Source of the DNA: Gammaproteobacteria bacterium
Lineage (GTDB): Bacteria > Pseudomonadota > Gammaproteobacteria > Xanthomonadales > Wenzhouxiangellaceae
Assembly: GCA_003567685.1 (NCBI GenBank)
Contig: PWYW01000029.1
Coordinates: forward strand, 1-64,000
Reading direction: 5' to 3'
DNA length: 64,000 bases
The position numbers were made by a program, and so were the translations under genes. A model generated the notes under the pieces. That model was given only the letters and a program-made list of their open reading frames with translations. It searched no databases and was not told where the DNA came from. Numbering within the stretch: position 1 is the first letter of the stretch; each line of letters opens with the position of its first letter. Positions 1-64,000 of this stretch are shown here, in pieces.

Positions 1-849
1 ACGAACAGCCGATCTGACCTTCAGGGCATCGACGGTTTCGGCGACATCGTGAACGCGGACAATGGCGGCCCCGCGATCGGCCGCGATCAGATGGGCGGCG
101 ATGGACGCGGCCAGGCGCTGGTCCGGACGTTTCCGACCGGTGATGGCTCCCAGCATGGACTTGCGCGACAGGCCGGCAAGCACCGGGAAGCCCAGATCGG
201 CCAGGCGCCCCAGCTCGGCCAGCAGCCTGAGATTGTGGTCAAGCGTCTTGCCGAAGCCAAAGCCCGGGTCGATCACGATATGGCGCGGGTCGAGGCCGGC
301 GTCCTGGCAAACCCGGGCGCGCTGGGCCAGGAAGTCGGCGATATCATCCACGACCGATGCGTACCGGGGGTCTTCTTGCATGGTCCGGGGTTGCCCCTGC
401 ATGTGCATGATGCAAACCGGCAGCTTCAGCTCGGCGACCAGTTCCACGGCACCTTCGCTGCGCAAGCCATTGACATCATTGATCATGCGAGCGCCTGCCG
501 CCGCTGCCTGGCGCATCACGGCGGGTTTGACGGTGTCGATGGAGATGGGCACCGCCGTCCGTGCCACCAGGCCTTCGATCACCGGCAGGACGCGATCCAG
601 TTCTTCCTGCTCACTGACCGGCTCCGCGCCCGGACGGGTGGACTCCCCGCCAATATCCAGCAGGTCAGCGCCCTCCTCCACCTGCTGCAAGGCCTGCTCG
701 ATAGCCTGCTCGGCCGAATCGAACCGACCGCCGTCGGAAAAAGAATCCGGCGTCACGTTGATCACGGCCATGACCAGCGGCTGGCGGGTGGCACTGGCTG
801 AATGAATGCGATCAATCAGCGGCTTGTTGGAAGCAGATTCAAATTTCAT
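1..849 (-). CDS. folP: Dihydropteroate synthase (partial, C-terminus runs off the window)
   Basis: Minus-strand reading from ATG at 849: MKFESASNKPLIDRIHSASATRQPLVMAVINVTPDSFSDGG..., later HIVIDPGFGFGKTLDHN and LAGLSRKSMLG; DHPS signatures. Lies downstream of ftsH as in E. coli. Not in the ORF track because there is no stop inside the window. Confidence 0.93.
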   Translation of the reverse strand, partial: MKFESASNKPLIDRIHSASATRQPLVMAVINVTPDSFSDGGRFDSAEQAIEQALQQVEEGADLLDIGGESTRPGAEPVSEQEELDRVLPVIEGLVARTAVPISIDTVKPAVMRQAAAAGARMINDVNGLRSEGAVELVAELKLPVCIMHMQGQPRTMQEDPRYASVVDDIADFLAQRARVCQDAGLDPRHIVIDPGFGFGKTLDHNLRLLAELGRLADLGFPVLAGLSRKSMLGAITGRKRPDQRLAASIAAHLIAADRGAAIVRVHDVAETVDALKVRSAVR

Positions 850-942
850 CAACGCGTTCAGTCAGAAAAGCGGAGTGAGCAAAGTAAAAACGCCGCCCCA
901 ATGGGAGCGGCGTCATACGGCGGGGCGGGACAGACGCCGGGA

Positions 943-2889
<1,947 letters not shown>

Positions 2890-2959
2890 TTGGCTCTAGG
2901 TTGCTGCGAGTTTACGCCCCAAGGGTCAGCGTCGTGAGAACACACCATAACCGATGCAT

Positions 2960-3571
2960 TCAAGGGTTTTTCAGGCCCTGCCCGACCAGATACACCTCCC
3001 GACTTTCCGATCGGGAGGCCGACGGCTTGCGAATCTTCACGCTGTTGAAGGTCTGGCGGAATTCGCTGAGCAGTTCATCAAAACCCGCGCCCTGAAACAC
3101 TTTGACCACAATCTTGCCGTCAGGATTCAACCAATCCTTGGCAAACGCCAGCGCGAGCTCGACCAGGTAAATGCTCCTGGCCTGATCCGACGGCCCTACT
3201 CCCGATAGGTTGGGGGCCATATCCGACATCACAAGGTCAAGCTTGCTGCCGTCCAGCGCCGATTCCAGGGCACTCAGCGCCTCGTCTTCGCGGAAATCGC
3301 CCTCGATGAAGGTTACTCCCTCGATCGGGTCCATCGGCAAAATGTCCAGCGCGATGATAACGGCTCCGTCCGGCAACTTGCGCCGGGCAAATTGGCACCA
3401 GCTGCCGGGCGCTGCCCCCAGGTCGACCACGCGCCGTGCGCCGGCCAGCAGCTGGTCCTTCTCGTCCAGCTCCTGCAACTTGAACGCTGCGCGGGCACGA
3501 TACCCTTCATCCCGCGCCTTCTTGACGTAGGGGTCGCTTTGCTGACGCTTTTTCCAGGCCCGACTCGACAT
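2960..3571 (-). CDS. rlmE: 23S rRNA (uridine-2'-O)-methyltransferase RlmE (FtsJ/RrmJ)
   Basis: 203 aa; VDLGAAPGSWCQ SAM-binding motif, DLVMSDMAPNLSG; adjacent to ftsH. Confidence 0.97.
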   Translation of the reverse strand: MSSRAWKKRQQSDPYVKKARDEGYRARAAFKLQELDEKDQLLAGARRVVDLGAAPGSWCQFARRKLPDGAVIIALDILPMDPIEGVTFIEGDFREDEALSALESALDGSKLDLVMSDMAPNLSGVGPSDQARSIYLVELALAFAKDWLNPDGKIVVKVFQGAGFDELLSEFRQTFNSVKIRKPSASRSESREVYLVGQGLKNP

Positions 3572-3674
3572 TCACTCATTGTATCCCCGTCAGCCGATGA
3601 AAATAGGAGCCGGCGCAGCAAGGTGGATGGCTGTGAGATAATCAGCGATGTTTCCAATCCTGAAGCGACCCCGA

Positions 3675-3968
3675 ATGGCTCTTAGCAACCAGCAGAAAAA
3701 ATACCTGCGCGGATTGACCCACCAGATTGACCCTGTTGTAACCGTGGCCGACAAGGGCCTGACCGACAATGTCATGGCCGAGATAGAGCAAGCCCTGGAT
3801 CACCACGAACTGATCAAGATCAAGCTTCGCGGCGACCGCGAGCAGCGCAAAGGCTGGATGAACGAGATTCAGAAGCAAACCGGGGCCGAGCCTGTTCACC
3901 AGATTGGCCAGGTCGCTTGCTACTATCGCAAACACCCCGAGAAACCGCGCCTTGCCCTGCCCGGCTAA
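3675..3968 (+). CDS. yhbY: Ribosome-assembly RNA-binding protein YhbY (CRM domain)
   Basis: MALSNQQKKYLRGLTHQIDPVVTVADKGLTDNVMAEIEQALDHHELIKIKL; divergent from rlmE. The track ORF starts at 3648; 3675 is the better start. Confidence 0.93.
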   Translation: MALSNQQKKYLRGLTHQIDPVVTVADKGLTDNVMAEIEQALDHHELIKIKLRGDREQRKGWMNEIQKQTGAEPVHQIGQVACYYRKHPEKPRLALPG

Positions 3969-4001
3969 GCCTTCCCGGCCGGTTCGGCGCCTGGACTGGC
4001 C

Positions 4002-4379
4002 ATGCAACTGACCGAACACAAACCCGGCAATCACCACGTCATTCGACGCGTCGAGAACCACCGGATCACGGTCGATCAGACCGCTCTTGAGTCCAGTTTT
4101 ATTGTTGGGGCTCGCCTTCTTCAGCCAGACTGGCCGGTCGCAACGCTTGATGAATTGGATGAAACACAGTGTGTACCGCTGCTGAGTCACCAGCCCGAGG
4201 TCGTCCTAATCGGTTTCGGCGAGCGCCAGAGCCTGTTCCCGCCCAGCTTGCAATCAATCTTTCACCGGCAGGGCATTGGCGTGGAGTGCATGACCCTGGC
4301 GGCCGCCGCACGCACTTTCAACATACTGATGAGCGAGAACCGTCGGGCCCTGGCCGCGATGATCCTGCCGCGGGACTGA
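4002..4379 (+). CDS. Mth938-like domain (DUF498) protein
   Basis: 125 aa; VVLIGFGERQSLFPP and GIGVECMTLAAAARTFNILMSENRRALAAMIL are typical of the Mth938/NDUFAF3-like family. Confidence 0.8.
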   Translation: MQLTEHKPGNHHVIRRVENHRITVDQTALESSFIVGARLLQPDWPVATLDELDETQCVPLLSHQPEVVLIGFGERQSLFPPSLQSIFHRQGIGVECMTLAAAARTFNILMSENRRALAAMILPRD

Positions 4380-4449
4380 GCCGGCGACGGGGCGATATAC
4401 TGCCGGTTGGCTATTCACCCGCGCCCGTCATTCGCGCTTTAAACCACCC

Positions 4450-6126
4450 ATGCGCCAGACCGACCACTTGCCTTTCTATACCCACCAGGTAGAAAACCAG
4501 CCTGAGCCCCTCATTGACTATCGGGCCTTTGGTGACGACCAGGCCCTGACCGAAGTTGTCAACCAGGCGGGCGGCGGCCACTGGTGGGAGATGCTCGAGA
4601 CCTACGGCATTCAAGCCGCGTCTGAACTGGCCCGACACGGTATCAAGGCCAACCGCCATCTGCCCAGGCTGAACACCCATGACCGCTACGGCCATCGAAT
4701 CGACCGGGTTGACTTTCACCCCAGCTATCACGCCTTGATGACCGCTGGCATTGGAGCCGGCATGACCCGACTAAGCTGGACCGGCGAAGCGGGTGGACGC
4801 ATCGCCCGTAGTGCCCTGATGTACCTCCACAACCAGTTCGAGGCCGGGACAATGTGCCCGATCACGATGACACATGCGGCGGTACCCGCCCTGCAGTGCC
4901 AGGCAGAGCTGGCGCGTGACTGGGTGCCGAGAATTCTTGCAGGGCGCTATGACGCCGACTTTCGGCCGGCTGAAGCAAAACTCGGCGTCACAATCGGCAT
5001 GGCGATGACCGAAAAGCAGGGCGGCTCGGACGTTCGCGCCAACACCACAACGGCCCACCCGATTGATCAAGCCGGTGGCGGCCAGGCTTACCGCCTGCGC
5101 GGCCATAAATGGTTCTGCTCGGCGCCCATGTCCGATGCCTTCCTGAGTCTCGCCCAGACCAGCGAGGGCTTGAGTTGTTTCCTGGTGCCCCGCTGGTCGC
5201 CGGAGGGTCAGCTCAACCGCGTCCAGATCCAGCGACTTAAAGACAAACTGGGCAACTGCTCGAATGCCAGCTCGGAAATCGAGTATCTGGATGCCTTCGC
5301 CTGGATGCTCGGAGAACCGGGGCGCGGCGTTCCAACCATTATCAAGATGGTGGCGGAAACTCGTCTGGATTGCGCCATTGGCTCGGCAGCTCTGATGCGC
5401 CAGGCGGTGGCCCAGGCTATCGACCACTGTCATCAGCGTCGTGCATTTGGCCAGCAACTCACCAGCCAGCCACTGATGCAAAACGTCCTGGCCGACCTGG
5501 CGCTGGAATCGGAGCTGGCGCTGCGTTTTGCCTTTTTTCTGGCGAACTGTTTCGAGCGCGCTGAAAAAGACGATACCGCCGAGGCGCTGGCCCGCGTGGC
5601 GACCCCGATTGCCAAGTACTGGCTATGCAAGCGGGCCGTGCATGTCGTCAACGAGGCCCAGGAGTGCCTCGGCGGGGCCGGTTACGTCGAGGATTTCATC
5701 CTGCCCAGGCTGTTTCGCGAGGCACCCGTCAATGCGATCTGGGAGGGCTCAGGCAATGTCCAGTGCCTGGACGTTCTGCGCGCGTGCAAGCGCGATCCGG
5801 CTTGTTTGCCGGCGCTCGAGTCCTGGTTGGCACCGATGATGTCCGCCTGGCCTGAAGCCTCGCCGTGGCTTGGCCAGGCCACGAAGGGGCTAAGCGATCC
5901 GGATCAGGCGCCAATACTCGCCCGACAAACCGTCGAGGCCCTGGCGCTGTTGATCCAGGCTCGATTGGCCCATGAAAGCGGCAACGACACCCTGATTGCC
6001 CTGGTTCGGGCCGGTCGCCTCAAGGCCGGCAATCCGTCCCTGTTCGGAACACTCCCGACGCCCCTGCCCCTTGGCCGCATGATCGAGCGGGCCAGTCCTC
6101 GACCCTTGGACAGGAAAGCGCCATGA
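4450..6126 (+). CDS. Acyl-CoA dehydrogenase, AidB-like
   Basis: 558 aa; TEKQGGSDVRANTT, GHKWFCSAPMSDAFL, CLGGAGYVED; AidB-type acyl-CoA dehydrogenase. Confidence 0.85.
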   Translation: MRQTDHLPFYTHQVENQPEPLIDYRAFGDDQALTEVVNQAGGGHWWEMLETYGIQAASELARHGIKANRHLPRLNTHDRYGHRIDRVDFHPSYHALMTAGIGAGMTRLSWTGEAGGRIARSALMYLHNQFEAGTMCPITMTHAAVPALQCQAELARDWVPRILAGRYDADFRPAEAKLGVTIGMAMTEKQGGSDVRANTTTAHPIDQAGGGQAYRLRGHKWFCSAPMSDAFLSLAQTSEGLSCFLVPRWSPEGQLNRVQIQRLKDKLGNCSNASSEIEYLDAFAWMLGEPGRGVPTIIKMVAETRLDCAIGSAALMRQAVAQAIDHCHQRRAFGQQLTSQPLMQNVLADLALESELALRFAFFLANCFERAEKDDTAEALARVATPIAKYWLCKRAVHVVNEAQECLGGAGYVEDFILPRLFREAPVNAIWEGSGNVQCLDVLRACKRDPACLPALESWLAPMMSAWPEASPWLGQATKGLSDPDQAPILARQTVEALALLIQARLAHESGNDTLIALVRAGRLKAGNPSLFGTLPTPLPLGRMIERASPRPLDRKAP

Positions 6127-7598
6127 CCGCAAGACCAACAGCCGGCAACACACCCGACACCCTGATCATCCTTCTGGGCATCGCACTGGCGCTGGTCGCC
6201 CTGAGCTTCCTGGTTCCTGCTGGCAGTTTTGACGTGGGTCTGGATGCTGAAGGCCAGCCCCTGCCCATTGCGCTGGACAGTTTCCAGCTGTCCGAGGAAG
6301 GCCCGCCGGGAACCGCCCTGTTTCGAGCCGACCCCGCATCCATAGGCTTTCTCAACGCACCGTTCGAAGGCCTGACCTCAGGAGGCAGGCACTCGGCAGC
6401 GGTGGGCATCATGGCATTCTTGCTGATTGTCGGCGGGGCCTTTGGCGTGATACTTCGCACTGGTTGCGTTGACCGCGGAATTCGCGCCCTGATCAATCGG
6501 ACAGAGAAAGATCCCATCGTCATCCTGCCCCTTCTGTTTGGGCTGTTTTCCCTGGGCGGTGCAATTTTCGGCATGAGCGAGGAGACGATTGCCTTCGTAA
6601 TCCTGCTCGCCCCGGTAATCGTCCGCCTGGGTTTTGACGCCATCACTGCCGTTCTGGTCACCTTCGTCGCGTCGCGTGTGGGGTTTGCGGCCAGCTGGAT
6701 GAATCCGTTCAACGTAGCCATTGCCCAGGGAATTGCCGATGTTGAACTTCTGTCCGGTGCGCCCTTTCGCATGGTGATGTGGGTGATATTTACCCTGATA
6801 GGCATGTCCATCACCGTCTGGTGGGCCCGAAAAGTCAAGGCAGACCCCACGTGTTCGCCGGTCCATGCCAGTGATCAGGCATTCCGCGACAGCCAGGGCA
6901 GCACCCTGGCCGGCGGGGATTTCGACTGGCGGGACCGACTGGCCATCCTGATGATTCTCGGGGGTGTTGTCTGGGTCATTTGGGGCGTCACTGCCCGCGG
7001 GTACTACATTCCTGAAATTGCGACCCAGTTCTTCACGCTTGGTCTTGTCATCGGCTTGCTCTACTGGCTACCGGGCAACCACCGGTTATCGGCCAACGAA
7101 CAGGCAGCCGCCTTTCGTTCCGGCGCTGCCGGGCTGGTACCGGCCGTGCTGGTCGTGGGCATGGCTGCAGGCCTGGTGTTGCTGTTGGGCGGGACTGAGC
7201 CAACCCAGGCTTCGGTCATGAACACCATTTTGTTCGCCATGGCCAGCATTCTTGGCCATCTGCCGGAAATCGTCTCGGCGTGGTTGATGTTCATGGTCCA
7301 GGCCATCCTGAATTTTCTGGTGCCGTCGGGCTCTGGCCAGGCCGCTCTGACCATGCCGTTGATGGCGCCATTAGGGGACCTTGTCGGCATCCAAAGGCAA
7401 GTAACCGTGTTGTGTTTCCAGTTGGGCGACAGCCTGACCAACCTGATCATTCCCACCTCGGCCACGCTGATGGGCGTGCTCGGTGCGGCCCGAATTGACT
7501 GGGCAGTCTGGGCACGCTGGATTCTGCCTTTTCTTGGACTCTACGTTGCCATGGCCCTGGGGTTTATCGGCATAGCCGTGATGATCGGTTACCAGTAA
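6123..7598 (+). CDS. YfcC-family (DcuC/ArgI-type) membrane transporter
   Basis: 491 aa polytopic; FVASRVGFAASWMNPFNVAIAQGIA and NFLVPSGSGQAALTMPLMAPLGDLVGI resemble the YfcC/AbgT-like family. Overlaps the upstream CDS by 4 nt (ATGA). Confidence 0.82.
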   Translation: MTARPTAGNTPDTLIILLGIALALVALSFLVPAGSFDVGLDAEGQPLPIALDSFQLSEEGPPGTALFRADPASIGFLNAPFEGLTSGGRHSAAVGIMAFLLIVGGAFGVILRTGCVDRGIRALINRTEKDPIVILPLLFGLFSLGGAIFGMSEETIAFVILLAPVIVRLGFDAITAVLVTFVASRVGFAASWMNPFNVAIAQGIADVELLSGAPFRMVMWVIFTLIGMSITVWWARKVKADPTCSPVHASDQAFRDSQGSTLAGGDFDWRDRLAILMILGGVVWVIWGVTARGYYIPEIATQFFTLGLVIGLLYWLPGNHRLSANEQAAAFRSGAAGLVPAVLVVGMAAGLVLLLGGTEPTQASVMNTILFAMASILGHLPEIVSAWLMFMVQAILNFLVPSGSGQAALTMPLMAPLGDLVGIQRQVTVLCFQLGDSLTNLIIPTSATLMGVLGAARIDWAVWARWILPFLGLYVAMALGFIGIAVMIGYQ

Positions 7599-7618
7599 CA
7601 ACGATCATTCGTCCGGCT

Positions 7619-9019
7619 TCAATACAGTGCCGGACGCATTTCGGACAGGCGCCGTTCGGCCTTGCGCGCGTACATCTGCTGATCAGCAACCCGCAGCAGC
7701 CGGTCGGCGTTTTCGCCGTCAAAGGGGCAAATGGCAACGCCGGCAGACGCACCGATGGTCACCTCTTCGATACCCAGTTCGATCGGTGAGCGAATGCGCT
7801 GCAACAGCTCTCCGGCCACATCATCAATCGAACGTTTCTCTGTCTCGTCAGGCAACAGAATAACGAACTCATCGCCACCCACACGGACAGCAAAAGCGCC
7901 CGACGGCAAGCCACGTTGCAGTCGTTTTGCAACTTCGACGAGCAAGCGATCCCCCGCGTCGTGCCCCAAACGATCATTGACCGGCTTGAACCCATCCAGA
8001 TCGAGATAGATCAGGGCAAAGCCTTTGCGCTGTTGGCGGTGCCGATCAATGGCCACCGCGAGTTGGGTCATCAACAATCGGCGGTTGGGCAGGCCGGTAA
8101 GCGGGTCGTGGTTAACCAGGTGCTCAGTACGACGCCGCTCAATCAACAACAGCAGCCCAAAGCCCAGCACGGTCAGGGCGAGTAGATGGCCTGGCCAACG
8201 CAGCAAGAGCCCAAGACTTTCCGTCGACGCGTAATCCTCCCGACCCGGCACTGTCCAGGCCAGCTGCCAGTCCGCTCCGGGCACCCGGATATTCTGAATA
8301 ATCACACCGCTTGCCGGGGGGGAATCAAACAGATCGTTATTGCCGAACACGGGCAGCCAGTCATCCACTCCATGAGTACGCCGCCGCAGGGCATGAAGCT
8401 GTTCATCCATCTGTTCAAGGCCGACCGCAGAAAACAGGCTGTCAACGTCCAGCACCATGCTCAGAATTCCCCAATATTGGCCATCCTGGAGAAATATCGG
8501 CGTGCGATTGATCAAACCTTTGCCACCCTGCACCAAGGGAACCGGACCTGCCATCACGGCTTCTCTGCGGGTCATGGCCAGCTCAACATCCGGCCATTGG
8601 TCTTGTTGTTCCCGGTACGACAGCCCCAGCGCTGCTTCATTGCCCGCCAACGGGTACAGATAACGAATCACGTTGTCCGGTGCCAGACCGATATTTCTGA
8701 CGTGTTGACCCTGCCGTACAACCTGGGCCAGTGCGGCTTCTACGCGCGTCGAGTCAAGATCATCACCATGTGCATGAATATAGGCACTCAGACCCAACGG
8801 CAGGTAAAGTGCCGTATTGAGTTCTCCCTCTATGCGCGCTCTTAGCTGGCTTGCATCCCTGACTGCGACCGCACTGTAGTGATCGGCAAGGCGCTGCGTC
8901 TCCAGGCGGTAGACCTGTTCAACCAGCGAAGAAAAGCCGACAGCGATCACCACGATCATTACAAGCAGAACCAGCTGGAAGCGGCGGGAAATCGCCGGCT
9001 TGGCGGTCATGTCACTCAC
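7619..9019 (-). CDS. Diguanylate cyclase with CHASE-like sensor domain
   Basis: N-terminal TM, periplasmic region with CHASE-like pattern, second TM, GGDEF domain with intact RVGGDEFVILL. Confidence 0.88.
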   Translation of the reverse strand: MSDMTAKPAISRRFQLVLLVMIVVIAVGFSSLVEQVYRLETQRLADHYSAVAVRDASQLRARIEGELNTALYLPLGLSAYIHAHGDDLDSTRVEAALAQVVRQGQHVRNIGLAPDNVIRYLYPLAGNEAALGLSYREQQDQWPDVELAMTRREAVMAGPVPLVQGGKGLINRTPIFLQDGQYWGILSMVLDVDSLFSAVGLEQMDEQLHALRRRTHGVDDWLPVFGNNDLFDSPPASGVIIQNIRVPGADWQLAWTVPGREDYASTESLGLLLRWPGHLLALTVLGFGLLLLIERRRTEHLVNHDPLTGLPNRRLLMTQLAVAIDRHRQQRKGFALIYLDLDGFKPVNDRLGHDAGDRLLVEVAKRLQRGLPSGAFAVRVGGDEFVILLPDETEKRSIDDVAGELLQRIRSPIELGIEEVTIGASAGVAICPFDGENADRLLRVADQQMYARKAERRLSEMRPALY

Positions 9020-9033
9020 GTTAAACCGGGACC

Positions 9034-9438
9034 TCAGTCGGCTTGCCGAGACAGTGCCACCGGTTTCATGGCCGCATTGACTGCCACCATGATCAAGCGA
9101 CCCTCAATGGCCAGTTCCTGGGTTCCAGCCATGGCGTCCTCAATCAGGATTTGCACCCTGACCACCATGGACGTGCGCCCGGTTTCGACAACATCGCCAA
9201 TCAACTCGACAATCGAACCTTGCGGAATGGGCACTTTGAAATCGACCCGGTCCATTGACACGGTGACCACCTGGCGGCGGGCGTACCGAGTGGCCGCCAG
9301 GAACGCCACCTCATCCATCCACTGCAACGCGGTACCGCCATAGAGGGTTCCCAGCGGATTAGTGTCCTGGGGGAAAACAAGCTTGGTGATCCGGGTCAAC
9401 GCACCCTGCCTGCGCTCCTCCGCGAATTGGCTTGGCAT
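9034..9438 (-). CDS. Acyl-CoA thioesterase (hotdog fold, YciA-like)
   Basis: 134 aa; PQDTNPLGTLYGGTALQWMDEVAFLAATRYARRQVVTVSMDRVDFKVPIPQGSIVEL. Confidence 0.88.
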   Translation of the reverse strand: MPSQFAEERRQGALTRITKLVFPQDTNPLGTLYGGTALQWMDEVAFLAATRYARRQVVTVSMDRVDFKVPIPQGSIVELIGDVVETGRTSMVVRVQILIEDAMAGTQELAIEGRLIMVAVNAAMKPVALSRQAD

Positions 9439-9633
9439 CCAAGACTCCCCTGAAACATCGAAGGCTAATCCGACAGTTTACTACCACCGCGACGACAGGA
9501 GGTACTGTGCCAGCTCGCTTCCATCCGGTCCGCGCACGGCATCGACAGGCAACAAACCGACCGATGCGATGAAGATGACCACCATGATCTACCGAGAGCG
9601 CACCGACATGAATAACTTGTTGATATGTTTTGC

Positions 9634-9648
9634 ATAGCGAAACGCTAT
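9634..9648. promoter_or_regulatory. Perfect palindrome ATAGCG-AAA-CGCTAT upstream of the OxyR-like gene; candidate operator
   Basis: Read directly from sequence, about 64 nt 5' of the start at 9712. Bound factor unknown. Confidence 0.4.
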
Positions 9649-9711
9649 AGTGAAATCGTAGCCTAGTGACCTGCCCATGGCAGTACGCCTGCCGACGACC
9701 GGAACGACAAC

Positions 9712-10614
9712 GTGAATATTCGAGCCATCCAGTACCTGGTGACCCTTGCCGAAGTAAAACACTTCAGCAGGGCCGCCGATATCTGTTTTGTCAGCCAGCC
9801 CACCCTGAGCACCCAGATTCGCAAGATCGAGGAAGAGCTGGGGGTTCAACTGGTCGAGCGGTCACCACGACAGGTAATGCTCACCCGTGTTGGCGAAGAG
9901 GTGGTCGAACGGGCTCGCCGCGTTCTCGACGAAGTCGAAGCGATGAAGGCCGTCGCCCGTCGCTCCCGCGATCCGCACAGCGGCACCCTCAGGCTGGGTA
10001 TTTTCCCAACGCTGGCCCCCTACTTCCTGCCGCACGTGGTGCCGACCATTCGCCACCGCTATCCCCGACTTACCCTGCGGCTGTTCGAAGAAAAGACCGA
10101 GGATATCCTGGATATGCTGGATCACGGACGTCTGGATGGCGGCCTTCTCGCTCTTCCGGTCAGCAACGAGCAACTGGTCACCCGTCGTCTGTTTGAAGAA
10201 CCGTTTGTCCTCGCCGTGCCGGACGGACACCCGCTATGCAAACAGAGCGCATTGACGACTGCCGATCTTCAGGATCAGGAGTTGCTGTTGCTGGAAGACG
10301 GGCATTGCCTCAGGGACCAGGCACTGGATATCTGCCGAACCGCGGGCGCTCATGAAAAACTGGATTTCCATGCGACCAGCATGGAAACTCTCCGCCAAAT
10401 GGTGGCTGCCAACACCGGCATCACCCTGTTGCCGGTGTTGTCGGTCAAGCCACCGATTGCTCCAACCGACAACCTGGTCATCAAACCCTTTGCCGGACCG
10501 GCACCCAAGCGAGTGATTGCCATGGTCTGGCGCAAGTCCTCTGCGCTGGGTGACTTTCTCGACGAACTGGCCATGCTGTTCGCCGACATCGACCCGACAC
10601 TGCTCGAGCCCTGA
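9712..10614 (+). CDS. oxyR: LysR-family hydrogen-peroxide regulator OxyR-like
   Basis: 300 aa; MNIRAIQYLVTLAEVKHFSRAADICFVSQPTLSTQIRKIEEELGVQLVER. Redox cysteine region LLLEDGHCLRDQALDIC present (two Cys). Confidence 0.9.
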   Translation: MNIRAIQYLVTLAEVKHFSRAADICFVSQPTLSTQIRKIEEELGVQLVERSPRQVMLTRVGEEVVERARRVLDEVEAMKAVARRSRDPHSGTLRLGIFPTLAPYFLPHVVPTIRHRYPRLTLRLFEEKTEDILDMLDHGRLDGGLLALPVSNEQLVTRRLFEEPFVLAVPDGHPLCKQSALTTADLQDQELLLLEDGHCLRDQALDICRTAGAHEKLDFHATSMETLRQMVAANTGITLLPVLSVKPPIAPTDNLVIKPFAGPAPKRVIAMVWRKSSALGDFLDELAMLFADIDPTLLEP

Positions 10615-10618
10615 ACGT

Positions 10619-11686
10619 TCAGTCTTCGATTGCCTCGAGCAGACTCTCGAGCCTCGGGGTCATTGAATCAAAGCGGCCTTCATCCACCTTGTAGCGCCAG
10701 GCGGCAAGCGTTTGATTGACCGCTGCCGCATCGGCCAGCAAGCGCTGGTGTTCATCGCTGCCTTCATCAGATGAAATACCCTCTGGCTCGGCGGACACCT
10801 CAAACTGCAACCAGCCGCCCGAACCCTGGCTTGAGGCGTCCCTGAACAAACTCGCCACGAAGTTCAGGCCATCGCGAGTGACATACAACGACCTGACTGC
10901 ATCATCCGGCAGATCAATAGCCGGCGCTACGTCAATGAGTCGAAGCCTGGCCAGGCCGTTGGCCGGCGCTCGCCGCTGCCAGGCGGCGACGGCATCCCTC
11001 CCCTCGGGCACATTCATCAACACCCAGTCCTCGCCTGCGTCATCGGCCGCGCGCAGCTGGACACGCTCTCCGTCGGGATGCAGGACCGTTAGCGAGACAA
11101 GCTCGGAAGCCGGGATATCCATGATCGAGCGCTGCAGCCAGTTTATTGGCTGTTCGGGAAAATCAAGACGCCGGTCGGCCAACCAGGCCTGATCTTCCCC
11201 GGCCAGCCGAACGAAGTTCGCCTGGCCTTGAACATCAAGCTCACCAACCACCAGGCTGGGCAGTTCAAGACCGGGGAACTCGAATTTCAAACCCGGACCA
11301 TCCGGCGCGCCCGGATCGTTGAGGCCCAGTCGGGCGAACCAGTCGGGATTGGTTGTACGCGGACTGGCCCGGCGCGACTGAGCCAACACGCGCAAACTGT
11401 CGGCCACCGATTCGAAGTCCGCTTCAAAGCCATGATATTCCTTGACTCGCCAGCGCTGTCCCTCGCGGTACAGGGTGATTTGCGCCTGCCCATCCGGGAA
11501 GTGCAGGCGGAAGCGTTCAATGGCATTGACCTGGGCCGACAGGCCCGGAACCAGCTCTCGAGTCGGCTCGGTATCAGGGTCGCGCTCGGGCGCCGCGACG
11601 ATCAGCGCCAGCACAAGAGCCACCAGGGTGACCACGCCCAGAGCGAGGATGTGACGCGGCCTCATGACGAGGCGCGCTCTCGCCAT
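10619..11686 (-). CDS. DUF4340 domain-containing protein
   Basis: 355 aa; N-terminal TM then ERFRLHFPDGQAQITLYREGQRWRVKEYHGFEADFESVADSLRVLAQ. Overlaps the GldG-like gene and belongs to the same operon. Confidence 0.75.
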   Translation of the reverse strand: MARARLVMRPRHILALGVVTLVALVLALIVAAPERDPDTEPTRELVPGLSAQVNAIERFRLHFPDGQAQITLYREGQRWRVKEYHGFEADFESVADSLRVLAQSRRASPRTTNPDWFARLGLNDPGAPDGPGLKFEFPGLELPSLVVGELDVQGQANFVRLAGEDQAWLADRRLDFPEQPINWLQRSIMDIPASELVSLTVLHPDGERVQLRAADDAGEDWVLMNVPEGRDAVAAWQRRAPANGLARLRLIDVAPAIDLPDDAVRSLYVTRDGLNFVASLFRDASSQGSGGWLQFEVSAEPEGISSDEGSDEHQRLLADAAAVNQTLAAWRYKVDEGRFDSMTPRLESLLEAIED

Positions 11687-13515
11687 TGCGCTGCCTGCCG
11701 GCGCCGACGAATCCAGATTATCAGTGCCAAAGCGGTCACCAGCAGGGGCATGGCCGCAATGTTGACCGCCTTGACGCGCGCACCCAGCGCTTCGATGTCC
11801 TGGTCCAGTTCACGCCTGACCTGGCGCAGCTGCTGGCGTATTTCCAGCCGCTGAGCCATGAACCGATCAATTTCGGCTTCCTGCTCATCACTGAGAATGG
11901 TTAAATCGGCATCAGCTCGGGTCTGCTGAATTTCACCCAGACGGCGCTCGGTTTCGGCCAGTTCGGCCTCCAGACGCTGCTCGGTGGCCAGCAAGCGCTG
12001 CTCGGCCTCGCGGCGCAGGGCATCGACCAGAGTAAAGGGGCGCGAGCTGATGGCACGGCTGCGGACACTGATCAGATCAGCGTTGCCGATCAGATTGTCG
12101 ATCGCATTGATGACGAAATCGCCATTGCTGGCGAAGGGGTCCAGCAACGTCGTGCCGAAGACACGCTGCCGCTGGACCCAGTAGCGATCAGCCAGCAAGT
12201 CGGTATCGGCCACTGCAATCAGGTGAACTTCACCCTGTTCGGGAGCGCCGTTACCCGGGAAGGCGGATGACACCGAACCCTGGAAACGTGCCGCCAGAAC
12301 GAATGATTCACCGGTCGGCGCCAGTTCGGCAGCCAGATCGTTGGGGTCTTCGAGAAAACGCAGACGTTCGGTATCCAGCCGCCCCGAGCGCGGCGACGAC
12401 AACAGCAAAGGCTGCATGGCCAGGCCGCTGCCCTCTGACAGGCGAAAATGGCCGCTGCTGGCCAGGTTGACCGCGTCGAGTTCTGCCGTGACGACATCAC
12501 TGCGATCCATGTATTGACGAGTCACGCCAATGATTCCGGGATGGCGAACCGGCGCCATTCCGGCTTGCAGGGTGACCTGCAGCGCCTGGCCTAGATCGCC
12601 GACGAACTCATCACTGAGAAACTCGATACCCCAGGCCCCAAACAAAGGCTCCAGCGTTGAGTCTCGTTCGGTGGCGACGGCGGCCATGGCGTCGAAGGGA
12701 TCACGCCCGGTATCACTTTCAGCCTGCGGATCGACAAAAACCAGCAATCGTCCACCGTCCAGCGCGAAGCGGTCGATGGCTTGCAGAAGCGGCTCGGACA
12801 AATCGCGCGGATGGACCAGAACCAGGACGTCGAGTCCGTCCGGTATCGTCTCGTCACGGCGGCTAATGGTTGCCACATCAAACAACTGCTCGATCTGCTC
12901 ATGAATGACCCACTGCTCGGTACCCTGGCCGGTCCGCGGATCGGCCTGGCCCTGCAGCGGCAACCCGCTGATCAAACCGACGCGGGGTTGAACGGGGCGT
13001 GAGAGCAAATGAACCATGCGGGCCAGTTCGTACTCCAGGAACGGTTCACGCGCCGGGGACAGGAACGGCAGCACCTCAACGCCGTCCAGCAGGTTGGTGC
13101 CGACCAGGCCGAGGTAAAGCGTTTCCTCGCCACGTCCAGTTGGAATGGCTTCCAAACCGAACAAGGCCGCTCGGTCTTCCTGATCAGAAAACGGCCTGGG
13201 GTCGACCCGTTCGATCACCAGGCGGCCACCTGACCGATTCGCCATTTCCTCCAGCAGCTCTTCAACGCGACGGGCAAAGGCACGTACCTGGGGAAACTCC
13301 CGGCTGCTCTCTTCACTGAAATAGAGGGACAAGGTAACCGGCTCTTCAATGGAACCGAGCAGCGACAAGGTGCCGGGGCTGAGCGTATAAAGCCGGTTTT
13401 CCGTCAGGTCAACCCGGGCACCAGTGAACAGGTTCTGGTTGAGCATGGCCAGGGCCAGAAACAGCAGGGCCAACAAAACCAGCGCACTGAGGGACGTCCA
13501 ATGCTTCAACATCAA
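11662..13515 (-). CDS. GldG-like auxiliary ABC component
   Basis: 617 aa; TM at both ends, LTENRLYTLSPGTLSLLGSIEEPVTLSLYFS and GGRLLVFVDPQAE are typical of GldG family. Confidence 0.82.
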   Translation of the reverse strand: MMLKHWTSLSALVLLALLFLALAMLNQNLFTGARVDLTENRLYTLSPGTLSLLGSIEEPVTLSLYFSEESSREFPQVRAFARRVEELLEEMANRSGGRLVIERVDPRPFSDQEDRAALFGLEAIPTGRGEETLYLGLVGTNLLDGVEVLPFLSPAREPFLEYELARMVHLLSRPVQPRVGLISGLPLQGQADPRTGQGTEQWVIHEQIEQLFDVATISRRDETIPDGLDVLVLVHPRDLSEPLLQAIDRFALDGGRLLVFVDPQAESDTGRDPFDAMAAVATERDSTLEPLFGAWGIEFLSDEFVGDLGQALQVTLQAGMAPVRHPGIIGVTRQYMDRSDVVTAELDAVNLASSGHFRLSEGSGLAMQPLLLSSPRSGRLDTERLRFLEDPNDLAAELAPTGESFVLAARFQGSVSSAFPGNGAPEQGEVHLIAVADTDLLADRYWVQRQRVFGTTLLDPFASNGDFVINAIDNLIGNADLISVRSRAISSRPFTLVDALRREAEQRLLATEQRLEAELAETERRLGEIQQTRADADLTILSDEQEAEIDRFMAQRLEIRQQLRQVRRELDQDIEALGARVKAVNIAAMPLLVTALALIIWIRRRRQAAQWRERASS

Positions 13516-14246
13516 TTGGCCTTCTTCATTTCCAGAACGATTCGGTTGGCGAACAGCCAGATCGAGATCACCAACAGGAAGTAAAAGACATCACGCAGAT
13601 CGATCACGCCACGTGAAAGCGCGCCGAAACGCTGCAGAAAGCTGAACCCGGCAATCGCATCGACCATGCTTTGAGGCAGCCAGCCACGGAACACGTCAAG
13701 CACCATTGGCAGACCCGACAGCAAAAAGAGAAAGCACACCACCACGGCCAGAATGAAGGCGATCACCTGGTTACGCGTTGCTGCCGACAGGCAGGCACTG
13801 ATCGCCAGGAAGGCACCCGCCATCAGCCAACTGCCCAGGTAGGCGGCCACGATAACGCCGTTATCCGGCTCGCCCAGCACGTTGACGGTGATCCAAACCG
13901 GAAACGTCAACGCCAGCGCCAGGCCAATGAACAACCAGGCGGCCAGGAATTTTCCCAGTACCGCCTGGCCGGTACTGATGGGCAAGGTCAGCAGCAGTTC
14001 AATCGACCCGGACTTTCGCTCCTCGGCCCACAGCCGCATGCCGATGGCGGGCACCAGGAAAAGATAGAGCCAGGGATGAAAATGGAAAAACGGTTCGAGG
14101 TCAGCAATTTCCCGTTCGAAAAACCCGCCCAGGTAGAAGGTGAAACTGGCCGACATCAGCAAATAAATGACGATGAACACATAGGCGACTGGCGTTGCAA
14201 AATAGGCTGCCAGCTCTCGTCGCAAAATGACCAGGACGTTGTTCAT
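13512..14246 (-). CDS. ABC transporter permease (GldF-like)
   Basis: 244 aa, six predicted TM segments; RLWAEERKSGSIELLLTLPIS; overlaps neighbours by 4 nt. Confidence 0.87.
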   Translation of the reverse strand: MNNVLVILRRELAAYFATPVAYVFIVIYLLMSASFTFYLGGFFEREIADLEPFFHFHPWLYLFLVPAIGMRLWAEERKSGSIELLLTLPISTGQAVLGKFLAAWLFIGLALALTFPVWITVNVLGEPDNGVIVAAYLGSWLMAGAFLAISACLSAATRNQVIAFILAVVVCFLFLLSGLPMVLDVFRGWLPQSMVDAIAGFSFLQRFGALSRGVIDLRDVFYFLLVISIWLFANRIVLEMKKAN

Positions 14247-15166
14247 GCGCTGATTCCTCCGCTGGTCACCCGGCGGAAAACTTCATCCAGCCTCCCGGCC
14301 TCATATTCGAGCTGGTCGACCGCCCAGCCTTGTTCATGGATTACTCGACTGACTGCCTCGAAAAGACCGGGCTGACTGGACGGGAAAACGGTCAGTCGAC
14401 CGCGCCTGACCTCGACTTCGGCCGATTCCGCCAGCGCGCCCAGGCGCGAGGCCGCTTCTTCGACGTTTGGCAGGGACAGGCTGACCGCACCATGGTAACG
14501 AGAGCGCCGCAGCAGCCCCTGGGGCGTGTCGTCCACGACCAGACGGCCGCGCGCGATAATCATGGTCCGGTTACATAGCGCTTCGACCTCTTCAAGAATG
14601 TGGGTCGAGACAATGATGATCTTGTCGGCCGCCATGTTCCGGATAAGACGACGGACCTCGTGTTTCTGGTTCGGGTCGAGACCATCCGTAGGTTCATCAA
14701 GCAGCAAAGCCGGCGGATCATGCAAGATGGCCTGGGCCAGGCCGACCCGTCGCTTGAAACCCTTCGACAAGGTGTCGATGGTCTGCCCCATGACCTCGGT
14801 CAGAGACAGACGATCCACCACCTCGGCAATTCGCTTGCGCCTGTCCACTCCGTGCAGCCCCCGGGCATCGGCAATGAATTCGAGGAACCGCAGCACTGAT
14901 AGCTCGCCGTAAAGCGGCGCGCCCTCCGGGAGGTAGCCCAGCAGGCGCCGAGCCGCCATCGCCTCTCCCTGGATATCGTGACCGAAAATTGCCGCCGTGC
15001 CCGAACTGGGCGTCAGAAAACCGGTGAGCATTTTCATGGTCGTGGATTTGCCCGCGCCATTGGGCCCAAGCAAACCCAGAACGGTTCCGGGCTCAATGGA
15101 AAAATCAATGCGATCGACGGCGAGCAGGTCACCGAATCGCCGGCTGAGGGCTTTGGCTTCAATCAT
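14243..15166 (-). CDS. ABC transporter ATP-binding protein (GldA-like)
   Basis: Walker A GPNGAGKST, LSKGFKRRVGLAQAILHDPPALLLDEPTDGLDPNQ. Confidence 0.94.
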   Translation of the reverse strand: MIEAKALSRRFGDLLAVDRIDFSIEPGTVLGLLGPNGAGKSTTMKMLTGFLTPSSGTAAIFGHDIQGEAMAARRLLGYLPEGAPLYGELSVLRFLEFIADARGLHGVDRRKRIAEVVDRLSLTEVMGQTIDTLSKGFKRRVGLAQAILHDPPALLLDEPTDGLDPNQKHEVRRLIRNMAADKIIIVSTHILEEVEALCNRTMIIARGRLVVDDTPQGLLRRSRYHGAVSLSLPNVEEAASRLGALAESAEVEVRRGRLTVFPSSQPGLFEAVSRVIHEQGWAVDQLEYEAGRLDEVFRRVTSGGISA

Positions 15167-15370
15167 GGTGAATCAAGCGTACTCTTTTTGGCACTCTTCG
15201 GGTGGTTTGTTGACGCCCTTGGGACTTTCCAACCATGACAGAGGTTCCCGACTACTTTCAACCAGGCGAGAAACGCGTTAGCTTATAGGATTGACGACAA
15301 CCGCCACTTACATGCTTCGACAAACCCGTTCAAACCCGGGCCGGCGCAGGAACACCGGACAGCCCAGCTG

Positions 15371-16447
15371 ATGCAGGCCAGGATTCTCGATACTTTGCCG
15401 GATCGGCTGCTTGATCAGCCCGCTCAGGAACTCCATCGTTTTCTGGACGGGCCCACGCTGATTCATCTGCCCGGACGCAACCCCCAACCGTTGGTTGTCT
15501 CGGTGCTGCAACACGGCAATGAAACCTCGGGTTGGGATGCCGTCAGGCGCTTGCTGAAGGGACGATATGCGCGCGACCAGCTACCGCGTAGCCTGCTGCT
15601 GTTGATTGGCAATGTCCGTGCAGCGGCTCGTGGCATGCGCCACCTCGCAGACCAGCCCGACTTCAATCGATGCTGGCCCGGCTCACGTGGACCGGAGACG
15701 ATCTGGCACCGCCTGTTTTCGCAAATTACCCGGCATGTCCAGCGGTCACAGCCATTCGCCTGTATCGATGTGCATAACAACACCGGCCAGAACCCGCATT
15801 ACGCCGCGGTCAACCAGATCGAAGCCCAGCGGCTGCATCTGGCCAGTCTGTTTTCAAAAACAGTGGTTTATTTCACCGAACCTGCTGGCGTTCAGTCGAT
15901 GGCGTTCGGCCGTTTTGCGCCGGCCGTTACGCTGGAATGCGGCCTGGCTGCGGAACGTGACGGCACCGACCATGCCATGACCTACCTCGACCAGGTCCTC
16001 CACCTCGACAGCCTGCCCAATCAGGTTCCAGAACCAGACCGTCTTGAATTGTTCGAAATGTTCGCCACCGTAAAGGTCGCGCAAGGCATCGATTTCGACT
16101 TCCAGGGTCAGGCCAGCGATTTGCGCTTCCCGGCAGATCTCGACCGTTACAATTTCCGCGAGATTGCCCGTGGGACCTCGCTAGCCAGCTATGACCCCGC
16201 GCTGGGCAGCGCCGCGCTTCTGGCCGAAGGTCATGATGGCCGAGACTTGAGCCAAGACTGTTTCAGCATTGAAGGCAACCAGATTCGGACGCGGCGACCG
16301 TTGATGCCGGCCATGCTGACCACCGATGAGTACGTCGTCCGCAATGACTGTCTCTGCTATTTCATGGAGAGGCTCTGTGTCGAACAGCGGGTTTCACCCG
16401 ATCAGACGCGGCCAGAACCCGCTGCTCTCCCGGAAAGCGAGCCATGA
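15371..16447 (+). CDS. M14-family succinylglutamate desuccinylase/aspartoacylase-like protein
   Basis: 358 aa; VVSVLQHGNETSGWDAVRRLL with HxxE zinc motif, CIDVHNNTGQNPHYAAV. Confidence 0.8.
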   Translation: MQARILDTLPDRLLDQPAQELHRFLDGPTLIHLPGRNPQPLVVSVLQHGNETSGWDAVRRLLKGRYARDQLPRSLLLLIGNVRAAARGMRHLADQPDFNRCWPGSRGPETIWHRLFSQITRHVQRSQPFACIDVHNNTGQNPHYAAVNQIEAQRLHLASLFSKTVVYFTEPAGVQSMAFGRFAPAVTLECGLAAERDGTDHAMTYLDQVLHLDSLPNQVPEPDRLELFEMFATVKVAQGIDFDFQGQASDLRFPADLDRYNFREIARGTSLASYDPALGSAALLAEGHDGRDLSQDCFSIEGNQIRTRRPLMPAMLTTDEYVVRNDCLCYFMERLCVEQRVSPDQTRPEPAALPESEP

Positions 16448-17052
16448 GTTCATCCGAGTCACCGTCGGTTGCCCTGGTTCTAAGGCTTTTCTTCAAAGGG
16501 CTGGCAACCATCATCCCGATTGCCTTGACACTGATTATTGTCTTCTGGCTGGCTGGCCTGGCTGAAAGCGGCTTTGGCAGTGTCCTCCAGGCCGTGCTGC
16601 CGGAATCCTGGTACATCCGGGGAATGGGCCTGGTGCTGGGCGTGGTGGCCGTCATCGCCATCGGTCTGCTCAGCCAGGTATACCTGTTCCGCGCCCTGAT
16701 CGAATTCGGGGAAAGTATTCTCGATCGCATGCCGGTGGTCAAATCCGTCTACCGGGCAACGAAGGATTTCGTCGAATATTTCTCCGGCGGCGATGATAAA
16801 CGCTTCAACCAGGTGGTGATGGTCCGACATCCCACGCTGGGGATGGGCATGCTGGGTTTTATCACGCGCGAAGATTTCGACAGTCTGCCATTTGGCGAGG
16901 ATGGAGAAGTGGGCGTGTATCTGCCGCTCAGCTATCAGATTGCCGGTTACACGATCTTCGTGCCGCGCGAATGGTGCGAGCCGGTCGATATGCCGTTCGA
17001 AGATGCTGTCAGGCTCATCCTGACCGCCGCCATGACCCGCCGCGGCGGCTGA
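16444..17052 (+). CDS. DUF502 family membrane protein
   Basis: 202 aa; two TM segments then SILDRMPVVKSVYRATKDFVEYFSG, typical of DUF502. Confidence 0.88.
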   Translation: MSSSESPSVALVLRLFFKGLATIIPIALTLIIVFWLAGLAESGFGSVLQAVLPESWYIRGMGLVLGVVAVIAIGLLSQVYLFRALIEFGESILDRMPVVKSVYRATKDFVEYFSGGDDKRFNQVVMVRHPTLGMGMLGFITREDFDSLPFGEDGEVGVYLPLSYQIAGYTIFVPREWCEPVDMPFEDAVRLILTAAMTRRGG

Positions 17053-17113
17053 CAATTACCAAGGCATCTACCAGGACATTCCTATTCAAGGTCACTGACC
17101 GCGCAGACCCGGA

Positions 17114-17150
17114 GACCGCCAGGAAGTCTCGGAGGAATTTCCTGGCGGTC
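17114..17150. terminator. 12-bp perfect stem-loop in convergent intergenic space (possible bidirectional terminator)
   Basis: GACCGCCAGGAA at 17114-17125 pairs with TTCCTGGCGGTC at 17139-17150; no strong T-tract. Confidence 0.45.
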
Positions 17151-17193
17151 CTTGCGCCTTTGCGGTTAGCCGATCTTTTGATCCCGCCGGTGA

Positions 17194-18315
17194 TCAGCGC
17201 TCGTCGATGGCAGGAACCGAACGGTCTTCCGGACCGATGTAATCGGCACTGGGACGAATGATGCGATTGTTGGCACGCTGCTCCATGATGTGAGCTGCCC
17301 AGCCGGTCAACCGCGACATCACGAAAATGGGCGTGAAGAGACCCGTCGGAATCCCCATGAAGTGGTAGGCCGACGCATGGAAGAAGTCGGCATTGGCGAA
17401 CAGACGCTTTTCGTCCCACAGGATGCGCTCGACTTCTTCCGAGACCGGGAACAGCACCGTATCGCCCACTTCGGCCGCCAGCTTGCGCGACCACTCGCGA
17501 ATGATGGCGTTACGCGGATCCTTCTCGCGATAGACCGCATGGCCAAAGCCCATGATCTTTTCCTTGGCCGCCAGCATCCGGTGCACGTCCTCGCGCGCTT
17601 CCTCGACCGAGCCGTACTTCTCGAGCATGGCCATGGCCATTTCGTTGGCACCGCCGTGCAACGGGCCACGCAGGGAACCGATGGCGCCGGTCACGCAGGA
17701 ATGCATGTCCGACAGGGTAGAAGCACACACCCGCGCGGTGAAGGTCGAAGCGTTGAATTCATGCTCGGCATACAAGATCAGCGAAACGTCCATCACCCGG
17801 GCATGCAGCTCGGCCGCCTTTTTGCCATGCAACAAGTGCAGAAAGTGGCCGCCGATGCCGTCGTCGTCGGTCTCCACGTCGATGCGCACGCCGTCGTGGC
17901 TGTATCGATACCAGTAGGTAATCATGGACGGGAATGTCGCCAGCAGACGATCGGCAACATCCTGCTGGTTTTCGAAACCGCCTTCCTGCTCCAGGTTGCC
18001 CAGCACCGAGCAGCCGGTACGCATCACGTCCATCGGGTGGGCGCTGGCCGGAATGCGCTCGAGCACTTCCTTCAGGGCGGCCGGCAAGCCGCGCAGCGAT
18101 TTCAGGCGCGCGGTGTAGGCGGCCAGCTCATCACGGTTGGGCAGATGGCCCTTGAGGATCAGGTGGGCGACTTCGTTGAAGCTGGCCTTCTCGGCCAACT
18201 CGTCAACCGCGTAGCCGCGGTAGCGCAGGCTGTTGCCGGTTGCACCAACGGTGCAAATGGCAGTCTGGCCGGCGGATTGTCCTCGCAGGCCCGCTCCGGT
18301 GTTCTTCTCTGTCAT
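17194..18315 (-). CDS. prpC: 2-methylcitrate synthase
   Basis: 373 aa; [37 protein letters not shown]; adjacent to prpB. Confidence 0.95.
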
Positions 18316-19196
18316 TCCGAATCCTTTGTAAACAGTTGGTCCAGCTTGTTCTCGAAATCGTGGTAGCCCAGCGCCTCATACAGATCGGCGCGGGTCTGCA
18401 TGCGGTCAATCACGTCACGCTGATGCCCGTTCGCGGCAATCGAGGCGTAGACCGCGACCGCGGCCTGGCTCATTGCACGGAAAGCGCTCAACGGGTAAAG
18501 CACCATGCCGGCACCGGCTTCGCGCAGTTCATCCACCGAGAAAAGTGGCGTTTTGCCGAATTCGGTGATGTTGGCCAGGATGGGAACCGGAACGGCCTCT
18601 GAAAACGCCTTGAATTCCTCCAGGGTGTGCAGTGCCTCGGCAAAGATCATGTCGGCTCCGGCCTCGACATAGCGATTGGCGCGGTCGATGGCGGCACTCA
18701 TGCCCTCCATGGCGTGGGCATCGGTCCTGGCCATGAACACAAAGCTGTCATCGTGGCGAGCGTCGACCGCTGCGCGCACCCGGTCGACCATCTCCTCGGG
18801 ACTCACCAACGCCTTGTTTGGACGGTGACCACAGCGCTTGGCCTGAACCTGATCCTCCAGATGGACGGCGGCCACACCGGCACGTTCCATCTCGCGAATG
18901 GTGCGGGCAATGTTGAAAGCCCCCCCCCAGCCAGTGTCGATATCCACCAGCAGCGGTAATTCGCAACGGCCCGTGATCCGGCGTGCATCCTCGACCACAT
19001 CGGCCAGTTGAGTGATGCCCAGATCCGGCAGACCGAAAGAGGCGTTGGCAACGCCCGCCCCGGATAGGTAAATGGCCTGATGACCAGCCCGTTCAGCCAG
19101 GACGGCGGTGTAAGCGTTGATGGTTCCAACGATTTGCAACGGTGGCTGATCGGCCACCAGCTGCCTGAATCGGGCACCAGGAGAGTGCTTGGACAT
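18312..19196 (-). CDS. prpB: Methylisocitrate lyase
   Basis: 294 aa; [21 protein letters not shown] and [11 protein letters not shown] (KKCGH-type active-site motif). Confidence 0.95.
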
Positions 19197-19246
19197 GGGC
19201 GCAAAGTTCCGTACGAAAGATAACGCCTCAGTTTACACAAAAAAAA

Positions 19247-19272
19247 AGCGGTGCCGCCAAGACGACACCGCT
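19247..19272 (-). terminator. Intrinsic terminator (minus strand) between the FAD oxidoreductase and prpB
   Basis: Minus strand: AGCGGTG ... CACCGCT followed by a long T-run. Confidence 0.75.
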
Positions 19273-19413
19273 CAAGCCCTCTTTATGACGAAACCCAAGG
19301 GGAGGTTTCCAACAGTGCGTCCTTCCAGCAAAGGAACGCCCTACCAGCCAAGAGGTGTTTGCAGTTTGCATGAACCAGCTGCGGAGCGAATCAGTAAAAA
19401 CTCTCCGCGACAA

Positions 19414-20754
19414 CTAAGAGATTTCTTGGTCATCTAGGATTTTTCTTAGCTTTTGATCGCGATACCAGTCCCTGGCCTGCAAGGACCAGTAACGCAGCTG
19501 AACCGCCAGGCGGCCGGCGACCCCGCCTGCCCATTGTGGCTGCCAGAACTGAAAGGCGTTCAGGCGTGTCGAATCGCCGTCCAGGGCTTCGGCAATGACG
19601 TGTCCGGCCAGCGTGGTTGGTGCCATGCCATGGCCGCCAAACGCCAAAGCATGGAACAGCCCTCGCTCGGTTTCACCCAGCAGGGGCATCTGGTGGCGGG
19701 CATAACTCATCCAACCGCCCCAGGCATAGTCAAAATTGACCGTGGAAAGACTCGGAAAGACTCGCGCCAAATCGGCTCTCAACAGCCTGCGAATGGCATC
19801 GGGCGAACGATCAGCAATCGAAATCCGGCCTCCCCAAAGCAGCCGCTGCTCTGCCAGGGGGCGGTAATAATCAAAGGCAAAGCGGTTGTCGTACACCGCG
19901 ACACCGCTGGGAAGCGTCCTCGCCAGACACTTTCCCAGGGGCTCGGTCACAGCGATGTAGGTAGCGATGGGTTGTAGGGCCCGTTGAACACGCGGAAACA
20001 GCCGGCGGTCGTATCCGCCAGTTGCCAACACGACCCGGTCGCAATCAACTGGTCCACTGCCCGTTTCCAAACGCCAACCATTTTTGCCCCGTTCCAGGGC
20101 CAACACGGGGCATTCCTCGAACAGCACGCCGCCGTGCTGACGGAAATGGTCGGAAAGCCCGCGAACATAGGCCAGCGGATTGAAATGGAAACTCCCTGGC
20201 TCCAGCAAGCCACCGCCGTAGCGCGGGCTTCGAACATGGGTCGGCATCTGATCCGGGGAGACAGGCAAAAGCTCAAAATCAAGGTCCTCCATCCAGCGCT
20301 GGCGCTGTCGCTCCAGCGCTGAAGGATCATCAAACCAATCGGCCAACAGAACACCGGCTGGGTTGAACTGGCAGTCAATCGCCAGTGTCTCGACATTACT
20401 GCGGATCTGTTGAACGGCTTCTCGCGTCCAGCCGTGCAAGCGACGAGCTTCATGCCGGCCTACCTGGGCAATCAGCGCTTCGGGGCCCAGTGAATAACCA
20501 GCAAAGACAAAGCCTCCATTCCGACCGCTGGCACCCGCGCCAACCCGACCCATCTCGAAAAGGGCGACCGGGCCGAGCCCCCGGCGCTGGGCCTCGAAAG
20601 CCGCACTCAAGCCCGCCAACCCTGCCCCGATTACCGCAACGGGATAGCGCCGTTTCAAGTAACCGTTTGGACCCCGGATGCCGATGGATTCCCGACTGTC
20701 GGGCCGGGATTCGTACCAGCTCAAACCCGGCCAACGTTGCTCGATTCTGCTCAT
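19414..20754 (-). CDS. FAD-dependent oxidoreductase (DAO family, PuuB-like)
   Basis: From MSRIEQRWPGLSWYESRPD; PVAVIGAGLAGLSAAFEA dinucleotide fold; ALAFGGHGMAPTTLAGHVIAEAL. The track ORF start at 20892 is probably too long. Confidence 0.87.
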   Translation of the reverse strand: MSRIEQRWPGLSWYESRPDSRESIGIRGPNGYLKRRYPVAVIGAGLAGLSAAFEAQRRGLGPVALFEMGRVGAGASGRNGGFVFAGYSLGPEALIAQVGRHEARRLHGWTREAVQQIRSNVETLAIDCQFNPAGVLLADWFDDPSALERQRQRWMEDLDFELLPVSPDQMPTHVRSPRYGGGLLEPGSFHFNPLAYVRGLSDHFRQHGGVLFEECPVLALERGKNGWRLETGSGPVDCDRVVLATGGYDRRLFPRVQRALQPIATYIAVTEPLGKCLARTLPSGVAVYDNRFAFDYYRPLAEQRLLWGGRISIADRSPDAIRRLLRADLARVFPSLSTVNFDYAWGGWMSYARHQMPLLGETERGLFHALAFGGHGMAPTTLAGHVIAEALDGDSTRLNAFQFWQPQWAGGVAGRLAVQLRYWSLQARDWYRDQKLRKILDDQEIS

Positions 20755-20817
20755 GGACTCTCCATTGGCTGGTGCTACACTTTTAGGAGTTTTTTTGCCA
20801 AAATGCGGAGTTATTCC

Positions 20818-21618
20818 ATGGGTAAATCTACGAAATACGAAGCCAAGATACCCGACGAAAATGGCATCATCTCCTACAACGACGATGAACATGCCGTTTG
20901 GTCAGACTTGTACGCGCGTCAGATCAAGATCATTGACGGGCGCGCCTGCCAGGAATTCCAGGATGGGCTGGAGATTCTGAATCTCCCTCAAGATCGCATT
21001 CCCCAGCCTCGCGAAGTCTCCAAAACCCTGATGGAACGAACCGGCTGGCAAGTCGAACCGGTGCCGGCGCTGATCAACTTTGACCGATTTTTCAAACTGC
21101 TGGCGGAAAAAAAATTTCCCGCCGCTTCCTTCATCCGTAGCCGTGAAGAGATGGACTATCTGCAGGAGCCGGATATCTTTCATGAAATCTTCGGCCACAC
21201 AGCCATGCTTACCCATCAGGCATTCGCCGACTTCACCGAAGCCTACGGTAAAGCCGGCGTCAAGGCCAGCAAGCAGGAACGCGTATTTCTGGCAAGACTC
21301 TACTGGTTCACGGTGGAGTTCGGCATGCTGCAAACCACTGATGGCGTGAAAATTTACGGCGGCGGCATTGCCTCATCGCCGGGAGAAACCTTGTATTCGA
21401 TGGAAAGTCCGGAGCCTATTCGGCGTCCGTTCGACCCAATCGATGCGCTGAGAACGCCCTACCGCATCGACATTTATCAAACCGTGTATTACATCCTCGA
21501 CCGGATGGATGATCTGTTCGATCTCGCCCGGGCCGACCTCCTGTCTCTGATCAGGGAAGCGCGTGCCCTCGGCCAGTTCGAACCCACCTACCCGCCCAAA
21601 GAAAAGGAAGCCGCCTGA
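20818..21618 (+). CDS. phhA: Phenylalanine-4-hydroxylase
   Basis: MGKSTKYEAKIPDENGIISYNDDEHAVW...; EPDIFHEIFGHTAMLTH iron-binding His region; followed by phhB. Confidence 0.96.
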   Translation: MGKSTKYEAKIPDENGIISYNDDEHAVWSDLYARQIKIIDGRACQEFQDGLEILNLPQDRIPQPREVSKTLMERTGWQVEPVPALINFDRFFKLLAEKKFPAASFIRSREEMDYLQEPDIFHEIFGHTAMLTHQAFADFTEAYGKAGVKASKQERVFLARLYWFTVEFGMLQTTDGVKIYGGGIASSPGETLYSMESPEPIRRPFDPIDALRTPYRIDIYQTVYYILDRMDDLFDLARADLLSLIREARALGQFEPTYPPKEKEAA

Positions 21619-21620
21619 CC

Positions 21621-21971
21621 ATGAGCACCGCCAATACCGATCAACTGACCGAGAAAAAATGCCTTCCTTGCGAAGGCGGCACCGACCCCTTGGGTCGTGA
21701 GCGGGTGGCCACCCTGCTGGCCCAGGTGCCTGGCTGGCAGGTCAGCGACGATGGCAAGAAAATCTATCGCCGCTTCGAATTCAAGGGCTTCTACAAAACC
21801 ATGGCTTTCATCAACGCGATGGCGTGGATCGCCAACCAGGAGGCCCATCACCCGGACTTCGAAGCCGGCTATAACTTCTGCCTGGTCCACTTCACCACGC
21901 ACGCGATCGATGGCCTTAGCGAGAACGATTTCATCTGCGCCGCCAAGCTGAACAAGCTGCTCGATGACTGA
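21621..21971 (+). CDS. phhB: 4a-hydroxytetrahydrobiopterin dehydratase
   Basis: 116 aa; MAWIANQEAHHPDFEAGYNFCLVHFTTHAIDGLSENDF. Confidence 0.96.
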   Translation: MSTANTDQLTEKKCLPCEGGTDPLGRERVATLLAQVPGWQVSDDGKKIYRRFEFKGFYKTMAFINAMAWIANQEAHHPDFEAGYNFCLVHFTTHAIDGLSENDFICAAKLNKLLDD

Positions 21972-22917
21972 GGCATCCGCGCTTGCAACCCGTGCCGAGG
22001 CGCCAATGGCGGCCCTCGGCAGGGCTCGTAGCGCCGTCAACCAGGTCATCCTCGGCAAAGCCGAAGTCGTTGACCTGGCCTTCTCGGCACTACTGGCCGG
22101 TGGTCATTTGCTGTTGGAAGACTTGCCCGGCGTCGGCAAGACCACGCTCGCCCAGGCCATGTCGTTGAGCCTGGGCGGCGACTGGCAGCGCATCCAGTTC
22201 ACTAACGACATGCTGCCCGCCGATATCGTTGGGGTTTCGATTTTCCAGCAGGCGCAGGAACAGTTTGAATTTCGACCCGGTCCAATCTTCGCCAATGTGG
22301 TGTTGGCCGATGAAATCAACCGGGCCACGCCCCGAACTCAGTCGGCGCTTCTGGAAGCCATGGCCGAACGCCAGGTGACTGTCGACGGGCAAACGTTTCC
22401 GCTGCCCGAACCGTTCTTCGTGATTGCCACCCAGAACCCACTGGACCTTGTAGGCACCTACCCATTGCCCGACTCTCAGCTCGACCGCTTTCTACTTCGG
22501 ACCAGCATCGGCTACCCGTCCGCGACCGAAGAGCGTCGATTGCTGGTCGAACCCGATCGTCGAGACCTGCTGTCCCGCTTCGAGCCATCGCTCGACCCAG
22601 GCGGCGTTTCCGATCTGATGGCGCTGGCCACGGATCTGCCTGTTTCCGAGCCGCTGCTCGACTACATTCAGAATCTGATCGCTGCAACACGTCAACATGG
22701 TGGCCTCAAAGCGGGCTTGTCCCCTCGTGCCGGTCTTGCCCTGGTGCGTGCGGCCCGAGCCTGGTCGCTGGTCAATGGACTGAACTACTGCGCGCCAGAA
22801 GCCGTCAAGGCGGTTTTCCCATCGTTGGCGACGCATCGCCTGGAAACCCGACCGGAAAGCGGGCTGGACAGTGCAGCGGTCGTGGAAGAGATCCTCGGCA
22901 CCACGCGGGTGCCCTGA
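21964..22917 (+). CDS. MoxR-family AAA+ ATPase
   Basis: 317 aa; LLEDLPGVGKTTLAQAMS, FIATQNPLDLVGTYPLPDSQLDRFLLR. Confidence 0.95.
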   Translation: MTEASALATRAEAPMAALGRARSAVNQVILGKAEVVDLAFSALLAGGHLLLEDLPGVGKTTLAQAMSLSLGGDWQRIQFTNDMLPADIVGVSIFQQAQEQFEFRPGPIFANVVLADEINRATPRTQSALLEAMAERQVTVDGQTFPLPEPFFVIATQNPLDLVGTYPLPDSQLDRFLLRTSIGYPSATEERRLLVEPDRRDLLSRFEPSLDPGGVSDLMALATDLPVSEPLLDYIQNLIAATRQHGGLKAGLSPRAGLALVRAARAWSLVNGLNYCAPEAVKAVFPSLATHRLETRPESGLDSAAVVEEILGTTRVP

Positions 22918-23012
22918 GCGTTTGCCGCTTCGACAACCTCCGACTTCAGTACTGGTAGCAGGAGCCCCCCATTCGCGCCGAGCAACATTTCCACCGCTGG
23001 TTCAATGGTTGG

Positions 23013-23924
23013 GTGAAGCGCCGCGCGCCCGCCAATCCGCCGCTGACCATCCAGTACCGCCAGGTGTTCATCCTGCCCACTCGTTTCGGCTGGACCCTGG
23101 CACTGTTGATGTTCGCCATGCTCATGGGCAGTTTGAACTTCAACAACAACCTGGGTCTTCTGACCACCTTTATCGTCGCCGGCCTGGCACTGAACTCCAT
23201 GCTGATGGCCTATCACAACCTGCGCGGGCTACGCCTGCTTCACTGCACGGCAAAACCGGTTCATGCCGGTGATACCGCCAGGCTTGTTGTCACCCTCAGC
23301 GACCAGGACGGACGATCACGACCCGCCCTTGAAATTCGCAGTCACGACGGGCTGAGCGGCTTCGACCTGGACGGCATCAACCTGGAAACTGTGGAAATTC
23401 CGCTACGGACACATCAACGGGGCTGGTTGTCCCCCGGGCGCCTGAGAATTCAAACCAGTCACCCAATCGGACTGTTCGAGGCCTGGGCGTGGTTCTGGCC
23501 GGCTCAACGCGTGCTGGTCTGGCCAAGACCCGCCGAAAACCCGCCGCCATTACCGCGTGGTGCCGGCGACGACGGAGGCCGGCAAATCAGCCGACAGACT
23601 GACAGTGACAACTTCCACAGCCTGCGCAACTGGCGCCCGGAGGATCCGGTTCATCGCATCGCCTGGAAAGCCAGCCAGCGACACCAGGCCCTGCTGGCTC
23701 GCGAGTTTCGCGCGGAAGTGTCCGAGCAGGTAGTGCTGGACCTTGCCCGAACCCCGGCGTCCGGCCTTGAGCAACGCATCAGCGTGCTCACCGCGTGGGT
23801 GATGCAGGCGCATCGAGAGGGGATCGACTGGACGCTGAATCTCGGCAAGCAGTCGATTGGTCCCGCCCATGGCGAGCGCCACCTGAACGCCTGCCTGCGT
23901 GCCCTCGCGGAGTTCGGCCAGTGA
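23013..23924 (+). CDS. DUF58 domain protein
   Basis: ISRQTDSDNFHSLRNWRPEDPVHRIAWKASQRHQALLAREF; two N-terminal TM; follows MoxR. Start uncertain (GTG at 23013 or further upstream). Confidence 0.87.
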   Translation: MKRRAPANPPLTIQYRQVFILPTRFGWTLALLMFAMLMGSLNFNNNLGLLTTFIVAGLALNSMLMAYHNLRGLRLLHCTAKPVHAGDTARLVVTLSDQDGRSRPALEIRSHDGLSGFDLDGINLETVEIPLRTHQRGWLSPGRLRIQTSHPIGLFEAWAWFWPAQRVLVWPRPAENPPPLPRGAGDDGGRQISRQTDSDNFHSLRNWRPEDPVHRIAWKASQRHQALLAREFRAEVSEQVVLDLARTPASGLEQRISVLTAWVMQAHREGIDWTLNLGKQSIGPAHGERHLNACLRALAEFGQ

Positions 23925-26005
23925 CGACCGCTCTGGAGCGCTGGTTCCGTCCCCGCCTTCCAGGCCCTGGCGAGCTGACCCCGGCCGCTGTCTACTGGAC
24001 ACTGGCCGCTTTCCTTGTCGCCGCCTTCCCCCACCTCATGGCCATGCCGCCCGCGCTGGCGGCCACCGTAGTCGCGCTTATTGGCTGGCGGGGAATGGCG
24101 GTTTGGCGGGGCTGGCGTCCCGTGCCCGGGCCCGTCCGGGTGGTACTGACGCTGACGCTGCTGGCCCTGGTGGTAATCGCTTTCGGTGCCAGTTGGGGCC
24201 GAAGGCTGGCCACCGCCCTGCTATGCGTGATGCTGGCTGCCAAACTGATGGAAATGTTTCGCGTCCGCGACCTTCGAATGGTGGCCTCGGTGTGTTTTTT
24301 CCTGGTTGCCACCCAGTTCCTGTTCAACGAGCGGTTGGTTTACCTGAGCTATCTGGTTGCCGGCTGCTGGTTGGCCACCCAGGCACTGGGCCAGATTCAG
24401 CGAATTCAGGTCAATCAACGTCGTGGACAAGACAGGCAGGCCAGTCCCGGTGCCTCAGGCACATCCGGCCTGCTATCGGTGCAGAGCCTTCGCCAGTCCG
24501 GGCGACTGCTGGTCATGGCTTTGCCCGTTGCACTGATTCTATTTTTTCTGTTTCCCCGCCTGGCCCAACCGCTTTGGGGTTTGCCCGAAGAGGCCATGGA
24601 TGGACGAACCGGCTTGTCGGACAGCATGTCGCCCGGCAGCATCTCGGAATTGTTCCTCGACCATTCACCAGCTTTTCGGGTTGAATTTGAGGGTCCACCA
24701 CCACCGCCCCAAATGCGTTATTGGCGGGGACCAGTGCTGTGGCGGTTTGACGGCAACACCTGGCAGCGAGCCTTTTTCTCCGACCAGCGTCTTTCCGAAC
24801 CGCCTTTGGAGACCGAGGCCAGCATCCGCTATCGCATGCAGCTCGAACCACATGAACGACGATGGTTGCTGGCAATGGATCACCCGGTCAGCTCGACGTT
24901 TCCAGAGTCGCGCATAACGGTTGACCACCATCTGATCAGTCGCCGTCCGGTCACCACGCTCAGCCAATACGACGTTGTCTCGACACCCGACGCATTGATC
25001 TCGCCGGTGTTGACCGACGTGCAGCGTAATATGGCATTGCACCTGCCCCAGGAAAGGAATCCGCGCACCCGAGCGCTGGCGGAAGAGCTTCGTCAACAGT
25101 ACGCCGACGATCAGGCTCTGATCAACGCGGTTCTTCGCTGGTTCAATGAAGAACCGTTCTACTACAGCCTGAGCGTTACCCCGCTGGGTCGCCACGGTGC
25201 AGATGAGTTTCTGTTCGACCTTCGCACCGGCTACTGCGAATACTACGCATCGGCTTTCGCCATTCTGATGCGCTCCGCCGGCATTCCCGCCCGGGTTGTC
25301 ACGGGCTACCAGGGCGGATTCTGGAGTGAATCCGGCCAATATCTCCTGGTCCGCCAGTCCGATGCCCATGCCTGGAACGAAGTCTGGCTGGAAGGCCAGG
25401 GTTGGGTTCGGGTTGACCCGACTGCCGCCGTAGCGCCCGACCGAATCCGGGAAGGCTCCCGCAGCGTGGTGGAGAGCGGTCGGGCCCTGCGTGACGCTGG
25501 CTGGTTGATGAATCTCCGTAACCAGTACGACCGTGTGCAGCATCTCTGGAACCGCTGGGTACTGGGCTTCGATGCCGAGCGTCAGCAAGACTTTCTCCAA
25601 CGTCTCGGGCTGCCTGAGATGACTGCCACGCAGATCGGTTTGCTCATGCTTGCCGCACTTAGCCTGTTTTTACTCCCGCTGACCTGGTTTCTGTTTCGCG
25701 TATCGGGACAGCGGCCGTTGAGCCGTGCAGAGCGGGCCTGGAAAACAGTACGCCGACGCCTCGCACGCCTTGGGCTGCACGCCCAACCCTCGGAAACTCC
25801 ACGCGAATTTGCCGGTCGAATTTGCCGTGAGCTGGACAGTGGCGAGCGTCAACTGGTTCAGTTGGCAATCATGTTCAGCCAGCTACACTATGGCGTGCCG
25901 AGTGCTCGTTTACTCGAGCAGTTTGAGCGATCGGCGCAACTCTTCCGACCACTGCGTCGGGGAAAAAACCGCTTTCCGAGACTGAGCTTTGGCCGGGAGC
26001 TTTGA
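23921..26005 (+). CDS. DUF3488 / transglutaminase-like membrane protein (TgpA-like)
   Basis: Multiple N-terminal TM; FDLRTGYCEYYASAFAILMRSAGIPARVVTGYQGG and SDAHAWNEVWLEGQGWVRVDPTAAV (Cys-His-Asp triad). GTG start at 23921 overlaps the DUF58 stop. Confidence 0.92.
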   Translation: MTTALERWFRPRLPGPGELTPAAVYWTLAAFLVAAFPHLMAMPPALAATVVALIGWRGMAVWRGWRPVPGPVRVVLTLTLLALVVIAFGASWGRRLATALLCVMLAAKLMEMFRVRDLRMVASVCFFLVATQFLFNERLVYLSYLVAGCWLATQALGQIQRIQVNQRRGQDRQASPGASGTSGLLSVQSLRQSGRLLVMALPVALILFFLFPRLAQPLWGLPEEAMDGRTGLSDSMSPGSISELFLDHSPAFRVEFEGPPPPPQMRYWRGPVLWRFDGNTWQRAFFSDQRLSEPPLETEASIRYRMQLEPHERRWLLAMDHPVSSTFPESRITVDHHLISRRPVTTLSQYDVVSTPDALISPVLTDVQRNMALHLPQERNPRTRALAEELRQQYADDQALINAVLRWFNEEPFYYSLSVTPLGRHGADEFLFDLRTGYCEYYASAFAILMRSAGIPARVVTGYQGGFWSESGQYLLVRQSDAHAWNEVWLEGQGWVRVDPTAAVAPDRIREGSRSVVESGRALRDAGWLMNLRNQYDRVQHLWNRWVLGFDAERQQDFLQRLGLPEMTATQIGLLMLAALSLFLLPLTWFLFRVSGQRPLSRAERAWKTVRRRLARLGLHAQPSETPREFAGRICRELDSGERQLVQLAIMFSQLHYGVPSARLLEQFERSAQLFRPLRRGKNRFPRLSFGREL

Positions 26006-26024
26006 GTGTTTGATGGAGTAGACC

Positions 26025-26576
26025 ATGCACAAACCCTTTCGTGTTGTTCTTCCGGTGCTGGCAATCACTGGTCTTTTGTTGGCGGGCTGCGCCACCACTC
26101 CGGCACCGCTGGCCGGCGACTTTCCCGACTTCCAGCCAAACCAGGCCACTGAGCGCTCCCTGGGTGCCGTGGTGCGCTGGGGAGGCCATGTCATCGAGAC
26201 CCGGCCGGGGCGCGAGAGAACCTGTATCGAGCTGCTCGCCAGGCCCCTGGATCGTGATCTTCGCCCGGCCGAAGGGGACCACCATTTCGGCCGTTTTCTG
26301 GCCTGTAGGGAAGGCTTTGTCGACCCCGCCATGCTCAGCGAAGGCCGGGCCATCACCGTCATCGGACGCTTGACAGACTTCACCGACGGCACGATCGGCG
26401 AATTCGTCTACCGCTATCCGACGCTGGACGCCGACACGCTGTACATCTGGCCAGAAACCGCGGAAACCGTTTTCATTCATGATCCGTGGTGGCCCTACTA
26501 CGACCCATGGTGGCCGCATCGATCACGAGCAGGCGCACGCACTCGCGTATCAGGCAGCGTCATTATCATTCGCTAA
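26025..26576 (+). CDS. Slp-family outer-membrane lipoprotein
   Basis: Lipobox LLLAGCATT; DFPDFQPNQATERSLGAVVRWGGHVIET is Slp-like. Confidence 0.85.
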   Translation: MHKPFRVVLPVLAITGLLLAGCATTPAPLAGDFPDFQPNQATERSLGAVVRWGGHVIETRPGRERTCIELLARPLDRDLRPAEGDHHFGRFLACREGFVDPAMLSEGRAITVIGRLTDFTDGTIGEFVYRYPTLDADTLYIWPETAETVFIHDPWWPYYDPWWPHRSRAGARTRVSGSVIIIR

Positions 26577-26603
26577 TACTAAGACCTTCGTATACGCCAT
26601 TCA

Positions 26604-26619
26604 CTGTGTTTTGATACAG
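26604..26619. promoter_or_regulatory. LexA-binding site (SOS box) of lexA
   Basis: CTGT-GTTTTGAT-ACAG, a perfect CTGT-N8-ACAG (extended cACTGTGTTTTGATACAGTA), just upstream of lexA ATG at 26627. Confidence 0.9.
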
Positions 26620-26626
26620 TAATGGA

Positions 26627-27259
26627 ATGAAACTGACGGCGCGACAGGCAGAGATTCTGGCCTTCATCAAGCAGCGGTTGGCGGCCGATGGCTTGCCGCC
26701 AACCCGTTCGGAAATCGTCAACCATTTTGGTTTCCGCTCCCCCAATGCCGCGCAGTCGCATCTGAAGGCGCTTGCCGAGCGCGGCGCCATCGAACTGCGT
26801 CCGGGCAAGGCCCGCGGCATCGTGCCGCTGGGCTCGGATTCCACTGCCGAAGCCTCGGCCACGTCGCCACGAAATGAGCTGCCCGTGATCGGCCGGGTCG
26901 CCGCGGGCACGCCATTGATGGCCATCGAGAACCATCAGGGCAGTTTTCAGGTGGATCGACAGGCGTTCAAGCCTCGGCCGGATTACATGCTTGAGGTGCA
27001 TGGTGACAGCATGGTCGATGCCGGTATCCGGGACGGTGACCTTCTGCTGGTCCATCGCACACCCGAAGCGCGCTCCGGCCAGATCGTGGTTGCCCGTCTC
27101 GACAACGAGGTTACCGTCAAGCGCCTGAGAAAGACCCGAGGCGGCCACCTGTTTCTGGACCCGGCGAATGCTGCCTATTCACCGCTGAAGGTGGATTCGA
27201 GTCGCGACTTCGCCATCGAAGGCCTTGGCGTTGGCGTTATTCGTCGTCGATTGAGCTGA
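26627..27259 (+). CDS. lexA: LexA repressor
   Basis: 210 aa; MKLTARQAEILAFIKQRLAADGLPPTRSEI; Ala-Gly cleavage region VAAGTPLMA; HGDSMVDAGI. Confidence 0.97.
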   Translation: MKLTARQAEILAFIKQRLAADGLPPTRSEIVNHFGFRSPNAAQSHLKALAERGAIELRPGKARGIVPLGSDSTAEASATSPRNELPVIGRVAAGTPLMAIENHQGSFQVDRQAFKPRPDYMLEVHGDSMVDAGIRDGDLLLVHRTPEARSGQIVVARLDNEVTVKRLRKTRGGHLFLDPANAAYSPLKVDSSRDFAIEGLGVGVIRRRLS

Positions 27260-28034
27260 TCCGAAAGTCGTCGGCATCGGCCAGGAACGGCAACGTCTCG
27301 CGCACCGAACGAATCGCACTTCGATCCAGCACCACGCGGCCCACGCTTTCTCCGCGACCAATCTCGATCAGGCAGGCACCCAGTGCATCCCAGGCCGATG
27401 AAGCGCCCGGGTAATCAATGCCCTTGCCGTCCTCGCCGACCCGGTTGACGCCCACCACCGCGGCCTGATTCTCGATCGCCCGGGCCTGCAAAAGCCGCTG
27501 CCAGGCCAGCACCCGCGGACTGGGCCAGTTGGCCACGAACAACTGCAGGTCAAACTCGCGACGGTTACGACACCAGGCCGGGAAACGCAGGTCGTAGCAG
27601 ATTTGCAGGTCAATTCGCCAGCCGCGCCAGTCGAAAGTACAGAAATCCTGGCCGGCCACATAACGCCTGTCTTCGCCACCAAAGGCGAACAGGTGGCGCT
27701 TGTCGTAATGGGCAACGATCTTGCCCTCATCAACAAACACAAATCGATTACGCCGCTGGCCGTCCACATCCAGTGCCAGGCTGCCGGCAATGGCCGCGCC
27801 TCGTTCGAGGCTCTGGGCTTTCATCCAGGCCAGCGTGGGTCCATCCAGAGTTTCGGCCGGACGGCCCTGATCGCCCAGAAAACCGGTGGAAAAGGTTTCC
27901 GGCAGCACGTACAGATGGCAGCCGGGGGCCGAATCCATCAGCTCGGCCAGGTGGTTTCGGTTGGGCTCGGCCTCCTGCCAGAACAGCCGCGCCTGCACCA
28001 GGCCCACGGCCAGTTGATCGACAGAACCGGACAT
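27237..28034 (-). CDS. Nitrilase-superfamily amidohydrolase (omega-amidase/YafV-like)
   Basis: From MSGSVDQLAVGLVQARLFWQEAEPNRNHL; YVLPETFSTGF, KRHLFAFGGE, QICYDLRFPAW (Glu-Lys-Cys triad). Confidence 0.87.
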   Translation of the reverse strand: MSGSVDQLAVGLVQARLFWQEAEPNRNHLAELMDSAPGCHLYVLPETFSTGFLGDQGRPAETLDGPTLAWMKAQSLERGAAIAGSLALDVDGQRRNRFVFVDEGKIVAHYDKRHLFAFGGEDRRYVAGQDFCTFDWRGWRIDLQICYDLRFPAWCRNRREFDLQLFVANWPSPRVLAWQRLLQARAIENQAAVVGVNRVGEDGKGIDYPGASSAWDALGACLIEIGRGESVGRVVLDRSAIRSVRETLPFLADADDFRISSIDDE

Positions 28035-28035
28035 G

Positions 28036-28837
28036 TCAGTGATCCAGCGTTTCCAGGTGGGCCAGCTCGTCGGCACTGAAGCCGGCGCGCTGACGGGCCT
28101 CAACATTGAAGGGGCCGCGCAGGCGGCCACTGAAATAGCGCTCCAGCAGATCCTCGAAGGTCTTGTCCGGCTCGAGATTGCGCTCCAGCCACAGATGGCG
28201 GAACCAGCGGGTGCCGATGGCCACGTGCCCCTCTTCCTCCTGAAGAATGATTTCAAGCAGAGCAACGGTGCGCTCATCACCGGCCTTGGACAGTCGCTGG
28301 ATCATGCCCGGCGTCACGTCCAGGCCCCGGGCTTCAAGCACACGCGGCACCAGGGCCATCCGAACCAGCGCATCATGAGCGGTTTTTTCCGCCATGTCCC
28401 ACAGCCCGTTATGGGCCGAGAAATCGCCGTAGGCCACGCCCAGTTCCTGCAGGCGACCATTGAGCATGCGGAAATGCCGGGCTTCGTCGGCAGCCACGCT
28501 TAGCCAGTCGCGGTAAAAGGCATCCGGCATGCCGGCGAAACGCAGCGCGGCATCCAGCCCCAGATTGATGGCATTGAATTCAATATGAGCGACCGCGTGG
28601 ATCAGGGCCTGGCGGCCCTCCAGCGTGCTCAGCTTGCGCTGGGCCAGGCGCGCCGGGTTGACCAGTTTCGGTCTGCCAGGGCGCCCGCAGGCCAGCAGGC
28701 CGGGTTCACTCGGACAAGCTGGCTGCCAGTTACCCGATACAACCGCTGCCCAAAGCGCATCGACCCGGTCGCACTTGGCGACCGGGTCGGTTTCGGCCAG
28801 CGCCTGGCGCGCTTCGCGCCAGTAGGCGGCGCTGGAT

Positions 28838-28845
<8 letters not shown>
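28036..28845 (-). CDS. DUF455 ferritin-like protein
   Basis: From [62 protein letters not shown] (E/H di-iron-type motifs). Confidence 0.87.
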
Positions 28846-30091
<1,246 letters not shown>

Positions 30092-30144
30092 CTTGCATCC
30101 TTTTAACGGGTAAACCTTTAGTTTAGCACCGCTCTGCTTCGGAC

Positions 30145-30876
30145 TTGTCATGCCAGAAACGCATGGAAACAGCATCAGAACATGCCACACGGCTCCGTTT
30201 TATTGCGCTGGCCCTCGCGCTTTCCTTGCTGGCTCATGGCCTGGTTCTGATGTGGCCGGGACAGCCGGCGCCCCCGTCGACGTCGCCAGCAAGCGTTGAA
30301 ATAGCGCTTGAACGTTACGTGACTACACTCGAACCCAAGCCCGAACCACCAACCGAATCCCAACCCAGCGATCAACCCGATCCCTCACCCTCCTCGACCG
30401 TGACTCAGGCCCCGACCCAAACCGTCACAGCGCGGGAGCCCGTCGAAACGACCAAAGCTGTCGAACCCCTAACTGGTCTTGAGCCTGAATGGCCGGCATT
30501 CGACACCCAGCGATTACGGCAACAACTGCATCGCTACGCCAGCGAGGCTCATCCGATCGAGCGAGACAACGATCCGGGGCGAGCGATCATGTCACCCAAT
30601 GGGCCCGCCCTTCCCAGTGCGGTTGGCTGGCTGAATGACTACGTCGGCCAGGTCACCCCCAGCGTTGACCGCTGGACCAGTCCCGACGGCAGCCAGCACG
30701 CGCGAATCGTACTGGCCAATGGCCGGGTTTACTGCGGCAAAAGTGGTCCGCCGACCGCGGCCGAAATGTTCAACCCGTCGATGTCCGCCAACGTCATGCG
30801 CTATCGCTACTGCGGGCGGGAGCGGCCTGACCCGATTGATCGCAGCAACCCCTGGGTTCGCGGTGCGGGGCAATAA
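30145..30876 (+). CDS. Hypothetical protein with N-terminal anchor and TonB-like Pro-rich linker
   Basis: N-terminal TM ([21 protein letters not shown]), Pro/Glu/Thr-rich linker, conserved-looking C-terminus with two Cys; ATG at 30163 is an alternative start. Confidence 0.6.
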
Positions 30877-30927
30877 AAAAGCCCGCGCAAGGCGGGCTTT
30901 TTTATTAATGGCGGAGGGGGTGGGATT
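30871..30927. repeat. 57-bp direct repeat, copy 1: terminator hairpin plus 3' end of tRNA-Ser
   Basis: CAATAAAAAAGCCCGCGCAAGGCGGGCTTTTTTATTAATGGCGGAGGGGGTGGGATT, identical to 31047-31103. Confidence 0.95.
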
Positions 30928-31046
30928 GCTGCGCCCCTGCGGGGCTTGCCCTTCGGGCTGGCGCTTGCGCGTCAGCGAGCTCAGGCCGCGACGCGGCCTT
31001 CGGTTCGAACCCAAAGCGTTTTCATCCGGGCTTCCCCCTTCACCAT

Positions 31047-31103
31047 CAATAAAAAAGCCCGCGCAAGGCGGGCTTTTTTATTAATGGCGGAGGGGGTGGG
31101 ATT
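31047..31103. repeat. 57-bp direct repeat, copy 2 (overlaps the 3' end of the intact tRNA-Ser(TGA))
   Basis: Identical to 30871-30927; contains AAAAAAGCCCGCGCAAGGCGGGCTTTTTT, a bidirectional terminator hairpin. Confidence 0.95.
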
Positions 31104-31174
31104 CGAACCCACGAAGGGCTTTCACCCTTGCCGGTTTTCAAGACCGGTGCATTCAACCGCTCTGCCACCCCTCC
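31085..31174 (-). tRNA. tRNA-Ser (anticodon TGA)
   Basis: Minus strand GGAGGGGTGGCAGAGCGGTTGAATGCACCGGTCTTGAAAACCGGCAAGGGTGAAAGCCCTTCGTGGGTTCGAATCCCACCCCCTCCGCCA; class II with long variable arm and encoded CCA. Confidence 0.95.
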
Positions 31175-31219
31175 GGTGACCTTTCTATCTTATCGCGTTC
31201 CGGCGATATCGTGAACCAG

Positions 31220-31311
<92 letters not shown>

Positions 31312-31406
31312 TGATCCTGATGGTTTGAGTGGCGGCTGACGAACTGGCCGCCTGACTCAAGCGCGGCATTGTACCCCAAACTCTGGTTTGGGGTACACCG
31401 GACTGA

Positions 31407-34400
31407 TCAGTGATTCAGTCCGTGCATATCGAAACCATCCTGGCCGCGCGGTGGGATGGGTTCGGGCTGCGGGTCAACCAGCGGCGACTCATCCAGGCGC
31501 TGCAGCAGGTGCCGGATGGCCGCATCCAGTTGCGCATCTTCGCCGCGCCAGGTGGCGTGCGGCGGGTTCAGCACTTCAATGTCCGGCGCTACGCCACGAC
31601 CTTCGATCATCCAGCGGCCGTCGGGGGTGTATTGCGGCAACTGGGCGGCGCGCAACAGGCCCTGGTCAACCAGTCGGTTGGTGTCGCTGAGCCAGACGCC
31701 GGCGCCGGCGCTGCGTTGGCCGATCAACGGGCCCAGCTCCAGCGCCTTGACGCCGGCCGAGAAAGTTTCACCGTCGGAGTAGGTCAGCTCGTCCATCAAC
31801 ACGACCAGATGGCCCCGGAAGGTCTGTTGCATGTTCCAGAACGGCTCCTGGCCGGGCCGCTGCCAGAACATCCAGGCTCGCCTGAGCAGCTTTTCGATGA
31901 TCCAGCTGTCGATGTTGCCGCCACGATTGCGGCGCACATCGATGATCAAACCCTCGCGATCGAAATTGGCGTAGAACTCGCGGGCAAAATCGGCGATGTC
32001 GTTCGGGCCCATGGCGTGCAGGTGCAAGTAACCCAGCCGGGCTTCGCCAACGGCCTCGACCTTGCCGCGCCGGCTGTGGACCCAGTCCTGGTAGCGCAGA
32101 CGATAGTCTTCGCCGGCCGAAATCGGCTCGACGACCACAGCCATCGAGTCGCCTTCGCGCAGCACGTCAAGACGCACCTGCTGGCCGGCCTGGTGCTTGA
32201 GCAACAGCGACAGATCGTCGACCTGGTTGACCGCGCGATCGTTGACGTGAGTAATGATGTCGTCGATTTGCAGTTGTACGCCAGGGCGGCTTAATGGCGA
32301 GCGCTGGTTGGGCAGCTCGGGATCGGTCTGGTAGATACGCACGATGCGCGCGCCCTGCTCAACCCTTTCAAACTCGCCGCCCAGAAAGGCCGGGCTGGCC
32401 AGCTCTCGCTGGCTGGGATAGTCGCCACCACGCACTTGCGAGTGCAACACGCCCAACTCGGCAGCCATTTGCGCCAGCAGGTCATCAAGCTCACGGCGAT
32501 CGCCCACTCGGGCAACCAGCGGCTCGTACTTGTCACGAATGGCCTGCCAGTCCTGGCCGCGCATGGCCGGGTCGAACAGGAAATCGCGCTGCATCCGCCA
32601 GGCATCGGCGAACATCTGCGGCCACTCCTGCATCGGCTGAACCGGCAGACGCCAGCGGTCCAGCCGAACCTGGAATGGATCGGTATCGGACGGCGGCCGT
32701 GCGCCGGTATCGACGATGAACAGCCCGCCACGACCGGCGCGGCGATAGTAGAGCTTGCTGGCATCGGCCGAGAGCTGGAGCTGGATCACGCCGTCGGCAA
32801 AGGTCTCCAGCCGGGCCTGGTCGGGCTGGAAATCCAGTGTTCTCAGGCGCGGCTGCTGGCCGCGACCGGCGGCCCGGTCAAGCAGGAACAAGCGATTGTT
32901 GGCTGCGGCCAATTGACTGAAATTGCCTGACTCCACGGGCACCTCGTAAAGCCGGTCTCGCAGACCAGACAGCTCAATGGCAGGCAGGCCGTTGTCGTTG
33001 TTGTCATTGCCCTCGCCGTCATTGCTCGCAGCGCCTTGCTGACCAGTCAGTTCATGCCGGGGCATCAGGGGAAAGTCCAGCCCTGGCTGCAGGGCGTAGG
33101 CATAGATTCGCGTGCGGCGGTCAAACATCGGGCCCAGGTTGCGATCACCCCAGGGCGAGGCTGGGGTGGCTTCGAAATTGCGGTTCGAGAGGAAAAACAG
33201 CCAGCGGTTATCCGGCGTGAAAGCGGGTGAGAAGCTTTCATAGCGATCACTGGTAATCGTATGTAATTTCTCACTTTCAATATCATAAATCAGCAACTGA
33301 CGACGCTGAACACCGGAATCGGAACGCACCAGCACCAACTGTCGGCTATCGGGCGAAAAGACCAGCTCAGCATGACCGCCAATGGGCGAACGGTCGATCA
33401 GTTGTTGCTCGCCACGCTCCAGATCCATCAGCCACAGGCGGCCGCGCTGGTCGCCGTGGACCAGCAGGCGGCCGTCCGGCGACGGCAACAATTGCACACG
33501 CTGACTGTCGCCATCGCGGGTCAAGGCTTCCCCCGGCTCGCGGCCGTCCAGCGGAAAGCGCCAGATTTCGTGCTCGCCACTGGCATCGACAATGGCATAC
33601 ACCCAATCGCCATCAGGCGAGAGTACGGCCTGGCGAGCTCGGCTTTGCTCGGGCAGCTCGAGGTCAATTCGACGCAGCGCACCGGTACCGGCGACCGCCA
33701 CCTGGCCGCGCGCGGTCAGCACCAGGCGGTCGCCTCTGGGTGCCAGGCGAACCGATTCGAGAAAATCCGTTGCCCGCTCGAGCCAGCGGGTCATGCCCTG
33801 GCTGCGGTCAGAGGATAGAAGAATCGGCAGGCGCTCGCTGTCTCCGTTACCCAGGTCCAGCCGGCGCAGGTCGGCACCGTGCTGGTAGACAATCTGGCCA
33901 CGGTACAGGCTGGGCGAACGGACGTCGAAGTCATCATGGAAGGTGACCTGGATCAACTCATCATTGTCAGGGTTGAATTCCCACAGGTTATTGACGCCAC
34001 CGTTGGCATCGCCGACCAGGTACAGGCGCCCATTCCACCACATCGGCGCATCCAGGTTGCCCGTGTAGTCGGCCGCCAGGCGGGTTGCTTCTTCGTCGCT
34101 GGACGGGTCAAAACGCCACAGTTGCGACATGGCACCGCCGCGGTATTCGCGCGCGTTGTCGCCGGTCAGCGCCAGACCAAAGCGGATGAAGTAGACCACA
34201 CCGTTTTCGTCGATGGCGGCAGCGCGAGCGTCCATCAGCGGCAGCTCGCGACGATCCAGGGTGTCGGGGTCCACCGCGCGCAAGACCCGGAACGAGGCCG
34301 GTGCCGGAATCGCCGAGGTGGTATAGAGCACCTCGCCTTCTGGCGTCCAGCCGGTGACCTGGGCTGCCGCACTTTCGAAACTGAGTCGACGCGGCAGGCC

Positions 34401-34706
34401 GCCGCTGGCCGGCATCACGTAGACCGCGTCAATACCGTCATAACGACCGGTAAAAGCCAGCCACTGGCCATCCGGTGACAGCGCCGGATGGCGCTTGGCT
34501 TCGGCATGGTTGGTCAAGCGATGGGCCAGGCCGCCGTACGGAGACACCCGCCACAGATCGCCTTCGGAAACGAACACCAGCTGCTCGGCACCCAGCGCCG
34601 GCTGGCGGTAGTAGCCCTCAACGGCAGCAGAGGCCGGGAACACCCAGCAGGAAAGAGTCAGCAGGATCAGCCACCCGGTCAAGCGCATCAAACTTGCTCC
34701 TGTCAA
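31407..34706 (-). CDS. Tricorn-like S41 peptidase with beta-propeller and PDZ domains
   Basis: 1099 aa; signal peptide, WD40/TolB-like repeats, PDZ region, S41 region GLIIDVRRNRGGNIDSWIIEKL and LMDELTYSDGETFSAGVKAL. Confidence 0.9.
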   Translation of the reverse strand: MTGASLMRLTGWLILLTLSCWVFPASAAVEGYYRQPALGAEQLVFVSEGDLWRVSPYGGLAHRLTNHAEAKRHPALSPDGQWLAFTGRYDGIDAVYVMPASGGLPRRLSFESAAAQVTGWTPEGEVLYTTSAIPAPASFRVLRAVDPDTLDRRELPLMDARAAAIDENGVVYFIRFGLALTGDNAREYRGGAMSQLWRFDPSSDEEATRLAADYTGNLDAPMWWNGRLYLVGDANGGVNNLWEFNPDNDELIQVTFHDDFDVRSPSLYRGQIVYQHGADLRRLDLGNGDSERLPILLSSDRSQGMTRWLERATDFLESVRLAPRGDRLVLTARGQVAVAGTGALRRIDLELPEQSRARQAVLSPDGDWVYAIVDASGEHEIWRFPLDGREPGEALTRDGDSQRVQLLPSPDGRLLVHGDQRGRLWLMDLERGEQQLIDRSPIGGHAELVFSPDSRQLVLVRSDSGVQRRQLLIYDIESEKLHTITSDRYESFSPAFTPDNRWLFFLSNRNFEATPASPWGDRNLGPMFDRRTRIYAYALQPGLDFPLMPRHELTGQQGAASNDGEGNDNNDNGLPAIELSGLRDRLYEVPVESGNFSQLAAANNRLFLLDRAAGRGQQPRLRTLDFQPDQARLETFADGVIQLQLSADASKLYYRRAGRGGLFIVDTGARPPSDTDPFQVRLDRWRLPVQPMQEWPQMFADAWRMQRDFLFDPAMRGQDWQAIRDKYEPLVARVGDRRELDDLLAQMAAELGVLHSQVRGGDYPSQRELASPAFLGGEFERVEQGARIVRIYQTDPELPNQRSPLSRPGVQLQIDDIITHVNDRAVNQVDDLSLLLKHQAGQQVRLDVLREGDSMAVVVEPISAGEDYRLRYQDWVHSRRGKVEAVGEARLGYLHLHAMGPNDIADFAREFYANFDREGLIIDVRRNRGGNIDSWIIEKLLRRAWMFWQRPGQEPFWNMQQTFRGHLVVLMDELTYSDGETFSAGVKALELGPLIGQRSAGAGVWLSDTNRLVDQGLLRAAQLPQYTPDGRWMIEGRGVAPDIEVLNPPHATWRGEDAQLDAAIRHLLQRLDESPLVDPQPEPIPPRGQDGFDMHGLNH

Positions 34707-34783
34707 TCAACAAAGCTTCACAGGATACCCGGTGGCGATCAAGACGACTGAACAACGCCAGCGTCGACAAACATCAAGACCTG

Positions 34784-34800
34784 TTCTCAGCTTCTGAGAA
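34784..34800. promoter_or_regulatory. Inverted repeat TTCTCAG-CTT-CTGAGAA upstream of imuA
   Basis: 7-bp perfect arms, 3-nt loop, directly next to the candidate SOS box. Confidence 0.4.
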
Positions 34801-34801
34801 A

Positions 34802-34817
34802 CTGTAAATTAATATAG
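34802..34817. promoter_or_regulatory. Candidate LexA-binding site (one half-site mismatch) upstream of imuAB
   Basis: CTGT-AAATTAAT-ATAG; AT-rich N8 core, ends 27 nt before the ATG at 34845. Compare the perfect box at lexA. Confidence 0.65.
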
Positions 34818-34844
34818 CTTCATGACCACCACGATACAGGCCCC

Positions 34845-35648
34845 ATGACCAACACCATCACCCGACACGCCCTGGACACGCTGCTGGAGTCACGCCGGGA
34901 CCTGTGGCGTGGCCGGCGTCGCCCGCGCCTGGCCTGCCTGAGCAGCGGCCAGGCCCGTATTGACCAGTGGTTGCCTGACGGCGGCTGGCCCTGCGGCAAG
35001 TTGACCGAACTGCTGCCCAGCCTGCCAGCCTGCGGGGAACTGGCCCTGCTGACGCCATTGCTGGCATCACAAAGCGCCCGTCAACGCCCCAGCCTGCTGG
35101 CCAATCCGCCGCTGGTGCCTTGTCCACAATCACTCAGACGTGCCGGCGTGGCAGCCGGACAACTGTTGATCGTTCGCGCGCCCAAATACGCACTGTGGGC
35201 CGCCGAACAAGCATTGAAAAGCGGCCTGTGCGGTGCCGTGGTGGTCTGGCACCCGCCGGGACGGGTCGATCAGCGCAGTATTCGACGGCTGGCGCTGGCC
35301 GCCGAGCAAGGCGAGGCACCACTGCTGATCTGCTACCGCCCCGGCCAGAAACCACCGCCGGCGCTGGCCGAACTGCGCCTGGCCATACGACCTGGGCCGG
35401 AGCTATTGATGCTGCGCGGCGGACAGGCTGCACCGCTGCACCTGGGGCGCCCGAACGTCATCGAATTGCCGCGCGGCGACACAGCACCGCCGACACGCCG
35501 GGATACGGTCAAACGGCCGATGGCCCGCATTCACAGCCTGGCGGCACATCGCGCGGCCTCTGCCAACGAGCCGCCGCTGACGCCCTGGCCCCGCCGCCTG
35601 GCACCCTCTCGAGCAGAACCACGGCGGCACCTGCCTGGCCATGGCTGA
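34845..35648 (+). CDS. imuA: ImuA (RecA/SulA-like, mutagenesis cassette)
   Basis: 267 aa; LACLSSGQARIDQWLPDGGWPCGKLTELLPSLPACGELALLTPLL, typical ImuA start; overlaps the ImuB-encoding ORF. Confidence 0.85.
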   Translation: MTNTITRHALDTLLESRRDLWRGRRRPRLACLSSGQARIDQWLPDGGWPCGKLTELLPSLPACGELALLTPLLASQSARQRPSLLANPPLVPCPQSLRRAGVAAGQLLIVRAPKYALWAAEQALKSGLCGAVVVWHPPGRVDQRSIRRLALAAEQGEAPLLICYRPGQKPPPALAELRLAIRPGPELLMLRGGQAAPLHLGRPNVIELPRGDTAPPTRRDTVKRPMARIHSLAAHRAASANEPPLTPWPRRLAPSRAEPRRHLPGHG

Positions 35649-37062
35649 ACAGCTATGGGCAGGTCTTTATTGCCCACGCTTGGCGCTGGACAGTGCCTGG
35701 CAAGCCATTGAGGTGAACCGCCCCACGGCCGTTCATTATGGCCAGGGCGAACAGGTCCGGATCCTTCAGGTCAATACCAAGGCGCAGGCTGGCGGTGTTC
35801 AGCCAGGCCAGACCCTGGCCAGCGCCCTGGCCATCCTGCCGACGCTGCACACCCGGCCACGTCAGCCAGCCCAGGAACGAATGGCCCTGGAGCAACTGGC
35901 CAGTTGCGCCTATACCCATAGTCATCAAGTGGTACTGTGCCCTCCCGATGGCTTGCTGCTGGAAATTGGCGGCAGCCGGCGGTTGCGCGGCGGCCTGAAG
36001 CCGCTGCTGGACGAACTGCAATCCAGCATTGCGGCGTTGGGGTTCAGCATCCGCATCGGCCTGGCACCGTTCCCAGCCACGGCGCAGCTGTTCAGCCGGC
36101 TCGGCCTTAAAGCGCTGGATCAGTCCAAGGCACTAAGGAAACTGCATGCGCTGACACCCCGGCAACTGGCACTGGAGCCGGCCTGGCTGCGGTCGCTGGA
36201 GGGCTGTGGCCTGGAACGACTGGACCAGGTTCTTGCCCTGCCGACGTCTGAACGCGCGCGGCGCTTCGGTCCAGGGCTGAACGACTACCTGAGCCAGATC
36301 AGCGGTTGCGCCCAGGCCACGCCCGCGACCTGGCAACCGGCACCGCGTTTTCAGTTGCGTCTGGAACTGCCCCAGGCCACCGCGCAAACCCAGGCCTTGA
36401 TGTTTGCCTGCAAACGCGCCCTGACCAGCCTGCAACACTGGCTCGAAGTGCGCGATCATGGCCTGACCCGGCTCGATATTGGCCTTGAGCGCGAGGACCA
36501 GGGCCCAGCATTGTCCACCCATGTCGCGCTGTCGCGAACCGGTTTTGATCACCGGCGCCTGCTGGAACTGATCGACCTGAAACTGGGCGCACTGACGCTG
36601 CCGGCCGCCATCCAGGCCCTGACCTTCCGCGCCGACAGCACGGCAACCCATCGGCCACCCCAGGCTGACTTGTTCAGCGGCCACAATCGGGGCGATGCCT
36701 GGCCCGCCCTGCTCGACCGCCTGCGTAGCCGTATCGACAACCAGGATCTGGTTGGCATCACCGATTGCCCCGACCATCGCCCGGAAAAAGCCTGGGCCTG
36801 GACGCTACCGGGCGAAAACGCCAGACAAGCAACCATTTGCTCGCAGCCCCGCCCCAGCTGGCTATTGCCAACGCCCAGGCCCTGTCGCTCAGACCGACTT
36901 GAATTGATCGACGGCCCCGAGCGCATCGAGAGCGGCTGGTGGGATGGCCAGGACTGCCGTCGAGACTACTGGACGGCAATCGACAACAACGGCCTTAAAC
37001 TCTGGGTCTTTGAAGAGTTCAAGCCACGTAGCGGCTGGTTCATTCACGGAATCTTTGAGTAG
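35641..37062 (+). CDS. imuB: ImuB (inactive Y-family polymerase-like protein)
   Basis: 473 aa; LWAGLYCPRLALDSAW...DGLLLEIGGSRRLRGG; Y-family fold lacking catalytic carboxylates. Confidence 0.9.
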   Translation: MAEQLWAGLYCPRLALDSAWQAIEVNRPTAVHYGQGEQVRILQVNTKAQAGGVQPGQTLASALAILPTLHTRPRQPAQERMALEQLASCAYTHSHQVVLCPPDGLLLEIGGSRRLRGGLKPLLDELQSSIAALGFSIRIGLAPFPATAQLFSRLGLKALDQSKALRKLHALTPRQLALEPAWLRSLEGCGLERLDQVLALPTSERARRFGPGLNDYLSQISGCAQATPATWQPAPRFQLRLELPQATAQTQALMFACKRALTSLQHWLEVRDHGLTRLDIGLEREDQGPALSTHVALSRTGFDHRRLLELIDLKLGALTLPAAIQALTFRADSTATHRPPQADLFSGHNRGDAWPALLDRLRSRIDNQDLVGITDCPDHRPEKAWAWTLPGENARQATICSQPRPSWLLPTPRPCRSDRLELIDGPERIESGWWDGQDCRRDYWTAIDNNGLKLWVFEEFKPRSGWFIHGIFE

Positions 37063-37204
37063 TGCCATCGGCTTTGCCAACGTCGAGACATACTAGTACC
37101 TGCATAAGTATTACTCCCGACTTGATTGCAACAAGCACTTGTCGCACAATGAAAAATCGCGGCGGATTCGACAGGCTTCCCGCCGATTCACTGGGGTTTG
37201 CACC

Positions 37205-38128
37205 ATGCTCAAGGCTACAAGGAACGCACCGCCCGGCAAGCGAGTTCTGTTCGTCGATGACTCGCGCCTCATGCGTTATGCCGGCGGCCGGTTTCTCGAC
37301 CAGAAGTGCGACCTGATCATGGCAGAAAACGGCGAACAGGCTTGGGAGCTCCTTAACGAAGATCGTCAAATCGGCTTGGTTTTTACCGACCTGATGATGC
37401 CGGTCATGGACGGCCATGAGCTGATTCGCACCATCCGCTCGTGCCGCCATCAGCGCATCCGGCAAATGCCCGTGCTGGCAGTTACTGGCAGCGAAGAAGC
37501 CAACGCACGGGAGAAGGCTCTGGCTGCCGGCGCAACCGCCTTTATTCCCAAGCCCTTCAGCGCCGACGACTTGAGCAGCGCGCTCAAAATTCATCTGCAC
37601 GGTGAAATCCCCGACCCGGAACTGGTCATGCGCGGCGGCGGACAACAGCCCGACCACCCCATGTTCAAACAACTTCCAGAGCCCGATTATTACTATTTGC
37701 GTATTGAGCAAGCCTTTGCGTTCCATGTGCGCCAGAGCCTGGATTTGGCATTGATGCATGTCAAACTCAGCAACCATGAGCACCTGGCCCAGCGTTTTGG
37801 ACAGGCCTGGGCACGGGCCATCATGCGAAACCTGCGCTATTTCCTGCTACGTGAATTGAGGCAGGACGACTCGGTTCATCAGACCGGTGATGATCTTTAC
37901 AGCGTGATCTTGATGGGCACCCATAAAGCCGGTGCCCGGGCGCTGGTCAGCCGTTTGCGACGTGCCCTGTCCGGGGCGAAAATTCGCTTTGCCAGCCAGG
38001 AGATCGAGCTGGCCGTACGTTTCGGCATCCAGTTCCCCGATCTGGTCAGGGACGATTCACCGGCCAAGCTGCTGGCCGCTGCCCACTCCCTGTTTGACTT
38101 CAACAGCCAGATTTCGCGCATCCGCTAG
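37205..38128 (+). CDS. Response regulator: REC domain plus degenerate GGDEF-like domain
   Basis: VLFVDDSRLMRYAGGRF, VFTDLMMPVMDGHELI; C-terminal domain has TGDDLYSVIL where GGDEF would be. Confidence 0.8.
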   Translation: MLKATRNAPPGKRVLFVDDSRLMRYAGGRFLDQKCDLIMAENGEQAWELLNEDRQIGLVFTDLMMPVMDGHELIRTIRSCRHQRIRQMPVLAVTGSEEANAREKALAAGATAFIPKPFSADDLSSALKIHLHGEIPDPELVMRGGGQQPDHPMFKQLPEPDYYYLRIEQAFAFHVRQSLDLALMHVKLSNHEHLAQRFGQAWARAIMRNLRYFLLRELRQDDSVHQTGDDLYSVILMGTHKAGARALVSRLRRALSGAKIRFASQEIELAVRFGIQFPDLVRDDSPAKLLAAAHSLFDFNSQISRIR

Positions 38129-38135
38129 ACACCTC

Positions 38136-38792
38136 ATGGCACTTCGCTTTGATGCCGCCATTTTCGACATGGACGGCCTGCTTATCGATTCCGAACCCTT
38201 GTGGCAAGAGGCAGAAATCCACTGTTTCCGCGCGCTCGGCGTGCCTGTTACCCGCAAATTGTGTCGTGAAAGTGCCGGCCGACGGCTGGATGAAGTGATT
38301 GCGCTCTGGCATGACCGCTTTGGCTGGGAAGGCCCCAGCCAGGACGAGATGGTTCAACGCGTGCTGGCAGAGGTAAGCCGACTCATCCTCGAACGTGGCC
38401 AACCGCTACCCGGCGTTCATGGTTTGATGGACGAGCTGAAAAACCAGGGTCTGACGCTGGCGATTGCCTCCTCTTCCCCACCCGAACTGATCACGGCGGT
38501 TATCGACAAGCTGGAGCTGGCCGACAAGCTGGAGCTCTTCCATTCCGGCACCGCCGAGCGCCGTGGCAAACCGGACCCGGCGGTATTTCTGTCGACCGCC
38601 CGACGATTGGAGGTGGAGCCCGCTCGCTGCCTGGTGTTCGAAGACGCGCCGGCCGGTGTGCTGGCCGGCCATCGCGCGGGCATGACCGTGATTGCCGTGC
38701 CATCGGTGTTCGAGCTGGATGACCCCGGCTTTGAGAAAGCAGACCAAGTGCTCGCAAGCCTGGAAGACTTCAGGCTCGATGCGTTGGATTGA
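38136..38792 (+). CDS. HAD-family phosphatase (HxpB-like)
   Basis: MALRFDAAIFDMDGLLIDSEPLWQEAE; FHSGTAERRGKPDPAVFL; VFEDAPAGVLAGHRAGM. Confidence 0.9.
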   Translation: MALRFDAAIFDMDGLLIDSEPLWQEAEIHCFRALGVPVTRKLCRESAGRRLDEVIALWHDRFGWEGPSQDEMVQRVLAEVSRLILERGQPLPGVHGLMDELKNQGLTLAIASSSPPELITAVIDKLELADKLELFHSGTAERRGKPDPAVFLSTARRLEVEPARCLVFEDAPAGVLAGHRAGMTVIAVPSVFELDDPGFEKADQVLASLEDFRLDALD

Positions 38793-38815
38793 TTGGCTAA
38801 ACCGCAGACATCGGC

Positions 38816-39556
38816 TCAATCAGCCGGCGCGTCTGCCGGGCCCTGGCCGATCCACGGTTCAAACGGCCAGTCACTGCCGGACTGCATGGCCAACAGGGCT
38901 GCACGCTCGCGCTGCTCGATAGTGCCCAGGAAATGTTCAGCGCCGCTCAAGGCCCCAAATGCACTCATGCCGCGCTGCAGAAAGCCATGCAGCGCACCGA
39001 ACCCCGCCATTTCGGCCGGCCCCTGCATCATTCGAAGCAATTGCCGGACCATCGGTTTCTTGACCGTTTCGTCCAGCAGCTCGCCCAACTCAACAATCAG
39101 GTCGATCTGTTCCTGGCGGCCTGCCCAGTCGCCGTCGCTGCGGTAGGCAACCGCATAGGCCGGCTGGTCCAGCCGCTGATCGAGCGGCAACAGCGCAGAC
39201 AAGGTCAAATCAAACTCCAGACTGACCGCCTGCAATCTCAAGGCCTCGCCGATGGCATGCAGCAGGTGTCCCGGCAGGAAACGCCGCATGACCGGTACAA
39301 CACGAGCCAACTGGTGATCGCGCGATTCCACATCACGACCGCCGTAGAGCTCATCAAGAAAAAACTCGCAGGCCTGGCTGGACTCGGGGTCAGCGGCCAG
39401 ATCGGCATAGGTTTCGTCCAGTCGCCGGCGCTGCCATTGCTGCAGCCGGTCGAGCGATGCCCGGTCATCCGCCGGCAAGGCATCGATACGCGCTGCCAGC
39501 TGCTGGTTGCGCTCGATCTGGACCTTCAAATGGTCAACGGCTGTGCGCTTGCTCAC
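38816..39556 (-). CDS. FFLEELY-motif protein (uncharacterised)
   Basis: ACEFFLDELYGGRDVESRDHQLARVVPVMRRFLP matches the FFLEELY family hallmark. Confidence 0.75.
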   Translation of the reverse strand: MSKRTAVDHLKVQIERNQQLAARIDALPADDRASLDRLQQWQRRRLDETYADLAADPESSQACEFFLDELYGGRDVESRDHQLARVVPVMRRFLPGHLLHAIGEALRLQAVSLEFDLTLSALLPLDQRLDQPAYAVAYRSDGDWAGRQEQIDLIVELGELLDETVKKPMVRQLLRMMQGPAEMAGFGALHGFLQRGMSAFGALSGAEHFLGTIEQRERAALLAMQSGSDWPFEPWIGQGPADAPAD

Positions 39557-39996
39557 AACGATTCAATCGCTTGCAACAATTCATCGCGCTTGCGCCGGAA
39601 CACCGCAACGGCTTCAACGTGGCGGTAGCGAACCGTGTGCGACTCATCCAGAAGAAAGACGCCGCGCTTCATTCCGATCAGTCCCTTGCAGCCGTACTGT
39701 TCGGCAACGGCCAGGTCAGGATCACTCAGCAGCACGAAAGGAAGCTGATGTTTGTCCCTGAATGCCCGGTGCGAGGCTTCATCATCGGCGCTGATGCCGA
39801 CCACCTGAACGCCCAGATCAGCGAACTGTTCAACGCCATCGCGATAGTCGCAAAGCTGACGCGTGCACACCGGCGTATCATCACCGGGATAAAACACCAG
39901 CAGCAGGCGCTGACCCCGCTGATCCGACAAGCTGAACGCTTGTCCGTCGGCGTCGGTCAGGGTGAAATCGGGCGCGGATTGATCAAGTTCGGGCAT
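39553..39996 (-). CDS. Peroxiredoxin (Bcp/PrxQ-like)
   Basis: MPELDQSAPDFTLTDADGQAFSLSDQRGQRLLLVFYPGDDTPVCTRQLCDYRD. Confidence 0.92.
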   Translation of the reverse strand: MPELDQSAPDFTLTDADGQAFSLSDQRGQRLLLVFYPGDDTPVCTRQLCDYRDGVEQFADLGVQVVGISADDEASHRAFRDKHQLPFVLLSDPDLAVAEQYGCKGLIGMKRGVFLLDESHTVRYRHVEAVAVFRRKRDELLQAIESL

Positions 39997-40141
39997 GTAA
40001 ATTCCTCGCTGATGGCGCTGCCATACTGGAATGTATGGTGTCTGCATTATAATGAGACCAAGAGGGTTTAATGTTCAGGGCAACCCAACCTTCCGGTGCC
40101 CTGCGCTGGGCAAACCCACCGACAGACCAAGGACTATAGCC

Positions 40142-41368
40142 ATGCTGAAACTCACCCAAGCCCGCGCTGCCTCACGTGAAGAACGTAGGCCGGTCATTGG
40201 GCTGGCCATCGCCGGCGGTGGTCCCCTGGGCGCGATTTATGAACTGGGCGTGCTGCAGGCCCTGGATGAGGCCATTGACGGCCTGCATATGCACGAGCTG
40301 GATATTTACGTGGGGGTGAGCTCTGGCTCCTTTCTGACGGCGAGCCTGGCCAACCAGGTCACCACCACTCAGATGAGCCGGATCTTCATGAATTCGCCGG
40401 ACGCCGAATTCGGCTTCCAACCCGAGCTTTTTCTCAAGCCGGCGCTACGCGAATACCTTGACCGCGCGCTGACCCTGCCACGAGTTGTTCTTGACCTGCT
40501 GGTCGAGGCGATTCGCCACCCCAACCGCATTACTCACCTGGAAAGCATCGAAGGCATTTCCCGTCTGGTACCCACCGGGTTGTTCGATAATCAGATGATC
40601 GAGCACTTCCTGAGCCGCGTGCTGTCCCGCGATGGTCGCAGCAACGATTTTCGGTCTTTGAACGCCCAGCTTCGCATCGTCGCGGTCGACCTCGACAGCG
40701 GCCAGGCGGTGCGCTTTGGTGAAGCCGGATTCGACCACGTACCGATTTCTCGCGCTGTCCAGGCCTCGGCCGCCCTGCCCGGCCTTTACCCACCGGTGGA
40801 AATCGATGGCCGCTACTACGTGGATGGCGCGCTTCGCCGTACTTTGCATGCTTCGGTGGCGCTCAAGCAGGGCGCCGACTTGCTGATCGGCATCAACCCG
40901 CTGGTGCCCTACGACGACCCGCTCCGACCGGCCTTCAATGGCAAGGACCAGCGCAGCCGAATGATCAAGGGCGGCCTGCCGGTAGTGCTGTCACAGACTT
41001 TCCGGGCACTCATTCAGTCGCGAATGCAAGTCGGCCTGGCCAAGTACGAAAACGAGTATCCGGGCTCGGGCATGATGCTGGTCGAGCCCAACCGCAACGA
41101 CGAGCAGATGTTTTTTACCAACGTGTTCAGCTACTCGTCGCGACGCGAACTGGTTGACCACGCTTACCAGACCACCCGTGCCGAGCTGCTTGCCCGCGCT
41201 GATGATCTGGAACCATTCCTGGAGACCTACGGGCTCGGCCTCAATCGCGAACTGTTGGGTCGACAGCGAAGCTTCCATGAGGCGCTGAAGCTCGACCCCG
41301 CCTACCTTGCACCGGTGGGCAACCAGCTGGCGCGTGGTCTGGATCGACTCGAAAAACTGCTCCGCTAG
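40142..41368 (+). CDS. Patatin-like phospholipase
   Basis: IAGGGPLGAIYELGVLQAL oxyanion motif, GVSSGSF nucleophile elbow, YVDGALRR Asp motif. Confidence 0.9.
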   Translation: MLKLTQARAASREERRPVIGLAIAGGGPLGAIYELGVLQALDEAIDGLHMHELDIYVGVSSGSFLTASLANQVTTTQMSRIFMNSPDAEFGFQPELFLKPALREYLDRALTLPRVVLDLLVEAIRHPNRITHLESIEGISRLVPTGLFDNQMIEHFLSRVLSRDGRSNDFRSLNAQLRIVAVDLDSGQAVRFGEAGFDHVPISRAVQASAALPGLYPPVEIDGRYYVDGALRRTLHASVALKQGADLLIGINPLVPYDDPLRPAFNGKDQRSRMIKGGLPVVLSQTFRALIQSRMQVGLAKYENEYPGSGMMLVEPNRNDEQMFFTNVFSYSSRRELVDHAYQTTRAELLARADDLEPFLETYGLGLNRELLGRQRSFHEALKLDPAYLAPVGNQLARGLDRLEKLLR

Positions 41369-41436
41369 CCCATGGCCGGCCCGACATTGCGGGCCAGCCG
41401 AACGATTTACCCGGCAGGTTTGTAAACCATTACCGC

Positions 41437-43428
41437 TTACCAGTGAATGCCGCGCATCAGGGAGGCGAAGGCGACCTGCTCCTGGGTCGGGCGCTCGTCC
41501 CGGCTGCTGCCCTTCTCGCCCTTGGCAGCGGCTGAATCCGGGAACATGCGGAAGGCCGAGTTCATCACGATCTCGGCTGATTTCGGTGCGACCGCATGCA
41601 GCACCTGGGCAAAGATTCCCAGGCGCGTGGCAATCCGCTGTGGCCGGAAAATCACGGCCTGCTTGACCATGTCAGCGGCATCCTCCGGGGTAATGGTCGG
41701 CACCGATTCGTAAATCTTGGTCGGCGCGATCATCGGCGTTCGAACCAGCGGCATGTTGATGGTGGTAAACGAGACACCCGTATCGTTGAACTCCGAGGCC
41801 GCGCACCGCGAAAAGGCGTCCAGCGCGGCCTTGGAGGCCACGTAGGCCGAAAAGCGCGGGGCATTGGTCAAAACGCCAATCGAGGAAATATTGATCACCT
41901 GGCCCCGGCGGCGCTCGGTCATGCTGGGCAAGAAGCCCATGATCAGCTTCAGGGCACCGAAGTAGTTCAGCTGCATGCAACGCTCGAAGTCGTGGAAGCG
42001 GTCATAGGACAAGGCAATCGAGCGGCGAATCGAACGACCGGCGTTATTGACCAGGATGTCGATGCCGCCATGGTCGGCCAGCACCTGCTTGACCAGGCGC
42101 TCGGCATCGTCCAGGTCGGCAAGGTCGCAGGTGTAGGTAAACACCGTGCCGCCTTCGGCCTCAATCTCGGCCTTGGTTTCCAGCAGGGCCTCTTCGCCAC
42201 GCGCCACCGCGATCACCTTGGCGCCGGCCTGGCCCATCATCATGGCCGTGGCCTTGCCGATACCCGAGGACGCCCCGGTAATCAGCACCAGCTTGTCACG
42301 CACCTGACCCGACAGTGACCGGTCGATGAACAACTCAGGATCCAGGTGGCGCTCCCAGTAATCCCAAAGGACCCAGGCATATTGATCCAGCGATGGCACG
42401 GAAATACCCGAGCCCTTCAACGCGCGTTCGGTTTCACGGGCATCGAAATTCGTCGGGTAGTTGAAGAAGCCGAGCATGTCCTTGGGAATTCCCAGATCAG
42501 ACAGCACCTGCTGAATTATTCGCCTTACCGGCGGCAACATGGCCAGGCCCTGCTTGACCGGCGACGGAATGAACGAGAACAAGCGAGCGTCGATGCGCAT
42601 CGACATCAGCGGGGCATGGGCCGCCTCGGCAAACAGGTTCATGACTTCGCCGATACGCTTGGGGTTCGGATCGGTCAGATGAAAGCACTGGCCATCCAGC
42701 TTGGGCTTGTGGGCAATGTGATCCATGGCCGCGGCCACGAAGTCAACGGGGACGATATTGATGCGCCCCCCTTCCAGACCCAGGGTAGGAACCCAGGGCG
42801 GCAACATGCGGCGCATTTTCTGGATCAGCTTGAAGAAATAGTATGGCCCGTCGATCTTGTCGATTTCACCAGTCTTTGAGTGACCCACCACGATACCCGG
42901 CCGATAGATGCGCCAAGGCACATTGCAGCTTTTTCGAACCAACCCTTCGGAATCGTGCTTGGTGCGGAAATACGGGTGGTGCAGCCCAGTGGCTTCTTCG
43001 AACATGTCTTCGCGGAAAGTACCCTGGTAAAGCCCGGCTACGGCAATCGATGACGTGTGATGGAAACACTTCGCCGACACCGCCTCGGCAAATTGAATGG
43101 CGTGGCGGGTGCCGTCCAGGTTGGCTGCCTGATTGTCTTCGTCAGATGCCGTCAGGTCGTAAACTGCAGCCAGGTGAAAGACATGCTTGACCTTGCCCTT
43201 CATGGCGCCCAGATCGGCATCACTGACACCCAGTCGGGGTTTGGTCAGGTCACCGGAGACGGCAACCACTCGACGGGAGTGATCTGACCATCGCTCACTG
43301 ACCAACTGATTGAATTTTTTCTTCGAGCCACGGCGTACCAGCACGTGGATGGTGCCCTTCCGCTGAAGCAGTCGGTCAATCAGGTTGCGGCCGATGAAAC
43401 CGGTCCCACCGGTCACGAAATAAGTCAT
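41437..43428 (-). CDS. Alcohol-forming fatty acyl-CoA reductase (extended-SDR reductase fused to a classical SDR)
   Basis: 663 aa; MTYFVTGGTGFIGRNLIDRLL N-terminal and LVLITGASSGIGKATAMMM C-terminal Rossmann domains; end-to-end resemblance (from memory) to Marinobacter Maqu_2220-type FAR. Confidence 0.85.
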   Translation of the reverse strand: MTYFVTGGTGFIGRNLIDRLLQRKGTIHVLVRRGSKKKFNQLVSERWSDHSRRVVAVSGDLTKPRLGVSDADLGAMKGKVKHVFHLAAVYDLTASDEDNQAANLDGTRHAIQFAEAVSAKCFHHTSSIAVAGLYQGTFREDMFEEATGLHHPYFRTKHDSEGLVRKSCNVPWRIYRPGIVVGHSKTGEIDKIDGPYYFFKLIQKMRRMLPPWVPTLGLEGGRINIVPVDFVAAAMDHIAHKPKLDGQCFHLTDPNPKRIGEVMNLFAEAAHAPLMSMRIDARLFSFIPSPVKQGLAMLPPVRRIIQQVLSDLGIPKDMLGFFNYPTNFDARETERALKGSGISVPSLDQYAWVLWDYWERHLDPELFIDRSLSGQVRDKLVLITGASSGIGKATAMMMGQAGAKVIAVARGEEALLETKAEIEAEGGTVFTYTCDLADLDDAERLVKQVLADHGGIDILVNNAGRSIRRSIALSYDRFHDFERCMQLNYFGALKLIMGFLPSMTERRRGQVINISSIGVLTNAPRFSAYVASKAALDAFSRCAASEFNDTGVSFTTINMPLVRTPMIAPTKIYESVPTITPEDAADMVKQAVIFRPQRIATRLGIFAQVLHAVAPKSAEIVMNSAFRMFPDSAAAKGEKGSSRDERPTQEQVAFASLMRGIHW

Positions 43429-43582
43429 GCACGTTCTCCCCGAAGTTCTGATTTGTTTGGCCTAAGATACCGTTGTTGGGTTCCAGACGCCAGCGTATGC
43501 GTACTTGATTGACCCAATCTCGCGGCCATGCTAGAAGTAGCAGTATCGACCAGTTTCGGAAAATCATGGAGAAAGTCAGACA

Positions 43583-43840
43583 ATGAGCGACCTCGACGCG
43601 CAATTCAATCAGGCGGCTGCCGACGCCCAGAAGCTGCCGGAGCGACCTGACAACGACACCATGCTCAAGCTTTACGGATTGTTCAAGCAGGGCTCGCAGG
43701 GTGATGTGTCAGGTGACAAACCCGGCTTCTTCGATTTTGTCGGCGTGGCCAAATACGAGGCCTGGGAAAAACGCCGTGGCATGAGTCAGGAAGAAGCCAA
43801 GCAGAAATACGTTGACCTGGTGAACTCGCTCAAGGGCTGA
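43583..43840 (+). CDS. Acyl-CoA-binding protein (ACBP)
   Basis: 85 aa; FNQAAADAQKLPERPDNDTMLKLYGLFKQGSQGDVSGDKPGFFDFVGVAKYEAWEKRRGMSQEEAKQKYVDLV, full ACBP signature. Confidence 0.95.
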   Translation: MSDLDAQFNQAAADAQKLPERPDNDTMLKLYGLFKQGSQGDVSGDKPGFFDFVGVAKYEAWEKRRGMSQEEAKQKYVDLVNSLKG

Positions 43841-43857
43841 CCAGGGCGCCCCAGGCG

Positions 43858-44481
43858 ATGGCGCGAGATACCCGACAGCGGATTCTGGATATGGCGTTGG
43901 CGCTGTTCAACGCCGACGGTGAACCCAACGTCACGACCAACCGGATCGCTGACGAAATGGACATCAGCCCGGGCAATCTGCATTACCACTTCCGCACCAA
44001 GCAGGACCTGATCGAGTCCCTTTTTTCGGCCTTCGAGACGCGAATGCTGGAACTGCTTGGGCCGGTCGACGATCAACAGCCGGATATCGAGGATATCTGG
44101 CTGTTTTTGCACCTGGTCTTCGAAACCATTGTCGAATACCGCTTCCTGTATCGCGACCTGACCGAGCTCTGCTCACGCCAGCGCAGTATCCAGCAGCGCT
44201 TCCGAGGTATTCTCAAGTTGTCGCTGGAGACTGCCCAGTCGCTGCTCGACGGCCTGCGTCGTGCCGGTCAACTGGAAGCCAGTGATACCGAGCTGAACGG
44301 CGTGGTTCGAAATATTGTGCTGATCAGCACCTTCTGGCTGGCTTTTGATGCCGTGCTCGAACGCGACGGCCAGGCCAACCCGAACCGAGCCGCATGGCAA
44401 GTCATGAGTCTGGTCGCACCCTACCTGGTTGACGACACCCGCGAGCAAATGCAGGAGCTCCTCAAGGCCTATCAGAACTAA
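43858..44481 (+). CDS. TetR/AcrR-family regulator
   Basis: RQRILDMALALFNADGEPNVTTNRIADEMDISPGNLHYHFRTKQDLIE HTH. Confidence 0.92.
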   Translation: MARDTRQRILDMALALFNADGEPNVTTNRIADEMDISPGNLHYHFRTKQDLIESLFSAFETRMLELLGPVDDQQPDIEDIWLFLHLVFETIVEYRFLYRDLTELCSRQRSIQQRFRGILKLSLETAQSLLDGLRRAGQLEASDTELNGVVRNIVLISTFWLAFDAVLERDGQANPNRAAWQVMSLVAPYLVDDTREQMQELLKAYQN

Positions 44482-44486
44482 AAAAA

Positions 44487-44508
44487 GCCCGGATCCGAGG
44501 ATCCGGGC
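44487..44508 (-). terminator. Intrinsic terminator of the phasin gene
   Basis: GCCCGGATCC-GA-GGATCCGGGC, followed on the minus strand by a T-run. Confidence 0.85.
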
Positions 44509-44581
44509 CAAAGTCGCAGTCTCGCAAGGGCCGAGGGAGCCCAGACTGCTTCGGGGTAGACCATGAAGTCTGAAATCGTGC

Positions 44582-45151
44582 TTAGTCGGCCTTCGTAGCC
44601 GGCGCCGGCTTGGCGGCAACCTTCTTGGCTGGAGCAGGCTTGGCGTCCTGCTTCTTGGCCAGCTCGGAAACACGCTTGTTAAGCTCGGCGACGCGCTTGC
44701 TGAGTTCGTTGATCTCGTCAGAGGTCGGCACGCCCAAGCGAGACAGAGCGCGGGCAACGCGCTGCTCGAATACTTTCTCGAGCTTGTCCCAGTTGGACTG
44801 GGCGCTTTCGCGAACTTTCTCGACGCGACTCTCGACATCGCCACGGACACCACCAACAGTGTCGCTGGCCAGCTTGCGGCCCTTGTTCTCGAGCTTGCTG
44901 CCTTCCTTGACCAGGCGCTCGAAGAGCTTGTTCGATTCACCGATCACCTTGCGGCTGGTTTCGTCGATGGCCTTGCCACCCTGCTTGAAAATCTTGCCGC
45001 CCTCTTCCTGGGCCATGGCAAAGGCACCGAGGCCAGCCAGCCAGATTTCGTGGGCGTAATCCTGAGCCTGGTTGATGCTCTTCTTGCTGGACGCGGTTTT
45101 GGCGGTCACTTTCTTCTTCGCGACTTTTTTCTTGGCGGTCTTCTTGCTCAT
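44582..45151 (-). CDS. Phasin-family protein with Lys/Ala-rich termini (PhaF/PhaI-like)
   Basis: MSKKTAKKKVAKKKVTAKTASSKKS...AHEIWLAGLGAFAMAQEEGGKIFKQ (phasin core), Ala/Lys/Pro-rich C-terminus. Confidence 0.88.
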   Translation of the reverse strand: MSKKTAKKKVAKKKVTAKTASSKKSINQAQDYAHEIWLAGLGAFAMAQEEGGKIFKQGGKAIDETSRKVIGESNKLFERLVKEGSKLENKGRKLASDTVGGVRGDVESRVEKVRESAQSNWDKLEKVFEQRVARALSRLGVPTSDEINELSKRVAELNKRVSELAKKQDAKPAPAKKVAAKPAPATKAD

Positions 45152-45243
45152 GTCGAACTCCTTGCCACTCGGCAATCTGAATGGGGCTGCCATCTGCAGC
45201 ATTGAGGTTTAAGATATCGACAGGATCTAGAGCAATCACACTA

Positions 45244-46086
45244 ATGACAAAAATATCCGACTGGCAGTCTTTCCCGCACCCTTCAGAGGCCTTTCAATTC
45301 CCTGGGGAGGCACTTCATGCAGCTTGGCCGGAGCTTCATCGCGGCGATTGCGAGCCTTTTCCCGATCGCGATCGAGTGGTGGCGTTGCAACCGGATAATT
45401 CGGATCCGGAGGCCACCGCTCAAATGCTTCAGGATGCCTGGCGGTCTTTTCACGCCGGCAATTTTGCCCAAGCCGTCGAATTTGGCCTTAAAGCCGGTGA
45501 CTGTGGTTTTTCGGTGGCCAACAAAGCCTGTGGCATCTATGCCGATTACCTGGAAGACGATGACGATAGGAAAATCGCGATTTATCAGGACGGTATCGCT
45601 CGAGCCGAAGCAGCGATCAGGCAATTCCCCGAGGACCCGAATGCGCATTACTTTCATGCCTTCCTGCTGGGTCGCTACAGCCAGTGCATCTCGATCACGC
45701 AGGCACTGGCACAAGGCGTCGGCGGCAAGATCAAAGCCTCATTGACCCATGCTCTGGAACTGGAGCCCAATCACGCCGAGGCCCACACGGCCCTTGGCCT
45801 CTATCATGCGGAAATCATCGACAAGGTGGGAAAGCTGGTTGGTTCCATGACCTACGGTGCCAGCGCCGACAAGGCCATGACTCACTTCAAAAAAGCCCTG
45901 GAATTGACGCCTTCAGCACCAATAGCCCACCTGGAATACGGCAACGGTCTCTACCTGTTGTTCGGCGACAAGCGTCTGGATGAATCAAACCAGGCGTATG
46001 CCGATGCAGCGGCATTTGACCCTCATGATGCAATGCAGGCGCTGGATATCGAGTACGCTCGTTCCTCGCTGGATTACGAGAACTGA
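45244..46086 (+). CDS. TPR-like repeat protein, hypothetical
   Basis: Repeats such as ALELEPNHAEAHTALGLYHAE and ALELTPSAPIAHLEYGNGLYLL; divergent from the phasin gene. Confidence 0.7.
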   Translation: MTKISDWQSFPHPSEAFQFPGEALHAAWPELHRGDCEPFPDRDRVVALQPDNSDPEATAQMLQDAWRSFHAGNFAQAVEFGLKAGDCGFSVANKACGIYADYLEDDDDRKIAIYQDGIARAEAAIRQFPEDPNAHYFHAFLLGRYSQCISITQALAQGVGGKIKASLTHALELEPNHAEAHTALGLYHAEIIDKVGKLVGSMTYGASADKAMTHFKKALELTPSAPIAHLEYGNGLYLLFGDKRLDESNQAYADAAAFDPHDAMQALDIEYARSSLDYEN

Positions 46087-46123
46087 CCCGCCGGCATCCG
46101 GCGCCAGTAGGCTATGGAGCGCG

Positions 46124-47602
46124 TCAGCCCTCGTCTTCGCCGTCGATCCACTCGTGCAGGGTTTCGGCGAGGTCGGGGCTGACCCACCCTTCCTGCGGGC
46201 CAATCAGCAGGGTCAGGTGAAGCAGGTTGGCAAATTCGGTCTTGAAGTGCTCCATGACGGCATCCGGGTCGGGCACTCGCTTGTTATCCGTTATCAGGCC
46301 ACAGAAAACCTGGCCGCGGTAACTGATAATGCTTATCCCCATGCCAATGGAACCGGACTGCGGCACCCAGAACATCATCTCCCTGATCGGTGCCCCGGCA
46401 AGATAAAGCGTATTTTGCGGCCCGGGCACGTTGGTCAGCACGGTGCTGGCCTTGCGGCTGAACAGCTCCAGTGCTGGTTTCTGCAACGCCGTCGGCCCCA
46501 TGCCCAAGGGCGCCAGAAGCCCCAGCGACATCACCGCCTGCTTGGAATGTTTCAGCTGGTGCATGAACTCCGCAACCTGGTACAAGCGCCCAAGCGGGTT
46601 CGATTCGGCAATGGGTAAATCCAGAAACACCAGACCGAAATGATTACCCAGATCACGCGCGTGCTCCAGCGGCCGCAGGTTAACCGGCACCGTCGCCCGC
46701 ATGGTCAACTGTGAAGGATCGTCACCTTGCGCAACCAGGTACCGATGCAGCGCGCCAGTCATGACGGCAATCAAGACATCATTGACCGTACAGCCCAACG
46801 CCTTGCCTATCGCCTTGACTTCCTCCAGCGATACCGGCTCGGCCCAGGCCACGTTCTTGCGAACGCCAATTTCACCTTTGAAGCGCGAGGGCGGATCGTC
46901 GTTCAAAAGCAGCGCATTGGCCAGCTCGGAAACGATTTCGCCCGCGCCAGCCGCATAATCGGTCGCGAGATGAGGCTCGCGAACCAGATGAACCACCTCA
47001 TCAATTACCTTCTGACTCAAATGGGACACGGCATCCACGCCCTCTCGGGCCGGCGCCATCAAGCGCTTGAAGATGTTGGATTCGGCGGCCCGTTTGCGCT
47101 TCCACTCTTCCTGCACAACCGGCCGGTTGGAGTCTTCGGGTGTTTGCTCGGTCAGCGACAGCATTACCTGTACCAGCGCAATGCCGTCGGCATAACAATG
47201 GTGGATACGGGAAATAATGACCGGCCCGCCCTGATAATTCTCGACAAGGTGGAATTGCCACAAGGGTTTGGTCTTGTCGAGCGGGGTTGAAGCAAGTTCC
47301 GAAACCAGCTGCTCCAGCTCGGCCTTGCCGGCATCACCTGGCAAGGCGGTTCGACGCACGTGGCAGGAGAGCTCGAACTCTTCGTCCTCTTCCCACCAGC
47401 AGCCACGCACGTGATCCACGGCTTTTTGCCGGAATCTTGGAAACGCCATGAAACGATTGCTGATGACCGCCTTGAAATGCTCGAAGTCAATCGAATCTTC
47501 GAGGACGATCACGCCGGTGATCATCATCAGATTGGTCGGGCTTTCCATTCTCAGCCAGGCGGTATCAACCTTGGCTATGGGTTCTCGACGCGCTGTAGAC
47601 AA
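46124..47602 (-). CDS. Wax ester synthase / diacylglycerol O-acyltransferase (WS/DGAT)
   Basis: 492 aa; HHCYADG (HHxxxDG catalytic motif), PLWQFHLVE, SNVPGPQ-like VLTNVPGPQNTLYLAG. Confidence 0.95.
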   Translation of the reverse strand: MSTARREPIAKVDTAWLRMESPTNLMMITGVIVLEDSIDFEHFKAVISNRFMAFPRFRQKAVDHVRGCWWEEDEEFELSCHVRRTALPGDAGKAELEQLVSELASTPLDKTKPLWQFHLVENYQGGPVIISRIHHCYADGIALVQVMLSLTEQTPEDSNRPVVQEEWKRKRAAESNIFKRLMAPAREGVDAVSHLSQKVIDEVVHLVREPHLATDYAAGAGEIVSELANALLLNDDPPSRFKGEIGVRKNVAWAEPVSLEEVKAIGKALGCTVNDVLIAVMTGALHRYLVAQGDDPSQLTMRATVPVNLRPLEHARDLGNHFGLVFLDLPIAESNPLGRLYQVAEFMHQLKHSKQAVMSLGLLAPLGMGPTALQKPALELFSRKASTVLTNVPGPQNTLYLAGAPIREMMFWVPQSGSIGMGISIISYRGQVFCGLITDNKRVPDPDAVMEHFKTEFANLLHLTLLIGPQEGWVSPDLAETLHEWIDGEDEG

Positions 47603-47685
47603 GACGCTCTCTCTTTATGTCAGCCCCGTAAGGCGGTGAAGATTCAGAAGGTGCCTCATGATTCTTTCACGCAGCCTGATCAGGG

Positions 47686-48144
47686 TCAATGAATCTGGCG
47701 AGCTTCGGCCGCAGGCTTGGCGGGCTGTCGCTCGGCCAGATCGTAGGGAAGCTTGACCTGGTCAAGCCCGAATTGCTTGAGTACCGGCTGCAGCAAATGA
47801 TGAATGAGTGGGTAGAGCTGTCGGGTCAGCGAGGCATGGTTACGCGTAAATACCTCGATCGTGACCGGATCACCACGATATTGCCGATAGACCGCCTGAA
47901 GCACCAACTCGATGGTGAACAGGGGTTCGATGGAAGCGTCTCCCTCTCGCCGCCCCTGGCAGAGCAGCCGCGCAGTAACCTGAAACTGATTGACGTCGCC
48001 GTCCGCGGCGATCGCCCTGGGCGTCAGCTTGAGTTCGACCTTGGCGGTGAATTTCTGCTCGGCCGGGACAATCTCCTTGAGATCGGCGTTCAAGCGAGTG
48101 AGCTGGGTGTGCGCCAGGACGAATTGATCCAGCAGATTGCTCAT
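47686..48144 (-). CDS. Hypothetical protein, possibly SecB-like fold
   Basis: 152 aa; C-terminal LYPLIHHLLQPVLKQFGLDQVKLPYDLA is reminiscent of SecB-type YPxxRxxxxxxxxxxGFPxxxLxP. Confidence 0.45.
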   Translation of the reverse strand: MSNLLDQFVLAHTQLTRLNADLKEIVPAEQKFTAKVELKLTPRAIAADGDVNQFQVTARLLCQGRREGDASIEPLFTIELVLQAVYRQYRGDPVTIEVFTRNHASLTRQLYPLIHHLLQPVLKQFGLDQVKLPYDLAERQPAKPAAEARQIH

Positions 48145-48213
48145 GGTTTTGGTGGGTTGATCCCGTGTTCGATTGACGCCCTATTCTGTCACAGCTTCAA
48201 CGTCTAGACGACT

Positions 48214-48236
48214 GAGCCCGGGCAGTGCCCGGGCTC
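48214..48236. terminator. Strong GC stem-loop downstream of the acylase gene
   Basis: GAGCCCGGGCA/GTGCCCGGGCTC; weak T-tract. Confidence 0.55.
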
Positions 48237-48260
48237 GTCATTTTGATCAGCCTGTTCAGC

Positions 48261-51146
48261 TTACTGCGGGCTGAACGTTCTCACCTGGGCCGCCGAGCCT
48301 TGAGCGTCGGCTTCGCCAATATTCAACGGCAAGTAGTCGTTGACCAGCCAGCGACGCAGCTGGTTGGTGTAGAACGGACTGAGGAACACGCCGCTGCGAC
48401 CACCGGGGATGATTTCCTCGGCCTGTGGACCGCTCGGGCGCAACTCTGCCACCCCGCGGCGCGCCGCACCACTGCTGAACATGAAACTGTTCAGGCCAGA
48501 GGCACGCGAACTGTGACTGGAGGCATCCACCACCTCGAAGCCACCGGCCCGGGCGATGCCCGGCAGGCTGTCACCCACGTCAGCGAAGCCACCGGCAGGC
48601 GGCACATTGAACGGTGCCGTATTCAGGGGATGGTCAAATACCACCCGATGGAGCTTGCCCCAGCGGTAGTCGTTCTGATCAGAGGAATTGGCAAAAGCCG
48701 GCGCAAACTCATCCGAGGCGAGACGATCCAGCGCCGACTGCAGGGAGGCCAGAAGAATCGTATCGCGGGCACTGGCAGGGTCGGGCGCGTCGGGCACGTT
48801 GAAATAGGTCAGACCAGATGCCGCCTGTCCCTGGGTCATCGGGAACAGGCGAAGCTGGTTGACCAGCGCGCGCCAGGCAGTCTTGGCGCCGGGCAGTTCA
48901 TCGCCCAGACCTACGGCGCTCAGCGTGGCATCGATGGTGTTGGCAACCACCTGTCCCCGCCAGACGCTGTAAATGGTGGCGGCAATGCTGGCGGCTACCT
49001 GGTCATCGCTGGGCACGCTGTTGCCGGTGGGGTCACCACCCGGATCGAAACCACCCGCCACGCCGGTCGGCGTCGAGAAGTCCCAGTCGGCCATGCGACC
49101 GATTGCCTCGACGATGCGCGGGTCGTCGGCCAGTGCGGCCAGACCCGGCCAGGCCTCTTCGTCCGTGGCATTGGCGAAGGCCTGTAACAGGAAAGGCAGC
49201 AGAAGCTCGGCATCCAGCATCTGGTTGTTGGCCTGCAGCGCTTTCATGTCGTTGATGGTGACGTTGCCACGAGCGACCAGGTCCTGCAGCTCGCGGTCGA
49301 TACGGCCCATGCGCAGATCGCTGTAGCCCGCACTCAGGTAGTAGATGCCGTTGCCGCCAGGACGAAGCTGGCTGAGCGGATTGCCATCCAGTGAGGTGCC
49401 AATCGGATCGTTATTGCCATTAGCCAGGTAGCCCCAGGGAGGATTGATGACCTGCGGCATTTCTTCGCGAGGAATCAGCGCATACGGCGTGGCCTGGCCG
49501 GGTTGCGGGTTCGGGTCAAGCAGCCACTCATGGTTCAGCGCCCCGCTGCCGTCACGGATCAACCAGGGCGGGATGCCGCCGTCCGGGGCCAAATCATTCT
49601 GGAGGTCGGCACGCAGCGGCATCTCGCCGCCGATGAAATAAGCGATATTCCCCTCGATATCCGCGTAGAGGAAATTCTGCGAGCCAAAGGCGAAATCGCG
49701 CAGGCCGCGTTCGAAGTCTTCCATGCTCCGGGAGCGGGCCCAGGCGCGAAATGCCGACAGTTCGAAGGTCGGGCCCCAGCCGGTGTACTGAACGGTCAAC
49801 GCCGAGTCATCAAGCAGCTGCAAGATCGGGCCATTGTTGCGGCGCGGAACGATAAACGTAATAGCGCCCGCGTCATAACCGACGTTGGCGGGCGAAACAT
49901 CATCCGCCACGCCGGAACCGGGCTGGTTAAGGAAGTAACTCTGGAAGGCGTAAAGTACCGGCTCTGGCTGCCCGTCGTGAACGGTGTGCGTAGGCAATCC
50001 ATACACGTTGGTCAGAATCTGGTCCTGGAAAACATCGGTCACGTCCATTCGGTTGACTGTCGACCCCCAGCAAAAAAAGTCGGTACACGCCTGCGCGTTG
50101 ACCGGGGCGCCGGGGAAGACCACACCGCTGACGGTAATGCCCTCATCGCGCACCACCAGGTTCTCGCTCATGAAGATCGGCGGCATGGTCAGACCGAGGT
50201 GCGGATCGTTGGCAAACAGCGGGAAACCCGAGGCGGTGTGATCACCACTGACTGCCCACCAGTTTGAACCGATGTCGAGGCCCTCATTGAGGAAAATCAG
50301 TCCGTCCACCGCCTCGCGGTAGCTGCGAGCCATTTCGACCAGTCTGCCGTCCACCCGCGGCATGGCGTCAACGCTGGCGATATCCTGGTCAAGCGCCTGT
50401 GCGCTTACAGTCTGGTCACCGACGCCGCTTGTGCTGGCAGCACTGACTGACCGCTCATCCCCGGCCGCGCCAGGTACCACGATACCGATGCGGTTGAAGA
50501 AATCCGGAATGCTGACCCGACCATCAACCGGGATGGTCAGGTTGAGATCCTGCAGGAAAAGCGCCGTGCCGTCGAACCCGACGGCATCGCCCACTGCCTG
50601 ATAGGTTCCGATTCGAACCGTATTGTCGATCGCCGAAAGACTCTGATCAAACGACAGCTGGAAAGCCAGCAGTTTGCCAATGACCAACGAATCCACCTCG
50701 CTCCAGGGCTCGGCCGCCGTCAATTCCAGGGCGCCATACTCCGGCGGTAGCGGATTACTGGCCAGGTAGTGATTGACGCCATCGGCATAGGCTTTCAGCC
50801 AGGCGCGCTCAGTCGGGTCCAGCGCGGTAAAGGTAGCCCAGGCAGCACGTCTCAGCCCCAGCGTGCGCAGCTGAATATCATTGGCCAACGCCGGCTCACC
50901 GACCAGTTCGCCGAGCGTGCCACTGGCTACCCGGCGCAGGAAGTCCATCTGGAAAAGACGGTCGGAAGCATGCAGGTAGCCCTGCACGAAGGTCACGTCG
51001 CGCTCGGTTTCGCCGACGATAGTTGGAATGCCGTTGGCATCGATGAAAACATTAACGTTATTGGCAATGCGCGGGACCGGTGTGGTCTGCGCACCAACAA
51101 CGCCGGCCAGCAACAGGCTGGCAGCGGTGACTAGCAACTTCTTCAT
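48261..51146 (-). CDS. Penicillin acylase-family Ntn hydrolase (acylase)
   Basis: 961 aa; signal peptide, DIGSNWWAVSGDHTASGFPLFANDPHLGLTMPP with Ser nucleophile. Confidence 0.92.
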   Translation of the reverse strand: MKKLLVTAASLLLAGVVGAQTTPVPRIANNVNVFIDANGIPTIVGETERDVTFVQGYLHASDRLFQMDFLRRVASGTLGELVGEPALANDIQLRTLGLRRAAWATFTALDPTERAWLKAYADGVNHYLASNPLPPEYGALELTAAEPWSEVDSLVIGKLLAFQLSFDQSLSAIDNTVRIGTYQAVGDAVGFDGTALFLQDLNLTIPVDGRVSIPDFFNRIGIVVPGAAGDERSVSAASTSGVGDQTVSAQALDQDIASVDAMPRVDGRLVEMARSYREAVDGLIFLNEGLDIGSNWWAVSGDHTASGFPLFANDPHLGLTMPPIFMSENLVVRDEGITVSGVVFPGAPVNAQACTDFFCWGSTVNRMDVTDVFQDQILTNVYGLPTHTVHDGQPEPVLYAFQSYFLNQPGSGVADDVSPANVGYDAGAITFIVPRRNNGPILQLLDDSALTVQYTGWGPTFELSAFRAWARSRSMEDFERGLRDFAFGSQNFLYADIEGNIAYFIGGEMPLRADLQNDLAPDGGIPPWLIRDGSGALNHEWLLDPNPQPGQATPYALIPREEMPQVINPPWGYLANGNNDPIGTSLDGNPLSQLRPGGNGIYYLSAGYSDLRMGRIDRELQDLVARGNVTINDMKALQANNQMLDAELLLPFLLQAFANATDEEAWPGLAALADDPRIVEAIGRMADWDFSTPTGVAGGFDPGGDPTGNSVPSDDQVAASIAATIYSVWRGQVVANTIDATLSAVGLGDELPGAKTAWRALVNQLRLFPMTQGQAASGLTYFNVPDAPDPASARDTILLASLQSALDRLASDEFAPAFANSSDQNDYRWGKLHRVVFDHPLNTAPFNVPPAGGFADVGDSLPGIARAGGFEVVDASSHSSRASGLNSFMFSSGAARRGVAELRPSGPQAEEIIPGGRSGVFLSPFYTNQLRRWLVNDYLPLNIGEADAQGSAAQVRTFSPQ

Positions 51147-51217
51147 GGTTCTACCCCGTTTTTATTATCAGGTGAGTTGATTATTGCATACAGCCTCCCG
51201 GCCGCTCATCGGTAAAT

Positions 51218-52066
51218 TCACAAGCGGGTACGGACATCCAGCAACTCCGGGAAAAAAGTCAGGTCCAGCGCACGCTTGAGAAAATCCACACCACTCGACC
51301 CTCCGGTTCCCCGCTTGAAGCCAATGATCCGCTCCACGGTTTTCAAGTGACGAAAGCGCCATAACTGGAAGGACTCCTCCACGTCGATCAGGCGCTCACA
51401 CAAGGCATATTCGGTCCAGTGGCTGGCCGTATCCCGATAGATTTCCAGAAACACGTCAACCAGCTCCGGATTGCGCTGGTAAGGCTTGGTCCAGTCGCGC
51501 TCGATGCAAGCCTCAGGCACCGCATGACCGGCACGGGCAAGGTAGCGCAGGAACTCGTCATACAAGCTGGGCGCATTCAGCGCCTGCTCGAGCTGCTCGC
51601 GGGCACCGGGCTGATGGTCGAACAGCGCGAGCATCCGGGCATGTTTGTTCCCCAGAAGGAACTCCACGAGGCGGTACTGAAACGACTGGAAGCCCGAAGC
51701 ATCGCCGAATTGCCCCCGGAAAGCGGCATATTCGCTGGGCGTCAGGGTTTCCAGGACGGCCCACTGGTTGAAGAGCTGTTGTTGCACCAACTTGACGCGA
51801 GCAAGAATTTTCATGCAGGGGCCAGGGTCATCGGCAGCAAGCTGTCGGATCGCCGCTTGCAATTCGTGAATAACCAGCTTGAACCACAGCTCTGAGGTCT
51901 GATGCTGAATGATGAACAGCAATTCGTCGTGATGTGGCGGCTGAGATAACGGCCATTGGGCCTCCAGGATCTGGTCCAGCGCCAGGTAGCCCGCATAGTC
52001 GAGACGACCGGACAGGTCAGTGCGAATGGAAGGTTCCAGCGGCCGTTGGTTGGACTCGGTAGTCAT
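51218..52066 (-). CDS. kynA: Tryptophan 2,3-dioxygenase
   Basis: [58 protein letters not shown]. Confidence 0.96.
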
Positions 52067-52204
52067 GATGAATCGTGGGTATTGACGGGACAGCCACCGA
52101 GTTTAACGCGCGCCGGCGGGGCGCGTATAATGGCGGGCTTCTCGCATCGGGTGCTGGCTACCCGGTGATCTGCAACCCCGGGAACCAACCGACGAGGTGA
52201 AACT

Positions 52205-53305
52205 ATGGCGCGAACTGTCGCCGCTTTCAAGGTGGATCATTTCCAGTTTCTGGGCTCTGACGGCAAACTGCTGGATGGACAGCAGGTGCCTGCTCTGGCC
52301 CGTGACTTCGAACGCTTGACGGAGCTTTACAAGCTGATGGTGCTGACCCGCACCTTCGACAAAAAAGCTGTTGCTCTGCAACGCACTGGCAAGCTTGGAA
52401 CGTATGCGTCCTGTCTTGGCCACGAGGCAGCGCACATCGCGATTGGCGCGTCAATGCAGGAAGAAGACTGCTTCGCACCGATGTACCGCGAGTATGGCGC
52501 GCAGTTCTGCCGCGGGGTCAAGATGTCGGACGTCTTGCTCTATTGGGGCGGCGATGAACGTGGCAATGACTTTTCCGGACCGAAGCACGACTTCGCCTGG
52601 TGCGTTCCCATTGCCACGCAGTGCCTGCATGCCGCCGGTGCGGCGATGGCCTATAAATTGCGCCAGGAGCCACGCGTCGCGGTTTCAGTTGTCGGCGATG
52701 GCGGTTCCTCGAAGGGCGACTTCCTCGAAGCAATCAACGCTGCCAGCGCCTGGAAACTGCCGTTGGTCCTGGTCATCGTGAACAATCAGTGGGCGATTTC
52801 CGTACCGCGGTCCAAGCAGAACAATGCCGCCACGCTCGCCCAGAAAGGCATCGCCGGTGGACTGCCGAGCATCCAGGTCGACGGCAACGACCTGATTGCC
52901 TGCCTGTGGGCCATGGACAAGGCGGTCACTGCCGCTCGCCAAGGCAAGGGGGCCTTTGTGATCGAGATGATGACCTACCGTCTCAGCGATCACACGACGG
53001 CCGATGACGCCCGCCGCTACCGTCCGCAAGACGAAGTCGACGACGCCTGGGATCACGAACCGATCGCCCGCCTGCGTCGCTACCTGATTGACCAACAAGT
53101 CTGGGACGACGAACGCGAACAAACCCTGCTGGAAGAATCCGCCGAAACGGTCCAGCAGGCCGCCGATGAGTACCTGGACATCGTGGCCAACAAGCCACAG
53201 CCGGTCACGGCCATGTTCGACTACATGTACGCCGAGCTGCCGCATGACCTGGCCGAGCAGCGCGCCTATGCCGAAGAATTCCCGGAAGACGGAGGGCATC
53301 ACTGA
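52205..53305 (+). CDS. pdhA: Pyruvate/2-oxoacid dehydrogenase E1 alpha
   Basis: TPP motif VVGDGGSSKGDFLEAINAASAWKLPLVLVIVNN; RTFDKKAVALQRTGKLGTYAS. Confidence 0.93.
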   Translation: MARTVAAFKVDHFQFLGSDGKLLDGQQVPALARDFERLTELYKLMVLTRTFDKKAVALQRTGKLGTYASCLGHEAAHIAIGASMQEEDCFAPMYREYGAQFCRGVKMSDVLLYWGGDERGNDFSGPKHDFAWCVPIATQCLHAAGAAMAYKLRQEPRVAVSVVGDGGSSKGDFLEAINAASAWKLPLVLVIVNNQWAISVPRSKQNNAATLAQKGIAGGLPSIQVDGNDLIACLWAMDKAVTAARQGKGAFVIEMMTYRLSDHTTADDARRYRPQDEVDDAWDHEPIARLRRYLIDQQVWDDEREQTLLEESAETVQQAADEYLDIVANKPQPVTAMFDYMYAELPHDLAEQRAYAEEFPEDGGHH

Positions 53306-54285
53306 TGGCACAGATTACCCTTATTGAAGGCGTTACCCTGGCCCTTGCCCGGGCGATGAAGGAAGACCCGAGCGTGGTTGTGCTGGGCGAGGATGTTGGC
53401 GTCAACGGCGGCGTATTCCGGGCAACCGCTGGCCTGCAGCAGGAATTTGGCGACGAGCGCGTTATCGACACGCCGCTGGCCGAAGTGATGATTGCCGGCA
53501 TGACCGTGGGTATGGCCACGCAGGGGATGAAGCCCGTGGCTGAAGCCCAATTCTGCGGTTTCACCATGCCGATGGTTGATCACCTTATGTGCCATGCCGG
53601 TCGCATGCGCAACCGCACCCGCGGCCGCCTGAGCTGCCCGATGGTACTGCGCTTCCCGACCGGCGGCGGCATTCACGCTCCCGAGCACCATTCGGAGAGC
53701 CCGGAGGCCCTGTTTGCTCAGATGCCGGGCTTGCGAGTAGTCATGCCCTCCTCGCCTTCACGCGCCTACGGCCTGATGTTGGCAGCCATCCGCGACCCGG
53801 ATCCAGTGATCTTCATGGAGCCCAAGCGAATCTATCGCTGGCAGAAGGAAGACGTCATTGACGACGGCGAAGAGCTGCCTCTGGATGTTTGCTTCACCTT
53901 GCGTGACGGCTCTGACCTGACCCTGGTGACCTGGGGCGCGATGATCAAGGAAACGCTGCAGGCGGCCGACCAGCTCGAGCAGCAGGGCATCAGCGTTGAG
54001 GTCATCGACGTGGCGACGATCAGCCCACTCGACATGGACACAATCATCGAATCGGTCAGCCGCACAGGTCGCTGCGTGATCGTCCAGGAGGCCCCGCGTC
54101 ACTGCAGCGTGGCCAGCGAAATCGCGGCCAGCCTGGCCGATGCCGGCATCTTTGACCTGCTGGCCCCGGTCAAGCGGGTCTGCGGCTACGACACCGTCAT
54201 GCCGCTCTATCGCAACGAAATGAAATACATGCCCAGCGTCCGTCGCATCGTGCACGCGGCGCAACAGGTTCTGGAGGTCTCATGA
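53305..54285 (+). CDS. pdhB: 2-oxoacid dehydrogenase E1 beta
   Basis: LGEDVGVNGGVFRATAGLQQEFGDERVIDTPLAE; overlaps neighbours. Confidence 0.93.
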   Translation: MAQITLIEGVTLALARAMKEDPSVVVLGEDVGVNGGVFRATAGLQQEFGDERVIDTPLAEVMIAGMTVGMATQGMKPVAEAQFCGFTMPMVDHLMCHAGRMRNRTRGRLSCPMVLRFPTGGGIHAPEHHSESPEALFAQMPGLRVVMPSSPSRAYGLMLAAIRDPDPVIFMEPKRIYRWQKEDVIDDGEELPLDVCFTLRDGSDLTLVTWGAMIKETLQAADQLEQQGISVEVIDVATISPLDMDTIIESVSRTGRCVIVQEAPRHCSVASEIAASLADAGIFDLLAPVKRVCGYDTVMPLYRNEMKYMPSVRRIVHAAQQVLEVS

Positions 54286-55640
54286 AAGTTTTCAACTTGC
54301 CCGATCTGGGCGAAGGTTTGCCGGACGCCGAAATCGTCGAATGGCTGGTCGAGGAAGGCAGCGAGGTCAAACTGGACCAACCGCTGGTTTCCATGGAAAC
54401 CGCCAAGGCCGTGGTCGAAGTACCCAGCCCGTTCACCGGTCGCGTGGTCAAGTTCCACGGCCAGGCCGGCGATGTGATCCAGACCGGCGCACCGCTGGCT
54501 GAATTCGCCGTCGAGGGCGACGAAGAGCAAGCCGCGCCGGCTGCCGAGGCTCCGTCGGCCGAGGCGCAGGCCGCTGCCGAAACGCCGGCAGACGTCGACA
54601 CCAAGGCGGACACCACCAGCGAGCCGGCCGAACGTGAAGACACCGGCACCGTGGTCGGCAACGTTCAGTCCTCCAACGAAGTGCTTCAGGAACGCACCAG
54701 CACCGTCGGTGGCGTCAAGGTGACGCCAGCCGTGCGCGCCCTGGCCCGCAAGATGAAAGTCGACATCAGCCGCGTCCAGCCCAGCGGGCCGGGCGGTATC
54801 GTGACGGCGGCCGACGTTCGCCAGGCCGCCGAACAGGGCCAGCCCGAGGTGGCACCGGCAGCCAACCCGGCTGCACCGGCCGAACGCCCGGCCCTGAAGC
54901 CGCAGACCTCGACGCCTGAGCCGGCCTCGCCGGCACCGGCACCAGCACCAGCACCATCAGCGCCGGCAACGGCCAGCGGGGCAGCCGCTCCCTCCGCCGA
55001 CAACGAAGGCTGGGAACCCATCCGTGGCACTCGCCGCACCATGGCCCGCGTGATGAGCGAATCGCACGCCAAGGTGGTACCGACCACGCTGATGGACGAC
55101 GCCGACATCAACGCCTGGCGTCCGGGCGAGGATATCACCGGCCGTCTGCTGCGGGCCCTGTGGGCAGGTGCCAAGGCCGAGCCCGGGCTGAACGCATGGT
55201 ACGACGGCGACAACAGCGTGCGCATGATCCACAAGAACATGCACGTGGGCATGGCGGTCGACACCCCGGACGGCCTGTTCGTGGCCGCCTTGCGCAATGT
55301 CAACCAGGCTGACAAGGCCCAGCTTCGCGGGGAAATCAACCGGCTGCGTGAAAACGCGACCAACCGGTCGATTCCGCCGGAAGATCTGAAGGACTACACC
55401 ATCATCCTGTCGAACTTTGGCAAGTTTGCCGGGCGCTACGCCACACCGGTGATCACCCCGCCGTGCGTGGCCATTGTCGCCGCCGGCGCGCTGCGTCACG
55501 AAGTGGTGCCGGTTCTGGGTGGCGTCGAAGTCCATCGAATGATGCCGCTGTCGCTGACCTTCGACCACCGCGCCTGCACCGGCGGTGAGGCCGCGCGCTT
55601 CCTCAAGGCAATGCTTGACGACCTGGCACGCGCCGACTAA
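54282..55640 (+). CDS. Dihydrolipoamide acyltransferase (E2), variant catalytic motif
   Basis: Lipoyl domain VSMETAKAVVEVPSPF, Pro/Ala linkers, peripheral subunit-binding domain, catalytic domain ending LTFDHRACTGGEAARFLKAML. Confidence 0.92.
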   Translation: MKVFNLPDLGEGLPDAEIVEWLVEEGSEVKLDQPLVSMETAKAVVEVPSPFTGRVVKFHGQAGDVIQTGAPLAEFAVEGDEEQAAPAAEAPSAEAQAAAETPADVDTKADTTSEPAEREDTGTVVGNVQSSNEVLQERTSTVGGVKVTPAVRALARKMKVDISRVQPSGPGGIVTAADVRQAAEQGQPEVAPAANPAAPAERPALKPQTSTPEPASPAPAPAPAPSAPATASGAAAPSADNEGWEPIRGTRRTMARVMSESHAKVVPTTLMDDADINAWRPGEDITGRLLRALWAGAKAEPGLNAWYDGDNSVRMIHKNMHVGMAVDTPDGLFVAALRNVNQADKAQLRGEINRLRENATNRSIPPEDLKDYTIILSNFGKFAGRYATPVITPPCVAIVAAGALRHEVVPVLGGVEVHRMMPLSLTFDHRACTGGEAARFLKAMLDDLARAD

Positions 55641-55718
55641 AAACCGGACGGGGTGGCCTGGAACTTCCGGGCCACCCTACCCCGTAGCCCTCTCACCAAT
55701 CCCCGGCAGCAGGAGTTC

Positions 55719-56168
55719 ATGAACCCGCACATTGCACCCAACATGATCATCGGCGCCTGCGAATGGATCGCGCTGCCTGAGTTATCCATCGAACGGATTC
55801 GCGCACGCGTGGATACCGGCGCCAAGTCCTGTGCCCTGCATGCCACCGACATCGAGAAGTTCGAGCGCGACGGCGACCTCTGGCTGCGCTTCAAGGCGCA
55901 TCTCGGCCACGCGCGGCCATCTTCCAGCCGCTTGTGCGAGGCCCGGCTGGCCGACGAACGGCGAGTTCGCAGCACCTCCGGCGACGTCGAATCGCGTTTC
56001 ACCATTCGCACGCCAATCATCATCGGTCACTCGCGCTGGATGGTCGATATCACCCTCACGGACCGGGCCCAGATGCGCTACCGTATGCTTCTCGGCCGAA
56101 CCGCCATGGAGAACCACGCGCTGGTCTATCCGGCCCGTACCTTTCTCCAGGGCAAGCCCAGACTCTAA
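55719..56168 (+). CDS. RimB-like retropepsin-type protease (COG4067, 'ATP-dependent zinc protease' family)
   Basis: IRARVDTGAKSCALHATDIE, RTPIIIGHSRWMVDITLTDRAQMRYRMLLGRTAM; upstream of rimK. Confidence 0.87.
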   Translation: MNPHIAPNMIIGACEWIALPELSIERIRARVDTGAKSCALHATDIEKFERDGDLWLRFKAHLGHARPSSSRLCEARLADERRVRSTSGDVESRFTIRTPIIIGHSRWMVDITLTDRAQMRYRMLLGRTAMENHALVYPARTFLQGKPRL

Positions 56169-56189
56169 TCACCACAGAGACTCCAGACC

Positions 56190-57095
56190 ATGCGCATAGC
56201 CATCATGTCCCGCAGCCGCAAGATTTACTCAACCCGCCGTCTGGTGGAAGCCGGCGAGGAACGCGGCCATGATATTCAGGTAGTCGATACCGCGCGCTGT
56301 TACATGAACATCGCCTCCCATCGGCCGACCATTCACTACCGCGGCAAACTGCTTGAGCCGTTCGATGCAGTCATTCCGCGAATCGGGGCCTCGATCACCT
56401 TTTACGGCACTGCCGTGCTGCGTCAGTTCGAGATGATGGGCACCTTCCCCCTGAACGAGTCGGTCGCGGTGAACCGTTCGCGCGACAAGCTGCGTTCGCT
56501 TCAGCTGCTGGCTCGCCGTGGCATTGGCCTGCCAGTGACCGGCTTTGCCCGCGCCCCCGATGACATCGGCGACCTGATCGAGATGGTCGGTGGTGCACCG
56601 CTGGTGGCAAAGCTGCTGGAAGGCACCCAGGGCATCGGCGTGGTGCTGTGTGAAACGCGCAAGGCAGCCGAAAGTGTCCTCGAAGCCTTCATGGGCCTGA
56701 ATGTGTCCATCATGGTCCAGGAATACATCAAGGAGGCCGGCGGCGCTGATATCCGCTGCTTCGTCGTCGGGGACAAGGTGGTCGCAGCCATCAAGCGCCA
56801 GGCCAAGCCGGGCGAATTCCGTTCCAACCTGCACCGCGGCGGCACCGCCGAGCTGATCAAGATCACGCCGGAAGAGCGGGCCGTGGCCGTACGTGCCGCC
56901 CGTATCATGGGCTTGAACGTGGCCGGCGTTGACCTGCTTCGATCCAACCATGGGCCGTTGGTGATGGAAGTCAATTCCTCGCCAGGTCTCGAGGGCATCG
57001 AAAGCGCCACCGGCAAGGACGTCGCCGGCATGATCATCCAGTTCCTGGAAAAGAACGCGCGCAAGGACAAGACGCGCACGCGCGGCCAGGGCTGA
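56190..57095 (+). CDS. rimK: RimK, ATP-grasp S6--L-glutamate ligase
   Basis: 301 aa; [52 protein letters not shown]. Confidence 0.95.
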
Positions 57096-57100
57096 GATCG

Positions 57101-57733
57101 ATGGAAAGCCTGGCCGAGCTCAGCGTTTTTTCTGCCCTGCTGGCAGGCATTACGCTTAGCGCGGCCTCTGGTTTGCGGGTGTTTCTGCCAATGCTGGCAC
57201 TGGGCTTGTCCGCCCGCATGGGTTGGCTGGAAGTCGGCGAACAGTTTGCCTGGCTGGCTTCGGACCCGGTGTTGATGGTTGTTGCCATCGCCGCCCTGCT
57301 GGAAGCCGGCGCCTATTACATCCCGCTGGTCGACAATCTCCTGGATCTTGTCGCTACGCCGGCTGCAATGGCCGGCGGCACAGTCATTGTTTCGGCCCTT
57401 CTGCCTGAAATGAACGAGTTTGCCCAATGGACCACTGCACTGACTCTGGGCGGTGGATCCGCAGGCCTGGTCCAGGGGAGTACCGTACTCTTGCGAGGTG
57501 CCTCGACGGCGGGTAGCGGGGGCATGGGCAATTCCGTGGTTTCCACCGGTGAAACCGGTGGCAGCTTGTTGCTGATCGTGCTGGCCCTTCTGGTACCTAT
57601 CGTTGCCGGCATTATGGTGATCATCGCGCTGATCTGGCTTTTGAGCAAACTACTGGGGTGGTTGTCCAGGCGCTCGCGAAAACCCTCATCTGACGAGCAT
57701 TCGGGGCAAGGCTCGAAGCCGCCGGAAAGCTGA
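57101..57733 (+). CDS. DUF4126 membrane protein
   Basis: SAASGLRVFLPMLALGLSARMGWLE, YYIPLVDNLLDLVATPAAMAGGTVI. Confidence 0.88.
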   Translation: MESLAELSVFSALLAGITLSAASGLRVFLPMLALGLSARMGWLEVGEQFAWLASDPVLMVVAIAALLEAGAYYIPLVDNLLDLVATPAAMAGGTVIVSALLPEMNEFAQWTTALTLGGGSAGLVQGSTVLLRGASTAGSGGMGNSVVSTGETGGSLLLIVLALLVPIVAGIMVIIALIWLLSKLLGWLSRRSRKPSSDEHSGQGSKPPES

Positions 57734-57780
57734 ATACTGGCTACATGGCGGATGGTTGGTTGATCATGCCCGGGGAATGA

Positions 57781-58062
57781 CTAGGGAACCTCTGAATAAT
57801 TCTGCGTGGAGCGCGTTTCAGTCGGAAAAGCCGCAGATCGTGTGGTGCGACGCGAGTGACAGTAGCCGTAGCTACGGCCGAGTGGCGCAACGCACGAGAT
57901 GCGGCTTTTCCGGCGAAACCCCTATGGGACGGGCCTCTGCGGGGTCTCCGCCTCGTTTGGGCTCGCTAATTTGGAATGACCAAACCACGCTCGCCCGAGC
58001 CGAGCCGGAGCCTCCCGCAGGGGCCCGTCGCGCCCACGCATAATTGTTCAGAGGTTCCCTAG
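57781..58062. mobile_element. 282-bp non-autonomous MITE-like element
   Basis: Near-perfect ~34-bp terminal inverted repeats CTAGGGAACCTCTGAA(T/C)AATT(C/A)TGCGTGG..., CTAG at both ends (possible 4-bp target duplication), two internal imperfect hairpins (57816-57918 and 57928-58029), no transposase ORF. Confidence 0.9.
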
Positions 58063-58481
58063 TGGACGGAGTGCCCGACATTTCGTGAAAGGGATGCCAG
58101 GCGTCTGAACACGACCGGATCGACCTGATCGTAGAAAAGGCCGAGAACCATCGTTTGACCGGTTGCCGGCAGGCAAAGACGGCTGGCAATGAACCACGGG
58201 CTGGCGAAGACCGGGATGATTCGACAACCTTCCCACCGCTCGGCGCTCGGGCGTTTAATCCTCAGGCCGCTATCATCACAGGCGATGGCAGCAAGCGGCA
58301 AACGAAAGCATGTACGCCAAAGCTCTAGCGATAATGGCCCAATCAAGACCAACGACAACACCAGCTTGAGCGGCTGAGACACCGCCAGCAACCAGATCGC
58401 CAGCCCGGCCATCACGGCTATCCAAAGGATCAGAAACAGACGAAATCGCGACGGCTGCAATTGGCCCTGATGACCTGGCAT
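58059..58481 (-). CDS. YgfX/CptA-like membrane protein; stop codon supplied by the MITE end
   Basis: 140 aa with two N-terminal TM segments; lies next to sdhE as ygfX does in E. coli; its TAG stop lies in the terminal CTAG of the MITE. Confidence 0.7.
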   Translation of the reverse strand: MPGHQGQLQPSRFRLFLILWIAVMAGLAIWLLAVSQPLKLVLSLVLIGPLSLELWRTCFRLPLAAIACDDSGLRIKRPSAERWEGCRIIPVFASPWFIASRLCLPATGQTMVLGLFYDQVDPVVFRRLASLSRNVGHSVH

Positions 58482-58497
58482 CAGCCTGACGTTGCCT

Positions 58498-58767
58498 TCA
58501 GCGCAAGGCTAACTGGTCGCTGCGCTCACGAATATGCGCAACAATCCTGGCCAATTCCAGAGGCGGGTCAGAGCGACCCATCATCCAGTCCCAGATCACG
58601 TCGTCTTCGCAGTCAAGCAGCAACTGAAATTCCAGCTTGAGAGAGTCCGAGGCAGAGGGGTGGAAAAGCTCCAGCCAGCGCCCGACCAACACGTCCAATT
58701 CGCGCATTCCGCGCCGGCAGCGCCAGCGCAGAGCCTGGATGGGCAGTAGTGTGGCCTGGCTTTCCAA
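58498..58767 (-). CDS. sdhE: FAD assembly factor SdhE
   Basis: MRELDVLVGRWLELFHPSASDSLKLEFQLLLDCEDDVIWDWMMGRSDPP; downstream of sdhB. True start may be internal (LRWRCRRGMRELD). Confidence 0.92.
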   Translation of the reverse strand: MESQATLLPIQALRWRCRRGMRELDVLVGRWLELFHPSASDSLKLEFQLLLDCEDDVIWDWMMGRSDPPLELARIVAHIRERSDQLALR

Positions 58768-58770
58768 GAA

Positions 58771-59556
58771 CTACAGCGAAGCCCGCGCCAGCATCATTTT
58801 CTTGATTTCGGCAATTGCCTTGGCCGGGTTCAAACCCTTGGGGCAAGTGCGAGCGCAATTCATGATGGTATGGCAGCGGTAAAGGCGGAACGGGTCGTTC
58901 AATTCGTCCAGACGCTCCCCGGTAGCCTCATCGCGCGAATCGACCAACCAGCGATAAGCCTGAAGCAGAATGGCCGGCCCGAGGTATCGATCTCCATTCC
59001 ACCAGTAGCTGGGGCATGAGGTCGAACAACAAGCACACAGAATGCACTCGTACAAGCCATCCATCTTGCGACGATCTTCTGGCGACTGGAGACGCTCCTT
59101 GTCGGGCGGCGCAGGACTTTGGGTCTTGATCCAGGGCTGAATCGACGCATACTGCGCATAAAAATGCGTCAAATCCGGCACCAGGTCCTTGATGACCGGC
59201 ATGTGCGGCAAGGGATAGATCTTGACGTCACCCTTGATGTCGTCAATCGCCTTGGTGCAGGCGAGCGTGTTGGTGCCGTCGATATTGAAAGCGCACGAGC
59301 CACAAATCCCTTCACGACAGGAGCGGCGGAAGGTCAGGGTCGGGTCAATCTCGTTCTTGATCTTGATGACAGCATCCAGCACCATCGGGCCGCAGTCGTC
59401 CAGATCGATTTCAAACAGGTCGACGCGCGGGTTTTCGCCGCTGTCGGGATCCCAGCGATAAACCTGGAAGCGCTTGACCCGCTTGGCACCGGCTGGCGCG
59501 GCAAAGGTCTTGCCCTTCTGGATGCGGGAATTTTTCGGAAGTCGGAATTCAGCCAT
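58771..59556 (-). CDS. sdhB: Succinate dehydrogenase iron-sulfur subunit
   Basis: [56 protein letters not shown]. Confidence 0.97.
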
Positions 59557-59568
59557 GATTGCTCGCTC

Positions 59569-61359
59569 TTAATAGGTTCGCGCCTTGAGCGGTACGACTT
59601 CAACGTCGTCGCTCAGGGTGAACATGTGGACCGGGCGGTAATCGATGCGGGTCTTGCCCTTGTCATCCATCCAGATCAGGGTGTGCTTGTGCCAGTTGTC
59701 GTCGTCCCTGTCCGGATAGTCTTCGTGGGCATGGGCTCCGCGGCTCTCCTTGCGGTTCTCGGCCGACACCATGGTGGTAACGGCATTACCCAGCAGATTG
59801 CGGAGCTCCAGGGTTTCGACGAGATCGGAATTCCAGACCAACGAGCGATCAGTGACCTTGACGTCATCGAAGCTGCCGTTGACGGACGCAATCTTTTCGC
59901 AACCCTCCTTCAGGGTCTTGCTGGTTCTGAAGACCGCTGCGTCCGACTGCATCACGGTCTGCATCTCAGCGCGGATATCAGCCGTCGACGTGCTGCCGGA
60001 CGCATGACGCAGGCGATCAAACTCGCCCACCAGCTCATCCACTCGGCCCTCGGGCAGCGGTCGATGCGACTGGCCCGGCTTGATGGTGGCGCCGCAACGC
60101 TTGGCCACCGCGCGACCGAAGACAATCAGGTCGAGCAGCGAGTTGGAGCCGAGGCGGTTGGCGCCGTGCACCGACACGCAGGCGGCTTCGCCGATGGCGT
60201 ACAGGCCCGGCACCACAGAATCCGGGTCACCGTCTTTCAGGTTGACCACTTCACCGTGGTAATTCGTCGGAATGCCGCCCATGTTGTAGTGGACGGTCGG
60301 CAGCACCGGAATCGGCTCGCGGGTGACATCCACGCCGGCGAAGATCTTGGCGGTTTCGGCAATACCAGGCAGACGCTCGTTGATGACGTCGGCGCCGAGG
60401 TGTTGCAGGTTCAGATGGATATGGTCATTCTTGCCGCCAACACCACGACCTTCGCGAATCTCGATGGTCATCGAGCGCGATACCACGTCGCGAGAAGCCA
60501 AATCCTTGGCATTGGGCGCATAGCGCTCCATGAAACGCTCGCCCTCTGAGTTGGTCAGGTAGCCGCCCTCGCCTCGTACACCTTCGGTGATCAGACAGCC
60601 TGCACCGTAGACGCCGGTCGGGTGGAACTGGACAAACTCCATGTCCTGCAGCGGCAACCCGGCACGCAACACCATGCCGTTGCCATCGCCGGTGCAGGTG
60701 TGTGCCGAAGTGGCCGAGAAATAGGCGCGACCGTAGCCGCCAGTCGCCAGAATGACCGCGTGAGCGCGGAATTCGTGCAGCGTCCCGGTGGCCAGATCCC
60801 AGGCCAAGCAGCCACGGCAAACACCATCGTCGTCCATCAACAGATCAAGCGCGAAATATTCGATGAAGAACTGCGCATCATGCTTGAGCGACTGCTGATA
60901 CAGGGTATGCAGGATGGCATGGCCAGTACGATCGGCCGCTGCACAGGTACGCTGCGCAGTGCCTTCGCCGTAACGGGTAGTCATGCCGCCGAAGGGCCGC
61001 TGGTAAATCTTGCCTTCCTCAGTGCGCGAGAACGGCACCCCAAAGTGCTCCAGCTCGATCACCGAGGGAATGGCTTCGCGGCACATGTACTCGATGGCAT
61101 CCTGGTCGCCCAGCCAGTCCGACCCCTTGATGGTGTCGTACATGTGCCAGCGCCAGTCGTCTTCACCCATGTTGCCGAGCGCGGCACTCATGCCGCCCTG
61201 GGCGGCCACGGTGTGCGAACGGGTCGGGAAGACCTTGGTAATGCACGCCGTGGTCAGACCGGTTGCCGCCAAACCCATGGTGGCGCGCAAGCCGGCGCCG
61301 CCGGCGCCAACGACAAGCACGTCGTATTCGTGCTTGGTGATTTTGTATGCAGTGCTCAA
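59569..61359 (-). CDS. sdhA: Succinate dehydrogenase flavoprotein subunit
   Basis: [53 protein letters not shown]. Confidence 0.98.
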
Positions 61360-61360
61360 T

Positions 61361-61756
61361 TCAAACTCCCAGTGCCAGTTTCAGGATGGCAAGGACGGCA
61401 AGAACGCCACCAAAAATCGCCGCGATCTTGATCGACACGAGCAGGAAAATTTCCACTGCCCGTTGGTGAATGTAGTCTTCAATCACAACCTGTAGCCCGA
61501 GCCGGCTGTGATAAAGAGACGTCACGACAAACAGCACTGCCATGGCCGCGTTGAACGGACGGGCCAGCCAGGCTGATGCTTCTTCGTGGCTGGCACCCAC
61601 CAGCGTGAACAGCGCGAAAACCAGCCAGACGACCAGAAGGGCCAGCAGGATGGCGCTGAAGCGTTGGGCCCACCAGTGGCTGACCGCATCGCCGGATGCG
61701 CCATGGTTGTGGGCATTGGCCAAGGGATTTCTCAATCTCACAGGATTACCCCCCAT
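61361..61756 (-). CDS. sdhD: Succinate dehydrogenase membrane anchor SdhD
   Basis: [41 protein letters not shown]. Confidence 0.93.
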
Positions 61757-62115
61757 ACCAACAGGGTCAGCACAAAGGCCAGACCGACCACCGCATACCC
61801 GGATGCGTAAGCACCTTTCAGGTCAAGCATCCAGCCAGCATCCCAGATGAGGTGCCTGATGCCGTTGAGCAGGTGGTAAAAAAGAGAGAATGTCCAGACT
61901 GCCATGGCGATAATACCCACGGGGTGGGACAGCAAGCCGACGATCTGCTCGTAAGCTTCGGGACCTGCGGCCAAGGAGGCCAGCCAAGCCACCACCACGA
62001 TCAAGCCCAGGCTGTTGATGATTCCGGTAAATCGGTGGGAGATGGACAATACTGAGGTCAGCTGAGGTCGATAGACCTGCAGATGGGGAGAAAGCGGTCG
62101 GTTATCCGTCGCCAT
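61738..62115 (-). CDS. sdhC: Succinate dehydrogenase cytochrome b556 subunit
   Basis: MATDNRPLSPHLQVYRPQLTSVLSISHRFTGIINSLG, HLLNGIRHLIWDAG. Confidence 0.95.
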   Translation of the reverse strand: MATDNRPLSPHLQVYRPQLTSVLSISHRFTGIINSLGLIVVVAWLASLAAGPEAYEQIVGLLSHPVGIIAMAVWTFSLFYHLLNGIRHLIWDAGWMLDLKGAYASGYAVVGLAFVLTLLVWGVIL

Positions 62116-62160
62116 AATCTTGTCGCCTTTTTGGTCAGCTAGCAAAAACAGCCGGAAGAT

Positions 62161-62337
62161 TCAGAAATCGATGCAGCGCCCGTTCTTTTCCCAGTCACCA
62201 TAACGGGTAGGATCCAGACCGTCCTTTCGTCCGCCATACTCACGCGGACGCTGGGCCGGTTGATTCCGTTCATCCTGGCTGGGAACTTCCCTTTCGGAGG
62301 CGTCGTTATCAGTGTGATCAGATTGCTTATCCGACAT
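62161..62337 (-). CDS. SDHAF4-like/DUF1674 small protein (58 aa), not in the supplied ORF track
   Basis: Minus-strand translation MSDKQSDHTDNDASEREVPSQDERNQPAQRPREYGGRKDGLDPTRYGDWEKNGRCIDF*; the C-terminal EYGGRKDGLDPTRYGDWEKNGRCIDF is the DUF1674 signature; immediately upstream of sdhC. Confidence 0.87.
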   Translation of the reverse strand: MSDKQSDHTDNDASEREVPSQDERNQPAQRPREYGGRKDGLDPTRYGDWEKNGRCIDF

Positions 62338-62378
62338 ACTAGAATTGTACCTTTTCGCAGTGAAAAATCACAGTTTTT

Positions 62379-63203
62379 ATGGTGAATGAGTTCAATTTGG
62401 AACACCTATCAGGCATTCGCTTGAGCGGGCCTGATGCCGAGAATTTCGCGCAATCGCAGTTTGTCGGCGACATAAGCCAGCTCGATGACGGGCGATGGAT
62501 GACAACGGCATGGTGTGACCCGAAAGGCCGATGCCTGGCTGTGATTCTCCTCAAACGGCATCAAGGCAATGTGGATCTGGTATTCCCGCTGGAACAACTG
62601 GCGACACTCGAACGATTACGCCTGTTCGCCATCGGGCGAACGGTCGAATTCACCCAATCACCGAGCGTCTGCGCCAGCTTTGATGGCGCGGTCAGCGCAA
62701 GAACGCCTGGCATTGTTCCCGGCGTAACGTCCCGCCGTCTCTGGCTGTGCGACGGCGCTGGTCAATCTCCGTCACCAGCCACGCTTCGACGCTGGCGACT
62801 GGCTGATCTGGCTGCCGCCATCCCGTGGTTGTACAAACAAACCAGCGCGCGCTTTCTGCCGCAATTCCTGAACCTCGACACGCAGGGCGGATTGAGCTTC
62901 AGCAAAGGCTGTTACCCCGGCCAGGAAGTGATTGCCCGGCTGCACTATCGAGGCACCGTCAAATACCGATTGATCGCCTTCCGATGCCAGGGTAACGAGC
63001 CAGTCTGGGAGCCCGGCGAAACACTTCGGCTGAATGGCCATGACGGCAAACTTGATGTTCTTGATGCAGTCCAGCTCGACGAGCTGCGACTTGGTCTGGC
63101 AGTCGGTCCGTCGTTCCTGCAGGCGGGACAGCGAATCGAGGTGACAGACAGTCAGGAAATACCAGCCAGTCTACAACTGGTTCACCCGTCGACCCTGTGC
63201 TAG
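62379..63203 (+). CDS. ygfZ: tRNA-modifying / folate-binding protein YgfZ
   Basis: KGCYPGQEVIARLHYRGTVKYRL signature. Confidence 0.94.
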   Translation: MVNEFNLEHLSGIRLSGPDAENFAQSQFVGDISQLDDGRWMTTAWCDPKGRCLAVILLKRHQGNVDLVFPLEQLATLERLRLFAIGRTVEFTQSPSVCASFDGAVSARTPGIVPGVTSRRLWLCDGAGQSPSPATLRRWRLADLAAAIPWLYKQTSARFLPQFLNLDTQGGLSFSKGCYPGQEVIARLHYRGTVKYRLIAFRCQGNEPVWEPGETLRLNGHDGKLDVLDAVQLDELRLGLAVGPSFLQAGQRIEVTDSQEIPASLQLVHPSTLC

Positions 63204-63256
63204 GATGGCCACATACTAAAAATCAAGCCTGTCAACACCTTGAAGGGGTAACGTCA

Positions 63257-64000
63257 ATGAACACTTCATCCTGGGCTCGTGTCATCGCGTCATGTTTGCT
63301 GGTGTTGGCGCTGATAAGCGTCGGCTCAATTGCCCCGGCACAAGAAGTCGATCCGGAAGAATCATCCGAATTGGAGACGGCTGAAATGGCCGTCGAAAGC
63401 GAGCCGGCAAGCGAAGAGATCGCTGTCGAGGAACCCGTAGCCGCAGAACTTACCGACGAGCCGACAGGCGAGCCAGTGGGGAATGGCGACGATCGCGTAT
63501 TCCTGCTGCATGTTCAGCCAACCTTTACCCCCGAGCAGGCAGAGCAAGTCTATCGTCCGCTGGTCGATTTCCTCAACGCGACCACTCCGCACCGATTTGA
63601 CCTTCAAACGTCCAGGGACTTCCACCGTTACTGGATGGATATTCGTCGTGGCCAGCAGCCGGACCTGGTCCTTGAAGATGCACACCTCGTTGCCCATCGA
63701 ATTCAGCGAAACGGCTATCGACCGCTCGTCAAGGCGGACCAGCCAGGTTACTACTCATTGATGGTAATGCCCGGCCAGGGCATTGAAACCACCAATGATT
63801 TGGTCGGTCTTGTCATCGCCAGCTTGCCGGCGCCGTCCTTGGGAGCCCTGGTTCTTGGCGAATGGTTCAATAACCCCATGCAGCAACCACGGATCCAGTC
63901 AAGTGCCAGTTCATGGCTGGATGCGGTCGAGATCGTCTTCTCGATGGAAGCCGAGGCCGCGATCGTGCCGCATAATCTGGTGAGTCGCTACCCGAATCTG
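63257..64000 (+). CDS. PhnD-like periplasmic phosphate/phosphonate-type binding protein (partial)
   Basis: Open to the window end from ATG 63257: signal peptide then FLLHVQPTFTPEQAEQVYRPLVDFLNATTPHRFDL...QPDLVLEDAHLVAHRIQ. Missing from the ORF track because no stop is reached. Confidence 0.7.
   Translation, partial: MNTSSWARVIASCLLVLALISVGSIAPAQEVDPEESSELETAEMAVESEPASEEIAVEEPVAAELTDEPTGEPVGNGDDRVFLLHVQPTFTPEQAEQVYRPLVDFLNATTPHRFDLQTSRDFHRYWMDIRRGQQPDLVLEDAHLVAHRIQRNGYRPLVKADQPGYYSLMVMPGQGIETTNDLVGLVIASLPAPSLGALVLGEWFNNPMQQPRIQSSASSWLDAVEIVFSMEAEAAIVPHNLVSRYPNL

Follow-up and report, generated by a model that had tools for sequence, protein, structure and literature searches.

The 119-bp hairpin-rich spacer that follows a tRNA-Ser(UGA) gene in the window, the whole 64,000-nucleotide stretch of DNA that we analyzed, is identified by sequence comparison as a divergent copy of the non-coding, hairpin-rich element RtT, which in E. 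coli occurs behind a tyrosine tRNA gene. We consider it probable (roughly 0.7) that the tRNA-Ser(UGA) tail of the window contains, in this spacer, a divergent RtT-type element and that elements of this type are non-coding insertions that target tRNA genes. The original prediction had suggested that the element might be undescribed, a label that does not hold given that it shares its architecture with the E. coli tyrT repeats, represented in Rfam as RtT (RF00391); the kind of element is known, and the window copy is a divergent example of it. What is new is the range of tRNA hosts, the exact boundary in the T-loop, the insertions in D-loops, the two Bacteroidales copies, and a closing strand that matches the host tRNA. 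In literature of incomplete coverage, we found no description of insertion in T- or D-loops or of a host-matched closing strand, nor of a host range comprising Ser, Arg, Thr, Glu, Gln, and Cys tRNAs.

The host genome (Wenzhouxiangellaceae, Gammaproteobacteria; 2.7 Mb, 99.6% complete) has Wenzhouxiangella MAGs as its nearest named relatives. The tRNA genes and all parts of the element lie on the minus strand, and ARAGORN detected a tRNA-Ser(GGA) gene (31220-31311) and the intact host tRNA-Ser(UGA) gene (31085-31174; Rfam tRNA score, 61.7 bits). The repeat unit begins at the T-loop of the latter gene (GGGTTCG/AATCCC), and the spacer (30928-31046) is flanked by two 57-bp copies that are identical at 57 of 57 positions and recur with a period of 176. 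The proximal copy (31047-31103) comprises the tRNA 3' half, from AATCC of the T-loop to CCA, and an intrinsic terminator, recognized from its sequence as the rho-independent AAAAAAGCCCGCC..GGGCTTTTTT (31052-31081) in the gap between tRNA and element. It is followed by the A' strand (ATGGTGAAGGGGGAAGCCCGGATGAAAACG; 31017-31046), an inverted tRNA T-arm/acceptor sequence with GGATGAAAA as judged from duplex energy and the RtT consensus structure, and then by the T-loop-like palindrome GGTTCGAACC (31002-31011), which forms the left junction of the core and corresponds to the T-arm-like sequence that had been predicted within the spacer. The core insert (ACCGA..HP1..GAGCTCGCTG..HP2..CCCGAAGGGCAAG..HP4..GCAGCA; 30927-31004) was delimited by comparison with related copies. 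HP1 (GGCCGCGTCGCGGCC; 30984-30998) and HP2 (CTGACGC..GCGCCAG, with one mismatched pair in the window copy; 30958-30975) were recognized from the sequence and have stems that vary among copies; HP3 (GCCCGAAGGGC; 30948-30958) was recognized by comparison, its E. coli RtT counterpart CCCGAAGGGC being conserved, and HP4 (GCCCCGCAGGGGC; 30933-30945) from its sequence and from compensatory changes. After HP4 come GCAGC and the distal copy (30871-30927), with a second tRNA 3' half running from AATCCC to CCA (AATCCCACCCCCTCCGCCA; 30909-30927) and a second terminator. This layout confirms the prediction of a hairpin-rich spacer between two repeat copies, as well as that of a repeat copy stopping at the T-loop, given that the distal copy ends exactly there. 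The terminator between tRNA-Ser(UGA) and the element makes transcription of the window copy uncertain. A convergent ORF of 243 amino acids adjoins the element on the plus strand (30145-30876), and the syntenic site in relatives can be recognized from its homologues.

Compared with RF00391, the window copy (30909-31050) scored 28.4 bits (E = 8e-4 for 241 bp), below the gathering cut-off of 45 bits, and aligned to positions 1-130 of 130, ending at CCA and with several non-standard pairs. A relative of the same genus (L113) passed this cut-off at 51.6 bits, locus L105 and a copy on C81 of the own genome scored 44.8 and 43.8 bits, respectively, and the E. coli units scored 134-138 bits. The tandem units of E. 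coli K-12 tyrV, 178 bp in length, are bounded by AATCCTTCCCCCACCACCA and contain GGATGAGAAGCTTCGACCAAGGTTCGACTCGAGCG...CCCGAAGGGCGAAG...GAGTAATCC; they have in common with the Wenzhouxiangella copies the sequence in which the parts are arranged and a TTC-to-GAG change in the inverted T-arm. The window locus resembles the E. coli tyrT/tyrV repeats (rttR/tpr) in its tandem unit starting from AATCC of the T-loop (AATCC-bounded and 178 bp in tyrV), its A' strand with GGATGAGAA, its GGTTCGA, its hairpins with CCCGAAGGGC, and the tRNA 3' half with CCA at its end, and it likewise sits downstream, at the tail of a tRNA gene whose 3' end is repeated. It differs from them in that the host tRNA is Ser(UGA) rather than Tyr, the unit is 176 bp, a terminator separates tRNA and element, and relatives of the window copy are also found inside T- and D-loops. 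Members of the RtT family near Asn- and Lys-tRNAs are described in excerpts of PMC4986893. Among them, the Pasteurellaceae RtT sRNAs Arrc20 and Arrc21 resemble the window family as RtT RNAs at other tRNAs (Asn, Lys) and are expressed; unlike the window copy, they are placed upstream of their tRNAs, have been studied as trans-acting sRNAs, and are described with no mention of a T-loop boundary, according to the same excerpts. E. coli K-12 also carries part of an RtT unit between its two tRNA-Tyr genes, on the upstream side of tyrV (L134:1664-1701, minus strand). A self-cleaving ribozyme had been considered for the resemblance of GATGAG to a hammerhead core and was rejected; Rfam at a loose threshold gave no ribozyme, and the motif is explained by the inverted T-arm. 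Other Rfam matches (sX4, Thr_leader, and the like) were weak, fell below cut-off, and overlapped tRNA and terminator sequences.

Examination of other tRNA loci, which the original prediction had proposed as a check, revealed copies at tRNA genes in the own genome and in relatives, so that the spacer is neither unique nor missing near tRNAs in relatives, as it would be had the prediction been wrong. The own genome was surveyed with a DNA search and with a pattern search for the left junction. The DNA search returned related copies on C37 (E = 1.5e-7), C81 (1.2e-5 and 1.5e-4), C67 (1e-3), and C1 (0.006), located at Arg(CCG), Ser(GCU), Ser(CGA), and Glu(UUC) tRNA genes, with the Glu(UUC) copy apparently split across two contig ends. 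The pattern search added two tandem copies behind Thr(UGU), and its remaining matches in the own genome had no element. All significant own-genome copies lay at tRNA genes (three at Ser, two at Thr, and one each at Arg and Glu), corresponding to six tRNA species. Looser patterns applied to the 43 genomes of the family revealed copies in several genera, situated behind Arg, Thr, Ser, and Glu tRNAs; the window locus, used as a query, retrieved many tRNA-Ser loci, some with and some without the element. A class-wide search with RF00391 gave matches at E <= 1e-3 in 66 of 369 gammaproteobacterial genomes, 23 of which passed the cut-off; a tRNA gene (Gln, Tyr, Ser) was near the match, mostly just upstream of it, in 28 of the 30 loci fetched, and the other two matches were near contig starts. 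The strict pattern had no match in viral contigs, and in 300 genomes of the order its matches were confined to the own family; among 395 Bacteroidia it matched the starting genome only, and RF00391 gave a single sub-threshold match there, near a tRNA-Ser. Many copies are vertically related, and these counts are therefore not independent.

As read from the sequence, both ends of the window insert lie in the T-loop (GGTTCGA^ATCC). Among 52 copies that were tabulated, the core ended at (A)ATCC and was followed by a tRNA 3' half, which in most copies matched the host tRNA type better than, or as well as, any other and was decayed at Glu loci and a few others. The suggestion that a structured cassette had been inserted in a tRNA T-arm is well supported by this boundary, seen in ~50 copies, and by the existence of interrupted tRNA genes. 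In arrays of the upstream type the core lies inside the tRNA gene, the 5' half extending to GGTTCGA and being followed by the core and then by ATCC. Such T-loop-interrupted tRNA-Ser genes were found at L003, L111, L117, L119, L121, L122, and L132, and were followed by an intact copy of the same tRNA at all of these loci except L121, at which the downstream copy was itself disturbed. An RtT-type core was also present in the T-loop of tRNA-Cys, with an intact tRNA-Cys after it, in two Bacteroidales MAGs (L062:3513-3567 and L063; minus strand), copies that reflect either occurrence across phyla or a binning error. Cores in the D-loop were found at L106, L109, L117, L122, and, twice, L127, with junctions of the form GGTTGAA/CCGAG...GCAGTC(A/C)A/TGC; at L106, one core was joined to the end of another, with the right end then running on as the T-loop 3' half. 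The junctions in T-loops and D-loops suggest a common target, GGTT(C)GA^AT. Insertions were also found in pseudo-tRNAs. At L113 and L114 the syntenic downstream gene was kept, with only tRNA-Ser(UGA) and a terminator and no element; the syntenic tRNA-Ser(UGA) site contained only a small remnant at L121 and a full unit in G021 (L105). Loss of the element could also explain the empty sites.

The RtT consensus structure has the A' strand paired with the 3' end derived from the tRNA. For the window copy, the duplex of A' with the distal tRNA 3' end had an energy of -25.7 kcal/mol, better than with any 3' end of the 31 copies whose host tRNAs serve other amino acids. The mean duplex energy for 61 copies was -20.8 kcal/mol with their own 3' end versus -15.6 kcal/mol with those of tRNAs for other amino acids. 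For 34 Wenzhouxiangellaceae copies it was -19.5 versus -17.0 kcal/mol after permutation, with none of 20000 permutations being as good; because the copies share ancestry, for which the test was uncorrected, this result denotes a strong trend and not an exact probability. Pairing was poor at Glu loci and at some Ser and Thr loci. These comparisons point to a strong trend for the A' strand to follow the host tRNA. RNA folding, another check that had been proposed, gave no signal on the basis of energy alone, with the spacer being no better than dinucleotide shuffles (z = -0.35 and -0.13). Given that its folding energy is ordinary for its composition, the hairpins are meaningful through comparison only. 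Distinct stem sequences among 43 parsed copies numbered 17 for HP1, 22 for HP2, and 13 for HP4, and the longer ones were self-complementary; the shortest HP1 and HP2 "stems," of 2-3 bp, carry no evidential weight. RNAalifold identified four pairs with changes on both sides among 23 copies, missing HP2 because of length changes. Comparison across copies thus supports the hairpin structure.

The sequence comparisons demonstrate homology to RtT, boundaries in T- and D-loops, association with tRNAs, matching between A' and host, and presence or absence at syntenic loci, and on these we base the following model. RtT-type elements would be gene-less, hairpin-rich insertions of ~50-110 bp with a sequence-specific target, which would lie mainly in the tRNA T-loop, between its two A residues (GGTTCGA^ATCC), and less frequently in the D-loop (GGTTGA^ATGC) or at the right end of the element itself (GTCA^AT). 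Insertion breaks the tRNA gene, so the copies that survive would be tandem units that leave one intact tRNA, and the need for that intact tRNA would result in two types of array: downstream arrays, as in the window, with an intact tRNA, n repeats of tRNA 3' half, terminator, A', and core, and then a tRNA 3' half; and upstream arrays, with an interrupted tRNA followed by an intact one. In downstream copies A' would pair with the tRNA-derived 3' end, so that a tRNA-like acceptor/T stem with CCA would be part of a transcript, which might be open to processing by tRNA maturation enzymes. Such a tRNA-like 3' end would fit the release of E. coli rtT RNA from tRNA transcripts as published in excerpts of PMC4986893. 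Mobility is what we infer from the comparative anatomy of the sequences, and processing and the existence of an inserting enzyme are postulated along with it. A bolder version of the model, in which RtT is an active, gene-less mobile class that is specific to T- and D-loops and extends across phyla (Gammaproteobacteria and a few Bacteroidales), and in which working tRNA genes tolerate certain insertions in an intron-like manner, for example that in the D-loop of tRNA-Ser(CGA) of genome G029, is possible though doubtful; the tRNA-Ser(CGA) with this insert was the only Ser(CGA) found in G029.

A different and, in our view, unlikely explanation is that the element is a functional small or cis-acting RNA of tRNA operons that has been selected and has spread by tandem duplication and gene conversion from one tRNA locus to another, without itself being mobile. 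The four-hairpin layout and the linkers are conserved across Gammaproteobacteria, the A' closing strand matches the host tRNA, and excerpts of PMC4986893 describe both E. coli rtT as a released RNA that affects the stringent response and the detection of Pasteurellaceae copies on Northern blots. Such a role is difficult to reconcile, however, with the insertions in D-loops and pseudo-tRNAs, the lack of the element at many syntenic or homologous loci, the rapid change of all stems, and the finding that only 66 of 369 sampled genomes were positive at the sensitivity of the search.

The T-loop dyad GGTTCGAATCC suits the core sites of tyrosine integrases, and we counted it in favor of a scar left by an island, in which the crossover would lie in the T-loop, the displaced fragment would be the duplicated 3' half, and the core would be a remnant of the island. 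Integrative elements in tRNA genes (Islander, PMC4383910) share with the window locus a tRNA gene that is split and regenerated by the element, as well as a displaced fragment marking the far end, a hallmark of such islands. An island scar nevertheless seems very improbable, given that the ~0.2-kb unit is without genes (at 176 bp it is too small for any, an integrase included), that the core is common to Ser, Arg, Thr, Glu, Gln, Tyr, and Cys tRNAs, and that it also occurs in D-loops. About as improbable is a REP/BIME-type repeat moved by RAYT (Y1 transposase): the predicted label "REP-like" applies only loosely, in that the copies are numerous and non-coding, have short palindromic hairpins with GCA/GAA loops and a sequence-specific target without clear target duplication, and belong to an element, rtT, that resembles some BIMEs (PMC2965389), but the copies, unlike REPs, are confined to tRNAs as a strict target rather than dispersed at extragenic sites, have different conserved motifs, and occur in a 99.6%-complete genome in which the proposed check for RAYT yielded no match to PF01797, with the same result for carriers G018, G023, G026, G028, and G030. 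A PF01797 match was present in carriers G014, G015, and G024; its lack from the host genome and from the five carriers of the same genus indicates that a resident RAYT is not needed.

To our knowledge, no clear origin has been given for the E. coli tyrT repeats in the decades since they became known. The preferred reading, tRNA-targeting insertion that leaves one intact tRNA, provides a testable explanation for them, and it would also account for many partial tRNA copies and tandem tRNA tails. Which enzyme puts a gene-less hairpin element into tRNA genes is a question that follows from it.

Several further observations concerned individual loci. The tRNA-Ser(CGA) of genome G029 (L109:1162-1332, plus strand) contains an RtT-type core of ~84 nt in its D-loop and yet has an intact promoter, stems, and 3' end; an intact Ser(CGA) copy was not found in this 84%-complete MAG. 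Downstream of tRNA-Ser(UGA) at L129 (genome G036) lies the start of an ORF that, as judged by eye, resembles an IS110-type transposase. A second recurrent hairpin (GCG-stem-CGC) was present at L003, L117, L119, L121, and L132, after the truncated acceptor strand and before the duplicated promoter, and may mark another junction. In genome G002 (L127:1140-1590), two tandem units, each composed of a promoter, a tRNA-Ser 5' part with a D-loop insertion, and a hairpin, were followed by an intact tRNA-Ser(UGA).
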